Shown here piece after piece: positions 1-64,000 of a stretch of DNA of 64,000 bases. A model generated the notes under the pieces. The model saw nothing but the letters and a program-made list of their open reading frames with translations, was not told the DNA's origin and ran no database searches. Position 1 is the first letter of the stretch, and each line of letters starts with the position of its first letter. A program made the position numbers and the translations under genes. The stretch is taken from assembly GCA_020637165.1 (NCBI GenBank), contig JACJWN010000011.1, positions 33,744 through 97,743 on the forward strand, in the 5' to 3' direction. The stretch comes from Mycolicibacterium sp. Its GTDB lineage: Bacteria > Actinomycetota > Actinomycetes > Mycobacteriales > Mycobacteriaceae.

Positions 1-279
1 GGCGGCCTCCGATGCTGCCTGCGGGTCGGCGGCCATCGCGCGCAACAGGCTCATCAGCGCCACACTGTGTTCGGCAACCACGCTCAGCAGAGGGTGCTGC
101 TCGCCGCTGATCAATGCCGCGAGCGCGCAGACCGGGCACCACACCTGCTGGCACCGCCCCGGCCCGCGCAACGCCTCGGAGGCCATCATTGCGGCGGACC
201 GTACCGCCGGGTCGAGGCGATCGAGGACCGCCTGGGCCAATTGGCGTAACTCGGGCCCGATGTCGGGATGGCTGCTCAT
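1..279 (-). CDS. small conserved protein, partial (Rv2183c-like)
   Basis: Partial gene running off the left edge of the window; 93 codons are visible with no stop. The ATG overlaps the stop of the upstream ArsA-like gene in an ATGA arrangement, so the two are translationally coupled. The visible protein begins MSSHPDIGPELRQ and has a Cys-containing stretch (CQQVWCPVCALAAL) near residues 43-57, which could bind metal, followed by a helical segment. No catalytic domain is recognised. By position it corresponds to the small protein that follows the ArsA-like ATPase in mycobacteria. Function unknown. Confidence 0.75.
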   Translation of the reverse strand, partial: MSSHPDIGPELRQLAQAVLDRLDPAVRSAAMMASEALRGPGRCQQVWCPVCALAALISGEQHPLLSVVAEHSVALMSLLRAMAADPQAASEAA

Positions 280-1550
280 TGCGGCCACACCTGCGGGTCC
301 GGCCGGAACCGGACCGTGAGATGGCTGCCGCGTAACGCCGCACCGGTCACGATGCATCGGCGCAGCACCGACGCGAGCCGGACCCGCCGCCGCAGGCCTC
401 CGACACTGATAATCAGGTCATCACCGGCCCGACCGAGGCTCAGGGTGCCCACGTCGAGTGGGGGCAACTCCACGCGCATCCGGTAGACGGCCTCCAACCC
501 GGAACCCGACTCGCGGTCGACAACGGGCCGCAGCGGCCCCGGTGGAGCGGAGCCGTCGCGCCGGCGCGCCTCGTCGAGCAGCTGTCCCAGGGCCTTGGGG
601 CCGACGGGCTCACCCGCCAGATGCGGTGTCAGCACCAACTGCGGATTCCCGGCGGCCGCGGCCAGCTCCTCGAGGACCGACTGCTGTTCGGCGATCCTGG
701 CTGAGTACCAGTCGAACGCCGGATGCTCCGGCAGATTGCGGTACTCGAAGGAATCGTCCTGGAACAGAACCTGATTGACGATCACTTCGTTGACCCGCAC
801 ACCCATCACCGCCAGCGACCCCAGCGCCCGGACGGTCTCGGCCGCCACCACCCGTTCCGGGGTAAGCACCAGATGCGCCCCCACCCCCTCACCCGCGAGC
901 AGCGCCGACAGTCGCTCAGCGGTGGCGTGCGCCACCTCGACCAGTCCGACCGTGGCCGCTGTCCGGGCGTCGTCCACGCTCGCCGACAGCCTCCGGTGCC
1001 GGGGCCAGGAACGCTCGACGTAGAGCGCGAACGCCGCCGGCAGGGTCAGCATGCGCAGAGCGTCCGCGGTCGAGGCGCAATCGACAACCACGTAGTTCCA
1101 CCGGCCGGACTCCGCCAAGTCGGCCACCGCGCGAAGTCCGAGGAGCTCTTGGAACCCGGGCACTGCCGAGAGTTCCTCCGGCGCAAAGGAGTCCAAATCG
1201 GATTCCGGGAAACGCGCGGCCAGCACCGGGCCGGCCGAGCGCCAGGCCGACTCCAGCAGGGCCAGGGTGTCCAGCGCCATCGCATCCAGATGCCCGCCGC
1301 CGGTATCCGGGCCCCGTTCCTCGGTGAGAATGCGAACCGGCTCACCGGCGGCACTGGGTTCGACCGGGACCCCGAGGACGTCACCCAGTGAGTGGGCCTG
1401 GTCGGTGGAAATCACCAGCACCGCCTCGCCGTCCATCGCGGCCCGCACCGCGGTCGCTGCGGCCAGCGTCGACTTGCCGACTCCGCCCTTGCCGACGAAG
1501 AAGCCGAGCCGCGCCGCCCCGACTGGGATGTCACCGGCCATCATGGCCAC
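276..1550 (-). CDS. ArsA/GET3-family ATPase
   Basis: P-loop ATPase of the ArsA/GET3 (anion-transporting ATPase) family, 424 aa. The deviant Walker A GKGGVGKS lies at about residues 20-27, followed by a typical switch region (STDQAHSLGDVLG). Middle and C-terminal parts match single-domain bacterial ArsA homologues. There is no arsenical operon around it, so arsenite export is unlikely; family members act as ATP-driven sorting or chaperone factors, and the substrate is unknown. The start overlaps the upstream SRPBCC gene by 20 bp and the stop overlaps the next small gene, so it lies in the middle of a tight minus-strand operon. ATG codons at residues 3 and 4 are possible alternative starts. Confidence 0.88.
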   Translation of the reverse strand: MAMMAGDIPVGAARLGFFVGKGGVGKSTLAAATAVRAAMDGEAVLVISTDQAHSLGDVLGVPVEPSAAGEPVRILTEERGPDTGGGHLDAMALDTLALLESAWRSAGPVLAARFPESDLDSFAPEELSAVPGFQELLGLRAVADLAESGRWNYVVVDCASTADALRMLTLPAAFALYVERSWPRHRRLSASVDDARTAATVGLVEVAHATAERLSALLAGEGVGAHLVLTPERVVAAETVRALGSLAVMGVRVNEVIVNQVLFQDDSFEYRNLPEHPAFDWYSARIAEQQSVLEELAAAAGNPQLVLTPHLAGEPVGPKALGQLLDEARRRDGSAPPGPLRPVVDRESGSGLEAVYRMRVELPPLDVGTLSLGRAGDDLIISVGGLRRRVRLASVLRRCIVTGAALRGSHLTVRFRPDPQVWPQ

Positions 1551-1980
1551 CCTCGACCCGTCTCTTGAGATCCTCCAGCGCGGTCTCGGTCAGCCGGCGT
1601 TCCGCTTTGCGCTTGAGCAGCCCGATCATCGGAACCACGACGTCGACCGCCAGTTCGTAGGTGACGTCGGTTCCGGAACCGCTCGGCCTCAAGGTGTACG
1701 CCCCTTCGAGCGCCTTGAGCAAGGTGCTCGACACCAGCGACCAGCGGACCGAACCGCGATCGGGCGGCCAGTCGTATCTGAGCACCATGGTGTCGCGCAG
1801 CACCGCGGCCTCCAATACCAGCCGGGCGACCGTGGGATAGCCCTCGGCGTCGGCCTCCAAGACCTCGGCCTGGGCGTACTCCGACACCCACTCCGGATAG
1901 GCGCCGATATCGGCGATGACAGCCATCACGGTGCGGGGATCCGCACCGATATGGATGGTCTGCGCCGTCTTGTCCGCCAC
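1531..1980 (-). CDS. SRPBCC family protein (Rv2185c-like)
   Basis: Small START/polyketide-cyclase-like (SRPBCC) protein, 149 aa from the GTG at 1980 (VADKTAQTIHI). The helix-grip pattern is visible: an N-terminal strand, the ADPRTVMAVIADIGAYPEW segment, and a long C-terminal helix with MIGLLKRKAE. The fold makes a hydrophobic pocket; the ligand is unknown. A longer reading from 2082 adds 34 poorly conserved residues, and the GTG matches the recalled length of the M. tuberculosis homologue (144 aa). It lies between another SRPBCC gene and the ArsA-like ATPase, which suggests one functional unit. Confidence 0.85.
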   Translation of the reverse strand: MADKTAQTIHIGADPRTVMAVIADIGAYPEWVSEYAQAEVLEADAEGYPTVARLVLEAAVLRDTMVLRYDWPPDRGSVRWSLVSSTLLKALEGAYTLRPSGSGTDVTYELAVDVVVPMIGLLKRKAERRLTETALEDLKRRVEGGHDGR

Positions 1981-2062
1981 TGTTACCGATTGCCCATCAC
2001 TCCACGCCCCCAGGTACTTCCGGAGACAAACCGTACCCTCCCACAGCGGGGGAAACCCGGCA

Positions 2063-2458
2063 TCAAGCCGTGGGCGCAACACCCACCGGCCGGGAGGACT
2101 CCAAGGTGTTCTTGACCTCGAAAGCCATCCGCTTGCCGGCCACCCTGCGGCGGTAGGTCATCGCCGGCACATCCATCTTCGCCAGCTGCCAGGCCGCCGC
2201 CCCCGCGGGTTCGGCGTGCAGGTAGTAATGCAGGACGACCCCGTCGAGCACTGGTTCGAGCCAGATCTCCATGGTGCCGGTCAGTGGACCGGTGACCGTC
2301 CAGCGCACGCCCTTCTCGGCTCGGTCCTCCACGACCTCGAGCAGCAGGTCTGGAAACCATCGCCGCCAACCGGCGCGGTCCCCCACGGCCCGCCCCACCG
2401 CGGCGGGACTGGCGGCGACGAAGGTCTCGTCGGCGACCTGAATGGTGCTCACGCACAT
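2063..2458 (-). CDS. SRPBCC-like conserved protein (Rv2186c-like)
   Basis: Conserved mycobacterial protein, 131 aa from the ATG at 2458 (MCVSTIQVADETF). The pattern is SRPBCC-like: N-terminal strand, VAASPAAVGRAVGDRAGW helix, WTVTGPLTGTMEIWLEP strands. Ligand and role are unknown. GTG at 2452 is an alternative start. The gene begins only 5 bp after the pimB' stop and is probably co-transcribed with it. In M. tuberculosis I recall fadD15 between these two genes; there is no room for it here. Confidence 0.78.
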   Translation of the reverse strand: MCVSTIQVADETFVAASPAAVGRAVGDRAGWRRWFPDLLLEVVEDRAEKGVRWTVTGPLTGTMEIWLEPVLDGVVLHYYLHAEPAGAAAWQLAKMDVPAMTYRRRVAGKRMAFEVKNTLESSRPVGVAPTA

Positions 2459-2463
2459 CAGCT

Positions 2464-3612
2464 TCACATACCGGCCGAAGGCACCCTCACGAGGTCGGCC
2501 AAGCGCGCGGTGTGGGTGTCCCAGTCCCAGTCCCGGCGAATCCACCGTCGGCCGGCCTCGCCCATCGCGCGGGCCGCCTCTGGGTCGGCCAGCAACCCGG
2601 CGATCGCGGAGACGATCTCCTCGTGTGAGCGGCCGTCGACCACCCGGCCGGTCTCACCGTCGCGAACGGTCTCCGGCGCGCCGCCGGAGTCTCCGGCGAC
2701 CACTGCAACCCCGGTGGCCGAGGCCTCCAGGAACACGATGCCCAGCCCCTCGACGTCCAGGCCCGCGCCCCGGGTCCGGCACGGCATCGCGAAGACATCG
2801 GCCATCGCGTAGTGGGCGGGCAGTTCGGCAGCGGGCACCCCGCCGGTGAACACCACGTCGGACTCCACTCCGTGGTCCTTGGCCAGCCGGCGCAGTTTTT
2901 CTGAATACGGCCCGCCTCCGACGATGACCAGCGCCGCGCCGTCCACCCGGCGCCGGATGTCCGGTAGCGCCCGGATGAGCATGTCCTGGCCTTTGCGGGG
3001 CACCAGTCGTGAGATACAGACCACCACCGGCCTGTCCCCCAGCTGATAGCGGGTGCGCAACTCAGCGCGTGCTGCCGGATCGGGTGCGAAACGGCCGACG
3101 TCCACGCCCGGCGGCAGATGTTCCAACCGGGCGCGCGGACCGAACGCGGCGGCGAACCGACCGCGGGTGTAGCGGCTGACATAGGTGATGACGTCCGCGC
3201 TGTCACCGATGCGGCGCAGCGCCGATCGGGCACCGGGCAGCATCGACCAGCCGACCTCGTGACCGTGGGTGCTGGCCAGCACCCGCCGGGCACCGGAGCC
3301 TCGGGCCCGGGAGGCCAGCAGGGCCAGCGGGGCGGCCGCGCCGAACCACACCGTCTCGATGTCGTGCTGGCGAATCAGCCGGCGCATCCGGCGGTCGACC
3401 GCGGGCTCGGGGAGCATCAGCGTTCCGGGATGACGCACCACCTCGAAGGCCGCGCAGCGGTCGTAATCCTCAGCCCCTTTCCACCGCGGGGCGTAGACCG
3501 TCAGCTGGTGATCCCCGGCGTCGGCCAGCCGATTCACGAACTGCTCGAGGTAGGACTGGATACCACCGCGGCGAGGTGGAAAATCGTTGGTTACCAGCAG
3601 AATCCGGGTCAT
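2464..3612 (-). CDS. pimB: GDP-mannose-dependent alpha-mannosyltransferase PimB'
   Basis: GT4-family glycosyltransferase, 382 aa, assigned as the PimB' enzyme that adds the second mannose (2-position of PIM1 to 6-position transfer) in phosphatidylinositol mannoside synthesis on the cytoplasmic face of the membrane. The N-terminal MTRILLVTNDFPPRRGG carries the GG loop of GT-B enzymes, and VEGLGIVFLE contains the EX7E nucleotide-sugar motif. The length agrees with the recalled Rv2188c (385 aa). The ATG at 3612 overlaps the stop of the upstream gene (ATGA), which fixes the start; an upstream in-frame extension would lie inside the neighbour. Confidence 0.92.
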   Translation of the reverse strand: MTRILLVTNDFPPRRGGIQSYLEQFVNRLADAGDHQLTVYAPRWKGAEDYDRCAAFEVVRHPGTLMLPEPAVDRRMRRLIRQHDIETVWFGAAAPLALLASRARGSGARRVLASTHGHEVGWSMLPGARSALRRIGDSADVITYVSRYTRGRFAAAFGPRARLEHLPPGVDVGRFAPDPAARAELRTRYQLGDRPVVVCISRLVPRKGQDMLIRALPDIRRRVDGAALVIVGGGPYSEKLRRLAKDHGVESDVVFTGGVPAAELPAHYAMADVFAMPCRTRGAGLDVEGLGIVFLEASATGVAVVAGDSGGAPETVRDGETGRVVDGRSHEEIVSAIAGLLADPEAARAMGEAGRRWIRRDWDWDTHTARLADLVRVPSAGM

Positions 3613-4400
3613 CGACCCCTGAGGGTACCGGTGGGTGCGGAGGGCTTTCCGCCCAACCACGCCGCCCATCTGCCGGACACCTCGACAAGATCCTCACCCA
3701 GCGCGTCATGGACCGATTCCCGTAGGTCGGCGTGGCCCGGCCCGCAGGCCCGCCCGTACAGCCGGCGCAGCCCCTCGGCACCATAGGTGTCGGCGACGAA
3801 GCGGGCGAACCACCAGGCGCGGTCGTAGCCGGCTGCGCGATCCGGCCCGGGAGTGTCCAGGTCGGCGTCCGAGGGCAGCGCGGTGGAGGAACCGGCGTCC
3901 GGCGGGAGCGCGCTCGGCGAACGGGCCACGAAATCGGCGACACCCTCGGTGAGCCAACGCGGAGCGTCCGCGGCGGTGTCGGCGCGGGCGGCCAGATGGA
4001 AAAGCTCGTGCGCCAACACGATCCGCAACGCGGAATCGCTCATGGCGGCCGCACCGGGGGCCAGCACGATTCGCTGCCCCGATACCCTCCGACGCACCGG
4101 GTCGACCTCATCGGCCACCGACACCGCCGCGATATCGGCCCACTCGCCGCTCGGATCCAAGCCCGCCTCTGCCACGAACTGCGCCGGTGCGCCGGTGGCC
4201 ACGACGACGATCTCCCGCGTCCAGTCCGTGCCCCAGAACCGATCTACCGCACCGACCGCGGCGGGCATCTCGGCGCGCACCCGGTTCAGCAGACCGTCGG
4301 CGCGGGCCCCCGCGAGGTTGACCGCATGGACTTCCCAGCCGGGCGAAGGCGCCGTCGGCGGCAGCGCCGCGATCACCATCGAGGCGAGCACTGACTGCAC
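3609..4400 (-). CDS. secreted or anchored peptidase-MA-like protein (Rv2189c-like)
   Basis: Exported protein with a zincin-type HELFH motif in the sequence IVLAHELFHLAARAD, followed downstream by RWLTEGVADFV, where the Glu could be the third ligand as in gluzincins. This suggests a metallopeptidase-like (peptidase MA) domain acting outside the membrane. A hydrophobic N-terminus (VQSVLASMVIAALP) looks like a signal anchor. The start is uncertain: the frame is open back to 4556 but that overlaps the conserved end of ripC. GTG at 4400 or ATG at 4379 gives about the recalled homologue length (257 aa). Its stop overlaps the pimB' start. Confidence 0.78.
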   Translation of the reverse strand: MQSVLASMVIAALPPTAPSPGWEVHAVNLAGARADGLLNRVRAEMPAAVGAVDRFWGTDWTREIVVVATGAPAQFVAEAGLDPSGEWADIAAVSVADEVDPVRRRVSGQRIVLAPGAAAMSDSALRIVLAHELFHLAARADTAADAPRWLTEGVADFVARSPSALPPDAGSSTALPSDADLDTPGPDRAAGYDRAWWFARFVADTYGAEGLRRLYGRACGPGHADLRESVHDALGEDLVEVSGRWAAWLGGKPSAPTGTLRGR

Positions 4401-4479
4401 GACAAGCTGGCCCGCCAGCAGAATCCTCGGCAGGCGGGTACCCCGACTACCGTCGGACTTCTCGATCCCGTCGAACGTC

Positions 4480-5580
4480 TCAGTACCGTCGGACGTTGTA
4501 GATGGGTGCGTTGTGGACCGATTCCACCCGGACCGGGATGCCGTAGGTGGAGGCATGCACCATCAGACCGTCGCCGATGTAAATGCCGACGTGCGAGGCG
4601 TCGGAGTACTGGGTGACGACGTCACCGGGTTGCATTTGGTCGACGGACACCGGCTGGCCGCCCGCGGCCAGCGCATAGCTGGAGTGTGGAAGGAAGATGC
4701 CCGCCCGCTGGAACGACCACATCACCAGGCCGGAGCAGTCGAAGCCGCCCGGTGCGCCGCCACCCCAGACGTAGGGATCGCCCAATCGGCTCAGGGCCGC
4801 CTGCACCGCGACGGCACCGGCGCCACTGCCGCCGCCACCACCGGGGAACGGCACAGCGGCCAGCGCCGCGATGTCGCTGGAGGGCGCCGCTTCCGGCGCC
4901 GGCGCGGCGGGGGCGGCCGGGCCGGGGGCTGCGAGCACGGCCTGCTGGATCGGCGTGAGCATGGCGTAGCGTGCCTTCACCGCAGCGATCTGCACCTGCA
5001 ATTCCGACTGCTGGCGCTGCAGGTCGGCCCGAACGGCGGCAGCCTCATCGGCGGCCGTCTTGGCCTCCACCGCGGACTGGGCCGATGCCGCCTCGATCTC
5101 AACGGCCTCTACCCTGGCCCGCTGGAAACCCTTCATCTGCAGGGACATCTCGGTCGCCATCACCCGCTGCACGGCCATCTTGTCGATCAGACCCTGCGGG
5201 GAGGCCGCGGTCAGGATCGCGTTGAGGCCATCGGTGCGACCACCCATGTAAACCGAGGCGGCCAGTTTGTCCACGGCGAGCTGGTAACCGGAGAGTTGCG
5301 CGGTGGCGGCATCCAACGCGGCGATGTCGGCGGCGTGCCGGTTGTCGGCCTCGGCCTGCAACCGCAGCTTTTCGTCCAGGTCGAGCTGCGCGGAGTGCAT
5401 GGTCTCAGTCAGCTGTTCGGCTTGCCGGGATAGTTCGTTGAGCTTGGCCAGCGCGTCCTCAGCCGGATCGGCGAAGGCCGCGGTGGTCAACACCCCGGTC
5501 AGCATCGTCACACCGGCGAGCACACCCACCAGAGGTTTCCGAGCAATGAATCCCCGACGAGACGTGCGGTCAAAATTCAA
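4480..5580 (-). CDS. ripC: NlpC/P60 peptidoglycan endopeptidase RipC
   Basis: Secreted D,L-endopeptidase cleaving peptidoglycan stem peptides, NlpC/P60 family. From the chosen start: signal peptide about residues 1-37 (ending AAFA-DPA), an Ala/Gln-rich coiled-coil region about 40-225, a Pro/Gly linker, then NlpC/P60. The catalytic Cys is in FDCSGL (about residue 282), His in ASHVG (about 330), third polar residue in MVHAS. I prefer TTG at 5580 because AGAAGGA lies upstream at good spacing and a short twin-basic signal peptide results; ATG at 5640 would add 20 residues and has no visible ribosome-binding site. Upstream GTTAC/GTCAC repeats may be regulatory. Confidence 0.9.
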   Translation of the reverse strand: MNFDRTSRRGFIARKPLVGVLAGVTMLTGVLTTAAFADPAEDALAKLNELSRQAEQLTETMHSAQLDLDEKLRLQAEADNRHAADIAALDAATAQLSGYQLAVDKLAASVYMGGRTDGLNAILTAASPQGLIDKMAVQRVMATEMSLQMKGFQRARVEAVEIEAASAQSAVEAKTAADEAAAVRADLQRQQSELQVQIAAVKARYAMLTPIQQAVLAAPGPAAPAAPAPEAAPSSDIAALAAVPFPGGGGGSGAGAVAVQAALSRLGDPYVWGGGAPGGFDCSGLVMWSFQRAGIFLPHSSYALAAGGQPVSVDQMQPGDVVTQYSDASHVGIYIGDGLMVHASTYGIPVRVESVHNAPIYNVRRY

Positions 5581-5653
5581 GATTTCGCATCCTTCTGACT
5601 GCTGCCGACTCAACCTGTCGAACTGCTTTCGATGTGCCAAAGGTCTCGGATAG

Positions 5654-5716
5654 GTTACGAAACGGCATCGGCTTTGTCCAACGTTACTTCCGGGAAGTGA
5701 AAATAACGTATGTCAC
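5654..5716 (-). promoter_or_regulatory. three GTTAC/GTCAC boxes at 29-bp spacing upstream of ripC
   Basis: On the plus strand GTTAC (5654), GTTAC (5683) and GTCAC (5712) start exactly 29 bp apart. The middle box is part of an odd palindrome ACTTCC-g-GGAAGT (5686-5698), flanked by ACGTTA (5681) and TAACGT (5704). The cluster lies 74-136 bp upstream of the chosen ripC start. Cell-wall hydrolase genes in mycobacteria are known targets of the response regulator MtrA, whose sites contain GTAAC/GTCAC half-sites. Assignment to MtrA is inference; the spacing is not the classical one. Confidence 0.4.
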
Positions 5717-5755
5717 TCCACTCCCACCAGCCCCGCTAGTTAGGGCTCGCACAGC

Positions 5756-5986
5756 CTACCCGGCCAGATCGGTCTCGCCGTTCCGGCGGATCGGGACGAG
5801 TCGCAGCCTGGGTGCCAGTCCGGCCTCCGCCAGCACCTCGAGGGCCGCACGCTCGTCATGCAGCAAGGTATCGGGAACTCCCAACAGCACGCTGACGACG
5901 CAATCTCGACAACCCGGTCCGCGTACGGCGCATTCATCGCAGTCGATGACCACCGGTTCGGCCGGCTCTCCATTGGGGTGTGGCAT
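5756..5986 (-). CDS. small Cys-rich conserved protein
   Basis: 76-aa protein beginning [13 protein letters not shown]. It contains CDEC, then GPGCRDC, giving four closely spaced Cys that could bind zinc or an Fe-S cluster. The rest is a hydrophobic helix (VVSVLLGVP) and a C-terminus rich in Leu and Arg. The start is well supported by AAGGAG 8 nt upstream of the ATG at 5986. It is divergent from the exonuclease/GIY-YIG gene and upstream of ripC on the same strand. No catalytic family is recognised. Confidence 0.75.
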
Positions 5987-6045
5987 GTCGGATCTCCTTG
6001 TACGGCGCTGTCGGGACGTGGGGCTGAGCCGAACCATAAGAGAGG

Positions 6046-6091
6046 CCACCGACAACTTCGCCGCGCGTGGCGAGGCCGCGATTGTCGGTGG
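6046..6091. repeat. 10-bp inverted repeat between divergent genes
   Basis: CCACCGACAA (6046-6055) and TTGTCGGTGG (6082-6091) form a perfect 10-bp inverted repeat around a GC-rich 26-bp centre that is itself partly self-complementary. It lies between the small Cys-rich gene and the exonuclease/GIY-YIG gene, just upstream of the latter's GTG start. It could be an operator, or a hairpin in the leader of the plus-strand gene. Confidence 0.5.
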
Positions 6092-6112
6092 TGGTGCCTA
6101 ACGTCGGTCATC

Positions 6113-8032
6113 GTGACCGGTCGCAGCACAGACCCACGGTTGAGCGAGCCGCAGTTGGGCCCACAATTGAGCTTCGCCTTCACCGACGGCCCCGCAGAAG
6201 CGGACGCGGTCGAGGTGTCGTTGCGCGAGACCACCTTCGTCGTCGTCGACCTCGAGACCACCGGCGGGAGAGCCAGGCCCGGGGCCGGCGGTACCGCCGA
6301 TGCGATCACCGAGATCGGAGCCGTCAAGATCCGCGGCGGCGAGGTCCTCGGCGAGTTCGCCACCCTGATAGACCCGGGTCGCGACATCCCGCCGAAAGTC
6401 GTCGAACTCACCGGCATCACCAGCGCCATGGTGCGAGACGCCCCACCGATCTCGGCGGTGCTGCCGATGTTCCTGGAATTCGCCCACGGGGCGGTGCTGG
6501 TCGCCCACAACGCGGGATTTGACATCGGCTTCCTGCGGGCCGCCGCCCAGCAGTGCGCCATCCCCTGGCCGGCCCCGCCGGTGCTGTGTACGGTGCGGCT
6601 GGCGCGCCGGGTGCTCAGCCGCCAGGAAGCTCCCAGCGTCCGGCTCTCCGCCCTGGCCAAGCTCGTCGGCGCGGCCACCGAGCCCACCCACCGCGCCCTC
6701 GACGATGCCCGTGCCACGGTGGACGTGCTGCACGCCCTCATCGCGCGGGTGGGCAACCAGGGGGTGCGCACCTATGACGATCTGAAGGCGTATCTGCCCA
6801 ACGTCAGCAATGCCCAGCGAAGCAAGCGTGCGCTCGCACAGCGGCTGCCACGCCGCCCAGGTGTCTACCTCTTCCGCGGCCCCTCGGCCGAAGTCCTCTA
6901 TATAGGCACTGCCGGCGACCTGCACCGCCGGGTCGGCCAGTACTTCACCGGGGCCGACCCCCGGGGCCGCATCAAGGAGATGGTCGCACTGGCCACCGCC
7001 GTCGACCATGTCGAGTGCGCCCACCCCCTGGAGGCGGGGGTGCGCGAACTGCGCCTGCTCGCCGCGCATGCGCCGCCCTACAACCGCCGGTCGCGGTTTC
7101 CGCGCCGGTGGTGGTGGCTGATCCTGACCGACGAACCCTTCCCCCGGCTCTCCATCGTGCGTGAACCGGCCCGGCAGCGCGCGGTCGGCCCGTTCCGGTC
7201 CCGGGCGGACGCCATGGAGACCGCCGAGTTGATCGCGCGGTTCACCGGGGTGCGGACCTGTACAAAGCGGATCGCCCGCAACGGCGAGCACGGTCCCGCC
7301 TGCCCGCCGCGCGAGGTCTCCCCCTGCCCTGCGGTGCCCGGGCTGACCGCGTCGCAGTACGCCGCGGCACCGAGACGGGCCGCCGACCTGATCGACGGGC
7401 TGGACAACGCCGCCCTCGACGCCGCGGTGATGCGGATCGGCGAACTGGCCGGGCGGGCGCGCTACGAGAGTGCGGCACGGTTGCGCGACCAGACCGCCGC
7501 CACGGTCGAAACACTCTGGCGGGGCCAGCGGCTGCGCGCCCTGGCCGCGGTAGAGGAAGTGGTGGCCGCCGCCCCCGACGGCGCCGGCGGCTGGCACCTG
7601 GCGGTGCTGCGGCACGGACAGCTGGCCTCGGCCGGCTGCGCTCGGCGGGGCGTGCCGCCGATGCCGGTGGTCGACGCTCTGTGCAGCGCCGCGCAGGTCG
7701 TGCTGCCGCGCCCCGCCCCGTTGGGCGGAGCGCTGGTCGAGGAGGTCTCCCTCATCGCCCGCTGGCTCGAGGGCCCCGGCGTGCGGGTCGTCCGCTCCAC
7801 CTGCGGCCTCGCATCGCCGCTGCATTCCGCCGGTCCGTGGCTCGGCTGGGCGGCTACGGCACGATCCGCCCGGTACGCCGCCTCAGCGCTGCTCCGCCCC
7901 GCGGATTCACAGTTCTCGCGTGAACCGGACCCAGCGTTCCAGGAGTCGCTGCGCGGCACCGGAGTCGATGGCCTCGGCGGCGCGGGCCAGCCCGTCCTCC
8001 CAGGACGGCAGCCATTCGGCGTGGCTGGATAG
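6113..8032 (+). CDS. DEDD exonuclease / GIY-YIG (UvrC N-terminal-like) fusion (Rv2191-like)
   Basis: 639-aa two-nuclease fusion. About residues 40-215 form a DnaQ/DNA polymerase III epsilon-type 3'-5' exonuclease: [10 protein letters not shown] gives the DxE pair (D46, E48), with a later [10 protein letters not shown] and [12 protein letters not shown] giving the remaining acidic and His residues. About 248-330 form a GIY-YIG domain ([19 protein letters not shown]), followed by a UvrC-like region; the UvrC C-terminal RNase H-like endonuclease and HhH parts are absent. It probably acts in DNA repair, cutting like UvrC or Cho. The GTG start at 6113 gives the family length (about 645 aa). The last 42 codons are antisense to trpD. 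Confidence 0.88.
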
Positions 8033-8989
8033 TCCGGCGCGGGCCACCATCGCCCCCGCCGCATTGAGCACCACGGCATCGCGCACGGCCCCCTTGGCGC
8101 CGGCGAACACCGCTCTGGCCTCTGCGGCGTTGGTTTCGGCGTCCCCGCCGACGAGCTCTTCGACCCTGGCGCGGGGAAAGCCGAAGCCCATCGGATCGAA
8201 GGTGAGCATATCGATGGTCCCGGCTTGCACCCGCCAGATCGTGCTGGTCGTCGTCGTGGTGAGTTCGTCAAGCCCGTCATCCCCGTGCACCACAAGGACG
8301 CTGGCCCCCCGGGCGGCGAAGACCCCGGCCATCACCTCGGCCAGCTCACCGAAGGCGCAACCGATCAGCCCGGCCCGCGGCCCCGCCGGATTGGTGAGTG
8401 GCCCCAGCAGGTTGAAAACCGTCGGCACACCGATCTCCCGGCGCGGCGGTCCGGCGTATCTATATGAGGGATGGAACACCGGCGCGAAACAGAAGCCGAT
8501 TCCCACCTCGGCCACGCAGCGGGCCACCTCCGCCGGGCCGAGGTCGATCCGTAGACCCAACGACTCGAGCATGTCCGCCCCGCCGCTGCGCGAGGACGCC
8601 GCGCGATTGCCGTGTTTGACCACCGGAACCCCGGCCGCGGCGACGACCACGGCCGCCATGGTGGACAGGTTCACGGTGTTGGCGCGGTCTCCCCCGGTAC
8701 CGACGATATCGACGGTATCGGTGCCGATGACATCGGTGGGAACCCGCTGCGCGTAGGCCAGCATGGTGTCGGCCAGCTCCCGGACTTCCGCGGCGGTCGG
8801 ACGCTTCATCTTCATCGACACGCCGAAGGCGGCGATCTGCGCGGGCGTCGCGGCCCCGGCCATGATTTGGTCCATCGCCCAGGCCGCCTCCCCGGGCGCC
8901 AACGCCGATCCCGTCGTCAAACGGCCCAGGACCTGCGGCCATGAGGAAATCGGGGCACTGGCGGAGGGCTGCTGCGGTGGAATCGTCAC
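7907..8989 (-). CDS. trpD: anthranilate phosphoribosyltransferase
   Basis: Transfers the phosphoribosyl group from PRPP to anthranilate in tryptophan synthesis, 360 aa. The PRPP-binding [17 protein letters not shown], the [15 protein letters not shown] segment and the metal-binding DGLDELT stretch are all present. The GTG start at 8989 is chosen over the longer reading from 9088 because homology begins near [10 protein letters not shown]. It is isolated from other trp genes, as in other mycobacteria. Its 3' end overlaps the end of the convergent exonuclease/GIY-YIG gene by 126 bp. Confidence 0.95.
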
Positions 8990-9058
8990 CGCCAGATCGT
9001 CGCACGCGGGTCGGCGCACACCCGGGCCGGGAATGGGTCGAAAGAAAACTTGTTGTGA

Positions 9059-9724
<666 letters not shown>

Positions 9725-9738
9725 TGAGAAGGGGTTCC

Positions 9739-10566
9739 ATGCGCACCTTTGGGTCTGCGAGAAGCGACAAGTCGCGCCGTCGGCTGCATCGCCGGCTTAC
9801 CGGGGCTGTCCTGCTGCTGTTCGGTCTGGCGTTGGCAGGCGTCCTGGCCGCCACACTGACACCGAAACCGCAGGTGGCCGTTGCCGACGAATCGCAATCG
9901 GCGCTGCTCCGCACCGGCCAGGAGTTGTTCGACACCGCCTGCATCAGTTGCCACGGCGCCAACCTCCAAGGTGTGCAGGGGCGCGGCCCCAGCCTGGTCG
10001 GCGTCGGCGAGGCCGCGGTGTTCTTCCAGGTCAACACCGGCCGGATGCCGGCGATCCGCGGAGAGGCCCAGGCCGACCGCAAGAAACCATTCTTCGATCT
10101 CGCGCAGACCGATGCCCTGGGCGCCTATGTCCAGAGCATCGGCGGCGGCCCGCTGGTTCCGCGTGATGCCAACGGCCAGATCGCCGACCATTCGTTGATC
10201 GGCAACGACGTGGCTCGCGGCGGTGACCTCTTCCGCCTCAACTGCGCGTCCTGCCACAATTTCACCGGCCGCGGCGGGGCACTGTCCTCCGGTAAGTACG
10301 CGCCCGGCCTCGACCCGGCCACTCCGGCGCAGATCTATACCGCCATGCTGACCGGCCCGCAGAACATGCCGAAGTTCTCCGACCGCCAGCTCTCCCCTGA
10401 GGAGAAGGAGGACATCGTCGCCTATGTCCGCTCCGCCTCCCAGACGATGAATCCGGGCGGCTACGGCCTCGGCGGCTTCGGGCCCGCTTCGGAGGGCATG
10501 GCAGTGTTCATCATTGGAATGGTGGCCGCGATCGCGGTCGCGATGTGGATCGGGGCACGCTCATGA
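9739..10566 (+). CDS. qcrC: menaquinol-cytochrome c reductase, di-heme cytochrome c subunit
   Basis: Di-heme cytochrome c1 subunit of the actinobacterial bcc complex, 275 aa. N-terminal anchor about residues 21-40; two heme c motifs, CISCH (C68, C71, H72) and CASCH (C169, C172, H173); a C-terminal transmembrane helix ([16 protein letters not shown]). The two hemes relay electrons directly to the aa3 oxidase, replacing soluble cytochrome c. ATG at 9739 is preceded by AGAAGGGG; an earlier TTG/ATG overlapping ctaE is less likely. Its stop overlaps the qcrA start (ATGA). Confidence 0.96.
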
Positions 10567-11723
10567 GTGAGTCGAATCAGCCGGAAGGCGAGAACCTCGC
10601 CGGGATGTCGGAATCCGAACTATCCGCACTCGGCGGAAAGATCGACGGGGTCGACACCGTCTTCAAGGAGCCCCGCTGGCCGGTGGCGGGCACCCGCGCC
10701 GAGAAGCGGGCGGAGCGTCTGGTCGCATTCTGGCTGATGTTCGGCGGCCTCATGGGCCTGTTGCTGCTGGTGGTGTTCCTGTTCTGGCCCTGGGAGTGGA
10801 AGCCCTACGGCGTCAAGGGCAACCTGCTGTATTCCTGGGCCACCCCGATGTACGGGATCACCTTCGGGTTGTCGATCCTGGCGATCGGGATCGGCGCGGT
10901 GCTCTTCCAGAAGCGGTTCATCCCGGAAGAGATCTCCATCCAGGACCGCCACGACGGGCCTTCCTCGGAGTTGAACCGCAAGACCGCCGCAGCCACCCTG
11001 GTCGACGCATTCGACAGCTCGACGATCAAGCGCCGCAAGATGATCGGCATGGCCGCGGGCATCGGACTCGGGGCGTTCGGCGTCGGCACCCTGGTCGCCG
11101 GCATCGGCGGCATCATCAAGAACCCGTGGAAGCCCGTGGTGCCCACCGCCGACGGGCTCAAGGCGGTGTTGTGGACCTCGGACTGGACCCCCCGGTACAA
11201 GGGCGAGACCATCTACCTGGGCCGCGCCACCGGCCGCCCGGGTGACTCCCCCTTCGTCAAGATGCGCCCGGAGGACATCGACGCCGGCGGCATGGAGACG
11301 GTGTTCCCCTGGCGTGAGGAAGACGGCGACGGGGTCACCGTGGAATCCCACGAGCGGCTCGCCAAGGTCGCCATGGGTGTGCGCAACCCGGTCATGCTGA
11401 TCCGCATCAAACCGGTGGACATGCCCCGCGTGGTCAAACGTCAGGGCCAGGAGAGCTTCAATTTCGGTGAGCTGTTCGCCTACACCAAGGTGTGCTCGCA
11501 CCTGGGCTGCCCGTCGTCGCTGTACGAGCAGCAGACCTACCGCATTCTGTGCCCGTGCCACCAGTCGCAGTTCGATGCGCTGCACTTCGCGAAACCGATC
11601 TTCGGACCGGCCGCGCGTGCCCTGGCGCAGCTGCCCATCACCATCGACAAGGATGGATACTTGGTCGCCAACGGCGATTTCATTGAACCCGTCGGACCGG
11701 CATTCTGGGAGCGCAAATCATGA
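10563..11723 (+). CDS. qcrA: menaquinol-cytochrome c reductase, Rieske iron-sulfur subunit
   Basis: Rieske 2Fe-2S subunit, 386 aa, with the long actinobacterial N-terminus carrying three transmembrane helices (about residues 60-80, 95-115 and 165-185). Cluster motifs are CSHLGC (C311, H313, C316) and CPCH (C330, C332, H333). It takes electrons from menaquinol at the QcrB Qo site and passes them to QcrC. The ATG overlaps the qcrC stop and its own stop overlaps the qcrB start, so the three subunits are translationally coupled. Confidence 0.96.
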
Positions 11724-13366
11724 GCATGAGCGTCGCTGACCGCCTTGATAAGGCTGCCGACAACATTGACTCGCGGTACCACCCCTCGGCGGCACTGCGA
11801 CGGCAGCTGAACAAGGTCTTCCCCACCCACTGGTCATTCCTGCTGGGCGAGGTCGCGCTGTACAGCTTCATCGTCCTGCTGCTCACCGGGGTCTACCTGA
11901 CCCTGTTCTTCGACCCCTCGATGGCTGAGGTGACCTACAACGGCGTCTACCAGCCGTTGCGTGGCATCGAGATGTCGCGGGCCTACGAGACGGCACTGAA
12001 CATCAGCTTCGAGGTGCGGGGCGGCCTGTTCGTGCGCCAGGTCCACCACTGGGCGGCGCTGCTGTTCGCGGCGTCCATCATGGTCCACCTGGCCCGGGTG
12101 TTCTTCACCGGAGCGTTCCGCCGGCCGCGTGAGGCCAACTGGATGATCGGTGCGCTGCTGCTGATCCTGGCGATGTTCGAGGGCTTCTTCGGATATTCGC
12201 TTCCGGACGATCTGCTGTCAGGCACCGGCATCCGCGCGGCCCTCTCTTCAATCACACTGGGACTGCCCCTGATCGGGACCTGGATGCACTGGGCGCTGTT
12301 CGGCGGCGACTTCCCCGGCGACATCATCATCCCGCGCCTGTATGCCGTGCACATCCTGATCTTCCCCGGGATCATGCTCGCGCTCATCGGTGTCCACCTC
12401 GCACTGGTCTGGTTCCAGAAGCACACCCAGTTCCCCGGCCCCGGCCGTACCGAAACCAACGTCGTCGGTGTTCGCGTCATGCCGGTGTTCGCGGTCAAGT
12501 CCGGCGCGTTCTTCGCGATGATCGTCGGGATCCTGGGCCTGATGGGCGGCTTGCTACAGATCAACCCGGTCTGGCAGCTCGGCCCCTACAAGCCCTCCCA
12601 GGTCTCAGCCGGGTCCCAGCCGGACTTCTACATGCTGTGGACCGACGGACTGATCCGGCTGTTCCCGGCGTGGGATATCTACATCGGCAACCACACCATC
12701 CCGGCCGCGGTCTGGGTGGCGGTGATCATGGGCATCGTGTTCCTGTTGCTGATCATCTACCCGTTCCTGGAGAAGCGATTCACCGGGGACGACGCGCATC
12801 ACAACCTGTTGCAGCGTCCGCGGGACGTCCCGGTTCGTACCGGAATCGGGGCAATGGCGATCGCCTTCTACATGGTGCTGACCTTCAGCGCGATGAACGA
12901 CATCATCGCCCTGAAGTTCCACATCTCGCTCAACGCGACCACGTGGATCGGCCGGATCGGCATGCTGGTGCTCCCGCCGTTCGTGTTCTTCGTGGCCTAT
13001 CGGTGGGCTGTCGGCTTGCAGCGCAGCGACCGCGAGGTGCTCGAGCACGGCGTCGAGACCGGCATCATCAAGCGGCTGCCGCACGGTGCCTACGTCGAGC
13101 TGCACCAGCCACTCGGACCGGTGGACGAGCACGGCCACCCGATTCCGTTGGAATACGAGGGTGCCGCGCTACCGAAGCGGATGAACAAGCTCGGTGCGGC
13201 CGGCAAACCGGGCCGTGGCAGCTTCCTCACCGCCGACCCGGCATCCGAGGACACTGCACTGACCGACGCGGCGCATGCCGCCGAGGTGCGGGCTCTCACC
13301 GCCCTCAAGGAGTACCAGGACGAGGAGCACGAGGGCAACGGGAACGGCTCCCCCGGGTCACACTGA
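11720..13366 (+). CDS. qcrB: menaquinol-cytochrome c reductase, cytochrome b subunit
   Basis: Cytochrome b of the bcc complex, 548 aa, with eight or more transmembrane helices and the quinol sites; in mycobacteria this subunit is the target of imidazopyridine (Q203-type) inhibitors. Heme-ligand His residues are visible in [11 protein letters not shown] and in the fourth-helix region ([17 protein letters not shown]). The Qo-site region contains the PDDLL form. The long hydrophilic C-terminal tail (about 120 residues) is typical of actinobacteria. It is the last gene of the operon and is followed 19 bp later by a strong hairpin. Confidence 0.96.
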
Positions 13367-13384
13367 TCCACGTCCGTTCGATCG

Positions 13385-13428
13385 CGCACAACGCGCGGCC
13401 GGGGATTATCCCGGCCGCGCGTTGTGCG
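13385..13428 (+). terminator. hairpin terminator after qcrB
   Basis: A perfect 19-bp stem (13385-13403 with 13410-13428) around a 6-nt GATTAT loop, starting 19 bp after the qcrB stop and followed by a short T run. Very GC-rich, as expected for intrinsic or hairpin-assisted termination in mycobacteria. It would end the ctaE-qcrCAB transcript. Confidence 0.85.
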
Positions 13429-13894
13429 TTTGGGCAACTTCTCCCGCGTCGCGGGCCGCGGTGAATGCCTCACCGACCCGGACGTATCCATCAGAGCGGC
13501 CGCTCGCTGTGACCACCGCCGAAGGCCAGACCCCGATTCCAGACACCGACCTCGCGAACGCCAAACTCCGCATGCCCGCCCGACCACTCCCCCGGCCAAC
13601 CGTCTTCGCCGCCCCACCGCGGTATCGATGCCCTCACCGGGGAGACTGGTCGCCGAAACCGGCATTCCGGCCGTCAACCCGATATGCCTACACCGGCTGA
13701 CGGCAACCGACTTCGCCGCGAGCTCACGGCCGGCGCCTTCGAGCATGATGGCCTGGAAGCCATCGACCACCCCGGCCTGAACGAGAGCGGGCGAGACCTG
13801 TCCATTAGGGCATAGCCTTCGAGCATGCAGAGCGCCACGACACGGCGTTCGGGGACGCCGAGCCCGGTCGAGCCAGTCCTAAATGTGGCGGGGG
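13429..13894. other. 466-bp gene-poor spacer
   Basis: No convincing gene. Possible reading frames on both strands have no recognisable domain and poor starts. The only visible structure is a 13-bp direct repeat (GCCTTCGAGCATG at 13735 and 13815, 80 bp apart). It separates the converging qcrB and Rv2197c-like transcripts and could be the remains of a decayed gene. Confidence 0.5.
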
Positions 13895-14545
13895 CTACGC
13901 CTCACCGGCACGTGAGATCTCGAGCAAACCACGCTGGAATACCACCAGCACGGCCGGCATCGCCACGGTGATCACCGCGGCGACCCCGAGGGCCACCCAG
14001 GCGGCGGTGTCGCTGGACACCGCGAGCAGGTAGGTCGCGACGGCGACCGCGATCAGCGCCAGGCCCATCGCAGCCAGGATAGACGTCGTGCCACGAAGCC
14101 AGATCCGTTCGACCAGAGCAGGCGGCGCCGCTTGGCTCTGGGCCGTTCGTTCGAGCTCTCGGCGCTCGGCCGGATCAACGCCGAACACCCTTATCTTCTC
14201 CGTGGGCGCCTCAGTCGTCCGCGCCGGAGGCTCGGGGGCGGGCACCTCGGGAGCGGGAGCCGTGGGCTCAGCCTCCGCGGCGCGGCGTGCGCGCATCAGC
14301 AGCGGAATCGCACCGAGAATGACCAGGGCGGAGATCACGATGATGCTGTACAGCAACCAGGACGACTGCCTGTGCCCCGCCTCGGCGGCATGGCCGCTGC
14401 CAAGACGGACCAGAGCCACGGTCGCGATGACCCCGGCGGCCAGTAGCACCAGCCAGATGGCCCCGCACACGCCGACCATGATCCGGTCGACCGTGTCCGG
14501 TGAGCGTCCTGCCGTCACTGCACTGTCTGCCGCGTCTGAGGCCAT
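13895..14545 (-). CDS. conserved membrane protein (Rv2197c-like)
   Basis: 216-aa membrane protein with four predicted helices in two pairs (about residues 25-50, 68-88, 150-175 and 180-205) separated by a Pro/Ala/Glu-rich cytoplasmic loop. Conserved blocks include DRIMVG, SWLLYSIIVISALVILGAIPLLMRARR and ERIWLRGT. The ATG at 14545 overlaps the mmpS3 stop (TGATG), so it is coupled to mmpS3. Function unknown; its constant position beside ctaC-ctaF-mmpS3 suggests a cell-envelope or respiratory role. Confidence 0.85.
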   Translation of the reverse strand: MASDAADSAVTAGRSPDTVDRIMVGVCGAIWLVLLAAGVIATVALVRLGSGHAAEAGHRQSSWLLYSIIVISALVILGAIPLLMRARRAAEAEPTAPAPEVPAPEPPARTTEAPTEKIRVFGVDPAERRELERTAQSQAAPPALVERIWLRGTTSILAAMGLALIAVAVATYLLAVSSDTAAWVALGVAAVITVAMPAVLVVFQRGLLEISRAGEA

Positions 14546-15372
14546 CAGCAACTCGTCTGCGCGGCGTTGTTCTGGTTCGATGACAGCACCGTCCCGTCGT
14601 TAGTGGTTATGGAGCAGTTCAGCCTACTGACCAGGAACAGGCTGGATGCCTGCACCGAGCCGACGTCGGACTGGGAAATCGGGGTCACCGTCAGCGACCA
14701 CGGGATGTAAACATTGCGCTGGGTTCTCCGTCGCCCCGAGGCGTCGACGTAGGTCACCGTGATGATGTCGCCGGGCGCCTTGGTGCCGGTGACGGTGTAA
14801 GTCACCTGCCGGGGTCCTGCCGGCGTCGTACTGGTCGGCGGGGGCGGGGGCGGTTCCTCAGTCACCGGCGGAGGCGGCGCCTCCTGGGTGACCGGCGGGG
14901 GCGGCGGCGGAGGAGGTTCCGGGGTCACCGTCACCGTCTCGGGCGGTGGCGGTGGCGGTGGTTCCGGTGGCGGGGGCTCTTCGGTCGGCGGGGGCGGCGG
15001 TGGAGGCGGCGTGGTGATCTCGTCCTGAACCGGGGGCGGCTTGGCCGTCGTCGTCACCGGCGTGGCCAGATTATCGGTCTCGGTGGTGGTGACCAGTAGA
15101 GAGACCGACACCACCAGCGCAATCGCCGCGATGATGGCGGTCACTCCGACCACCCACGGCCACTTGGGCGGCGGCAGGTCCTCCGGCGTCGGAGCCGGGT
15201 CGTAACTGTCGTAGTCGTACGGTTCCAGATCCGGCGGGATGTACGGGGCGAGCGTGTACTGCTCGGACTCAGGGGCGGAGTAGGCGCGGGAGAATCCGGT
15301 GTCGGTCAGTTCCTCCCGGTCCCCGACCGGCTGATCGCCCATCTCCCCGTGTGGCGGATTAGGCCCGCTCAT
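14545..15372 (-). CDS. mmpS3: MmpS3 membrane protein
   Basis: MmpS-family protein, 275 aa: acidic N-terminal cytoplasmic part, one transmembrane helix at about residues 72-97 ([22 protein letters not shown]), a long extracytoplasmic Pro/Glu/Thr-rich linker of repeated poly-Pro runs, and a C-terminal MmpS beta domain ([21 protein letters not shown]) ending with paired Cys. Unlike MmpS4/5 it has no adjacent MmpL gene. The ATG at 15372 has a GAGGA-type site upstream. The poly-Pro linker could span the periplasm or peptidoglycan. Confidence 0.9.
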
Positions 15373-15519
15373 CCTCGCCAATCCTCTTTCGACTGCATGC
15401 CCCGGCACCCGGCGTCGGGCTTGCCGTCACCCAGGCAAACCCTACCCAACGCGGATTCCCGGCGGCGCATGAGGCGCGCCTCTGCTGAGGTCAGCGGCAC
15501 CGAATCGTGACCCGCAGGG

Positions 15520-15939
15520 TCAGTGCTTCTCCGGCCCGACGTAGTACTCGAAGACCAGCCCGGAGACCGCGCCCAGCACCATGACGATGCCCGCGGCAAT
15601 CAGCCACGGGAGCCAAAGGGCAGCGCCCACGGCCGCGACCGAGAAGGCGAGCGCGATCAGGATCGGCCACCAGCTGTGCGGCGGGAAGAACCCGAGCTCA
15701 CCCGCGCCGTCGGCGATATCGGCGTCCTCGTAGTCCTCCGGGCGGGTGTCGAGGCGGCGCGCCACGAACCGGAAGAAGGTACCGATGATCATCGCCAGAC
15801 CGGCCGTCAGCACCAGCGCGGTGGTTCCGGCCCACTCGATGCCACCGGGCTCGAAAATCGCGGTCAGTGTTCCGTATACGGCGGCGGCCAGGATGAAGAA
15901 CCCGGTGAGGATCTCGAACAGTCTCGCTTCGATACGCAT
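15520..15939 (-). CDS. ctaF: cytochrome c oxidase subunit IV
   Basis: Actinobacterial-type subunit IV of the aa3 oxidase, 139 aa, with four predicted helices. It begins [15 protein letters not shown] and contains [19 protein letters not shown] and a C-terminal [10 protein letters not shown], all typical of the family. The start lies 11 bp after the ctaC stop, so the two are one transcript. It helps stabilise the bcc-aa3 supercomplex. Confidence 0.94.
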
Positions 15940-15950
15940 GTCGGACTCCC

Positions 15951-17036
15951 CTACTTCGTCGCCTGCGCGGCGGCGGTCTCCGGCTTCGGGATCACCTGTT
16001 CGCCCCTGCGGGTGTCGAACGGCTTGGTGCTGATCGCCAGCGGGGGCTGGTTGATCGCCTGCAGGGCCTCGGCGTTGTTCTTGCCGGAAATGCGGGCCTG
16101 GAGATAGGTCTTGAAATCGTCGGCCGGAACCACACGGATCTCGAAGTTCATCATCGAGTGGTAGGTGCCGCACATCTCGGCGCAACGGCCGACGAAGGCG
16201 CCGGTCTTGGTGATCTCGGAGACCTGCCAGATGTTGTCGGAGTGGTTGGCCTCCGGATCCGGGAAGGCGTCACGCTTGAAGAGGAACTCCGGCACCCAGA
16301 ACGAGTGGATGACGTCGGCCGAGGCCTCCTGGAACTCGATGCGCTTGCCGGCCGGCAAGACCAGCACCGGGATCTCGTCGCTGGTGCCGAGCGTTTCGAC
16401 TTTGTCGAAGTTCAGGTAGGAGCGGTCCTCGGGGTTCAGGCCGCGGATCGCGCCGATCTTCTCCTCGCCGTGGGAATCCTCGCCCTCCGGCTTGGACAAC
16501 ATCGCCGCTTTGCGGGCCGGGTCGGCGCCGTCGTAGTTGAACGATCCGTCCTTGAAGGCCACCTTCTGGTAGCCGAACTTCCAGTTCCACTGGAACGCGG
16601 TGACATCGACGACGACTTCCGGGTTCGGGTCCTTGTGCAGGATCTTCTGCTGGGTGACCACGGTGAAGTAGAACAGCACCGAGACGATCAGGAACGGGAT
16701 GACGGTCAATACCAGTTCCAGCGGCATGTTGTAGCCGAACTGGCGCGGAAGCTCCTCGTCGCCCTTCTTCTTGCGGAAGAAGGCGGCAGCCCAGAACATC
16801 ATCCCCCACGTGATGACGCCGATGACCAGCGCGGCGATCACGGAGCCCAGCCACAACTTGTGGTTGGCATGCGCCTCGGGGGTGATGCCCTTGGGCCACC
16901 CCAGCGCCAGCCCCTCCTGCCAGGTGCACCCGCTCAGGGACACGACCAAGGCAGCGAACGTGGTGGCCAGGGCCGCCGTTCGCCGCCGGGATCGGGTCCT
17001 CGGGGTGCTGGAATGGCCTAGCCCGCGTGGTGTCAC
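15951..17036 (-). CDS. ctaC: cytochrome c oxidase subunit II
   Basis: Subunit II of the aa3 oxidase, 361 aa, which carries the CuA centre that accepts electrons from QcrC. The signal ends at a lipobox, LSGC (Cys 37), so it is a predicted lipoprotein, followed by two transmembrane helices. CuA ligands are in [12 protein letters not shown], with an upstream HSFW. The GTG at 17036 has AGGAGG upstream at good spacing; the longer reading to 17150 is not supported. First gene of ctaC-ctaF, divergent from asnB. Confidence 0.95.
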
Positions 17037-17214
17037 TGTGGCGCCTCCTGTGTCACAAGCCGGGCCGATGGGTCTGCCCTGCACCCCGCGGGGAGCCGGC
17101 TGGACGCACATCGCCACGTCGAATACTACGCAGCGTAGACCACCGGACAACAGCAGGCTGACACACCGGCCGATTCAGTCCGACACGGTATGTCTTCGCA
17201 GGTTGGCGGTCGGG

Positions 17215-17220
17215 CATACT
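17215..17220 (+). promoter_or_regulatory. possible -10 element for leaderless asnB transcript
   Basis: CATACT lies 7 nt upstream of the asnB GTG at 17228, which would place the transcription start at or next to the start codon. No ribosome-binding site is visible, consistent with leaderless translation, which is common in mycobacteria. No clear -35 is seen. Confidence 0.4.
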
Positions 17221-17227
17221 GGGCCGG

Positions 17228-19159
17228 GTGTGCGGACTGCTTGCGCTGGTGGGAGACGCGGCCGGCTCCATCACCGATGACACCGTCGCAGCCGTGGCCG
17301 GCGCGTCGCACCTCATGCGACACCGGGGTCCCGACGAGCCGGGCACCTGGGCCGACGACCGGGTGGTCCTCGGCTTCAACCGGCTCTCGATCATCGACAT
17401 CGCGCATTCCCACCAGCCGCTGCGTTGGGGGCCCCCGGAGGAACCGGACCGCTATGTGCTGGTGTTCAACGGCGAGATCTACAACTACCTGGAGCTTCGG
17501 GAGGTACTGCGCACGGAGTTCGGCGCCACCTTCCACACCGACGGCGACGGCGAGGCGATCGTCGCGGCCTACCACTACTGGGGTACCGAATCGCTGAGCC
17601 GGCTACGCGGGATGTTCGCCTTCGCGCTGTGGGACACCGTCCGCGAGGAGTTGTTCTGCGCCCGCGACCCGTTCGGCATCAAGCCGCTGTTCGTGGCGAC
17701 CGGCCCGGGCGGCACCGCGGTCGGCAGTGAGAAGAAGTGTCTCCTGGACCTGGCCGACACCCTCGGCCTGGACACCGACCTCGACACCCGGGCCCTGCAG
17801 CACTACACCGTCCTGCAGTACGTTCCCGAGCCGGAGACCCTGCACCGCGGGGTACGCCGGCTGGAATCCGGCTGCTACGCGGTGATCCGCCCAGGCCGGC
17901 CCCCGGCCGTCACCCGTTACTTCCGGCCGCGCTTCGACGCCGTGCCGTTTCGCACCGGCGCCGAACAGGCCCGCTACGACGAGATCACCGCGGTGTTGGA
18001 GGACTCGGTCGCCAAGCACATGCGGGCCGACGTCACCGTCGGGGCATTCCTGTCCGGCGGTATCGACTCCACCGCCATCGCCGCGCTGGCCATCCGTCAC
18101 AACCCCCGGCTGATCACCTTCACCACCGGCTTCGAGCGTGAGGGTTTTTCGGAGGTCGACGTCGCGGTCGCCTCCGCCGAGGCCATCGGGGCGCGCCACA
18201 TCGCAAAGGTGGTCAGCCAGGCGGAGTTCGTCGCCGCACTGCCGGAGATCGTCTGGTACCTCGATGAGCCGGTCGCCGATCCGGCCCTGGTCCCGCTGTT
18301 CTTCATCGCCCGGGAGGCCCGCAAGCACGTCAAGGTGGTGCTTTCCGGGGAGGGCGCCGACGAACTCTTCGGCGGATACACCATCTACCGCGAACCGCTG
18401 TCGCTGAAGGCGTTCGACTATCTGCCCCGCGGCGTGCGCAAGTCGCTGGGCAAGGCATCCAAGCCGCTGCCGGAGGGCATGCGGGGCAAGAGCCTGCTGC
18501 ACCGCGGATCACTCACCCTCGAGGAGCGCTACTACGGCAACGCGCGCAGTTTCTCCGACGAGCACCTGCGCGCCGTACTGGCCGAGTTCAACCCGGGGTG
18601 GACCCACACCGACGTGACCGCCGCGATCTATGCGGAGTCGCAGAACTGGGATCCGGTGGCGCGCATGCAGCACATCGACCTGTTCACCTGGCTGCGCGGG
18701 GACATCCTGGTCAAGGCCGACAAGATGACGATGGCCAACTCCCTGGAGCTGCGGGTTCCCTTCCTGGACCCCGAGGTGTTCGCGGTGGCCTCGCGGCTGC
18801 CGTTCGACCAGAAGATCACCCGAACCACCACCAAGTACGCATTGCGCCGCGCCCTGGAGCCGATCGTGCCGGCCCACGTGCTCCACCGCGCCAAACTCGG
18901 GTTCCCGGTGCCCATTCGGCACTGGCTGCGCTCCGGGGAATTGATGGATTGGGCCTACCGGATGATCGGGGCCTCGGGCGCCGGCCATCTGGTGGACCTG
19001 GCCGCCGTGCGAGCCATGCTCGACCAGCACCGCGCCGGCGAGGGCGACCACAGCCGACGGCTGTGGACGGTGCTGATCTTCCTGCTCTGGTACGCGATTT
19101 TCGTCGAGGGCAGCATCACTCCGCAGATCAGCGAGCCGCAGTACCCGGTCCAGTTGTGA
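17228..19159 (+). CDS. asnB: glutamine-dependent asparagine synthetase / amidotransferase
   Basis: Class II glutamine amidotransferase fused to an asparagine synthetase domain, 643 aa. Cys2 (MCGLLALVGD) is the glutaminase nucleophile. The synthetase domain has the ATP pyrophosphatase motif SGGIDST and the VVLSGEGADELFGGY block. In mycobacteria and corynebacteria this protein (LtsA/AsnB) is known to amidate meso-diaminopimelate in peptidoglycan, so a cell-wall role is as likely as asparagine synthesis. Divergent from ctaC; starts with GTG and no clear ribosome-binding site. Confidence 0.94.
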   Translation: MCGLLALVGDAAGSITDDTVAAVAGASHLMRHRGPDEPGTWADDRVVLGFNRLSIIDIAHSHQPLRWGPPEEPDRYVLVFNGEIYNYLELREVLRTEFGATFHTDGDGEAIVAAYHYWGTESLSRLRGMFAFALWDTVREELFCARDPFGIKPLFVATGPGGTAVGSEKKCLLDLADTLGLDTDLDTRALQHYTVLQYVPEPETLHRGVRRLESGCYAVIRPGRPPAVTRYFRPRFDAVPFRTGAEQARYDEITAVLEDSVAKHMRADVTVGAFLSGGIDSTAIAALAIRHNPRLITFTTGFEREGFSEVDVAVASAEAIGARHIAKVVSQAEFVAALPEIVWYLDEPVADPALVPLFFIAREARKHVKVVLSGEGADELFGGYTIYREPLSLKAFDYLPRGVRKSLGKASKPLPEGMRGKSLLHRGSLTLEERYYGNARSFSDEHLRAVLAEFNPGWTHTDVTAAIYAESQNWDPVARMQHIDLFTWLRGDILVKADKMTMANSLELRVPFLDPEVFAVASRLPFDQKITRTTTKYALRRALEPIVPAHVLHRAKLGFPVPIRHWLRSGELMDWAYRMIGASGAGHLVDLAAVRAMLDQHRAGEGDHSRRLWTVLIFLLWYAIFVEGSITPQISEPQYPVQL

Positions 19160-19197
19160 CTGAGTGGCCAGTCGGCTGCGCTACGTTTATCCGCGAG

Positions 19198-20379
19198 ATG
19201 CCCGAGAATCCCGAGGTCGGCGAGCCAATGGACCACAAATGCCCGGCCTGTCGGTCGGCTGTCCCCTCGTCGCCGTTCTGCGGCGAATGCGGCGAACCTC
19301 AAAACGGCCGCCGGTTTCCGCTGCGGCCGGCGACCTTCGCCGTCGCGCCGCGCGAACGCCTCGAACTGCCGCTCGTCACCAGTTCGATCTTCCCGCAGCT
19401 GGCCGAGAAATACCGCACACCATTCCGCCACGGGCTGTTCCTGGTGCTGACAATGCTGGTGGCGTTTTCTTTGCTGCGGCTGCTCGGACCACTGGTCGTC
19501 GTCGTCTCCTTCGGAATCCCCCTGCTGTTCGGGCTGTACGTCTGGCGCTCCGACGCCCTCAGCGATATCCCCGCTCCCGCCCTGGCCGCCTCGGTGATCC
19601 TCGGCGGAGGGCTTGGCGCGGCATGGTGGATATGGACCGGAAACCTGGTCGCCGACGAGTACGACATTCCCTTAGGTGCCGCATCGCAGTTGCAGGGGGC
19701 GATCAGCTTTGGCTTGCTCGTCACCCTGGTCGGCGGCGCGATCATGTTGCTGCCCGCGCTGGCGGTGCGGATGCTGCGTCCTCCGGCGCGCGAGTCCCTC
19801 GACGGCTTCCTGATCGGCGCGCTGGGGGCGCTGTCGTACTCTGCGGCGGGCACCATCACCTGGCTGGCGCCACAGTTCTTCCAAGGTCTGCTCAACATCT
19901 ACGGCCCAGGTCTACTGCTCGAACAAGCACTGCTCTACGGCTTGGTCGACCCGCTGACCGCCGCGGCTACAGGCGGTGTGCTCGGACTGGCGTTGTGGTT
20001 CCGGCCTGCCGACCGAGGCGGACGGCAGGCCCGGCGCATCCGAGCGCTGTTGTGGATCCTGGCCACCTTCTGCTTGGCGCTCTACATGGCCGTCTATGTC
20101 CTGGATGCCTCGGAGCTGCCGCGGTTCGCCGAAATCGGGTTCAACACCGTGATTACCGCTGCCGCCCTGGTGACGGCGCGCATCGGGGTACAGGCAGCGC
20201 TGTTGTACGAAGAGTCGCAGCCCGCGACCCATGCTCCGGTCCATTGCGAGCACTGTGAGCAGACTGTTCCGGAAATGTCGTTCTGTCCTCAGTGCGGGGC
20301 CGCCACTCGGGCCTTGTCGCGGTCCGCGCGGCGCCTACGGCGTCAGTCCCCTCCGAAGCCGGCCGTGGGGGGCGAGTGA
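19198..20379 (+). CDS. polytopic membrane protein with a zinc ribbon at each end
   Basis: 393-aa protein with an unusual layout: an N-terminal CPAC...CGEC zinc ribbon (C15, C18, C28, C31), about eight hydrophobic segments, and a second CEHC...CPQC ribbon near the C-terminus (C350, C353, C364, C367). The membrane core has GPGLLLEQALLYGLVDPLTAA and weakly resembles PrsW-type intramembrane proteases, but I cannot find a full catalytic set. ATG at 19198 is chosen; GTG at 19156 (overlapping the asnB stop) and ATG at 19228 are alternatives. It precedes a sedolisin protease by 1 bp, so they form an operon. Function unknown. Confidence 0.78.
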   Translation: MPENPEVGEPMDHKCPACRSAVPSSPFCGECGEPQNGRRFPLRPATFAVAPRERLELPLVTSSIFPQLAEKYRTPFRHGLFLVLTMLVAFSLLRLLGPLVVVVSFGIPLLFGLYVWRSDALSDIPAPALAASVILGGGLGAAWWIWTGNLVADEYDIPLGAASQLQGAISFGLLVTLVGGAIMLLPALAVRMLRPPARESLDGFLIGALGALSYSAAGTITWLAPQFFQGLLNIYGPGLLLEQALLYGLVDPLTAAATGGVLGLALWFRPADRGGRQARRIRALLWILATFCLALYMAVYVLDASELPRFAEIGFNTVITAAALVTARIGVQAALLYEESQPATHAPVHCEHCEQTVPEMSFCPQCGAATRALSRSARRLRRQSPPKPAVGGE

Positions 20380-20380
20380 G

Positions 20381-22006
20381 ATGACCAGAACGATGAGCCG
20401 CAATGTCCGGCGGTTCTCCCACGCGGCCGTCGCCGCCACGTTGGGTGCGACATTGGCCCTCATCGGCGCCGACCGACCGGCGCTCCCCCAAACCGGCGCC
20501 GTGATCGGGGGCCCGTTGGCCCGCATGCTGGCCGCATCTACCGACCTGGGTCCCGCCCAGGGTGACCGGGTGCAGTTAACCGCATCGCTGCGCGACGCTT
20601 CCCTCCCGAACCGACTTGAGGGCTGGGCCCGTGGAAACGGCCTATCGGTCCGCTGGCGCGACGGTAACGACTGGGCGGTGGTCGAAGGCGCCCCGGAGTC
20701 CGTCGGCAAGGCGCTGGGCGTGGCGATACACGACTACCGGGCCCGTGACGGGTCAGATTCCGGTCAGGTCTACTACGCCTCGCCGCAGCAGCCGGCCGTG
20801 CCCCGCGCCCTGCGATCCGAAGTGGCCGGACTGGGCCGGATTCTCAGCCGCCTTCCCTATCGCGAGGCCCTCCCGCCCACGCCGCCGCGTGACGTTCCCG
20901 ATGGTGGGCTACTGCCGCACCAGCTGCTGACCGCCTACAACGCCAAACCCCTGACCGACGACGGCTACACCGGCAAGGGAATCACGGTCGTGGTGTTTGC
21001 CTTCGACGGATTCGACCAACCCGATATGGACAGCTTCGCCGACTGGTTCGACCTGCCCCCCTTCGCTCCGCAGGTCGTCGGCGGCATGCCCGAACAGCGC
21101 AGCGGGGAAGCCACCATGGATCTGCAGGTGATCCACGCCGTCGCACCGGACGCCAAGCTGGTCCTGGTCAACGCCCGGCCCAGTGTCGAGGGTGACGGCG
21201 GCTTCGAGAAACTGGCCCAGTTGCTGGAGTCGGTGGACTCCCAGTTCCCCGGTGCGGTCTGGAGCTTCTCGATCGGCTGGGGTTGCGACCGGCTGTTCAC
21301 CGCCGCCGATCTGGCTCCGGTGCGTGCGGCCCTGGCCAAGGCGGTGCGCAACGGCACCACACCGTTCGTCGCCAGCGGCGATCTCGCCGGGCTGGAATGC
21401 AAGGGCGGCCACGATTGGTCGGATCCGCCGAGCCCCGACGATGTCGGTGTCGACGCCTTCGCCTCGTTCCCGGAGGTGACCGCCGTCGGCGGCACCCGGC
21501 TGTCGACCGACGCCGAGGGCCGGTGGCTTTCCGAGCAGTCCTGGTACGACGTGCCCCTCACCCAGGGCAGCGCAGGAGGCGCGTCGATGCTGTACCGCCG
21601 GCCCTCCTGGCAAACGATCGACCCGGACGCCGGGCCGCCCGACAGTCGGCTGGTCCCCGACATCGCCGCCGTCGGAGACCCGTTCACCGGCGTGAAGTTC
21701 GTCTTCGGGCAACAAGTGCTCGTCGGCGGGGGGACATCGCAATCCGCGCCGATCTGGGCCGGCTTCGCGGCGATCATCAACCAGATGTACGAGGCCAGCG
21801 GCACAGAGCCCCTGGGCGAGCTGAACCCGGTGCTCTACCAGGTGGCCCGGGGCGCTACGGCACCGAGCTTTCGCGATATCCGACTCGGCGGCAACGCGAT
21901 CACACCGGGCGGGCGCCCCGGCTATGACATGGTGACCGGTCTGGGCAGTCCCAATGTGGAGAACCTGGCGAAGAACATCCTGCTGGCCCGATCGGCGGGT
22001 CGATGA
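20381..22006 (+). CDS. S53 family (sedolisin) serine-carboxyl peptidase
   Basis: 541-aa secreted protease of the sedolisin/kumamolisin family. Signal peptide about residues 1-30; short pro-domain about 50-170; catalytic domain with Glu243 and Asp247 (SGEATMDLQ), oxyanion Asp334 (ASGDLAG) and Ser453 in GGGTSQSAP, so the E-D-D-S set is complete. The C-terminal Asp in FRDIRLGGN plus YDMVTGLGSPN fits the calcium site. Family members work at acid pH. The start is 1 bp after the twin-zinc-ribbon gene and the stop overlaps the next gene. The prodomain is short for the family. Not present here in M. tuberculosis as I recall. Confidence 0.9.
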   Translation: MTRTMSRNVRRFSHAAVAATLGATLALIGADRPALPQTGAVIGGPLARMLAASTDLGPAQGDRVQLTASLRDASLPNRLEGWARGNGLSVRWRDGNDWAVVEGAPESVGKALGVAIHDYRARDGSDSGQVYYASPQQPAVPRALRSEVAGLGRILSRLPYREALPPTPPRDVPDGGLLPHQLLTAYNAKPLTDDGYTGKGITVVVFAFDGFDQPDMDSFADWFDLPPFAPQVVGGMPEQRSGEATMDLQVIHAVAPDAKLVLVNARPSVEGDGGFEKLAQLLESVDSQFPGAVWSFSIGWGCDRLFTAADLAPVRAALAKAVRNGTTPFVASGDLAGLECKGGHDWSDPPSPDDVGVDAFASFPEVTAVGGTRLSTDAEGRWLSEQSWYDVPLTQGSAGGASMLYRRPSWQTIDPDAGPPDSRLVPDIAAVGDPFTGVKFVFGQQVLVGGGTSQSAPIWAGFAAIINQMYEASGTEPLGELNPVLYQVARGATAPSFRDIRLGGNAITPGGRPGYDMVTGLGSPNVENLAKNILLARSAGR

Positions 22007-22686
22007 CCGCGCCGTCCCGCGTCCGAAGGATCCTGGCACGCGGCCCCAAGTACTACGTGGTTCTGGGGCTGTGGACCGTCGGCTTGGCGGTCGCACTCTT
22101 CCTGCTGACCCTGATCAACACCAGAGTCGAACCTGTGCCGCTCTACCTCTGCCCGCCGGACTGCGGGCGGCCGCCGACCGGCCTGCCGATCTCGACCAAT
22201 CCCCGCTTCACCGCGCCCGACGGGGCGTTCTCAGTCTCCTATCCGGCACCGGGAGCCGCCTACAACGTCACCACTGAACCCAATGGTGTGACCGCGGAAT
22301 GGACCGCCGGGGACGGCGGCACCCTCAGGCTGTTCGGGACGCCCGCGGCGGGCCGGGACGCCCGCCAGGTGGTCGACGATGTGATCGCTGAGGCATTCCC
22401 CGACGCCGCGGTGGCCTACGAACTGCCCAACGCCACCGTGGGCTACGAACTCGGCTACGGGGTGGCCGCCGACTTCGCCCCGCCGAGCAGATCTGATCCG
22501 CTGCGGATCATGGTCATCGCCGCGGTCAAGAACGACCTGGCGCTGGTCGCCGTCGCCGAGGGGCCGTTCCGTCAGTTCCGGCCCGGGTTCGGACCCGGGC
22601 CGCCATCGCCGGCCAACCTGCAGATTGCCCAGGACATGGGCAAGTACCTCGACAGCTTCAGCTGGCAGGGCGACCCGCCCCGCTGA
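22003..22686 (+). CDS. membrane-anchored extracytoplasmic protein of S53 cassette
   Basis: 227 aa. One transmembrane helix at about residues 18-40 (YYVVLGLWTVGLAVALFLLTLI), then an extracytoplasmic domain starting with a Cys pair (LCPPDCG) and a mixed alpha/beta region about 68-220 with ISTNPRFTAPDGAFSVSYP. The latter resembles generic lipid- or protein-binding domains of secreted actinobacterial proteins, but I assign no family. The ATG overlaps the sedolisin stop, so it is coupled to the protease and may be its substrate, inhibitor or anchor. Confidence 0.8.
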   Translation: MTAPSRVRRILARGPKYYVVLGLWTVGLAVALFLLTLINTRVEPVPLYLCPPDCGRPPTGLPISTNPRFTAPDGAFSVSYPAPGAAYNVTTEPNGVTAEWTAGDGGTLRLFGTPAAGRDARQVVDDVIAEAFPDAAVAYELPNATVGYELGYGVAADFAPPSRSDPLRIMVIAAVKNDLALVAVAEGPFRQFRPGFGPGPPSPANLQIAQDMGKYLDSFSWQGDPPR

Positions 22687-22707
22687 GGCCGATCGGCCCG
22701 GGACGAG

Positions 22708-24470
<1,763 letters not shown>

Positions 24471-24486
24471 GCCGGCGGCCCGGGGC

Positions 24487-24855
24487 TCAGTTGAAGGAGT
24501 CGCCGCAGGCGCAGGAGCCGGTGGCGTTCGGGTTGTCGATGGTGAAACCCTGCTTCTCGATGGTGTCGACGAAGTCGATGGTGGCGCCCTGCACATAAGG
24601 GGCGCTCATCCGGTCGACGGTCAGGGTGACCCCGCCGAACTCGACGGTGAGGTCTCCGTCGAGGGCACGATCATCAAAGAACAGGTTGTACCGCAGGCCG
24701 GCGCAACCGCCCGGCTGCACGGCGATCCGCAGCGCCAGGTCGTCCCGGCCCTCCTGGTCGAGCAGGGCCTTGGCCTTGGCGGCGGCGGCATCGGTGAGGG
24801 TCACCCCATGGGTGGTGGTCTCCGCCTCGGTCGCGGTGGCCGACTCGTCAGTCAT
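24487..24855 (-). CDS. erpA: A-type iron-sulfur carrier (HesB/IscA/ErpA)
   Basis: 122-aa A-type carrier that delivers Fe-S clusters to client proteins. The three family Cys are present: C51 (GGCAGLRY) and C115/C117 (SCACGDSF). N-terminal 15 residues are a Thr/Glu-rich extension. In mycobacteria this gene lies beside ctaC-qcrA and lipA, all Fe-S or redox related, which is consistent with cluster delivery to respiratory and radical-SAM enzymes. The assignment to ErpA rather than IscA rests on family habit, not direct evidence. Confidence 0.9.
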   Translation of the reverse strand: MTDESATATEAETTTHGVTLTDAAAAKAKALLDQEGRDDLALRIAVQPGGCAGLRYNLFFDDRALDGDLTVEFGGVTLTVDRMSAPYVQGATIDFVDTIEKQGFTIDNPNATGSCACGDSFN

Positions 24856-24945
24856 TACGTCTCCTCGTGGATCTCCGGGCTCGCGGTGGGCCTCGGGGCC
24901 CTACCGGCAACAGGCCGACAACAACAACCGTACCCGCTGTACAGA

Positions 24946-26019
24946 CTATTCCCCGGGCAGATCCGCCGCCGTCCGCCTGGCCAGCCCCATCAGCTGGCCG
25001 GAGGCGTCGCTGATTGCGCGTTCCACCGAACCGGCATACTCCGACAGCGAGTGCGCCGCCGTGATCCCCGCAGCGAGCAACTGCTGCGCTCCCAACTCGA
25101 CCTGACCCGCGAGCACCGCGACCGGCACCCCCCGGCCGCGGGCCTCGGTGGCCAGTGCCCCGACCACCTTGCCGTGCAGCGACTGGTCGTCCAGGCGGCC
25201 CTCACCGGTCACCACGAGATCGGCGGCGGCCACTTCGGCCGGGGTCCCGGTGTGGGCGGCGATCAGGGCGGCACCCGACTCCCGCTTGCCGCCCAATGCC
25301 AGCAGCGCCGCGCCGAGGCCACCGGCCGCCCCCGCGCCCGGCGAATCCGTCACCGACCGTCCCGACGCCACCTCCAACTCGGCGGCCCAGTCCCGCAACC
25401 GTGCCTCGAGCACCTCCACCGTCGCCGGGTCCGCGCCTTTCTGCGGGCCGAAGACGTGCGCCGCCCCACGCGGCCCCAGCAGGGGGTGTTCGACATCGGT
25501 GGCCGCGATCAGCCGGATCCCCGCCGTCCTTAGGAGAGCCTCGCCCGGACCCCCGAGCGCACCCACCATCCCCCGCCCGCCGTCGGTGCAGGCGCTGCCA
25601 CCCAGTCCGACCACGACGGTGGCCGCACCCCGGTCGATTGCGGCCCCGATGAGTTCCCCGACTCCGGCGCTTTGCGCGGCCAGGGCGGTCGACACCGAGG
25701 GCGGCCCGCCCAGCAGCGTCAGCCCGCATGCCTGCGCGCACTCCAGATAGGCCGTCGCGGTGTCCGGGTCGAACACCCAGGCCGCATCCACCGGGCGGCC
25801 CAGCGGACCCTCGACCCGGCTCCGCAGCCGCTGCATGCGCGGGTTCCGCGTCGCCAGCACGTCCAGGAAACCCGGACCTCCGTCGGACTGCGGAACCGCC
25901 ACCAGGGTGTCCGACGGGCGGGCCTGCCGCCACCCACTCGCGATCGCCTCTGCAGCCTCCACCGCAGTCAGGCTGTCACCGAAGCAGTCCGGGGCGATCA
26001 GCACCCGCAGGCCGGTCAT
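24946..26019 (-). CDS. glycerate kinase
   Basis: 357-aa type-1 glycerate kinase (GK1/GarK/GlxK family), phosphorylating D-glycerate. It begins [30 protein letters not shown], matching the family N-terminus (APDSFKGSL in most), and has [13 protein letters not shown] and the [18 protein letters not shown] signature. The C in PDCFGDS where most have S or a short FK is a minor variation. Gene is upstream of the A-type carrier on the same strand, with a 90-bp gap. Confidence 0.92.
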
Positions 26020-26090
26020 TCCAGCAGGCTACGGTGCGGGCGCCGTGGTCGCATGCCGTGCCGGCCGGCGGGCGCAGTAACCTGGCAGGC

Positions 26091-26753
26091 GTGAGACTGC
26101 TGGGCCGCCGCAACGATGGGGCAGACGACGCCGACGGAGCAGCCGAGGCTGAGGTCACCCTCGAGCCCCCGCCACCGCCGGGTACCACCGCCCCCAAGGG
26201 CCGTCCCACACCCAAACGGAACGAGAGCGCCAGGCGTCGCGGCCCGGTCGCTCCTGCGCCGCTGACCACCGGCGAGGCACGCAAGCGCCGCAAGGAGCTG
26301 CGCGCGACGATGACCAAGGAGGAGCGGCAGGCCGAGAAGCAACGCCGCCGCGCGGCCCTGGCCACCCGTCGGGAGCGAATGATGGCCGGCGAAGAGGCCT
26401 TCATGCTCCCCCGTGACCGTGGCCCCGTTCGCCGCTACATCCGCGACATCGTCGACTCGCGCCGTAACCTGCTCGGTTTGTTCATGCCGGCCGGGTTGAC
26501 GCTTATCTTCATGTCGATGGCCATCCCGCGACTCCAGCTGGTCATGCCCGTGGCGATGCTCCTGATGATGCTCATCATGGCGCTCGACGCGATCTTCCTG
26601 GCGCGCAAGGCCAATCGCGCGGTCGACGCGAAGTTCCCGGACAACACCGACAGCCACTTCAAGCTCGGGTTGTACGCAGTGGGCCGCGCCTCCCAGCTAC
26701 GCCGCATGCGGGCGCCACGGCCGCAGGTGTCGCTGGGTGACAAGGTCGCCTGA
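26091..26753 (+). CDS. DUF3043 membrane protein (Rv2206-like)
   Basis: 220 aa from the GTG at 26091. A charged, Lys/Arg-rich N-terminal half (RKRRKELRATMTKEERQAEKQ) is followed by two transmembrane helices (LFMPAGLTLIFMSMAIP and VMPVAMLLMMLIMALDAIFLA) and a short basic tail. Actinobacteria-specific family of unknown function. Followed 7 bp later by cobU; probably co-transcribed with the cob genes. Confidence 0.88.
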   Translation: MRLLGRRNDGADDADGAAEAEVTLEPPPPPGTTAPKGRPTPKRNESARRRGPVAPAPLTTGEARKRRKELRATMTKEERQAEKQRRRAALATRRERMMAGEEAFMLPRDRGPVRRYIRDIVDSRRNLLGLFMPAGLTLIFMSMAIPRLQLVMPVAMLLMMLIMALDAIFLARKANRAVDAKFPDNTDSHFKLGLYAVGRASQLRRMRAPRPQVSLGDKVA

Positions 26754-26760
26754 GCGGCGC

Positions 26761-27309
26761 GTGCGCACCCTGGTGCTGGGCGGCATCCGTTCGGGCAAGT
26801 CACACTGGGCCGAGACCGCCATCGCCGAGAACCTCGACACCGGCGCCCAGGTGCGCTACCTGGCCACCGGATCCGCCCCGCCCGGCGATCGGGACTGGCA
26901 GCGGCGGGTCGCTGCGCACCGTCGACGTCGCCCGGACGGGTGGCGCACCGTCGAATCCGCGGACGTGGCGGCCGAACTCCGCACCACCCCCGACATCCCC
27001 ACCCTCGTCGACGACCTCGGTGGCTGGCTCACCGCGGTTCTCGACGGCCGCGGCTGGGAGGGCGGATCGGCCGAACCCGCTGTCGAGGATCTGGCTGCCG
27101 CCGTGGACACCTTCCGGGCTCCCTTGGTGCTGGTCAGCCCAGAGGTCGGCTTGACCGTGGTGTCGCCGACCACTGCCGGGCGGCGTTTCACCGACGAACT
27201 CGGTTCCCTGAACCAGCGGATGGCCAGCATTTGCGAGCGGGTGGTGCTGGTGCTCGCCGGGCAGCCGCTGTGGGTCAAACCGGCGCCGGCGACGGGGTCA
27301 CGGCCGTGA
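26761..27309 (+). CDS. cobU: adenosylcobinamide kinase / adenosylcobinamide-phosphate guanylyltransferase
   Basis: 182-aa bifunctional enzyme of the nucleotide-loop pathway: phosphorylates adenosylcobinamide and then attaches GMP. It begins [18 protein letters not shown], where GGIRSGKS is the Walker A loop, and contains the [11 protein letters not shown] segment with the guanylylated His. The last 20 residues are shortened and Pro-rich. GTG at 26761 avoids overlapping DUF3043. Its stop overlaps the cobT start (GTGA). I recall cobU as separate from cobT-cobS in M. tuberculosis, so this complete trio may be the older arrangement. Confidence 0.92.
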
Positions 27310-28376
27310 CAGCGCCCGACGAAAGGACGCAGTTCGGTGAAGTTCCGCCGCCGGACGGCCGGGTCGCCGCGGCAGCCCGACGGCGTCAGGATCTGCTGAC
27401 CAAACCGCGCGGGGCGCTGGGCCGGCTGGAGGATCTGTCGGTGTGGGTCTCGGCATGCCAGGGCCAATGCCCACCGAAGCAGTTCGAGCGCGCCAGGGTG
27501 GTGGTGTTCGCCGGGGACCACGGGGTGGTGGGCCAGGGGGTATCGGCCTATCCCGCCGAGGTGACCGCCCAGATGCTGGACAACATCGAGGGCGGCGGCG
27601 CGGCCATCAACTCACTCGCCGAGATTGCGGGCGCGACGGTTCGGGTGGTCGATATCGCGGTGGATCGCGAATCCCCCTCCGGCTCAGAGCGTTACAAGAT
27701 TCGCCGCTCCAGCGGCAATATCGCGGTGCAGGACGCGCTGAGTCACGACGAGACGGTTGCGGCGGTGGCGGCCGGCCGCCGGATCGCCGATGAGGAGGTC
27801 GACGCCGGCGCCGACCTCCTCATCGCCGGCGATATGGGAATTGGGAATACCACTGCGGCAACGACATTGGTGGCAGCCCTGACCGATACCGAACCGGTGT
27901 TGGCGGTGGGCCGGGGAACCGGTATCGACGACTCGGCATGGTCGCGCAAGACTGCGGTGGTGCGCGACGCGCTCTACCGGTCCAGACCTGTTCGCTCCGA
28001 TCCGCTGGCGCTGCTGGTCGCTTGCGGCGGAGCGGATCTGGCGGCGATGGCCGGCTTCTGCGCCCAGGCCGCTGTGCGGCGCACACCGTTACTGCTCGAC
28101 GGATTGGTGGTGACCGCCGCCGCACTGCTGGCCGAACGGATGGCGCCGGGCGCGCGGGCCTGGTGGCAGGCCGGGCACCGCTCCCCCGAACCATCGCACG
28201 GGCTGGCCTTGGCGGAGCTGGGCCTGCAACCCTTGATCGACCTCGGCCTGCGCCTCGGTGAGGGCACCGGGGCAGCGGTGGCGCTGCCGGTGGTGCGTGC
28301 CGCGGTGGCTGCACTGGCCGCGATGGCGACGTTCGATCAGGCCGGGGTGTCGAACCGCCCAGCCGAATCGTCGTGA
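27306..28376 (+). CDS. cobT: nicotinate-nucleotide--dimethylbenzimidazole phosphoribosyltransferase
   Basis: 356-aa enzyme making alpha-ribazole phosphate for the lower ligand of cobalamin. Motifs include the [13 protein letters not shown]-terminal block, [17 protein letters not shown] and the C-terminal PEPSHGLAL region with the catalytic Glu further on. The GTG overlaps the cobU stop and its own stop overlaps cobS (GTGA), so cobU-cobT-cobS are translationally coupled. Confidence 0.94.
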
Positions 28377-29128
28377 TCCGCGCGCTGACCGGGGCCTTCG
28401 CCTTCGCCACCGTCCTGCCCCTGCCGGGGGGCGGCGCGCCGCCGGGCCGGGCCATGCTGACCGCCCTGCCGGTCACCGGCGCCGCCCTCGGGGCGCTGAC
28501 GGCAGGGGTTGCCTGGGGTGCGACCGAGGTGTTCGGAGCCGGAAGTGCGCTCCCGGGGCTGCTGGCGGTCACCGTCCTGCTGGCGGCCACCCGCGGTCTG
28601 CACGTCGATGGGCTGTCCGACACCATCGACGGCCTGGGTTGTTACGGCCCGCCGGCGCGAGCACTGGCAGTGATGCGCGACGGCAGCGCCGGACCGCTGG
28701 GCGTGGCCGCCGTCGTCCTGGTGCTCGGCCTGAGCGCCTTCTCCTTCTCCGCGCTGATGACCGATCCCGGTGGCTGGCGCGGCGCCCTGGCGGTGGCCGT
28801 TGCCGTGCTCTGTGGCCGGGTGGCCGTCGTCATCGGTTGCCGGCGCGGCATCCCTGCCGCATCGGGAAGCACGTTGGGCGCACTGGTTGCGGGCAGCCAG
28901 CCCCCGGCGGTCCTGCTGGGCTGGACTGCGGCGGTGGCCGGAGCAGCCGTGCCGATCACCACCTCAGGGTGGCCGGGCCCGCTCGCCGCGATTGCCGGAT
29001 TACTCTGCGCGGCAATGTTTATCAACCACTGCGTGCGCAGATTCGGTGGAATCACCGGCGATGTGCTCGGAGCGGCCGTCGAGGTGGCGACGACCGTGAC
29101 GGCCCTCGCACTGGCGGCTATCGTCTAG
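28373..29128 (+). CDS. cobS: adenosylcobinamide-GDP ribazoletransferase (cobalamin synthase)
   Basis: 251-aa polytopic membrane enzyme that joins adenosylcobinamide-GDP with alpha-ribazole to complete cobalamin. The signature [17 protein letters not shown] with metal-binding Asp residues is present near residues 79-95, followed by several hydrophobic helices. Starts with GTG overlapping cobT. Membrane location of the last step is typical of the family. Confidence 0.93.
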
Positions 29129-29254
29129 CCCCCGACGGTTGGCAAAGCCCGCACGACCCGTTGCCGGTCGCGGTAGTGTCGACATCGCGGCTTGCCGCAG
29201 GACCAGAATTGCCTGGCGCACGATACGAATTGACGATGGCGACGAGGAATTACC

Positions 29255-31078
29255 GTGGGCTCACTTGCAACCGAAGATGACGACACCGAAATCTCCACCG
29301 GCCCACTGAGATCCGCGCTTCGAAGTATGCGATTGCCGGTGTTCATCCCGGCGTCGGTGGTGATCCTGGCGATGATCGCCTTCGCCGTCATCTATTCAAC
29401 GACGGCGGCGAACGCCTTCAACGTGCTCAACAAGGCCATCACGGCGACCGTCGGCTGGTGGTACGTCCTGATCGTGACCGCCTTCGTCGTCTTCGCGCTT
29501 TATTGCGGCATCTCCAGGATCGGCACCATCCGACTCGGCCGCGACATCGAGAAGCCCGAGTTCAGCTTCGGGGCCTGGCTGGCCATGCTGTTCAGCGCCG
29601 GTATGGGCATCGGGCTGGTGTTCTACGGGGTGGCCGAACCGCTGACCCACTACGTCCACCCGCCGGCCTCCCTGGGGCTGGAGGGGTCGACCGACCCGGC
29701 CGCCAACCAGGCCATGGCGCTGACCATCTTCCACTGGGGCTTGCACGCCTGGGGCATCTACGTCGTCATCGGGCTCGGGATGGCCTATATGACCTACCGG
29801 CGCGGGCGTCCGCTGTCGGTGCGCTGGCTGCTGGAACCGCTGATCGGGCGCGCGCGGGTCGAGGGTCCGATCGGTCACGCCGTCGACGTCGTCGCCGTCG
29901 TAGGCACCCTGTTCGGCGTCGCGACCTCGCTCGGATTCGGAATCACCCAGATCGCCGCAGGACTGGAGTACCTCGGCTGGATCACCGTCAACAACTGGTG
30001 GACGGTGGCCATGATCGGCATCGTCACCGCGATCGCCACGGCATCGGTGGTCAGTGGTGTCAGCAAGGGCCTGAAATGGTTGTCCAACATCAACATGGTG
30101 CTGGCCGGCGCACTGGCCGCGTTCGTGCTGCTGCTGGGACCGACGCTGTTCCTGCTTCGCGACTGGGTGCAGAACCTCGGTATCTACGTCCAGTGGCTGC
30201 CACAGCTGGCCCTGCGCACCGGTCCTTTCACCGACGGCGACTGGCTGGGCAGCTGGACCATCTTCTACTGGGGCTGGTGGATCAGCTGGGCGCCCTTCGT
30301 CGGGATGTTCATCGCCCGGATCTCCCGGGGGCGCACGATCCGGGAGTTCGTCGGCGCGGTCCTGATCATCCCGACCGTGATCGGCTCGCTGTGGTTCACG
30401 GTTTTCGGCGGCTCGGCGATCCTGCGTCAGCGCGACCAGGGCGACATGCTCATCGATGGATCGGTGGATACCAACACCGCGCTGTTCCACCTACTCGACG
30501 GACTGCCCCTGGGGTTGATCAGCAGCCTGCTCGCGGTGCTGGTGATCGTGCTCTTCTTCATCACCTCCTCGGACTCAGGCTCGCTGGTGATCGACATCCT
30601 GTGCGCGGGCGGGAATCTGGATCCGCCCAAGCTGACCAGGGTGTACTGGGCCACCCTGGAGGGTGCTGCGGCCGCCGTTCTGCTACTGGTCGGCGGCGCC
30701 GGTTCGATGACCGCGCTACAGACCGCCTCCATCGCCGCCGCGTTGCCGCTGTCGCTGGTCATGGTGGCCGCATGCGTGGCGATGGTGCGCGCGTTCCGCT
30801 ACGACCTGGCCACCACACCCCAGCTGATGCACGTATCGGCACCGGAGCAACTCGCCTCCGAACTGACCGGCGGCAGCGGGGACCGTCATGACGTTTCGGC
30901 CACGCTGGCCGGTCTGGTCGCGGTGCGATCGATACCGATCGACACCTGCGAGGTTCACGAACACACCGGCGCGCTGACGATCAACGATCCGGTCGACCCG
31001 CTGGGCCCGGACTTCATCGTCACCGAGGAGGAGCTCGAGCGGGCCGAGGACGAGTACCGCGCGACCCATCAGGTCTGA
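29255..31078 (+). CDS. BCCT-family betaine/choline/carnitine transporter
   Basis: 607-aa secondary transporter with 12 predicted helices, likely Na+-coupled uptake of glycine betaine or a related compatible solute. Family signatures [31 protein letters not shown] and the Trp box [16 protein letters not shown] are all present. A hydrophilic C-terminal tail of about 100 residues ends [11 protein letters not shown], a charged helix like the osmosensing tail of BetP. GTG at 29255 has GAGGA upstream. The nearby gcvT (glycine cleavage) could use betaine-derived glycine, but this is inference. Its 3' end overlaps the end of convergent ilvE by 10 bp. Confidence 0.92.
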
Positions 31079-32190
31079 GGGCTACCGCCGAGCCGGGTCA
31101 TCCAGCCGTGGGTGTCGGCGAAGGTGCCGCGCTGGATTCCGGTGAGGGTGTCGCGCAGCGCCATGGTCACCTCGCCGGGCTCGCCGTCACCGACGGTGAA
31201 CTCGCCCTCGCCGTACTTCACCTGCGCGACCGGGGTGATCACCGCCGCGGTTCCGCAGGCGAAGACCTCGGTGATCTCCCCGGCAGCCACCCCCTTGCGC
31301 CATTCCTCGACGTCGATCTTGCGCTCCTCGACGGCGAATCCGGCATCGCCGGCCAACTGCAGTAGTGAGTCCCGGGTGATGCCGGGCAGCAGCGAGCCGC
31401 TGAGTTCGGGGGTGACCAGTCGCGCCGATCCGCCGCTTCCGAAGACGAAGAACAGGTTCATCCCGCCCATCTCCTCGACATAGCGCCGTTCGATGGCGTC
31501 CAGCCACACCACCTGGTCGCAGCCGTGAGCGGCGGCTTCGGACTGGGCCAGCAACGACGCGGCGTAGTTGCCGCCGAACTTCGCCGCACCGGTTCCGCCG
31601 GGGCTGGCTCGCACGTACTCGGTGGACAGCCACACGCTGACGGGCTTGATGCCGCCCTTGAAGTACGCCCCGGCCGGGGAGGCGATCAACAGATAGCGGT
31701 ATTCCGCCGACGGCCGCACGCCCAGGCCCGGCTCGGTGGCGATGATGAACGGCCGCAGGTAGAGCGACTGCTCGCCGCCGGCTTGGGGCACCCACTCGTG
31801 GTCGACCGCGATCAGCTGGCGAAGCGACTCGAGGAACAGCTCGTCGGGGAACTCCGGAATCGCCAGCCGACGGGCCGAGGCACGTAATCGGGCGGCGTTG
31901 GCGTCGGGGCGGAACGACACGATTGCACCGTCGGTCCACCGGTAGGCCTTGAGTCCCTCGAAGATCTCCTGCGCGTAGTGCAGGACGATCGCCGAGGGAT
32001 CCAGTTCGATCGGGCCGTAGGGCATCACCCGGGCGTCGAACCAGCCCCGCTCGGTGGTGTAGAGCAGCGACACCATGTGGTCGGTGTAATACTGCCCGAA
32101 GCCCGGATCGGCCAGGATCGTGGTCCGCTCGGCCGCGCTCGCCGGGTGCGCGGAGCGCTCGACGGTGAACTGCAGCGGGGTCGTCGGCAT
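31069..32190 (-). CDS. ilvE: branched-chain amino acid aminotransferase
   Basis: 373-aa PLP-dependent class IV aminotransferase for the last step of Leu/Ile/Val synthesis. The Lys that binds PLP lies in the [15 protein letters not shown] region; other family blocks are [21 protein letters not shown] and [10 protein letters not shown] at the C-terminus. Length and sequence match the recalled mycobacterial IlvE (368 aa). A TATAGA box lies 8 nt upstream of the ATG. Confidence 0.96.
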
Positions 32191-32198
32191 AGCGAGAG

Positions 32199-32204
32199 TC
32201 TATA
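32199..32204 (-). promoter_or_regulatory. -10 element for ilvE
   Basis: TATAGA on the minus strand ends 8 nt before the ilvE ATG, which would place the start of transcription at or within a nucleotide or two of the ATG. There is no ribosome-binding site, which again fits a leaderless mRNA. A -35 element is not obvious. Confidence 0.45.
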
Positions 32205-32211
32205 ACCGCCG

Positions 32212-33348
32212 CTAGCGCGTCTTGACGTCGACGAACGGCGGCTTGACGAGCTCACAGTCCAGCGGCCGACCGCGCACGTCGACGCTGACCGCCGCACCGT
32301 CGGCCAGGTCGGCGTCGGTGTCGATGAGCGCCAGCGCGATACCGGCGTTCAGGGTCGGCGAGAAGGTCCCCGAGGTAGTGATTCCCACCGGCTGGGCGTC
32401 GCGCAGCACCGTCATCCCGGCCCTCGGCACCCCGCGGCCGACGGCTCGCAGACCGCGCAGTACCCGGCGGGGCCCGGCCTTCTTCTCGGCAAGCAGCGCA
32501 TCGCGCCCCCAGAACTCGTCCTTGGACCAGCCGACCGCCCACCCGCAGCGGGCCTGCAGCGGGGAGATCTCCGTCGACAGCTCGTGGCCGTGCAGCGGGT
32601 AGCCCATCTCGGTACGCAGGGTGTCGCGGGCGCCCAGGCCCGCCAGTTGTCCGCCCCGGGACTCCACCTCGGCGACCAGGGCGTCGAAGACCGCCGGCGC
32701 GGCATCCCAGTCGGGCAATAGTTCGTAGCCCTGCTCACCGGTGTAGCCCGTCCGGCACACCCGCACCGCGGCGCCAGCGTACTCGGCGTCGGCGTACCCC
32801 ATGTAGTCCATCTCGGTGGGAAGCCCCAGGGCCGCCACCACCTCAGCCGAACGCGGCCCCTGCACCGCCAGGACCGCGTAGCGGCGGTGCTGGTCGGACA
32901 CCGATACCCCCGGGGGCGCGGCTTTCCGAAGCGCGGCCACCACCGCGGCGGTATTGGCCGCGTTGGGCACCAGGAAGATCTCGTCGTCGCTGACGTAGTA
33001 GGCGATCAGGTCGTCGATCACCCCGCCGTCGGCGGTGCAGCACAGCGTGTACTGGGCCTTGCCGGGGCCGATCCGGCGCAGATCGTTGGTCAGGGCGGAG
33101 TTGACGAAATCCGCCGCGCCTGGACCGCTCACCAGGGCCTTGCCCAGATGGCTGACGTCGAAGAGGCCCACCGCCTCGCGGGTAGCGCGGTGTTCGCCGA
33201 CCGTTCCGGCGTAGGACACCGGCATCAGCCAACCGCCGAACGGGGCGAAGGTGGCACCGCGTTCGCGATGGCGACTTTCCAGCGGGCCGTGCAGAAGATC
33301 GCCCTGTTGGGAATCGGATGTGTGGGTCACATCATCAGTCACGGACAC
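32212..33348 (-). CDS. gcvT: glycine cleavage system aminomethyltransferase (T protein)
   Basis: 378-aa T protein that transfers the methylene group of glycine to tetrahydrofolate. It has the N-terminal [22 protein letters not shown] and the folate-binding blocks [11 protein letters not shown] and [12 protein letters not shown] with the expected Asp and Glu. GTG at 33348 (VSVTDDVTH) matches the recalled homologue length; a second GTG lies two codons on. It is upstream of ilvE on the same strand and divergent from the aminopeptidase. In M. tuberculosis I recall an adenylate cyclase gene in this divergent gap; only 34 bp are present here. Confidence 0.95.
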
Positions 33349-33382
33349 CAACCCTAATGCCCGTCCGATTAGGGTGGCGCTG

Positions 33383-34912
33383 GTGAGCACCCAACCCGGT
33401 TACCAGCCCCCCAGCGTCACCATCGCGACCACCGTTCCCCAACGCGGGTCCGGATCGGCGGTCTTGATCGTGCCCGTCGTCAGCGGCCTCGACGACGACG
33501 GCGCCCCGCAGGTGGTCGGGGGCCCATTCCTCGACGCCGAGGCGATCGGGGAGATCGAGGTCGCCCTGCGGGCCCTCGGCGCCAAGGGCAGCCCCGAGCA
33601 GCTCATCCGGCTGCATGTGCCCTCGCTGCCGGTCGGCAGCGTCTTGACGGTGGGGCTGGGCAAGCCCCGCGACGAGTGGCCTGCGGAGGTCGTCCGCCGA
33701 GCGTCCGGTGTCGCGGCACGCTCGCTGACCGGTGTTCAGTCGGTCATCACCACCCTGGGCGAACTGCACCTGCAGGCGGCCGTGGAGGGTTTGATCCTCG
33801 GCGCGTATCAGATGCACGAGTTCCGCAGCCCCAAGACCGCGCCCAAGGATCCGCCGCTGTCGAAGATCGTCGCGCTGAGCACCGCCTCGGACGCCAAACG
33901 GCAGGCCGCCCGCGGCGCCGACATCGCCGCGGCGGTGGCCACCGCACGCGACCTGGTCAATACCCCGCCCAGTCACCTACACCCCGAGGAATTCGCCAGG
34001 CGGGCGAAGACATTGGGCACCGCGGCCGGACTCACCGTCGAGGTGCTCGACGAGAAGGCGCTGGCCAAGGCCGGATACGGCGGGATCATCGGGGTGGGCA
34101 AGGGATCGGCGAACCCGCCGCGGCTGGTGCGGCTGACCCACCGCGGCGCCAAGAGCGGCGCCAAGAACGGTAAGGCCAAGAAGGTCGCACTGGTGGGCAA
34201 GGGCATCACCTTCGACACCGGCGGCATCTCGATCAAGCCGGCCGCCCAGATGCACCACATGACCTCCGACATGGGCGGGGCGGCGGCCGTGATCGCCACC
34301 ATGCTGCTCGCCGCCAGCCAGAAACTGCCCATCGACGTGATCGCCACGGTGCCGATGGCCGAGAACATGCCCTCGGCCACCGCGCAGCGCCCCGGTGATG
34401 TGTTGACCCAGTACGGCGGCACCACGGTGGAGGTTCTCAACACCGACGCCGAGGGCCGGTTGATCCTGGCCGACGCGATCGTGCGGGCCTGCGAGGACGA
34501 GCCCGACTATCTGATCGAGACCTCGACTCTGACCGGGGCCCAGACCATCGCGCTGGGCGCCCGGATTCCCGGGGTGATGGGCAGCGACGAGTTCCGAGAC
34601 CGGGTCGCGGCGCTGTCCCAGCAGATCGGCGAGAACGGCTGGCCGATGCCGCTTCCCGATGAGCTCGCCGATGACCTGAAGTCGGGGGTGGCCGACCTGG
34701 CCAACATCAGTGGCCAGCGTTTCGCCGGGATGCTGGTGGCCGGGGTCTACCTGCGCGAGTTCGTCGCCGAGGGCGTGCAGTGGGCGCATATCGACGTCGC
34801 CGGGCCGTCCTACAACACCACCGCGCCGTGGGGCTATACCCCCAAGGGCGGGACCGGGGTGCCGGTCCGGACGCTGTTCGCGGCCCTGGAGGATATCGCC
34901 GCGAACGGGTGA
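33383..34912 (+). CDS. pepB: leucyl aminopeptidase (M17)
   Basis: 509-aa M17 cytosol aminopeptidase with two metals. The catalytic core shows [16 protein letters not shown] (metal Lys/Asp), [11 protein letters not shown] and the [13 protein letters not shown] signature. The N-terminal third is the less conserved regulatory domain. GTG at 33383 has an AGGGTGG site upstream. Convergent with ephD, with 7 bp between stops. Confidence 0.94.
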
Positions 34913-34919
34913 GCTGCGG

Positions 34920-36668
34920 TTACACCACTTTGCCGCGGGCGGTGCTGCGCAGCGCCTGCGGCATCAGCCGGGACGTCCCGTAGAGCAGATAGGCCTCCGG
35001 GGCCACCGGACGGATCGGCTTTCCCTTGCGCACCGCCGAGAGGATGGCGGCGGCCACCTTTTCCGGGCCGTACCGGCGCAGCTCGAACATCTTCTCCAAC
35101 TGGGCACGCCGCCCCGGCACGGCCGCCTGCCGGCCGTCGGGGGCGTGGAAGCCGGTCGCCGAGACGATATTGGTGTTGATCAGGCCCGGGCAGATCGTTG
35201 TCAATCCGACCCCGGCGGCGTCCAGTTCGGCGCGCAGGCAGTCGGAGAACATGAAAACCGCGGCCTTGGACGTGCAGTAGGCGTTGAGCGAACTCAGCGG
35301 CGCGTAGGCGGCCATCGAGGCGACGTTGACGACATGCCCCCCGGTGCCGCGTTCCACGAGCCGGGGCACGAAGGCCCGGCAGCCGTTCACCACCCCACCG
35401 AGGTTGACCTCGAGCACTCGGGCGAAGTCCTCCGCGGGCGTGTCCAGGAACGAGCCGGCCACCCCGATGCCGGCGTTGTTGACCACGATGTCGGGCACGC
35501 CGTGAACCGCGCAGACCTGATCGGCGAAACGCTGCACTGCGTCGGCGTCGGCGACGTCGACGGTGTGGGCATGCGCGACGCCACCGGCGGCGTTGATCTC
35601 CTGCGCGGTCTGCCCCGCGGCCGTCCCGTTGATATCGGCGGCAACGACCTCTGCTCCCTCGGCCGCGAAGGCCCTCGCGGTCGCCGCACCGATACCGCTG
35701 CCGGCGCCGGTGACCACGACGAGGGTGTCGCCGAACGGTTCGCGGGTTCGCCCCACCTCGGCGCGCAGCAGCGCCCGGCCCGCCGGTGCGCCGTTGAGGT
35801 GTTCGACAAACTCGGTCACCGCGGCGGCGACGACCTGCGGGTGCGTCAGCGGCAGCCAGTGCCCGGCGTGGATGTCGCGGCGCCACAGCCGGGCCACCCA
35901 TCGCGGCGTGTCGTCGTAGACGTAGGGACGTACGAACCTGTCCCGGGTGTTGACCAGCAGTTGCACCGGAACGGCGACCCGCCGGTCCCGGGCGGACCGG
36001 TTCAGCACGCGGGGGAAGTTGGCGCGGTAGATCTTCATCCCGTTGGCGGCGTCGGCGACGAAGGTCGGCCCCTGGTGGCGACGCTGCCGGGGAACGCCGG
36101 TGTTGATCACGTGCCTGCGGGCGAAATCGGCCAGGAAAGCCCGCATGATCGGTCCCGCCAGCCTCGTCCGGAAGAACAACATGTAGCTGAAGTGCAGGCC
36201 CTGGGCCAGCGCCCGGGCGAACCGCCTGGGCCGATAGGGGCGGGAAAGTCCGTCCCGCAGGAAGCGGGCCAGCTGGCCGGTGTCGGGTCCCGAGATCGAC
36301 GTGGAGGAGGCCACCCGCTGCGCGGCCTCCGGGCGGGTGACGTACTCCCAGACGGTGGCCGCGCCCCAGTCGTGGCCGACGACGTGAACCGGCGCGTCCG
36401 GGGACATCGCGGCGGCGACGGCGGCGAAGTCGTCGGCCAGTTGCTCGACGGTGTAGGCCGACGGGGACGAGGGCACCTCCGATGCTCCCGCGCCCCGGTT
36501 GTCGTAGCGGATGATCCGGTAGTCGTCGCGCAGTTGTTCCACCACGCTGTCCCACAGCACGTGGGAATCGGGCCAGCCGTGCACGAACACGACGGTCGGC
36601 CCGGCCGGGTTGCCCTCCTCGTAGACGGCGATGCGGGTGCCGTCACCGGCGTGAACGAAGGTCGGCAT
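34920..36668 (-). CDS. ephD: EphD-type alpha/beta hydrolase - short-chain dehydrogenase fusion
   Basis: 582-aa fusion. Residues about 1-285 are an alpha/beta hydrolase of the epoxide hydrolase type: HGWPDS oxyanion block, GHDWGAATVWEY with nucleophile Asp, and a catalytic His in HAGHWLPLTHP. About 310-560 are a classical SDR: TGAGSGIG dinucleotide motif, NNAGIG, and Y-x3-K in AYCTSKAA. In M. tuberculosis EphD is reported to reduce ketones on mycolic acids. The ATG at 36668 is chosen because homology begins MPTFVHAGDGTRIAVYE. Shares an operon with the small gene upstream. Confidence 0.93.
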   Translation of the reverse strand: MPTFVHAGDGTRIAVYEEGNPAGPTVVFVHGWPDSHVLWDSVVEQLRDDYRIIRYDNRGAGASEVPSSPSAYTVEQLADDFAAVAAAMSPDAPVHVVGHDWGAATVWEYVTRPEAAQRVASSTSISGPDTGQLARFLRDGLSRPYRPRRFARALAQGLHFSYMLFFRTRLAGPIMRAFLADFARRHVINTGVPRQRRHQGPTFVADAANGMKIYRANFPRVLNRSARDRRVAVPVQLLVNTRDRFVRPYVYDDTPRWVARLWRRDIHAGHWLPLTHPQVVAAAVTEFVEHLNGAPAGRALLRAEVGRTREPFGDTLVVVTGAGSGIGAATARAFAAEGAEVVAADINGTAAGQTAQEINAAGGVAHAHTVDVADADAVQRFADQVCAVHGVPDIVVNNAGIGVAGSFLDTPAEDFARVLEVNLGGVVNGCRAFVPRLVERGTGGHVVNVASMAAYAPLSSLNAYCTSKAAVFMFSDCLRAELDAAGVGLTTICPGLINTNIVSATGFHAPDGRQAAVPGRRAQLEKMFELRRYGPEKVAAAILSAVRKGKPIRPVAPEAYLLYGTSRLMPQALRSTARGKVV

Positions 36669-36675
36669 CCGTCGA

Positions 36676-37005
36676 TTATGGCCCGTCGAGTTCAGAGCGC
36701 TGGGCACGGCGGCGTTCGATGCGGCGGCGGGCGTCGAAGTCCCGCATCCGCTGGGGGTAGCCCAGTTTCTGCACGTCATAGACGGGAATTTGGAGCACCT
36801 CCCCGACTCGCCTGGCCCCGGCCGCACCCCCGACCGGGCGGCGCGTCCACTCGCCGTCGGCGGCCACCAGGACCACCGTAAGCGGTGTCACCGGGGTCTT
36901 CGGTTCGACGAAGGCCTCCACACCGGTGCGCTGGGCGGTCCATTGCCGCAGGTATCGGAGGTCGGCAGAGCCTCGGTCACCCTTGAATCTGTCGAAAAAC
37001 CCCAC
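36676..37005 (-). CDS. small conserved protein upstream of ephD
   Basis: 109-aa basic protein beginning VGFFDRFKGDRGSADL, with a central VEAFVEPKTPVTPLTVVLVAADGEWTRR and a C-terminal YPQRMRDFDARRRIERRR. Family members are found across mycobacteria, often annotated as oxidoreductase without support. I see no catalytic motif. The GTG at 37005 fits the homologue start; 7 bp separate it from ephD, so they are probably co-transcribed. Confidence 0.75.
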   Translation of the reverse strand: MGFFDRFKGDRGSADLRYLRQWTAQRTGVEAFVEPKTPVTPLTVVLVAADGEWTRRPVGGAAGARRVGEVLQIPVYDVQKLGYPQRMRDFDARRRIERRRAQRSELDGP

Positions 37006-37127
37006 GGTTCGATGGTGCCAGAGAAATTCACCCGCGCCTTCGCCGCCGGTATGCGCCCGAGAATGACAGGATTGGGAAGCGCTGCTGTGGTAAGCCAGAT
37101 GTCGACCGACTTTAGGAGTCAAAACAC

Positions 37128-38852
37128 ATGGCCGTCTCCGTCCAGATGCCCGCACTCGGCGAGAGCGTCACCGAGGGCACCGTCACCCGCTGGCTCAAGC
37201 AGGAGGGTGACACCGTCGAGGTGGACGAGCCGCTGCTGGAGGTGTCGACCGACAAGGTCGACACCGAGATCCCCGCCCCGGCATCGGGGGTGCTGAGCAA
37301 GATCATCGCCCACGAGGACGACACCGTCGCCGTCGGCGGCGATCTAGCCGTCATCTCCGACGCCGGCGAGGCGCCCGCACCGCAGGCCGCCCCGGTCGAG
37401 CAGCCGGCACCCGCACCCCAACCCGCCGCCGAGGCGTCGCCCGCCCCGGCGCCGGCACCCACCCCCCAGCCGGCCGCAGATTCGGGGTCGGCCACCGCGG
37501 TGTTGATGCCCGAACTCGGCGAATCGGTCACCGAGGGCACCGTGACGCGGTGGTTGAAGAAGGTCGGCGACTCCGTCGCGGTGGACGAACCCCTCGTCGA
37601 GGTCTCCACCGACAAGGTCGATACCGAGATCCCGTCGCCGGCCGCCGGCACCCTGCTCAGCATCACCGCCGAGGAGGACGCCACCGTTCCCGTCGGGGGC
37701 GAGCTGGCCAGGATCGGTGCCGCCGGAGCCGCAGCACAGCCCCCCGCGCCGGCACCGGCCCCCGCGGCGCCACCGCCACCGCCGCCGCCGCCCCCGGCCC
37801 CGGCCCCCGCGCCGCAGCCCAAGGCTGAGCCCACACCCCCGCCAACCCCGGCTCCGAAGCCCGAACCCGCGGCGACCCCGGCCGCCGGCGGCGACGGCGC
37901 CCCCTACGTCACTCCCCTGGTCCGCAAGCTGGCCGCCGAGAACGGTGTCGATCTGGCGTCGGTCAAGGGAACCGGCGTCGGTGGCCGCATCCGCAAACAG
38001 GATGTGCTGGCGGCGGCGGAGAGCAAGAAGGCTCCGGCCGCCCCCGCCGCCCCGGCCGCCCCGGCCGCCCCGGCCGCGGCCCCGGCTACCAAGGCGCCCG
38101 CCGCGGCGGCCCCCGCCCCGCTGGCCCACCTGCGCGGCACCACCGCGAAGGCCAATCGGATCCGGCAGATCACCGCCCGCAAGACCCGCGAGTCACTGCA
38201 GGCGACCGCACAGCTCACCCAGACCCACGAGGCCGACATGACCAAGATCGTGGCGCTGCGGGCCAAGGCCAAAAAGGACTTTGCCGAACGGGAGGGCGTG
38301 AACCTCACATTTCTGCCGTTCATCGCCCGTGCCGTCATCGACGCGCTCAAGGCCCACCCGAACATCAACGCCAGCTACAACGAGGACACCGGCGAGATCA
38401 CCTACTACGACGCCGAACACCTCGGTTTCGCGGTCGACACCGAGCAGGGTCTGCTCTCGCCGGTCGTCCACAACGCCGGGGATCTTTCGCTGGCCGGACT
38501 GGCACGCGCGATCAACGACATCGCCGCACGCGCCCGTTCTGGCAACCTGAAGCCCGACGAGTTGTCCGGGGGCACCTTCACCATCACCAATATCGGCAGC
38601 CAGGGCGCATTGTTCGACACCCCGATCCTGGTCCCGCCGCAGGCCGCCATGCTCGGCACCGGCGCGATCGTCAAGCGACCGCGGGTGATCGTCGACGAAT
38701 TCGGCAACGAGTCGATCGGCGTCCGCTCGATCTGCTACCTGCCGCTGACCTACGACCATCGCCTCATCGACGGCGCCGACGCCGGCCGTTTCCTGACCAC
38801 GGTCAGGAAGCGTCTGGAGGAAGGCGAGTTCGAAGCCGAACTCGGGCTCTAG
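37128..38852 (+). CDS. dlaT: dihydrolipoamide acyltransferase (E2)
   Basis: 574-aa E2 component of the mycobacterial pyruvate dehydrogenase and peroxynitrite reductase complexes. Two lipoyl domains with Lys43 and Lys163 (both in TDKVDTE), Pro/Ala-rich linkers including a run of nine Pro, an E3-binding domain ([17 protein letters not shown]), then the catalytic domain with His544 and Asp548 in [12 protein letters not shown] lies 10 nt upstream of the ATG. Lies beside lipB and lipA, which make its lipoyl group, so supply and client are encoded together. Confidence 0.95.
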
Positions 38853-38869
38853 GGGCGGTCGGCTCAGCG

Positions 38870-39790
38870 GTGGGTGGACAAGCCGGGACTTTGACCGTTG
38901 CCATCGCCGGCTCCTCCGGCGTGATCGGATCGGCCCTGGTGGCGGCGCTGCGCTCGGCAGACCACCGGGTGCTACGGATCGTGCGGCGATCCCCGTCCGG
39001 CCGCGACGAACTGTTCTGGGATCCGGGCAGCGGCGAGTTCGATCCGACCGGCCTGCACGGTGTCGACGCCGTGGTCAACCTGTGCGGTGTCGGTGTCGGC
39101 GACCGGCGCTGGTCCGGCGCCTTCAAGCAGGCCCTGCGCGACAGCCGCATCGACCCGACCGAGGTGATCTCCGCGGCGGTGGTCGAGGCGGGTGTTCCGA
39201 CGCTCGTCAACGCGAGCGCGGTGGGCTACTACGGCGACACCGGCAACCAGATCATCGACGAATCCGCGCCGCCCGGAGCGGGATTCCTGGCCCAGCTGTG
39301 TGTGGATTGGGAGGCAGCCACCCGGCCGGCCGAAGCGGCCGGGGTCAGGGTGGTGCTCGCCCGCACCGGCCTCGTGCTCTCCTCCACCGGAGGAGTGCTC
39401 GGCAGGCTCAAACCGCTGTTCGGACTGGGGTTGGGCGGACGGTTGGGTGCCGGCCGGCAGTACATGCCGTGGATCAGCCTCGAGGACGAGGTTCGCGCGC
39501 TGCTGTTCGCCATCGGCAGCGAGGTGTTGTCCGGCCCGGTGAACTTCACCGGACCCGCCCCAGTGACCAACGCCGAGTTCACCGCGGCGCTCGGCCGGGC
39601 CGTGAACCGGAAAGCACCCTGGCCGGTGCCCGGGTTCGCGCTCAAGGCCCTGCTTGGAGAGTTCGCCGAGGAGGGCCTGCTCGGCGGTCAGCGGGCTATT
39701 CCCGCCGCCTTGGAGCGTGCGGGCTTCGTGTTCCACCACAACACCATCGGCGAGGCACTCGCCTATGCCACAGGGCCGGCGCGGGGGTAG
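38870..39790 (+). CDS. TIGR01777-type NAD-dependent epimerase-like protein
   Basis: 306-aa SDR-superfamily protein: Rossmann motif [14 protein letters not shown] near the N-terminus, then [25 protein letters not shown] and a C-terminal DUF1731-like block. The family includes the plant SulA-like proteins; substrate unknown. The start is GTG at 38870, and a TTG 21 nt later (LTVAIAG) is possible. It lies 17 bp after dlaT and 12 bp before lipB, so it belongs to the lipoate operon. Confidence 0.88.
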
Positions 39791-39802
39791 TAACGTCGGG
39801 GC

Positions 39803-40489
39803 GTGCGGCAGTCCATCCGCTCCAGCGACAGCCCGGTACAGATCCGGCAACTGAGCATGCTCGGTTACTCCGAGGCCTGGCAGTTGCAGCGCGAGATCGC
39901 GGAGGCTCGGGTGGCCGGCGGCGCCGACACCCTGCTGCTGCTCGAACACCCGCCGGTCTACACCGCTGGCAAGCGCACCGAGGCTCACGAGCGCCCAGTC
40001 GACGGCACCCCCGTGATCGACACCGACCGGGGCGGAAAGATCACCTGGCACGGACCCGGACAACTGGTCGGCTACCCCGTCATCGGGCTGGCCCAGCCCA
40101 TGGACGTGCTGAATTACGTTCGGCGCCTGGAACAGTCGCTGATCAGCGTGTGCGCCGACCTCGGGCTGGAGGCCGGCCGGGTCGAGGGCCGCTCCGGGGT
40201 CTGGCTGCCCGCCGGGTCCGGTCGGCCGGTCCGCAAGATCGCCGCGATCGGCATCCGGGTGGCGCGCGGCATCACACTGCACGGATTCGCCCTGAACTGC
40301 GATTGCGACCTTGCGGCCTTCAGTCGGATCGTGCCGTGCGGCATCGCCGACGCCGGGGTGACGTCGCTGAGTTCCGAACTCGGCCGGCGGGTCGGCGTCG
40401 AGGAGATCCGGACCCGGATCGCCGAGGCGGTCTGCGACGCCCTCGACGGCCTGCTGGCCGTGACCGGTCCCGTAGCATCGCAACCATGA
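39803..40489 (+). CDS. lipB: octanoyl-ACP:protein N-octanoyltransferase
   Basis: 228-aa transferase that moves octanoate from acyl carrier protein to the lipoyl lysine of E2 and GcvH proteins. The catalytic dyad is present: Lys145 (RKIAAIG) and Cys179 (VPCGIADAG), along with [20 protein letters not shown] start. The stop overlaps the lipA ATG, so the two are coupled. Confidence 0.95.
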
Positions 40490-41457
40490 GCGTCGGACCG
40501 GGTGACCGCAAGCTCTTGCGGCTCGAGGTGCGCAATGCCCAGACCCCGATCGAGCGCAAGCCCCCGTGGATCAAGACAAGGGCGCGGATGGGTCCGGAGT
40601 ACACCTCGTTGAAGGGCCTGGTCCGCCGCGAGGGCTTGCACACCGTGTGCGAGGAAGCCGGCTGCCCGAACATCTTCGAATGCTGGGAGGACCGCGAGGC
40701 CACCTTCCTCATCGGTGGCGAGCAGTGCACCCGCCGCTGCGACTTCTGTCAGATCGACACCGGCAAGCCGGCCGAACTCGACCGCGACGAACCGCGCCGG
40801 GTGGCCCAGAGCGTCGCCGCGATGGGCCTGAAATACGCCACCATCACCGGGGTAGCCCGCGACGACCTGCCCGACGGCGGGGCCTGGCTGTACGCCGAGA
40901 CGGTGCGCGCCATCAAGGAACTCAACCCCTCGACCGGGGTGGAGTTGCTGGCGCCGGACTTCAACGGCGATCCGGCCCTGTTGCGGCAGGTGTTCGATTC
41001 CCGGCCGGAGGTCTTCGCACACAATCTGGAGACGGTCCCGCGGATCTTCAAACGGATCCGCCCGGCGTTCCGCTACCAGCGCAGCCTCGACGTCCTCACT
41101 GCGGCTCGGGAGTTCGGCCTGGTCACCAAGAGCAACCTCATCCTCGGTATGGGCGAGACCGTCGAGGAGGTGCACACCGCGTTGGCCGACCTGCACGACG
41201 CCGGCTGCGACATCGTCACCGTCACCCAGTATCTGCGGCCCTCGCCGCGGCACCACCCGGTCGAACGGTGGGTCACCCCCGAGGAGTTCGTCGAGCTGGC
41301 CGGCTACGCCGAGGGGTTGGGATTCGCCGGGGTCCTGGCCGGGCCGTTGGTGCGTTCCTCCTACCGGGCCGGGCGTCTCTACGCCCAGGCCGCCGCCACA
41401 CACCGGCTTCCGGACGCGACTCCGGCCCGAGACTCACAGCACCCTACGTATCCTTGA
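40486..41457 (+). CDS. lipA: lipoyl synthase
   Basis: 323-aa radical SAM enzyme that inserts two sulfurs into octanoyl groups. The radical SAM cluster is C81-x3-C85-x2-C88 (CTRRCDFC), and the auxiliary cluster C55-x4-C60-x5-C66 ([12 protein letters not shown]), the one sacrificed as sulfur donor. The C-terminal [12 protein letters not shown] carries the Ser ligand. It is the middle gene of the lipoate operon and begins 4 nt into the lipB stop region. Confidence 0.96.
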
Positions 41458-41462
41458 CAGCT

Positions 41463-42218
41463 ATGGCGAAATCCCGCACGCCCGCCCAGACCAAGGCGGC
41501 AAAAGCCGAAGCCAAAGCCGCACGTAAAGCCGCCTCGAAACAGCGCCGCACCCAGTTGTGGCAGGCGTTCCAGATGCAGCGCAAGGAAGACGGCCGGCTG
41601 CTGCCCTACATGGTCGGCGCCTTCGTGGTGATCGTCGCGGCGTCGGTGGCCGTCGGCCTGGTGATCGGCGGGTTCACCAAGTACCTGATGATCGTGTTCG
41701 GCGTCGTGCTCGGCGTCCTCGTCGCGTTCATCATCTTCGGTCGGCGCGCGCAGAAGAACGTCTACCGAAAGGCCGAGGGGCAGGCCGGGGCCGCCGCCTG
41801 GGCCCTGGACAACCTTCGCGGCAAGTGGCGGGTGACACCCGGCGTCGCAGCCACCGGGCATCTCGACGCCGTGCACCGGGTGATCGGCCGGCCGGGGGTG
41901 ATCTTCGTCGGCGAGGGTTCGCCGGCGCGGGTCAAGCCGCTGCTGGCCCAGGAGAAGAAGCGCACCGCGCGCCTGATCGGCGAGATACCGATCTACGACG
42001 TGATCATCGGCAACGGCGAGGGCGAGGTGCCGCTGGCCAAGCTGGAACGCCACCTGACCCGGCTGCCGGCCAACATCACCGTCAAGCAGATGGACATCCT
42101 GGAGTCCAAGCTGACCGCGCTCGGCAGCAGGATGGGTCCGGCGGCCGCGATGCCGAAGGGCCCGCTGCCCTCGCAGGCCAAGATGCGCGGGGTGCAGCGG
42201 ACCGTCCGCCGGCGCTGA
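41463..42218 (+). CDS. DUF4191 membrane protein (Rv2219-like)
   Basis: 251 aa, beginning with a Lys/Ala-rich stretch (SRTPAQTKAAKAEAKAARKAA) and followed by two transmembrane helices (about residues 50-72 and 75-97). The rest is a soluble domain that contains GVIFVGEGSPARVKPLLAQEKKR. Conserved in actinobacteria beside lipA; function unknown. Starts 5 bp after lipA. Confidence 0.88.
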   Translation: MAKSRTPAQTKAAKAEAKAARKAASKQRRTQLWQAFQMQRKEDGRLLPYMVGAFVVIVAASVAVGLVIGGFTKYLMIVFGVVLGVLVAFIIFGRRAQKNVYRKAEGQAGAAAWALDNLRGKWRVTPGVAATGHLDAVHRVIGRPGVIFVGEGSPARVKPLLAQEKKRTARLIGEIPIYDVIIGNGEGEVPLAKLERHLTRLPANITVKQMDILESKLTALGSRMGPAAAMPKGPLPSQAKMRGVQRTVRRR

Positions 42219-42252
42219 CTCCCTTCCCCGTGCGCTAAGTCCCTCCCCGTGT

Positions 42253-42307
42253 GAGTGAGGACTCACGCATAAGAAGTGCGGGTGACCCACTGCGTGGTTC
42301 CTCACCC
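42253..42307. repeat. palindromic repeat, copy 1
   Basis: Arms 42255-42269 and 42291-42305 (GTGAGGACTCACGCA with TGCGTGGTTCCTCAC) match at 13 of 15 positions and could form a hairpin. The loop contains AAGAAGTGCG (42271-42280), shared exactly with copy 2 at 43190-43199. It lies between the convergent DUF4191 gene and the decayed DUF559 gene, so it could also terminate either transcript. Confidence 0.7.
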
Positions 42308-42315
42308 GAAGCGGC

Positions 42316-43091
42316 TCAGCCCAGCGGCACACCTGCAGCGGCCACCCGGCGCACGATGTCGTCGCGGCGATCCCCGGCCAGCACCCTGATCCGGCGCCAG
42401 CCGAGGCCGTCGAGGTACTCCGATCGGCCGCTGTCGCCGCGGTACTGCACGCGGTCGCTGCGATGCTGCTCACCGTCGTATTCAACGGCAACCATGAACT
42501 CCTCCCAGCCCATGTCGGGGAAATACCGCCGGTAGCCGTCGGCCGCGATCACCGGTATCTGCGTCCGCGGCCGGGGGTCGACGAGGTCGAGCAGGCGCGG
42601 CACCCGCCGGCGGCCTCTGAGTCGGGGATGCGCGTCGAGTACGACGACCACATCAACGGTCTCGAAGGGCGCGGCCCGGGCCACCGGGTCGAGACGCTGC
42701 AGAGCGGTGCCGAAGGGGCCGCGCCGGGCGAGATCGAATGCGGTGCGTTCGACCGTCGTGACCGTCATACCTCGAATCCGACCGATCTCGCGGTCGAGCA
42801 GCGTCCCCCGGCGGACGATGATTCCCGCAGGGGTCTTGTTGTGCGCGAGGTTCAACTCAATGGCGGTCTGCGGCTCGACCCAACCCGCGCCGTGCAGCGC
42901 CGATGCCCCCAGGCCGGGGACGATCCCCTGCGCCGCGACCACAGCCAGGCCGCCTCGATGCGGTCGTCGAGACACAGCCGCGCTCGTTTCGGCGCGTCGA
43001 CGTCCGGTAGCAGCCGACGGTGATCGGCGGCCAGTTCGTAGCGACTCACCCGGCCGGCTGCCAGGGCCTCGCTGGCGATGAACGGTCCCAT
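42316..43091 (-). pseudogene. decayed DUF559/AbiEi-like protein gene
   Basis: Two frames together recreate a mycobacterial protein family with an N-terminal DNA-binding-like half and a C-terminal DUF559 (restriction/Vsr-like nuclease) half. Frame one from ATG 43091 gives MGPFIASEALAAGRVSRYELA to AAWLWS; a -1 shift at about 42931-42939 leads to frame two with QGIVPGLGASALHGAGW and on to FMVAVEYDGEQHR, which carries the nuclease Glu/Asp-like residues. A stretch expected between RRVPRLLDLVD and PRTQIPV is missing, about 25-30 residues by memory of homologues, so it is doubly disabled. It is bracketed by two palindromic repeats. Confidence 0.75.
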
Positions 43092-43171
43092 AGGCGTTGA
43101 CCGTGCCGGTTCGGCTCCGGCCAGCCCTTCAGCGATCCACAAGCCCCACTGAGTGATCCACAGGGACTGAC

Positions 43172-43226
43172 GAGTGAGGAACCACGCAGAAGAAGTGCGA
43201 GAAGCGGTCTGCGAGGTTCCTCACTC
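43172..43226. repeat. palindromic repeat, copy 2
   Basis: Two 19-bp arms (43172-43190 and 43208-43226), matching at 18 of 19 positions, enclose a 17-nt loop. Arms begin GAGTGAGGAACC and end GGTTCCTCACTC. The same orientation and loop core (AAGAAGTGCG) occur in copy 1 about 0.9 kb away. Its right end overlaps the stop codon of the RDD gene. Confidence 0.75.
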
Positions 43227-43683
43227 AGCGGAAAACGACAGCCGTCGCGGTGGCCCTGTCCTGAATCCCGCGGCCGTCGCCGTCGGTGAACAGCGCCGGG
43301 ATCACCAGCGCGATCAGCAGCCCGCGGACGGCGGCCCGGCCGGCGCCGACATGCAGGCGGTTGTCGATGGAGGCGACCCGCAGCCCGAGCACGTACTGGC
43401 CGGGAGTGAACCCGAACAGCCGCACCGAAACCACTCCGAGGGCGAACCAGATCAACAGCACCGCCGTTCCCATGAATGACGTGCCGTACCAGCCGCCGGC
43501 CAGGCCGAGCCCGGCCAGGCCGTAGGAGATCAGCCAGTCCACCAGCAGCGCCCCGATCCGCCGCCAGATACCGGCGATCGACCCGGGGCCGGATTCCGGC
43601 AGGCCCAGCCGGGCGCCCGGGTACTCCCCGCCGGAGCCAGATGACTGCGGCCCGGACAGCCAGGACCCGAGTTCACGTGCCAT
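43225..43683 (-). CDS. RDD-family membrane protein (Rv2219A-like)
   Basis: 152-aa membrane protein. The hydrophilic N-terminus is followed by RRIGALLVDWLISYGLAGLGL (the Arg-Asp pair typical of RDD proteins), a second helix, and the FTPGQYVLGLRVASID segment. RDD proteins are often transport-like helper proteins, function not known. The stop lies within the right arm of palindromic repeat copy 2. Divergent from glnA1. Confidence 0.88.
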   Translation of the reverse strand: MARELGSWLSGPQSSGSGGEYPGARLGLPESGPGSIAGIWRRIGALLVDWLISYGLAGLGLAGGWYGTSFMGTAVLLIWFALGVVSVRLFGFTPGQYVLGLRVASIDNRLHVGAGRAAVRGLLIALVIPALFTDGDGRGIQDRATATAVVFR

Positions 43684-43711
43684 GGGCTCAAGGATAGGGG
43701 CTCGCCGATGC

Positions 43712-43749
43712 GTAACGTCCGCGCAACATTCGGTTGACGGTCGTGCAAC
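43712..43749 (+). promoter_or_regulatory. GlnR-type operator upstream of glnA1
   Basis: GTAAC-n6-GCAAC-n6-TTGAC-n6-GCAAC, with half-sites starting at 43712, 43723, 43734 and 43745, an exact 11-bp period. This fits the known actinobacterial GlnR consensus (GTnAC-n6-GnAAC, twice), with one mismatch (T for G in the third half-site). It lies 52 bp upstream of the glnA1 GTG, the expected position for nitrogen-limitation control. Confidence 0.75.
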
Positions 43750-43800
43750 ATCGGCTCCATACCGTCAGCGCGAGCCTCTCAAGTGAACAGGAGTAACTAC

Positions 43801-45228
<1,428 letters not shown>

Positions 45229-45237
<9 letters not shown>

Positions 45238-45299
45238 GTCAGCTAGAGCAGGGACTGCTGATTAGCGAAAGCAGGGACTGCTGAGTCAGCTAAAGCAGG
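45229..45299 (+). repeat. three tandem 24-bp repeats at the end of glnA1
   Basis: Three units at 45229-45252, 45253-45275 and 45276-45299 (24, 23 and 24 bp) of the form GACTGCTGA...AGCAGG. The first unit contains the last glnA1 codons and stop, so the array grew from the 3' end of the gene. Each unit carries CTGCT and AGCAG, which can pair, and units one and three contain GCTGA-g-TCAGC. Confidence 0.85.
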
Positions 45300-45300
45300 A

Positions 45301-45332
45301 GAGCCCCGGGCCGATAATTCGGTCCGGGGCTC
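45301..45332 (+). terminator. glnA1 terminator
   Basis: 13-bp stem (45301-45313 with 45320-45332, one G:T pair) around a 6-nt ATAATT loop, followed by a short T run. It comes directly after the tandem repeats. Confidence 0.8.
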
Positions 45333-45468
45333 CACTGTTTCCGCGATGCTGTTTCCGCGGGCCGAGAGCCCGAGGGGCGCCCGTGAGCGCCGGCTGGAGA
45401 GTTTCCCGTGGCTTCGGCCGACTCCTGACGACGACCAGAACCGAGTCGCCCGCGTGTAGTTTTTCGTT

Positions 45469-46353
45469 GTGCGGGTCGCCAACACTGTCTTCTTCTTCCC
45501 CTGGTGGGCCCTGGTACTGCTGGCAGTGCTGCCCCCGGCCCTTGCCGCCGCGGCGGCGTTCCCGATCCGCAGGCTCATCCCGGACAGCGAGGCTGTGGTG
45601 GACGCCCGCACCAAGCTCGTCCTGCTGGGCATCAGCGCATATACGTTCACGGTGGGGTTCTCCGTCAACACCCTGTGGTATCAGGACATCGAGTTGAATG
45701 ACGCGGCACTGGCGTTCGACTTCCGGGTGAGTTTGCTGAAGGACGCTGCACAGGATCACGCCGCTGCCCTGCCGGCCGACATCGACGGGAAGATCGACGC
45801 GCTGCGACAACCGGAGGTGGTCGCCGATGCGGTATCGGTCCTGCCTCGCCAGAATGCGGCTTTCAGCCGGGCGTGGGACGAACTGAACCTCGCGTGGGCC
45901 GATGCACCGGCGGCCGCGTTGGCCGATCTCAAGACGCATGCCGACGAGGCCGAGCTGGCCTTCTACAAGCTTGCCCAATCCGCCAACTCCCCGGGTGTGC
46001 CGGGCATCATTCTCGTGGTGATCGTGCTCCTCGGGATGCTGCTCGCCGGGACGATGGTCGCAGCACCCCGAACAGCCGGGAACAGCCGCAAGGAGAACGC
46101 CGCCATTGACTGGCTGATGGTCGCGGGCGTCGCGATCATCAGTCTGACGCAGTGGGCGTTGTGGGTCCTCAACTCCAGGGACTTCGTGCTGTCGATGATC
46201 CTGCCGAACTTCGCCGGCGAGGTGCGGAGTCTCACCGCGCTCCAGTTTTCGGTCTTCGGCGCCGTTGTCCTGGCTCCGCTCCTAGGAGTGGCGGTTCTGC
46301 TGCGGTTCAGCTCGCGCCGGAGCACTCAGGACGACGTCGCCGCACACGATTGA
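45469..46353 (+). CDS. DUF4239-like integral membrane protein
   Basis: 294 aa with predicted helices near residues 8-30, 48-70, 180-202, 210-235 and 255-280 and a soluble middle section. The layout and the SAYTFTVGFSVNTLWYQDIE segment resemble DUF4239 (bestrophin-like) proteins, but the match is weak. Function unknown. GTG start with no strong ribosome-binding site. Not part of the M. tuberculosis gene order here as I recall. Confidence 0.72.
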   Translation: MRVANTVFFFPWWALVLLAVLPPALAAAAAFPIRRLIPDSEAVVDARTKLVLLGISAYTFTVGFSVNTLWYQDIELNDAALAFDFRVSLLKDAAQDHAAALPADIDGKIDALRQPEVVADAVSVLPRQNAAFSRAWDELNLAWADAPAAALADLKTHADEAELAFYKLAQSANSPGVPGIILVVIVLLGMLLAGTMVAAPRTAGNSRKENAAIDWLMVAGVAIISLTQWALWVLNSRDFVLSMILPNFAGEVRSLTALQFSVFGAVVLAPLLGVAVLLRFSSRRSTQDDVAAHD

Positions 46354-46454
46354 GTGCCTTCGGCCCAGGCCCCGGCCGGGGCTGCGGCCACCGGCCGGTG
46401 ATGGAATACTCCACCGGGGTGCCCGACCAGCGGCACAGAGTATTGAGGAGCGTC

Positions 46455-47105
46455 ATGAACCTGACCCCGATGGCCGTGGTGGCCGCCCTCGTCGGTACCG
46501 GCATCAGCGTCGCGATGGCCCCCGTGGCCGGTGCAGTGGATACCACCGCGCTGGGCACCTACACCTTCGAGGCCGAGGACGGCGAGAGCGCCACCTGGAC
46601 GCTGACCCCCTGCGCCGAGGAAAGCGACCGCTGCGTCCACGTCGCCTCCACCGGAAATACCAAGCGCGCGCCGTGGAGCTCCAACGCCTACTGGACGGTC
46701 GGCTCCTGGATCCTGTTCGTCGAGCAGCCCGACGCGATCCTGTGCCCGGACGGCACCTCGGCGCCCGGCAACAACAATTACTCTTGGGACGCGGTCGCGC
46801 TGACCGGCAACGCCAGCATCTTCAGCAACGGAGCCTGCGGCGCCGAACCCGAGAGCATAGCGATCCCGTTCGCACTGACCAAGACCGGCTCCGGACCGGT
46901 GCAGTACCCGACCGCACCGGTCCAGATCGAGCCCTATGTGGTCGACATTCCCGAGCCTTACGTGCCCGGCGCCGCGGAGGCTCCCCCGGTCCAGCAGATG
47001 CCGGTGGAGAATGATCCGGCGCTGAAGGCCACGCCGCCGAACATCCCCGCCCAGACCGACGAGCTGACCGAGGCCGAGGTCGCCGAGCCGGGCTTCAATC
47101 GCTGA
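46455..47105 (+). CDS. secreted Cys-containing protein
   Basis: 216 aa with a clear signal peptide (MNLTPMAVVAALVGTGISVAMAPVAGA, cleavage about residue 27). The mature part has four or more Cys (PCAEESDRCVHV, LCPDG, ACGAEP) likely forming disulfides, a beta-rich domain (TYTFEAEDGESATWTLTP) and a Pro/Glu-rich C-terminal tail. It looks like a mycobacterial secreted envelope protein. GAGGAG lies 5 nt upstream of the ATG. Function unknown. Confidence 0.82.
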   Translation: MNLTPMAVVAALVGTGISVAMAPVAGAVDTTALGTYTFEAEDGESATWTLTPCAEESDRCVHVASTGNTKRAPWSSNAYWTVGSWILFVEQPDAILCPDGTSAPGNNNYSWDAVALTGNASIFSNGACGAEPESIAIPFALTKTGSGPVQYPTAPVQIEPYVVDIPEPYVPGAAEAPPVQQMPVENDPALKATPPNIPAQTDELTEAEVAEPGFNR

Positions 47106-47106
47106 G

Positions 47107-47718
47107 TCAGACGCACTCCAGCAGGGATCCGTCGACCTCGCCAACCGCGCCGATGGTGCCGTGGACCTGAATCCTGCCGTCGGTCGAGGTGGTCGTGGCA
47201 CAGACGATCGCGCATTGGCCGGCGTCGACCCGGCGGGCAATGGCCGGGGCGCGCTCCAGTAGGGCGAGTCCGGTTTCGACGACGTGAGCCGACGTCACCG
47301 CCTCGGTGGATCCCGCGTCGACGCCGCGCCGCACGATCGAGCCGATCGCATGCTCGACGACCGCGCGGGTCGGACCGTCGGGCATCACCGCCTCGTTCCA
47401 GGCGCGCACCGCGGTGCGCATCGCGTGGCAGTCCTGGTGGCCGAGAACGACGATCAACGGCACCTCGAGACCGTTCACCGCGTAGTCCAGGGTCGCCAGC
47501 ACGCCGGTGTCGATGACATGCCCCCAGGTGCTGACTTCGATCAACGAGCCCCAGCGCTGGCCGAAGACCATTTCGCCGGGCACACCGGCGTCGGCGCAGC
47601 GGAACACCGCTGCGGGCGGAAGGTTGTCGGTCAGTCCACCACGGTGCCCGCGGACAGGCATGTGGAAGCGCTCGTTTCCGGCACGCAGGCGCTGCCAGGC
47701 GATCATCGGTTCGGACAT
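47107..47718 (-). CDS. beta-carbonic-anhydrase-like protein lacking the catalytic Arg
   Basis: 203-aa beta-carbonic-anhydrase fold protein, last gene of the DAB operon. Zinc ligands are kept: Cys41 (FRCADAG), His94 and Cys97 (GHQDCHAM), and Asp43 is present. The usual C-x-D-x-R has Gly45 in place of Arg, removing the Asp-Arg dyad that opens the active site. So it may be a pseudo-enzyme or altered enzyme, or a bicarbonate sensor. Start is supported by AAAGGA upstream. Upstream neighbour is the PII-like gene, 28 bp away. Confidence 0.85.
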   Translation of the reverse strand: MSEPMIAWQRLRAGNERFHMPVRGHRGGLTDNLPPAAVFRCADAGVPGEMVFGQRWGSLIEVSTWGHVIDTGVLATLDYAVNGLEVPLIVVLGHQDCHAMRTAVRAWNEAVMPDGPTRAVVEHAIGSIVRRGVDAGSTEAVTSAHVVETGLALLERAPAIARRVDAGQCAIVCATTTSTDGRIQVHGTIGAVGEVDGSLLECV

Positions 47719-47746
47719 TTCGGTGTTCCTTTCTCTTTTTGTGTAC

Positions 47747-48070
47747 TCAGATGAAGTAGTCGGGGCGGCTGACGAAGGTCTCGGTCACGAACATCACGCC
47801 GGAGGAGGCGTCGAGCAGCGGACGCAAACCGGCCAGCAGGGCCTCGGCCTTGGGCTCCGGCACCACCGTGATGATCAGTTCCAGGGTGGCCTGCTGGTTG
47901 AACAGCAGCCGACCCTGGTGATAGCCGTGGTGCCCGAGTCCGGAGACCCCGGACAGACTGGTGAAGCCGGTCGCGCCGACGCTGCGAATGAGTTCGCGCA
48001 CCGCCGGGGCCTCGCTTCCGGCGACGACGACCTCCACCTTGGTCATCCTGGTCAGTACTGGTGCGGTCAT
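47747..48070 (-). CDS. PII-like regulatory protein of the DAB operon
   Basis: 107-aa protein with the ferredoxin-like PII fold: KVEVVVAGSEAPAVRELIRSVGATGFT at the start, a loop in the T-loop position (GVSGLGHHGYHQGRLLF) and LELIITVVPEPKAEALLAGL. It lacks the uridylylated/adenylylated Tyr motif of GlnB/GlnK. PII-like proteins often accompany DabA and bicarbonate transporters, where they probably gate transport in response to a nucleotide or bicarbonate. The ATG overlaps the dabA stop (ATGA). Confidence 0.88.
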   Translation of the reverse strand: MTAPVLTRMTKVEVVVAGSEAPAVRELIRSVGATGFTSLSGVSGLGHHGYHQGRLLFNQQATLELIITVVPEPKAEALLAGLRPLLDASSGVMFVTETFVSRPDYFI

Positions 48071-50625
48071 GAAACCATCTCCTCATCGTGAACTGTTGTG
48101 GTGCTTGATGATTCGGACCAGTGCCGCCAGCCGGCGCGGGTCCAGCGCTGCCACGGAGCGTCGGGGTCGTCCCGGGCGGCCAGAGCCACCCATCCGTTGC
48201 CGAACAGCCGTTGCAGGATCGGGTTGCGGTCGACAATGTCCTCGATCCGCGTCAGCGGGGCCTGGACGACCGCCAGCAGTCGCATCGGCTCGTGCAGCAG
48301 GGCGCGGCCGTCGTGGACCGATTGCCAGGGCAGTCCCAACTGCAGGTCCCCGGCATGCCCCGCGATCACCCCAGCCGTCCCGACCACGTTGTGGATGGTC
48401 TTCGTCCCGGCCCCGAAGACCTGCGGCGAGACGGCCGAGAAGTAGTACTGGCAGTTGATCCACTGCGCCACCACCAGAGGTGCGGTCAGGATGGTCTCCA
48501 ATGCTGTGCCGTCGGTGTCGACATCGGCGTCATAGGAGTGCAGGAAGACCCTTCGCTGCAGGTCGATCCCGCGGGTGACCTCGCGCGGCGCGACGATGAA
48601 GGCGGCGTTGCCGGCCAGCCCCCACTCCGGGTAGACCTGCGCCCAGTCCAGCGAGCGGGTCTGCACGTGCCGTGCGGCCCGTCGAGGCGAACGCGGCCGC
48701 GCGGCTCCCGGCAGGACGGCGCACCGTTCGGCGGCCAGACTCGCACCGGCGCGGGCGAGGTCGCGGTCGAGCCGCTCGATGTCGGGGCGGTGGCTGCCGG
48801 GAACGAGGTGAAGATCCAGCAGGGCCACCCTGTCGGTGGCGGTATCGTGCTGGGCCGCAACGAACCAGGTGTCGTCCGGAATCTCGATACCGGCTTCGCG
48901 CAGTCCGGCCCGGACCTCCGGACGGTTGAGGATTGCCGTCGCGGTCCGGGCGTTGGGAGCCCCGGCCTGCCCGCCGCATGCCCCGCAGTCAAGGGAGGCC
49001 TGGTACGGATTGTTCTCGGTGCTGCTGCCGTGCGCGCAGAGCACCACCAGCTTGCCGAACCCCCTGGTCAAGCCCATCGTGGTCAGAGCCACCTGCCCGA
49101 AGAGCACCTGTTCGTCGTCGGGCATGCTCTGCAGGTCGATGACCGTCGGCACCGCTGGGGCCAGCGCATCGCGCAGCTGACGACGAACCGTACCGCTCAG
49201 CGCCGGGGCCAAGGTCTTGGCGGCGGCCAGCGGCGCGGCAGCCCAGCCGGCGGCCTCCGCGAGGGTGAACGGCGCGGCGAGGGACTCCTTGGCGGCGTGG
49301 AAGGCCGATTCGGCTCCCGCCATCCGGGCGATCCCGGACAGCCGGCGCTCTGCGGCGTCGCGGTCCCCCGGTGCCGGGTTCTCGGAGACGTCGTGATTCG
49401 GCGAGATCAGCACCGGGCACAGGTCGCTGGGCGCGCCGCCCAGAAGACCGGTGAACCGGATGGCCACCGCGAAGAACCCGGCGAAGCCGAGTGTCTGGTA
49501 CCCGCCCAGTGACTCGAGGTGGCGCCGTAGCCCCTCAGACCGGGTATCGATGCAGCTGACCAACTGGGTGTGCGCCGGCTCCGCGGCGGCCGGCCGGTCG
49601 GCGGAGTCCAGGGCACTCAGCAGCCCGTCGCGATAGTGCGCCTCGAAGGCGTTCTGCCACAACATCTCCCTGGCCGTCACCGGGAGGGCGGTGAGCACCC
49701 GGGCGGCAGCGGCGATTTCATCCTCGCCGACCTCCGTCAGGCCCCCGACCGCGGCGACATGGGCGGCACGCTGACGTGCCGACGGCATGGTCACCGACCC
49801 GTCCACTGAATGGGAGGCCACCGGTGCCCGGTCGTGAGCGAGCAGCGCGACCTCGTAGGTCAGCCGCATGGCCAGGTAGTCGACGATGTCGACTCCAGCG
49901 TTGCGTCCGGAGCACCACAGGACATGGGCCGCCCAGCCCGGCATCCGGGTCAGGTGCGCCTGCAGATATCCGATCCGTGCGTCGTCGCCGACCCCGAGCC
50001 GTGACAGCGCCTCCAGGATCGCATCGTCGGCCCGCTCGGGAACACGACGCAGATCCCGACGCACCTCGCGGCGCACCGAGCGGTCCGACGGGGCGAGCGC
50101 CCGCCACGCCGGGAAGAAACCATGCTCACGGCCGGGCATCGGCCAAGCCGCGTCGCCGAAGTAGGCCGCGCACCACTTGGCGGTCTGGGCGTCCACCGCG
50201 GCGGCGACGGCGGGCGCCCGATCCTCGGCGCGGGTCCGGAACCGCCGGCCGGCCTCGGGTGTGCCCGTTCCGAACAGCAGATCGGCGCGAAGCAACTCCA
50301 CCGGGCTCAGCGTGACCCCGCCCAGCGACAGATCCGGCCCGGCGACCAGGTTCGGATAGCGCCGCCGCAGCGCCTGATCCAGGTCGTCGTCGGTGATCCG
50401 GCCGGCCGCATGCAGTGCGCGGAAGGCCGCCTCACCGAGTGTCCCGCGGCTGCCGTACAGATCGGCCGCACGCCGGATGGCCTGCTCGAACGGCATCGAC
50501 TCCAGCCCGGCCAGCGGATTGACGGCGATAAAGGTCTCCAGGGGGTAGTGCGTGGGCACGACCCGCGCGGCCAGCGTCGCATCACTGCGCAGCCGGGCGC
50601 GCCGGGTGTCGAGATCGGCGGTCAT
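48067..50625 (-). CDS. dabA: DabA-type inorganic carbon transporter subunit (DUF2309)
   Basis: 852-aa DUF2309 protein, the soluble beta-carbonic-anhydrase-like subunit of the DAB complex that hydrates CO2 inside the cell one way to accumulate bicarbonate. All four zinc/active-site residues are present: Cys358 and Asp360 (SCIDTR), His532 (CAHGSS) and Cys547 (LDCGAC), spaced almost as in the characterised Halothiobacillus protein. The family N-terminus AVNPLAGLESMPFEQA is clear. ATG at 50625 overlaps the dabB stop; a longer reading to 50952 lies inside dabB. Not recalled at this locus in M. tuberculosis. Confidence 0.94.
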   Translation of the reverse strand: MTADLDTRRARLRSDATLAARVVPTHYPLETFIAVNPLAGLESMPFEQAIRRAADLYGSRGTLGEAAFRALHAAGRITDDDLDQALRRRYPNLVAGPDLSLGGVTLSPVELLRADLLFGTGTPEAGRRFRTRAEDRAPAVAAAVDAQTAKWCAAYFGDAAWPMPGREHGFFPAWRALAPSDRSVRREVRRDLRRVPERADDAILEALSRLGVGDDARIGYLQAHLTRMPGWAAHVLWCSGRNAGVDIVDYLAMRLTYEVALLAHDRAPVASHSVDGSVTMPSARQRAAHVAAVGGLTEVGEDEIAAAARVLTALPVTAREMLWQNAFEAHYRDGLLSALDSADRPAAAEPAHTQLVSCIDTRSEGLRRHLESLGGYQTLGFAGFFAVAIRFTGLLGGAPSDLCPVLISPNHDVSENPAPGDRDAAERRLSGIARMAGAESAFHAAKESLAAPFTLAEAAGWAAAPLAAAKTLAPALSGTVRRQLRDALAPAVPTVIDLQSMPDDEQVLFGQVALTTMGLTRGFGKLVVLCAHGSSTENNPYQASLDCGACGGQAGAPNARTATAILNRPEVRAGLREAGIEIPDDTWFVAAQHDTATDRVALLDLHLVPGSHRPDIERLDRDLARAGASLAAERCAVLPGAARPRSPRRAARHVQTRSLDWAQVYPEWGLAGNAAFIVAPREVTRGIDLQRRVFLHSYDADVDTDGTALETILTAPLVVAQWINCQYYFSAVSPQVFGAGTKTIHNVVGTAGVIAGHAGDLQLGLPWQSVHDGRALLHEPMRLLAVVQAPLTRIEDIVDRNPILQRLFGNGWVALAARDDPDAPWQRWTRAGWRHWSESSSTTTVHDEEMVS

Positions 50626-52160
50626 GAACGTCCTCCTGTCGGTAGCGGAGCCGGCACTGGAGCCGGTTCTGGAGAGATGTGCCCGGCGCTCAACGCGCCG
50701 GCGTAGAGAGCCCGTTGCAGCCAGACCGCCCCGCGGCTGCGTCGCACCACGGCCAGGGCCCCCAGAGCGACCAGGGCGGTGGCGGTGAGCAGCCAGACGC
50801 TCGTGGCGGACAACCCCACCGGGGGAAGCGCGGGTGCCAGAAACCCGCTGAGGGCTCCGATGATTCCCACGTAGCTCGCGGCGGCGGCGGCCAGGACCGC
50901 CAGCCCCGCGAGTGCCGCGGCAGGGCCGGGGCGACGCCGGAGCCAGCCCCACATCACCGCGGCGCCGGTGACCCAGGCGAAGATCAGCAGGGCCTGCTCG
51001 GCGGCGTGGTCACCGGCCGGCATCGGCACCGCCGCGAGAGCGAGTCCCAGTGCCAGCGCCGGGAGGATGACCGCTGCCGACGCGCGAACGAGGCGTTCCC
51101 GGCCGGACGGCGCTGCTGCCGGGGGCAGCGCTTCCCGGCGGCGGTGCCGGGCGATCGCCGAACCGGATGAGAGGAACAGGGTCGCCTTGTAGAAACCGTG
51201 GGCGAACAGGTGGATCACCGCCGCCGCCCACAACCCCAGACCGCAGGTCAGGATCATGAACCCCATCTGGGCGGTGGTGGAATGCGCCAGCTCACCTTTG
51301 ACATCGGGTTTGACCAGCATCACGGTCGCGCCGTAGATCATGGTGGCCGCGCCGGCCGCGATGGTGAGGGCGCGAGCCAGGTCGTCGGTGCTCAGCGGGG
51401 CCAGGCGGATGAGCAGGATGCCGCCGGCGTTGACCACGCCCGCGTGCAGCAGGGCCGATACCGGCGTCGGCGCCGCCAGCGTTGCGGGCAGCCAACGGTG
51501 GAAGGGGATCTGCGCGGACCGCGACAGCGCGGCCAGAACCACCAGGATGCCGAGTACGGGCACGAGCATGCCCTCGACCTGAGCGTTCGCTCCCAGCTCG
51601 ATTCGCCCCCAGGTCGCGGTCGCCAGCACCACCGCTGTCCAAAGGGCGAGGTCGCCGATCACGAAAGCGGTCGCGGTGCGGCGCACGCCGTCACGGGCGG
51701 CGGGCAGCTGCCAGTAGGTGGCCAGCAGCAGGCACAATGCCAGCCCGGCCAGAGTCCAGCAGCCAGCGAGGGTGATCAGGGTTCCCGCTGCGGTCAGTCC
51801 GGCCGATGCCGCGGTGAGCAGGCCCGCGCCGCCGGCGAACCAGGCCGCGCGGGGGTCGCCGGCCAGGTAGCGAACCGCGAAGGTCTGCACGATGGCACTG
51901 ACCCCGAACACCAGCAGCAGCAGTACCGCCGTCAGCCGGTCGACTCGGAACTCGGCGGCGCCCAGGGCCGCCGCGGCCTGCTCGCCGCGCCCCGCGCCGG
52001 CGGCGAGCAGGGCTGCGCCCAGAAACCCGACGCCCGCCGTGAGTGCCCCAAGCCGCACCATGAACCAGGGGGCACGCCGTCCAACCGCAAATGCCAGCAC
52101 CGCAGTGATCGCCGGGGCGGTCAGGATCGCCGCCAGCACTGCGCTCTCGGGAATCAACAT
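50622..52160 (-). CDS. dabB: DabB-type cation/proton-coupled membrane subunit
   Basis: 512-aa NuoL/MrpA-like membrane protein with about 13 helices, the membrane partner that energises DabA with a cation or proton gradient. Typical antiporter-like sequences include PFHRWLPATLAAPTPVSALLHAGVVNAGG and KGELAHSTTAQMGFM, with Lys in FYKATLFL on helix 8-type positions. There are no other NADH dehydrogenase genes nearby, which argues against a complex I subunit. First gene of the operon; start appears leaderless, with the ATG 1-2 nt after the expected transcription start. Confidence 0.93.
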   Translation of the reverse strand: MLIPESAVLAAILTAPAITAVLAFAVGRRAPWFMVRLGALTAGVGFLGAALLAAGAGRGEQAAAALGAAEFRVDRLTAVLLLLVFGVSAIVQTFAVRYLAGDPRAAWFAGGAGLLTAASAGLTAAGTLITLAGCWTLAGLALCLLLATYWQLPAARDGVRRTATAFVIGDLALWTAVVLATATWGRIELGANAQVEGMLVPVLGILVVLAALSRSAQIPFHRWLPATLAAPTPVSALLHAGVVNAGGILLIRLAPLSTDDLARALTIAAGAATMIYGATVMLVKPDVKGELAHSTTAQMGFMILTCGLGLWAAAVIHLFAHGFYKATLFLSSGSAIARHRRREALPPAAAPSGRERLVRASAAVILPALALGLALAAVPMPAGDHAAEQALLIFAWVTGAAVMWGWLRRRPGPAAALAGLAVLAAAAASYVGIIGALSGFLAPALPPVGLSATSVWLLTATALVALGALAVVRRSRGAVWLQRALYAGALSAGHISPEPAPVPAPLPTGGRS

Positions 52161-52167
52161 GCGATGA

Positions 52168-52197
52168 ACAATACGTTGGTTTGACTTCGTGTGTCAA
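52168..52197 (-). promoter_or_regulatory. promoter of dabB operon
   Basis: On the minus strand TTGACA (52197-52192), 18-bp spacer, TATTGT (52173-52168). The predicted transcription start is within a nucleotide or two of the dabB ATG at 52160, so the mRNA would be leaderless. No ribosome-binding site is present to contradict this. Confidence 0.65.
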
Positions 52198-52199
52198 AC
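52179..52199. promoter_or_regulatory. 21-bp inverted repeat overlapping the dab promoter
   Basis: GTTTGAC (52179-52185) and GTCAAAC (52193-52199), a perfect 7-bp inverted repeat with a 7-bp spacer. It covers the -35 element and half of the spacer, so a bound protein would block RNA polymerase. No regulator gene lies next to it in this window. Confidence 0.6.
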
Positions 52200-52250
52200 T
52201 TCCTGATTGTTAATTCTTGTTACATAAATGTCGCGTTGGACTTCATGGAA

Positions 52251-52270
52251 CTCCCGGCTAGCGCCGGGAG
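52251..52270 (-). terminator. second hairpin between glnE and dabB
   Basis: 8-bp stem CTCCCGGC (52251-52258) with GCCGGGAG (52263-52270), 4-nt loop. It lies in the glnE-dabB gap (52161-52406), which otherwise holds only the dab promoter and the glnE hairpin. Possibly a backup terminator. Confidence 0.4.
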
Positions 52271-52385
52271 CAGGCGTGTGGAAGAACTTGGTTGGTGAGG
52301 CGTCCTCAATCAACCACGCCGCCGAACGCCCAGCTCAGCGAAGCGCCGGCAAACAATTCGATGCCGGTGTGAGGATCCATCCGAC

Positions 52386-52405
52386 GGCCGGGATCGAGCC
52401 CGGCC
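52386..52405 (-). terminator. hairpin after the glnE stop
   Basis: Perfect 7-bp stem (52386-52392 with 52399-52405) and 6-nt loop, starting 1 bp after the glnE stop codon at 52407. It separates glnE from the dab operon, which runs in the same direction. Confidence 0.55.
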
Positions 52406-52406
52406 C

Positions 52407-55376
52407 TCAGCCGCCGAAGACGTTGGTCACCACGGCCTTCGCACGCCGGGTGACCCGCAGATAGTTGTCCAGGAAAGCCCCGCCATCGCCATCCGGCCAA
52501 CCGGCTGCCACCGCCACCGCGTTGAGCTGCCGGCCAGGGCCGGGCAGCTGATCGGTCGGCTTGCCCCGAACCAGGACCAGGGCGTTGCGGGCCCGGGTCG
52601 CCGTCAGCCAGGCCTGATGGAGTTGATCGGCGTCGGCCTGCGGGATCAGCCCGGCCTCAGCGGCGGCGGCCAGCGCCGCCAGGGTCGAGGTGTTGTGCAA
52701 CCCGGGCACCTCGTGGGCATGACGAAGCTGCAGAAGCTGCACGGTCCACTCGACGTCGGCTAGTCCGCCGCGACCCAATTTGGTGTGGGTGTTGGGATCG
52801 GCCCCCCGGGGCAGCCGCTCGGCGTCCACCCGGGCCTTGATCCGGCGGATCTCACGCACCGCCTCGGCGGAAACCCCGCCCTCCGGGTAACGGGTCCGGT
52901 CGGCCAGTTTCAGGAACCGCACGCCGAGGTCGGGATCGCCGGCCACCGCATGTGCCCGCAGCAGCGCCTGAATCTCCCAGGGTTGCGCCCACTGGGCGTA
53001 GTAGGCCGCGTAGGAACCCAGCGTGCGCACCAGAGGACCGCTGCGCCCCTCTGGTCGCAGGTTCGCGTCCACCTCCAGCGGCGGGTCGTCGCTGGGCGCC
53101 CCGAGCAGGGCGCGCAACTGCTCGGCGACGCTGACCGACCACTTCACCGCGCGGGTCTCGTCGGCCCCCTCGACCGGCTCGCAGACGAACATCACGTCGG
53201 CGTCGGAACCGTAGCCCAGTTCGCCGCCGCCGAGCCGGCCCATACCGATCACCGCGATCCTGGCCGGCGGCCCGGCCTCGGGGGTGTTGGCTCGGATCAC
53301 CGCCTCCAGCGCACACTGCAACACCGCCACCCACACCGACGTCAGCGCCGCGCATACCTGCTCGACCTCGAGCATGCCCAGCAGGTCCGCCGAGGCGATC
53401 CGGGCCAGTTCCCGGCGGCGCAGGGACCGCGCCGCGGCGATCGCCCCCGCCGGGTCCGGATGCCGCCCGGCCGAGGCGATCAGCGCCCGGGCGACCGCAT
53501 CGGGATCGACGTCGAGCAGCTTGGGTCCGGCCGGGCCGTCCGCGTACTGCTGGATCACCTCGGGTGCGTGCATCAACAGCTCCGGCACGAATGCCGAGGT
53601 GCCCAGCACCCGCATAAGGCGTTTGGCCACCGCGCTCTCGTCCCGCAGCGTGCTCAGATACCAGCGGTGATCGGCTAGGGCCTCACTGATCCTCCGGTAG
53701 GCCAGCAGTCCGCTGTCCGGATCGGGGGTGTCGGAGAGCCAGTCCAGCAGCCGCGGCAGCAGAACGGCCTGCACCCGTCCGCGGCGGCCGCTGGAGTTCA
53801 CCAGCACCGACAGGTGGGTCAGCGCACTCTGCGGACCCTCGTAGCCCAGCGCCGCGAGCTGGCGTTCGGCGGCCACCGGCGACAATCCCGGCGCGAACCC
53901 CAGCGATGAGCCCACCGACTCCAGAAGCGGTTGGTAGAACAGCTTGGCGTGCAGTTTGGACACCCGCACGTTCTGGCGTTTGAGCTCCTCCCGCAGCACC
54001 CCAAGCGCATCGTGGGTGCCGTCCGGCCGCATGTGTGCGGCCCGGGCCAGCCAGCGCATCGCCTCGTCGTCGTCCGGCGGCGGCAACAGGTGGGTCCGCT
54101 TGAGCCGCTGCAGCTGCAGTCGGTGCTCGAGCAGGCGCAGGAATTCGTAGGAGGCGGTCAGGTTGGCGGCGTCGTCGCGGCCCACGTAACCGCCGGTTCC
54201 CAACGCCGCCAGCGCGTCGACCGTCGAGGCGACGTGCAACGAGGAGTCGGTTCGCCCGTGTACCAGTTGCAACAGCTGCACGGCGAACTCGACGTCGCGA
54301 AGTCCCCCGGGCCCCAATTTCAGCTCGCGATCGCGAACGTCCACCGGAACCAACGACTCCACCCGCCGCCGCATCGCCTGCACCTCGGACACGAAGTCCT
54401 CCCGGTCGCAGGCGGTCCAGACCATCGGCATCAGGGCGTCCATGTACCGCTGGGCCAACTCGGCGTCGCCGACAGCTGGGCGGGCCTTGAGCAGCGCCTG
54501 GAATTCCCAGGTCTTGGCCCATTTCCGATAGTAGGCGATATGGGAATCGCAGGTGCGCACCAGCGCACCCGCCTTGCCCTCCGGCCGCAGGGCGGCGTCG
54601 ACTTCGAAAAACGCCTCCGAGGCCAGTCGCATCATCTCCCCCGCCACCCTGGTGGTGAGCGGTTCGGCGTTCTCGCCGACGAAGATCACGTCGACGTCGC
54701 TGACGTAGTTCAGTTCCCGTGCCCCGCACTTGCCCATCGCGATGACGGCCAGCCTCGGCGGCTCGGCGTCTTTGCAGACCGTCGCGACGGCCACCTCCAA
54801 GGCGGCCTGCAGCGCGGCGTCGGCCAGATCCGCGAGGTGCTCTCCCACGGCGGGAAACTGCAGCACCGGCTCGTTCTCCACCGTCGGAGCCACATCGAGC
54901 GCGGCCAGGATCAGCAGCTGTTCGCGGTAATGACTACGCAACTTCGGCACGATAACCGTTGGCTCCGTGCCGAATTCGGCAATGCAATCGGAGAAGCCGC
55001 GGCGCAGATCGTCCCGGCCGGGGAGCCGCGCCGCACCTTCCAGGACGTGCCATGAATGCGGGTGGGCCACCAGGTGGTCGCCGAGAGCCAGCGACGAGCC
55101 GAGCACCGCGAACAGCCTGCCGCGAAGGGTGCGGTCGGTCTGCAGCGCCGCATCGAGCAGCGGCCAGTCGTCGCCCAGTGCCTCGGACAGCCGCACCAGG
55201 GTGTGCAGCGCGATATCGGCATCGGGTGCGCGCGACAGCGACCACAGCAACTCGATGTGCGCGTCGCTGTTCCAGCCCAGCCGGGCCAGGTAGCCGGGCG
55301 CGGCGGGTTCCAGCAGCCCCAGACGGCCCACGCTGGGCAGACGGGGACGCTGCGTCGCTGGTCTGGACACGCCCAT
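52407..55376 (-). CDS. glnE: glutamine synthetase adenylyltransferase / adenylyl-removing enzyme
   Basis: 989-aa bifunctional enzyme that adds and removes AMP on Tyr406 of GlnA1. Two nucleotidyltransferase domains are seen, the N-terminal deadenylylase with YVSDVDVIF and the C-terminal adenylylase with [10 protein letters not shown], each followed by a conserved ALRPEGK or NLRPEGR block. The length matches the recalled M. tuberculosis protein (994 aa). It is essential in M. tuberculosis by published reports. Together with glnA2 downstream on the same strand, 40 bp apart, it forms a nitrogen-control pair. Confidence 0.96.
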
Positions 55377-55416
55377 GACGCTATCGCAGCACCCGGACGC
55401 GGCTCACCCCGCCGGG

Positions 55417-56757
55417 TCAGAGCGACAGATAATTCCGGAGCTCGAACGGGGTGACGTTGGAGCGGTAGTCCTCCCACTCCGCGCGCTTGTTACGCAGGAA
55501 GTAGTCGAAGACGTGCTCCCCGAGCGCCTCCGCGACCAGCTCGGAGTTCTCCATCTCGCCCAACGCCACGCCGAGGCTCGACGGGAGCTCCCGGTACCCC
55601 ATCGCCCGGCGCTCGTCACGGGTGAGTGTCCAGACGTTGTCCTCGGCCTGCGGGCCGAGGACATAGTTCTTCTCGATCCCCCGCAACCCGGCCGCCAGCA
55701 GCACCGCGAAGGTCAGGTAGGGGTTACAGGCCGAATCCGGGCTGCGCACCTCGATGCGACGGGAAGATGCCTTGCGCGGGGTGTACATCGGCACCCGCAC
55801 CAGCGCCGAGCGGTTGGCCGCGCCCCAGGACGCCGCGGTCGGGGCCTCGCCGCCGTGCACCAGACGCTTGTAGGAGTTCACCCACTGGTTGGTGACCGCG
55901 CTGATCTCGGTGGCGTGCTCAAGGATGCCGGCGATGAATGATTTGGCGACCTCCGAGAGTTGCAGAGGGTCATCGGGGCTGTGGAAGGCGTTCGTCTCGC
56001 CCTCGAACAGGCTCATGTGGGTGTGCATGGCCGAACCGGGATACTCGGCGAACGGCTTGGGCATGAACGACGCCCGCACCCCCTCGGCGAGGGCAACCTC
56101 CTTGACCAGGTAGCGGAAGGTCATCACATTGTCGGCCATCGACAGCGCGTCGGCGTAGCGCAGGTCGATCTCCTGCTGGCCCGGGGCGCCCTCGTGGTGG
56201 CTGAACTCGACCGAGATGCCCATCTGCTCGAGCGCGTCGATGGCGTGCCGGCGGAAGTTGGGCGCCGAATCGTGCACGGCCTGGTCGAAGTAGCCGCCAT
56301 TGTCGGCCGGTACCGGCACCGAGCCGTCATACGGCCCCGCCTGTAGCAGGAAGAACTCGATCTCCGGGTGGACGTAGCAGGAGAAGCCGAGATCGCCGGC
56401 CTTGGCCAACTGGCGGCGCAGCACATGCCGGCTGTCCGCCCATGACGGGGAACCGTCCGGCATGGTGATGTCGCAGAACATCCGCGCCGAGTGGTGCTGG
56501 CCGGAACTGGTGGTCCACGGCAGCACCTGAAAGGTCGACGGGTCGGGCCGCGCCACGGTGTCGGACTCGAAGACCCGGGCAAAGCCCTCGATCGAGGATC
56601 CGTCGAAGCCGATGCCCTCCTCGAAGGCGCCCTCGAGTTCGGCGGGCGCAATCGCGACCGACTTCAGGTATCCGAGCACATCGGTGAACCACAGCCGGAC
56701 GAAGCGGATATCCCGCTCCTCCAGTGTGCGCAGCACGAATTCCATTTGCCGATCCAT
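55417..56757 (-). CDS. glnA2: glutamine synthetase, GlnA2 type
   Basis: 446-aa GSI-alpha type enzyme, shorter than GlnA1 and without the adenylylated Tyr sequence (residue region reads NYVLGPQAEDNVW). Active-site blocks IGFDGSSIEGF, HPEIEFFLL, SHHEGAPGQQEIDL and PGSAMHTHMSLF are intact. It gives Gln from Glu and NH3, although GlnA2-type enzymes in some actinobacteria act on other amines. A GTAAC-n6-TTAAC half-site pair (56780-56795, minus strand) upstream resembles half of a GlnR box. Confidence 0.94.
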   Translation of the reverse strand: MDRQMEFVLRTLEERDIRFVRLWFTDVLGYLKSVAIAPAELEGAFEEGIGFDGSSIEGFARVFESDTVARPDPSTFQVLPWTTSSGQHHSARMFCDITMPDGSPSWADSRHVLRRQLAKAGDLGFSCYVHPEIEFFLLQAGPYDGSVPVPADNGGYFDQAVHDSAPNFRRHAIDALEQMGISVEFSHHEGAPGQQEIDLRYADALSMADNVMTFRYLVKEVALAEGVRASFMPKPFAEYPGSAMHTHMSLFEGETNAFHSPDDPLQLSEVAKSFIAGILEHATEISAVTNQWVNSYKRLVHGGEAPTAASWGAANRSALVRVPMYTPRKASSRRIEVRSPDSACNPYLTFAVLLAAGLRGIEKNYVLGPQAEDNVWTLTRDERRAMGYRELPSSLGVALGEMENSELVAEALGEHVFDYFLRNKRAEWEDYRSNVTPFELRNYLSL

Positions 56758-56832
56758 GAGCCGAGCCTAGGCAGCGGCTGTTAACTCCGTGTTACGGGGA
56801 GCGGACCGGGTTACCAGAAAGCGGACCGGCGA

Positions 56833-57435
56833 TCACGGAAGCGGTTCGTCGAAGAAGACCCCGAACGCCGCGAGAGTGAAACCGTTCTTCCCGGCTGTGC
56901 AACTCACCGTTCCCTGATACCCAACACTGCACCACGCGTCGCCGTTGACCAGTCGATACCCCTGGTCCAGGACGTCGACGGCGCGGGTGAAGGTCTCTAC
57001 ATCCGATTGGACGTAGCGCGCGGGCCGCTCCGGGCTGACGACGATCTGGTTCGCACCCGGCGGCGGCAGCGGGCAGTTTCCACCGTTGCAACTGTAGGAG
57101 CCCGGGGGCCCGGGCTGGCCGGCCTGCACCGGCGTGCCGTCGGGCCCCCGCGCCGGTACGGCGTCACAGCCCACCGTCCCGTCGGGAGCCATGCCGCATC
57201 CGTGACCTTCGAATCCGCGAGGGATGAAGAACACCCAGCCGGGCTCGGTGGGACTGGTGTAGTTGCCCTCCGCCACCGGCCACGCCGAGGGTGGCTGGCC
57301 CACACACCAATTGGGTTCCCCCTGAGGGTTGCAGCTGCCGGAGTCGGCCGGCTCGCCGATCGCGGTCGGCACCGGGGAGATCGCGGCCGCGCACAGCAGC
57401 ACCCCCGCTGAGAGCGCCCTCGCAAAGAAACTCAA
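56833..57435 (-). CDS. secreted Cys-rich protein downstream of caeA-like pair
   Basis: 200 aa from a TTG at 57435 that has GGGGAGG 5 nt upstream; GTG at 57462 or TTG at 57492 are longer alternatives. A signal peptide (SFFARALSAGVLLCAAAISPVPTAIG) is followed by a Cys-, Pro- and Gly-rich mature region with motifs such as SCNPQGEPNWC, GHGCGMAPDGTVGC, YSCNGGNC and DAWCSVGYQGTVSC, about eight Cys in four likely disulfides. Resembles mycobacterial extracellular proteins of unknown function. Downstream neighbour of the hydrolase pair on the same strand. Confidence 0.78.
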   Translation of the reverse strand: MSFFARALSAGVLLCAAAISPVPTAIGEPADSGSCNPQGEPNWCVGQPPSAWPVAEGNYTSPTEPGWVFFIPRGFEGHGCGMAPDGTVGCDAVPARGPDGTPVQAGQPGPPGSYSCNGGNCPLPPPGANQIVVSPERPARYVQSDVETFTRAVDVLDQGYRLVNGDAWCSVGYQGTVSCTAGKNGFTLAAFGVFFDEPLP

Positions 57436-57492
57436 CGCCGCCTCCCCGGAGCCGGATTCCACCCGGGTTCCGACGTCCGCCCCCGGCGACAA

Positions 57493-58998
57493 TCAACAGT
57501 ACATGTCGCCGGGGACCACCCGGTCAACAAAATAACGCACGACCGCGTCGTCAAGGCAGGAGTCGCCGTTGAAGACGGCCGTGTGCTGGGTGGCGTCATA
57601 GGTGATCAGCGGAGCCCGCAGCTGGCGGGCCAGGCTGACACCGGCCTCATACGGGGTGGCCGGGTCATGGGTTGTCGACACCACCACGACGCTGCCGGCC
57701 GGGGCGGGCGACGCCACATGCGGTGCCGAAGTGGCAGGCACCGGCCAGAAGGCGCACAGATCCCGGGGAGCGAACCCGGTGAACTCTCCGTAGGCCAGGA
57801 ACGGGGCGCGTTGGCGGATCTGCTTGTCCACGCCCGCCCAGACCGCCGGATCCTCGGGGGTCGGGGAGTCCACACAGCGGATGGCGTTGAACGCGTCCTG
57901 CCCGTTGCCGTAGCGGCCGTCGTCGTCGCGGCCCTCGTAGTCGTCGGCCAGCAGCAGCAGGTCGCCGGCATCGGTGCCGCGCGCCAGGCCGAGCAGTCCG
58001 CTGGTCAGGTATTTCCAGTACTGCGGGGTGTAGAGCGCGTTGACCGTTCCGGTGATGGCGTCGGAGTAGCTCAGGCCCCGCGGATCGGAGGTGGGTCCGG
58101 GACTGTCGACCAACGGGTCCACCAGTTGGTGGTAGCGCTCGACGAACTGCGCCGGGTCGGTGCCCAGCGGGCAGGCCCGCGACGTGGCGCAGTCGGCCGC
58201 GTAGTCATCAAAGGCCACTTGGAACCCGGCCATCTGATCGACCAGCGAGGCCATCGGGTCCGCGCTGGGGTCGATCGCGCCGTCGAGCACCATGGTCCGC
58301 ACCCGGTTCGGGAACCTGCTCACATAGGCGGTGCCCAACTCGGTGCCGTAGCTGAAGCCGAGATAGTTGATCTGCTTCTCGCCGAGCGCCTCCCGCACTG
58401 CGTCCATATCCTTTGCCGCCGAGGCGGTTCCGAGGCCGGCCAGGAAGGGCTTGCCCATCCGGTCCAGGCATTGCTGGGCGAAGGTGCGGTTGATCTGCTC
58501 GATCTGGTCCACACCGGCCTGGCTGTAGTCCACCATCGGTTCGCGGCGCCACGCATCACGCTCGGCGTCGGTGCGACAGCGCAGTTCCGGTGTCGAATGG
58601 CCGACGCCGCGCGGATCGAATCCGATGAGGTCGAAATGCTCGGAGATGGGGCTGTCCGAGAGCGCGCCGGACAAGCTCACCGCCGCATCGACCGCCGACG
58701 CGCCGGGGCCGCCCGGATTGATGAGCAACACTCCCTGCCGGTCGCCGGTCGCCGGGATCTTGACGACGGCCAGGTTCGCCTGTGGCCCATCGGTATCGGC
58801 GTCGTTGATCGGCACCGGAACCGTCGCACACTGGGCGGTCGGCAGGTAGGCGTCGGAGATGAACCGATCGCAACTCCCCCATGTCGGTGCCGCCGTTGAC
58901 TGACCGGCTCCCGGCGCCGCGGTGGCCGGCGCGACCGTCGCCAGGGTGAACAGGACCGTGGAGAACACGGCCGAGCCGGTCCGACTGGCGCGATTCAT
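57493..58998 (-). CDS. secreted alpha/beta-hydrolase, CaeA-type paralogue (Rv2223c-like)
   Basis: 501 aa with a signal peptide (NRASRTGSAVFSTVLFTLATVAPATAA) but no lipobox Cys, so a soluble exported hydrolase. S33-type alpha/beta hydrolase with the tripeptidyl-peptidase-like layout: oxyanion NPGGPGASA, DPRGVGHST, nucleophile in GFSYGTELG, Asp in THDPATPYEAG, His in TQHTAVF. About 45% identical by eye to the next gene, so a tandem duplication. ATG at 58998 is chosen over 59007. The two hydrolases differ at the N-terminus and signal type. Confidence 0.9.
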   Translation of the reverse strand: MNRASRTGSAVFSTVLFTLATVAPATAAPGAGQSTAAPTWGSCDRFISDAYLPTAQCATVPVPINDADTDGPQANLAVVKIPATGDRQGVLLINPGGPGASAVDAAVSLSGALSDSPISEHFDLIGFDPRGVGHSTPELRCRTDAERDAWRREPMVDYSQAGVDQIEQINRTFAQQCLDRMGKPFLAGLGTASAAKDMDAVREALGEKQINYLGFSYGTELGTAYVSRFPNRVRTMVLDGAIDPSADPMASLVDQMAGFQVAFDDYAADCATSRACPLGTDPAQFVERYHQLVDPLVDSPGPTSDPRGLSYSDAITGTVNALYTPQYWKYLTSGLLGLARGTDAGDLLLLADDYEGRDDDGRYGNGQDAFNAIRCVDSPTPEDPAVWAGVDKQIRQRAPFLAYGEFTGFAPRDLCAFWPVPATSAPHVASPAPAGSVVVVSTTHDPATPYEAGVSLARQLRAPLITYDATQHTAVFNGDSCLDDAVVRYFVDRVVPGDMYC

Positions 58999-59074
58999 GG
59001 CCGCCATCGTGGCACGCCGGGGACCGCAGCGGCAGCGCCGAACGGTCACACCTCGGTATCGGAAGCGCGGCGGT

Positions 59075-60631
59075 TCAGCAGGTCGCGCCGTCGGCGGGAA
59101 GTTTGAGATCCACCAGGTAGGCGGCGACGTAGTCGTCCACGCACTGCTCGCCCTGGAAGGCCACCGTGTGCTGAGTTCCGTTGAAGGTCAACAACGCTCC
59201 GCCGAGTTGCTTGGCCAGGTCCACACCGGCTTGGTAGGGCGTCGCCGGATCACCGGTGCTGGAGATCACCAGCACCGGGGGCAGCCCCGGCGCCGAGGCG
59301 ACGTGGGGGGTGCTGGTCGGGGGCACCGGCCAGAAGGCACACGTGCTCATCGGGGCGTGACCGGTGAACTCGCCGTAGCTCATGAACGGAGCCACTTCCC
59401 GGAGCCGACGGTCCTCCTCGATGACCTTCTCGCGGTCGTCGACCGCGGGCTGGTCGACGCAGTTGACCGCGACGCGCGCGTCGGTCGCGTTGGTGTAGTG
59501 GCCCTGCCGATCCCGACGCATGTACATGTCGGCCAGCGCCAGCATGGTGTCGCCGCGGCCCTCGGTCATCTCGGTCAGCCCCTGGGTCAGGTGGCGCCAA
59601 AGGTTCGGCGAGTACAACGCCATGATCGTGCCAACGATCGCATCGCTGTAGCTCAGGCCTCGCGGGTCCTTGGTCGGCAGCGGGGAGTCCACCAGTGGGT
59701 CCACCAGGTCGCGGTAGACCTCGACGGACTTGGCCGGGTCGGTGCCCAGCGGGCAGTCCGGATCGGTGGCGCAGTCGTCGGCGTAGTCGTTGAAGGCTTC
59801 CTGGAAGGCCTCAGCCTGGTCGATGTCGGCCTGGATCGGGTCGGCGTTGGGATCGACGGCCCCGTCGAGGATCATCGCGCGGACCTTCTCCGGGTAGGCC
59901 TCGGCATAGGCCGCGCCGATCCGGGTTCCGTAGGAGTAGCCCAGGTAGTTCAGCTTCTCGTCGCCGACCGCGGCGCGCAGCGCGTCGAGGTCCTTGACCA
60001 CGCTGGCGGTGCCGACGTTGGCCAGGAACTCGGTGCCCATCTTGTCCACGCAGCGTGCGATGAACTCCTTGGTCTTGGTCTCGATGTACTCCACGCCCTT
60101 GGGGCTGTAGTCCACCTGCGGGTCGGCCCGCAACTCGTCATTGTCCGCATCGGAGTTGCACCACAGCGCCGGTGTCGAGGAGCCGACGCCGCGCGGATCG
60201 AAACCGACCAGGTCGAAGCGCTCCCGCACCTCCGAGGGCAGACCGTCGAGCAGGCTGGCCGCCGCCTCGATACCGGATTCGCCCGGGCCGCCGGGGTTGA
60301 TGATGAGCGAGCCGATCTTGTCGCCGAGGGCCGGGAACCGGACCAGGGCCAGCGTGGCACTGGCGCCGTCGGGGTTGTCGTAGTTCACCGGGACCGCGAT
60401 CTTGCCGCATTGGGCGCCGGCCGGGATGGGCAGCGCCTGGCCTCCCCCACCGCCGGCCGGCCGGCACGGCCCCCATTCCACCGGCTGACCGATCTGCGGA
60501 TCGGCCAGCACCGCACGCCCGCCCACCACGGTGCTGCACCCGGCGCTCGTCGCCAGCAGGGCGGCGACGGCGGGAAGCACCAGGGCAGTGCGCGCGGATC
60601 GGGGGCGATGATGCAGCCTCATGGCCAACAT
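59075..60631 (-). CDS. caeA: cell-envelope serine protease/esterase CaeA (Hip1)
   Basis: 518-aa lipoprotein hydrolase known in M. tuberculosis (Rv2224c, Hip1) to cleave GroEL2 and dampen host responses. A lipobox-like SAGC (Cys32) follows the signal peptide. Catalytic Ser233 in GYSYGTRIG, Asp in TGDPATPYQAG and His in TQHTVAF are intact. ATG at 60631 is used; an ATG nine bases on (MRLHHRP) is as likely. Upstream gene (WS/DGAT) is 49 bp away on the same strand. Confidence 0.92.
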   Translation of the reverse strand: MLAMRLHHRPRSARTALVLPAVAALLATSAGCSTVVGGRAVLADPQIGQPVEWGPCRPAGGGGGQALPIPAGAQCGKIAVPVNYDNPDGASATLALVRFPALGDKIGSLIINPGGPGESGIEAAASLLDGLPSEVRERFDLVGFDPRGVGSSTPALWCNSDADNDELRADPQVDYSPKGVEYIETKTKEFIARCVDKMGTEFLANVGTASVVKDLDALRAAVGDEKLNYLGYSYGTRIGAAYAEAYPEKVRAMILDGAVDPNADPIQADIDQAEAFQEAFNDYADDCATDPDCPLGTDPAKSVEVYRDLVDPLVDSPLPTKDPRGLSYSDAIVGTIMALYSPNLWRHLTQGLTEMTEGRGDTMLALADMYMRRDRQGHYTNATDARVAVNCVDQPAVDDREKVIEEDRRLREVAPFMSYGEFTGHAPMSTCAFWPVPPTSTPHVASAPGLPPVLVISSTGDPATPYQAGVDLAKQLGGALLTFNGTQHTVAFQGEQCVDDYVAAYLVDLKLPADGATC

Positions 60632-60680
60632 GCTGCCATGTTCGGCGAAGTTGCCTGGTAGCGCGGTCCCTCGGGCCCCC

Positions 60681-62093
60681 TCAACGCGCAGCGCCGGTGG
60701 CCGCGAGCAGTTCGTCCAGACCGGCGGGGAAGCCGTCGGCCATGTCCCACAGATCGGGTACCAACTCCGGGCAGGAGATGAGGCCGACGTTGAGGCTGCC
60801 GTTCAGCGACATCACCGTGATGTTCAGGCCCGCGCCGTGGAAGATCGGCCCGAGCGGATACATCGCGCCGACCTCCGCGCCCAGGAAGTACAGCGGGATC
60901 TGCGGACCCGGCACATTGGAGACCACCAGGTTGTGCACCGGGCGCGACTCGGTCAGGTTGCTGCGCGCGTACACCCGCATCGCCACCCCGAACACCGCCG
61001 GGCCGGCGAACTGGCTCCAGTCCTGCAGCAGGGTGGCGCCGATGGCCGAACTGTGTTCCTTGGCGATGTCGTTGGCCGCCGCGATCGCCGCCAGCCGTTC
61101 GACCGGATCGTCGATCCTGGTCTGCAGGGTGGCGAACATCCCGGAGACCTGGTTGCGGCCGGGACGCTGCGAACGGTCGTGCACCGACACCGGGACCATC
61201 GCCACCAGGGAGGACGCCGGTAGTTCACCGCGGTCGAGCAGGAACCTGCGCAACACCCCGGAGACCAGCGTCATCACCACATCGTTGACCTTCACCGCGA
61301 AGTGATCCTTGACCCTCTTGACGGCGTCCAGGTCGAGTTGGGCGAAGGCCACGTTGCGGTGCGCGGTGATGCGGGCGTTGAACGGGGTCTGCGGCGCGGT
61401 GAACGGATTGGCCATGGCCCGCCCACCGGCCGCCCGGCGGACCGTCTCGACCACGGTGGACACCGTCGCGGGCAGCACGCTGGTCGCGAGGTCGACCGGT
61501 CTCGCGGCGAAACGAACCAGACCGCCGAGGGCGATCCGCAGCGGATCGGCCCCGGCACTGGCCTCGACCGGGTCCGGCGGCGGGGCGTCGGGTTCGACGG
61601 TGCACAGCTGTGAAAGCAGGTTGGCCCCGGTGACCCCGTCGACGGCGGCGTGATGCACCTTGGTCAGCACCGCCAGCCGGCCGCCCTTGCGGGCGTCGGT
61701 TCCGCCCAGACCCTCGATGACCCACATCTCCCAGAGCGGGCGGCGACGGTCCAGCGGCAGCGAGGCCAGGTGCCCGCAGATCTCGGCGAGTTCCACCCGC
61801 CCGCCGGGAGCCGGCAGGCCGACGCGATGCAGATGGCGATCGACGTCGAACTCCGGGTCCTCGACCCACACCGGGTGGTCGAGGTTGAGCATGCTGTTGG
61901 CCAGCTTCTCCCGGAAGGCCGGGATGGCTGCGACCCGCGCGGCCAGCGCGTCGCGCAGCGCTTCGAAGCGGTAGCCGCCCGGAATGGTCGAGGCGTCCAG
62001 TTCCAGCACCGAACACACGTGCAGGGGCTGCGTCGAGGTCTCCAGGTAGAGGAAACTGGCGTCGAGTCCGCTGAGCCGCTGCAGGCGCTGCAT
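60681..62093 (-). CDS. WS/DGAT wax ester synthase / diacylglycerol acyltransferase
   Basis: 470-aa bifunctional acyltransferase making triacylglycerol or wax esters. The active-site HHAAVDG is at residues 147-153 (His147, His148, Asp152), with the C-terminal NLVVSNVPGP and a VNDVVMTLVSGVLRRFL block. Mycobacteria carry many paralogues (Tgs); I cannot say which this is. Adjacent to caeA and divergent from panB. ATG start at 62093. Confidence 0.92.
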   Translation of the reverse strand: MQRLQRLSGLDASFLYLETSTQPLHVCSVLELDASTIPGGYRFEALRDALAARVAAIPAFREKLANSMLNLDHPVWVEDPEFDVDRHLHRVGLPAPGGRVELAEICGHLASLPLDRRRPLWEMWVIEGLGGTDARKGGRLAVLTKVHHAAVDGVTGANLLSQLCTVEPDAPPPDPVEASAGADPLRIALGGLVRFAARPVDLATSVLPATVSTVVETVRRAAGGRAMANPFTAPQTPFNARITAHRNVAFAQLDLDAVKRVKDHFAVKVNDVVMTLVSGVLRRFLLDRGELPASSLVAMVPVSVHDRSQRPGRNQVSGMFATLQTRIDDPVERLAAIAAANDIAKEHSSAIGATLLQDWSQFAGPAVFGVAMRVYARSNLTESRPVHNLVVSNVPGPQIPLYFLGAEVGAMYPLGPIFHGAGLNITVMSLNGSLNVGLISCPELVPDLWDMADGFPAGLDELLAATGAAR

Positions 62094-62246
62094 GCCTGCG
62101 ATGCTAGGCCTAGAAGCGGACTGTGAGGAACTGCACGCGGAGGCTCGTTCCCCCGCCCGCGCCGCGGTGGCAGACTGAAGGCGTCACGCGAACCCGGGGA
62201 CCCGGATGGGCCTCGAGGATCGGTCCGACCAACACTGGGGACAACC

Positions 62247-63101
62247 ATGTCAGAGCAGACGCTCTACGGCAGCAATACTTCATCGGCCACTCCACCACCC
62301 ACCAGCCGCACCCGGATCCGCACCCACCACCTACAGCGGATGAAGTCCGAGGGGCACAAGTGGGCCATGCTCACCGCCTACGACTTCTCCACCGCCCGGC
62401 TGTTCGACGACGCCGGAATCCCGGTGCTGCTGGTCGGCGATTCGGCCGCCAACGTCGTCTACGGCTACGACACCACCGTTCCGGTCACGGTGGACGAACT
62501 CGTCCCGCTCGTGCGGGGTGTCGTGCGTGGCGCCCGGCACGCGCTGGTGGTAGCCGACCTGCCCTTCGGCAGCTACGAGGCCGGCCCGGCCGCGGCCCTG
62601 GCCACCGCAACCCGGTTCCTCAAGGAAGCCGGGGCGCACGCGGTCAAGCTGGAGGGCGGCGAACGGGTCGCCGAGCAGATCGCGACCCTGACCGCCGCCG
62701 GCATCCCGGTGATGGCCCACATCGGATTCACCCCGCAGAGCGTCAACGGCCTCGGCGGGTTCCGGGTGCAGGGCCGCGGCGACGCCGCCGAACAGACGGT
62801 CGCCGACGCCATCGCCGTGCAGGAGGCCGGCGCGTTCGCCGTGGTGATGGAGATGGTGCCCGCCGAACTGGCCACCCAGATCACCGGCAAGCTCACCATT
62901 CCGACGGTCGGCATCGGCGCCGGGCCCAGCTGCGACGCCCAGGTGCTGGTGTGGCACGACATGGCCGGGCTCACCACCGGCCGTACCGCGAGGTTCGTCA
63001 AACGATTCGGCGAGGTCGGGGCCGAGTTGCGCCGCGCTGCAATGCAGTACGCCGACGAGGTGGCCAGCGGGGCGTTCCCGGCCGAGGAGCACAGCTTCTA
63101 G
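62247..63101 (+). CDS. panB: 3-methyl-2-oxobutanoate hydroxymethyltransferase
   Basis: 284-aa enzyme for the first committed step of pantothenate synthesis, converting alpha-ketoisovalerate to ketopantoate. Conserved motifs include [31 protein letters not shown] split across residues 44-75, EGG, and [17 protein letters not shown] with the metal and substrate residues. Residues 1-33 form an N-terminal extension with no clear signal. Shares the valine precursor with ilvE. Confidence 0.96.
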
Positions 63102-63151
63102 CCCGATCGTTCATCCCCGGTTGTGCATCTCGGTGTGCGACGCTGTGGCGC

Positions 63152-64000
63152 ATGCCGAAGTCCACGGACGCGTCGCGGCACGTCGAGATGGAGACGAAGT
63201 TCGACGTCGACGACTCCGCCGTCTCCCCCTCCTTCGCGGACCTGTCCGGGGTGAGCAGGTCCGAGGAGCTTCCGACGCAGCATCTGGAAGCGACCTATTT
63301 CGACACGGCCGGCTACGACCTTGCCGCCGATTGGGTGACGCTACGGCGCCGCACCGGTGGACCCGACGCCGGCTGGCACCTCAAACTTCCGGCCGGCCGG
63401 GCGCGCACCGAGATCCACGCCCCGCTTCGTCCCGACGACGGAGAAGTGCCCGAGGTCCTGCTCGACGTGGTCCGGGCGACCGTGCGCGACCACGCCCTGG
63501 TCCCGGTGGCGCGGCTGCTGACCACCCGCGAGCCCACGGTGCTCTACGGCGACAACGGCGATCCGGTGGCCGAGTTCTGTGATGACCGGGTTGGCGCCCA
63601 TCGTGTCGACCCCGTCAGCGGCGAACGGCATCCCGAGATCCGCTGGCGGGAGTGGGAGCTCGAACTCGCCGACGCCGAACAGGAGGGAGCCGGCGAGGTG
63701 CTCTCCCGACTGACCGGCCGGCTGCGCGAGGCCGGTGCCCGACCGGCCCGGCACGGGTCGAAACTGGCGAAAGTACTCGGAGATGCCGTACCGGAACGGC
63801 CCGAGCCGCCCTCGGACCCGGTGCACCGCGCGGTGGCCAGGCAGGTCGCCAAGCTGCGGGAGTGCGACCGCGAGGTCCGGATCGACGCCGACGACGCCGT
63901 GCACCAGATGCGGGTCACCATCCGACGGATCCGCAGCCTGCTGCAGGCCTCCGAGGGGGACTTCGGCCTCACCGACGACGCGACGATCCTGAGCGAACTG
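63152..64000 (+). CDS. CYTH/CHAD domain protein, 3' truncated
   Basis: Partial gene running off the right edge; 283 codons open with no stop. The N-terminus has the CYTH signature EMETKFDVDD (residues about 12-21), YFDTAGYDLAADWVTLRRRTGG and the ELELADAE metal-binding motif. The last visible part (VHRAVARQVAKLRECDREVRIDADDAVHQMRVTIRRIRSLL split over about 227-267) is the start of a CHAD domain. Such proteins bind or hydrolyse polyphosphate or triphosphate. ATG at 63152; GTG at 63145 is out of frame. Confidence 0.88.
   Translation, partial: MPKSTDASRHVEMETKFDVDDSAVSPSFADLSGVSRSEELPTQHLEATYFDTAGYDLAADWVTLRRRTGGPDAGWHLKLPAGRARTEIHAPLRPDDGEVPEVLLDVVRATVRDHALVPVARLLTTREPTVLYGDNGDPVAEFCDDRVGAHRVDPVSGERHPEIRWREWELELADAEQEGAGEVLSRLTGRLREAGARPARHGSKLAKVLGDAVPERPEPPSDPVHRAVARQVAKLRECDREVRIDADDAVHQMRVTIRRIRSLLQASEGDFGLTDDATILSEL

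Follow-up and report, generated by a model that had tools for sequence, protein, structure and literature searches.

What does an operon for a DAB-type inorganic carbon system do in the neighbourhood of glutamine synthetase genes in a mycobacterium, and what is the role of the PII-like and carbonic anhydrase (CA)-like proteins encoded with it? The question arises from a stretch of 64,000 nucleotides of Mycolicibacterium sp. (contig JACJWN010000011.1), here called the window, which belongs to a genome of 3.85 Mb in 32 contigs that is 94% complete. ORF calls revealed one minus-strand operon of four genes: dabB (52160-50622; 512 aa; PF00361, Proton_antipo_M, 116 bits) for an antiporter-like membrane subunit, dabA (50625-48067; 852 aa; PF10070, 818 bits) for the beta-CA-like, putatively vectorial CO2-hydrating subunit, a gene for a PII-like protein of the CPII type (48070-47747; 107 aa; PF00543, P-II, 62 bits) and one for a DAB-associated CA-like protein without the catalytic Arg (47718-47107; 203 aa; Pro_CA, 74 bits). 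Both the coupling of four genes in the same direction and the 4-nt overlaps at dabB/dabA and dabA/PII-like, as described in the initial annotation, agree with the ORF coordinates; the PII-like and CA-like genes are spaced by 28 nt. The third-position GC of the four genes is 0.84-0.87, that of glnE 0.87, and the nearest named DabA copies among the matches returned were those of the Mycobacterium MAGs HKST-UBA35 (95% identity) and HKST-UBA37 (92% identity).

Outside this cassette, glnE (adenylyltransferase; 55376-52407, minus strand; NF010707, 1410 bits) and the flanking glnA2 (56757-55417, minus strand) stand on the dabB side, and glnA1 (glutamine synthetase; 43783-45237, plus strand; PF00120, 457 bits) on the other; the labels glnA1 and glnA2 are taken over from the gene order of M. 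tuberculosis. The previously suggested placement between glnA1 and glnE was right as to the flanks, but the operon does not touch glnA1, since two plus-strand ORFs (45469-46353, and another one ending at 47105) stand between.

The identity of the core is well supported by a known structure. Window DabA matched DabA2 of H. neapolitanus (PDB 9rd0_A) with an E value of 1.7e-116. Twenty-one DabA residues, those tested or highlighted in the 2026 DAB2 cryo-EM paper (PMC13144422), were mapped by alignment to 9rd0, and 19 of them are identical: C351, D353, R355, S356, F375, A376, F378, E444, H524, C539, H585, D590, L629, W656, L658, H684, I700, A703 and P704 in DabA2 numbering. The kept residues include C358, D360, R362, H532, C547, E457 and L670 of the window protein, thus the zinc site, the Asp-Arg dyad and the proton-path Glu are all intact, and the zinc ligands, the dyad, S356, H585, D590, the finger residue E444 and L658 are common to the two systems. 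The two replacements are R653 of DAB2 (tunnel gate), which is Y665 in the window, and V696, which is A708; of the 63 genus rows, all but one have Tyr or Phe at position 665 (62 of 63). The initial annotation had named C358, D360, H532 and C547 as zinc-site residues, and all four match their DabA2 counterparts C351, D353, H524 and C539; its assignment to the DAB family with an intact zinc site was confirmed by the Pfam scores, the 9rd0 match and the residue mapping together.

The adjacent DabB is similarly conserved: 8 of the 11 residues discussed in PMC13144422 are identical between window DabB and DabB2 (9rd0_B), namely S235, H239, K288, S294, H317, H321, K325 and D170 (S256, H260, K310, S316, H339, H343, K347 and D185 in DabB2), which comprise the Ser, His and Lys residues of the proton path. 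The exceptions are I151, R182 and K235 of DAB2, replaced by T136, V167 and R214. Apart from single exceptions or gaps, the kept positions of DabA and DabB hold throughout the genus. Alanine at the zinc ligands or the Asp-Arg dyad of DabA2, R355A included, impairs growth according to PMC13144422; since mutation of these kept residues impairs DAB2, window DabA should be active as a DAB. On the basis of this conservation the inward flow of protons through DabB, driven by the proton motive force, would supply the energy that DabA spends on the one-way hydration of CO2 to bicarbonate at a buried zinc site. It is improbable that DabAB is instead a cation-bicarbonate symporter: S. aureus MpsAB has been described in such terms in PMC13144422 and PMC8552792, but the zinc site, the Asp-Arg dyad and the finger Glu needed by DAB2 are all retained here, and DAB2 is reported in PMC13144422 to have no sodium requirement.

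DAB2 differs from the window operon in that the latter has an extra CA-like gene, and in that no RuBisCO large-chain match (PF00016) was found in the 94% complete genome. Within the genus DabA was detected in 66 of the 297 sampled genomes, our own included (58 of the 275 near-complete ones), and the RuBisCO large chain in 42 of the 297; the latter occurred in 10 of 66 DAB-positive versus 32 of 231 DAB-negative genomes (Fisher p = 0.84, kinship ignored). A role in autotrophy was rejected on the grounds of this lack of association and of the missing RuBisCO match in the own genome. Bicarbonate supply is therefore a better description than the earlier term CO2-concentrating, and a heterotroph is the most likely beneficiary of the operon. 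Judged by its description in PMC6689103 and PMC8552792, the MpsAB system of S. aureus is alike in being a two-gene DAB-type bicarbonate supply of a heterotroph; the window operon differs by its PII-like and CA-like genes, and its genome by three canonical beta-CAs encoded besides. DAB-type systems in several named heterotrophs are already mentioned in PMC13144422, and in PMC6689103 DAB homologues are said to occur in Actinobacteria and to be absent from M. tuberculosis H37Rv. In broader draws DabA was present in 11 of 251 genomes of the family (including 7 from other genera, with one partial match among these) and in 19 of 231 genomes of the class. Current work treats DAB complexes as vectorial carbonic anhydrases, but the literature searched says little about the proteins that act with them; that search found no paper on mycobacterial DAB or on a DAB-linked CA-like protein, which is weak evidence as preprints and most subscription journals were outside its range.

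The position of the operon had given rise to the suggestion that the PII-like protein couples carbon supply to the nitrogen state, the operon being in the glutamine synthetase locus. This was examined in the fetched stretches around the 66 congeneric loci (loci L001-L030 gave way to longer stretches from the same positions, with L001 kept for the window). At only 22 of the 66, the window included, was glnE or glnA1 seen; at 15 the cassette, PII-like gene included, had an opposite-strand canonical beta-CA as its neighbour, and neither was present at 29, of which 7 extend less than 5 kb upstream or less than 3 kb downstream so that their site is less sure. On the DabA tree the genus copies split into a part with the canonical-CA site and a part with a recurring glnE site, requiring 7 changes for the glnE site and 4 for the CA site (a quick tree with some long branches), which indicates that the glnE site is recurrent and no fixed trait. 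The cassette is found away from glnE at other loci, and also on a plasmid: the 23.7-kb mobilizable NZ_CP122998.1 of M. aubagnense (L178) has dabB, dabA, the PII-like and the CA-like gene. In favour of nitrogen coupling, the window and its two nearest kin have dabB only 201-246 bp behind a glnE of the same orientation, and no winged-helix gene intervenes. Nevertheless the variable site, the separate promoter of dabB and the CPII-type character of the PII-like protein speak against it, and coupling by location was rejected as the main reading; we regard it as very doubtful, and the position beside glnE as incidental. The plasmid carries winged-helix, TerC, CBS and DUF6671 genes too, and relatives of its genes recur near DAB (DUF6671 at 30 and TerC at 18 of the 84 loci examined).

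CPII is a carboxysome-associated PII-like protein that is regulated by bicarbonate. Among PDB structures, CPII (5d4n and its relatives) is the closest solved chain to the PII-like protein of the window (E 1.2e-17), and the best canonical PII (2gw8) reached an E value of 0.27 only, thus the protein belongs to the PII family and is nearer to CPII than to GlnB/GlnK. It shares G44, G46, G49, G53, F57, N58, R102 and P103 with 5d4n, and the motifs GVSGLGHxG, GRLLFN and VSRP are kept among 63 distinct DAB-linked PII-like relatives. CPII has Met where 89% of these relatives have Tyr (Y50), and a further point of difference is the linkage of the present gene to dabBA. By analogy within the family, the window protein would respond to bicarbonate and/or adenine nucleotides and could thereby tune the DAB complex.

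The separate promoter of dabB is of a leaderless type (52168..52197, minus strand): a -35 element TTGACA (52197-52192) and a -10 element TATTGT (52173-52168) are separated by an 18-nt spacer, and the ATG follows after 7 nt, so that the start codon probably coincides with the transcription start or directly adjoins it. The pattern TTGACn-18-TAnnnT-7-RTG, which was written after inspection of the same 66 loci, stands upstream of dabB in 63 of them, with 0.0 expected in dinucleotide shuffles. A further neighbour, shared by most actinobacterial DAB loci, is a MarR-like winged-helix gene (e.g. L135:12897-13193 and L126:14010-14393), found in the fetched stretch of 56 of the 66 loci, in 55 on the opposite strand, on the upstream side of dabA in 38 and downstream of the operon in 18. 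It also occurs near DAB in Rhodococcus, Nocardia, Amorphoplanes, Microcella and Microbacterium; a search around the Dactylosporangium copy gave none. Among the first 60 genomes of the genus, all 15 DAB-positive and 4 of the 45 DAB-negative ones gave a match at E <=1e-20, which shows that members of the family can also occur without DAB. Its product is a candidate regulator of DAB.

At the window locus the winged-helix gene was not found, and the 246-bp glnE-dabB gap (52161..52406, minus strand) is free of it; the genome has one unlinked homologue on contig C23, adjoining ORFs that by eye resemble an acyl-CoA dehydrogenase and an acetyltransferase. Two kin (L114, L166) have a similarly short gap of 201-233 bp, and L134, L154 and L169, with gaps of 1.0-1.9 kb, are also without the gene. 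Loss of an operator along with the gene was considered and was not borne out, as the window spacer agrees with the consensus at 11 of 18 positions compared with 8 to 17 in the winged-helix-positive loci.

The fourth gene is the most unusual member of the operon. The initial annotation called its product carbonic anhydrase-like, which is correct as to the family but hides the loss of the catalytic Arg. The protein has the beta-CA fold, the zinc ligands C41, H94 and C97, and D43; however, the motif C-x-D-x-R of active beta-CAs reads C-A-D-A-G, with Gly at position 45, and the Asp-Arg dyad of a catalytic beta-CA is thus broken. In work by Smith in 2002 replacement of this Arg in an archaeal beta-CA reportedly led to large losses. 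The dyad orients the Asp for catalysis in beta-CAs, according to PMC3230598. The plasmid homologue is annotated as carbonic anhydrase in the single public annotation viewed, a label that, in the absence of an assay, finds no support in the sequence.

The CA-like proteins form a clade of their own, and the alteration is shared by most of its members. The 106 CA-like sequences, one per locus (with the second copy alone scored for the tandem pair of L159), were merged into 73 distinct ones; the structure prediction drew on 55 sequences, including 18 canonical CAs. The catalytic Arg is absent in 68 of 73 copies, with 12 different residues at position 45, and Arg40, Ser63 and Trp65 stand in place of canonical Gly, Arg and Ala; W107 and H94 are invariant (73/73 each). 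A Gln column, in a gappy region, is filled in 25 of 25 canonical CAs versus 13 of 73 CA-like proteins. The nearest solved relative is the canonical mycobacterial CA Rv3588c (PDB 2a5v, 1ym3; about 40% identity), from which the window protein differs by lacking the catalytic Arg and the conserved Gln and by the new R40, S63, W65 and W107.

Within the genus this clade is tied to DAB: of the 66 DAB-positive genomes 63 have it, against none of the 231 DAB-negative ones (genomes counted singly, kinship ignored). Where the fetched stretch extends 1.5 kb downstream, as it does at 56 congeneric DAB loci, the gene is adjacent in 55, the sole exception being the broken locus of G074. Six genus loci (L134, L152, L153, L154, L155, L163) are without a CA-like row, and in three of these genomes (G032, G287, G106) the gene is on another contig. 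Pairwise dN/dS of the CA-like genes has a median of 0.37 and a maximum of 0.76, in an alignment in which the broken dabA rows (L151, L155) were kept, L151 in the DabA tree as well, as a possible source of noise. Hence it is hardly credible that the gene is a decaying hitch-hiker on the operon: its former catalytic positions do change fast, and dabA is in two pieces in L151 (G165) and L155 (G074), the latter also without the PII-like and CA-like genes, but dN/dS is clearly below 1, the clade has its own invariant residues, and the gene is kept beside nearly every locus with sufficient room. The broken loci indicate that DAB itself decays in some lineages.

These features suggest that the CA-like protein is a remodelled, probably non-catalytic DAB accessory. 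With moderate confidence we therefore propose that the locus is a complete actinobacterial DAB operon supplying bicarbonate in a heterotroph, with a largely non-catalytic accessory as its fourth protein and an incidental glnE site. Rebuilt around the active site under purifying selection, the protein would retain its CA fold and, in most copies, the zinc site, and may act on DabA as a regulator or docking partner that responds to bicarbonate or CO2. If a one-way hydration pump had a freely reversible CA as its neighbour, the bicarbonate made would be drained again, a conflict that loss of catalysis would remove; in the view of Fan et al. (PMC8552792), the gain from a bicarbonate transporter would be lost through a CA, an effect that would favour loss of catalysis in a DAB partner. 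Three further beta-CAs of the source genome retain the Arg (CADSR, CADSR, CMDAR), therefore removing one CA would not alone stop the loss of bicarbonate, and the drain argument by itself carries little weight; because of the same three enzymes DAB was rejected as the only bicarbonate source.

Retention of the zinc ligands and Asp43 in more than 90% of the copies could point to altered rather than lost catalysis. The protein might thus still be an enzyme with a changed mechanism or another substrate (e.g. COS, CS2), Arg40 replacing the lost Arg. We consider this unlikely: both Cys ligands are lost in five genomes (L158, L168, L171, L173, L174) where the gene is still under purifying selection, COS hydrolase ranks far below Rv3588c, and the spread of residues at position 45 and the loss of the Gln column speak against it as well. 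In L126, L136, L147 and L149 both C-x-D-x-R and H-x-x-C are intact, so catalysis may survive there; the Arg of these four loci and L159 amounts to 4 changes on the CA-like family tree, which implies repeated loss or regain.

An extension of the accessory reading can be put forward tentatively, namely that three or four proteins make up the mycobacterial DAB machine, and that one of them, a former CA without the catalytic Arg, and in one clade without the zinc Cys ligands, acts as a dedicated non-catalytic subunit or bicarbonate sensor gating a proton-driven CO2 hydratase. If true, bacteria would have in it a beta-class parallel to the CA-related proteins of animals, which are catalytically inactive. 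The locus and its relatives offer three candidates for DAB control, the active-site-remodelled and DAB-restricted CA, the CPII-type PII protein and the winged-helix gene with the rigid leaderless promoter, and the zinc-less copies are a natural test of action without catalysis. The five zinc-less genomes are all among the ten sampled congeners with both DAB and RuBisCO, an overlap that may reflect ancestry only since the five form one DabA clade.

Two further arrangements were observed. In L159 (G026) two tandem CA-like genes, near 11413 and 12248, follow the PII-like gene and differ in their active-site losses. Outside the genus, DAB mostly stands without an adjoining CA-like gene in the loci examined, which counts against the accessory reading; in L185 (G320, another genus of the same family) a CA-like ORF with CCDLT and AHEPC, about 30% identical to the window protein, lies directly after dabA (9641-10408). 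This single case hints that DAB operons can acquire Arg-less CA homologues, and a second genus may have done likewise independently.
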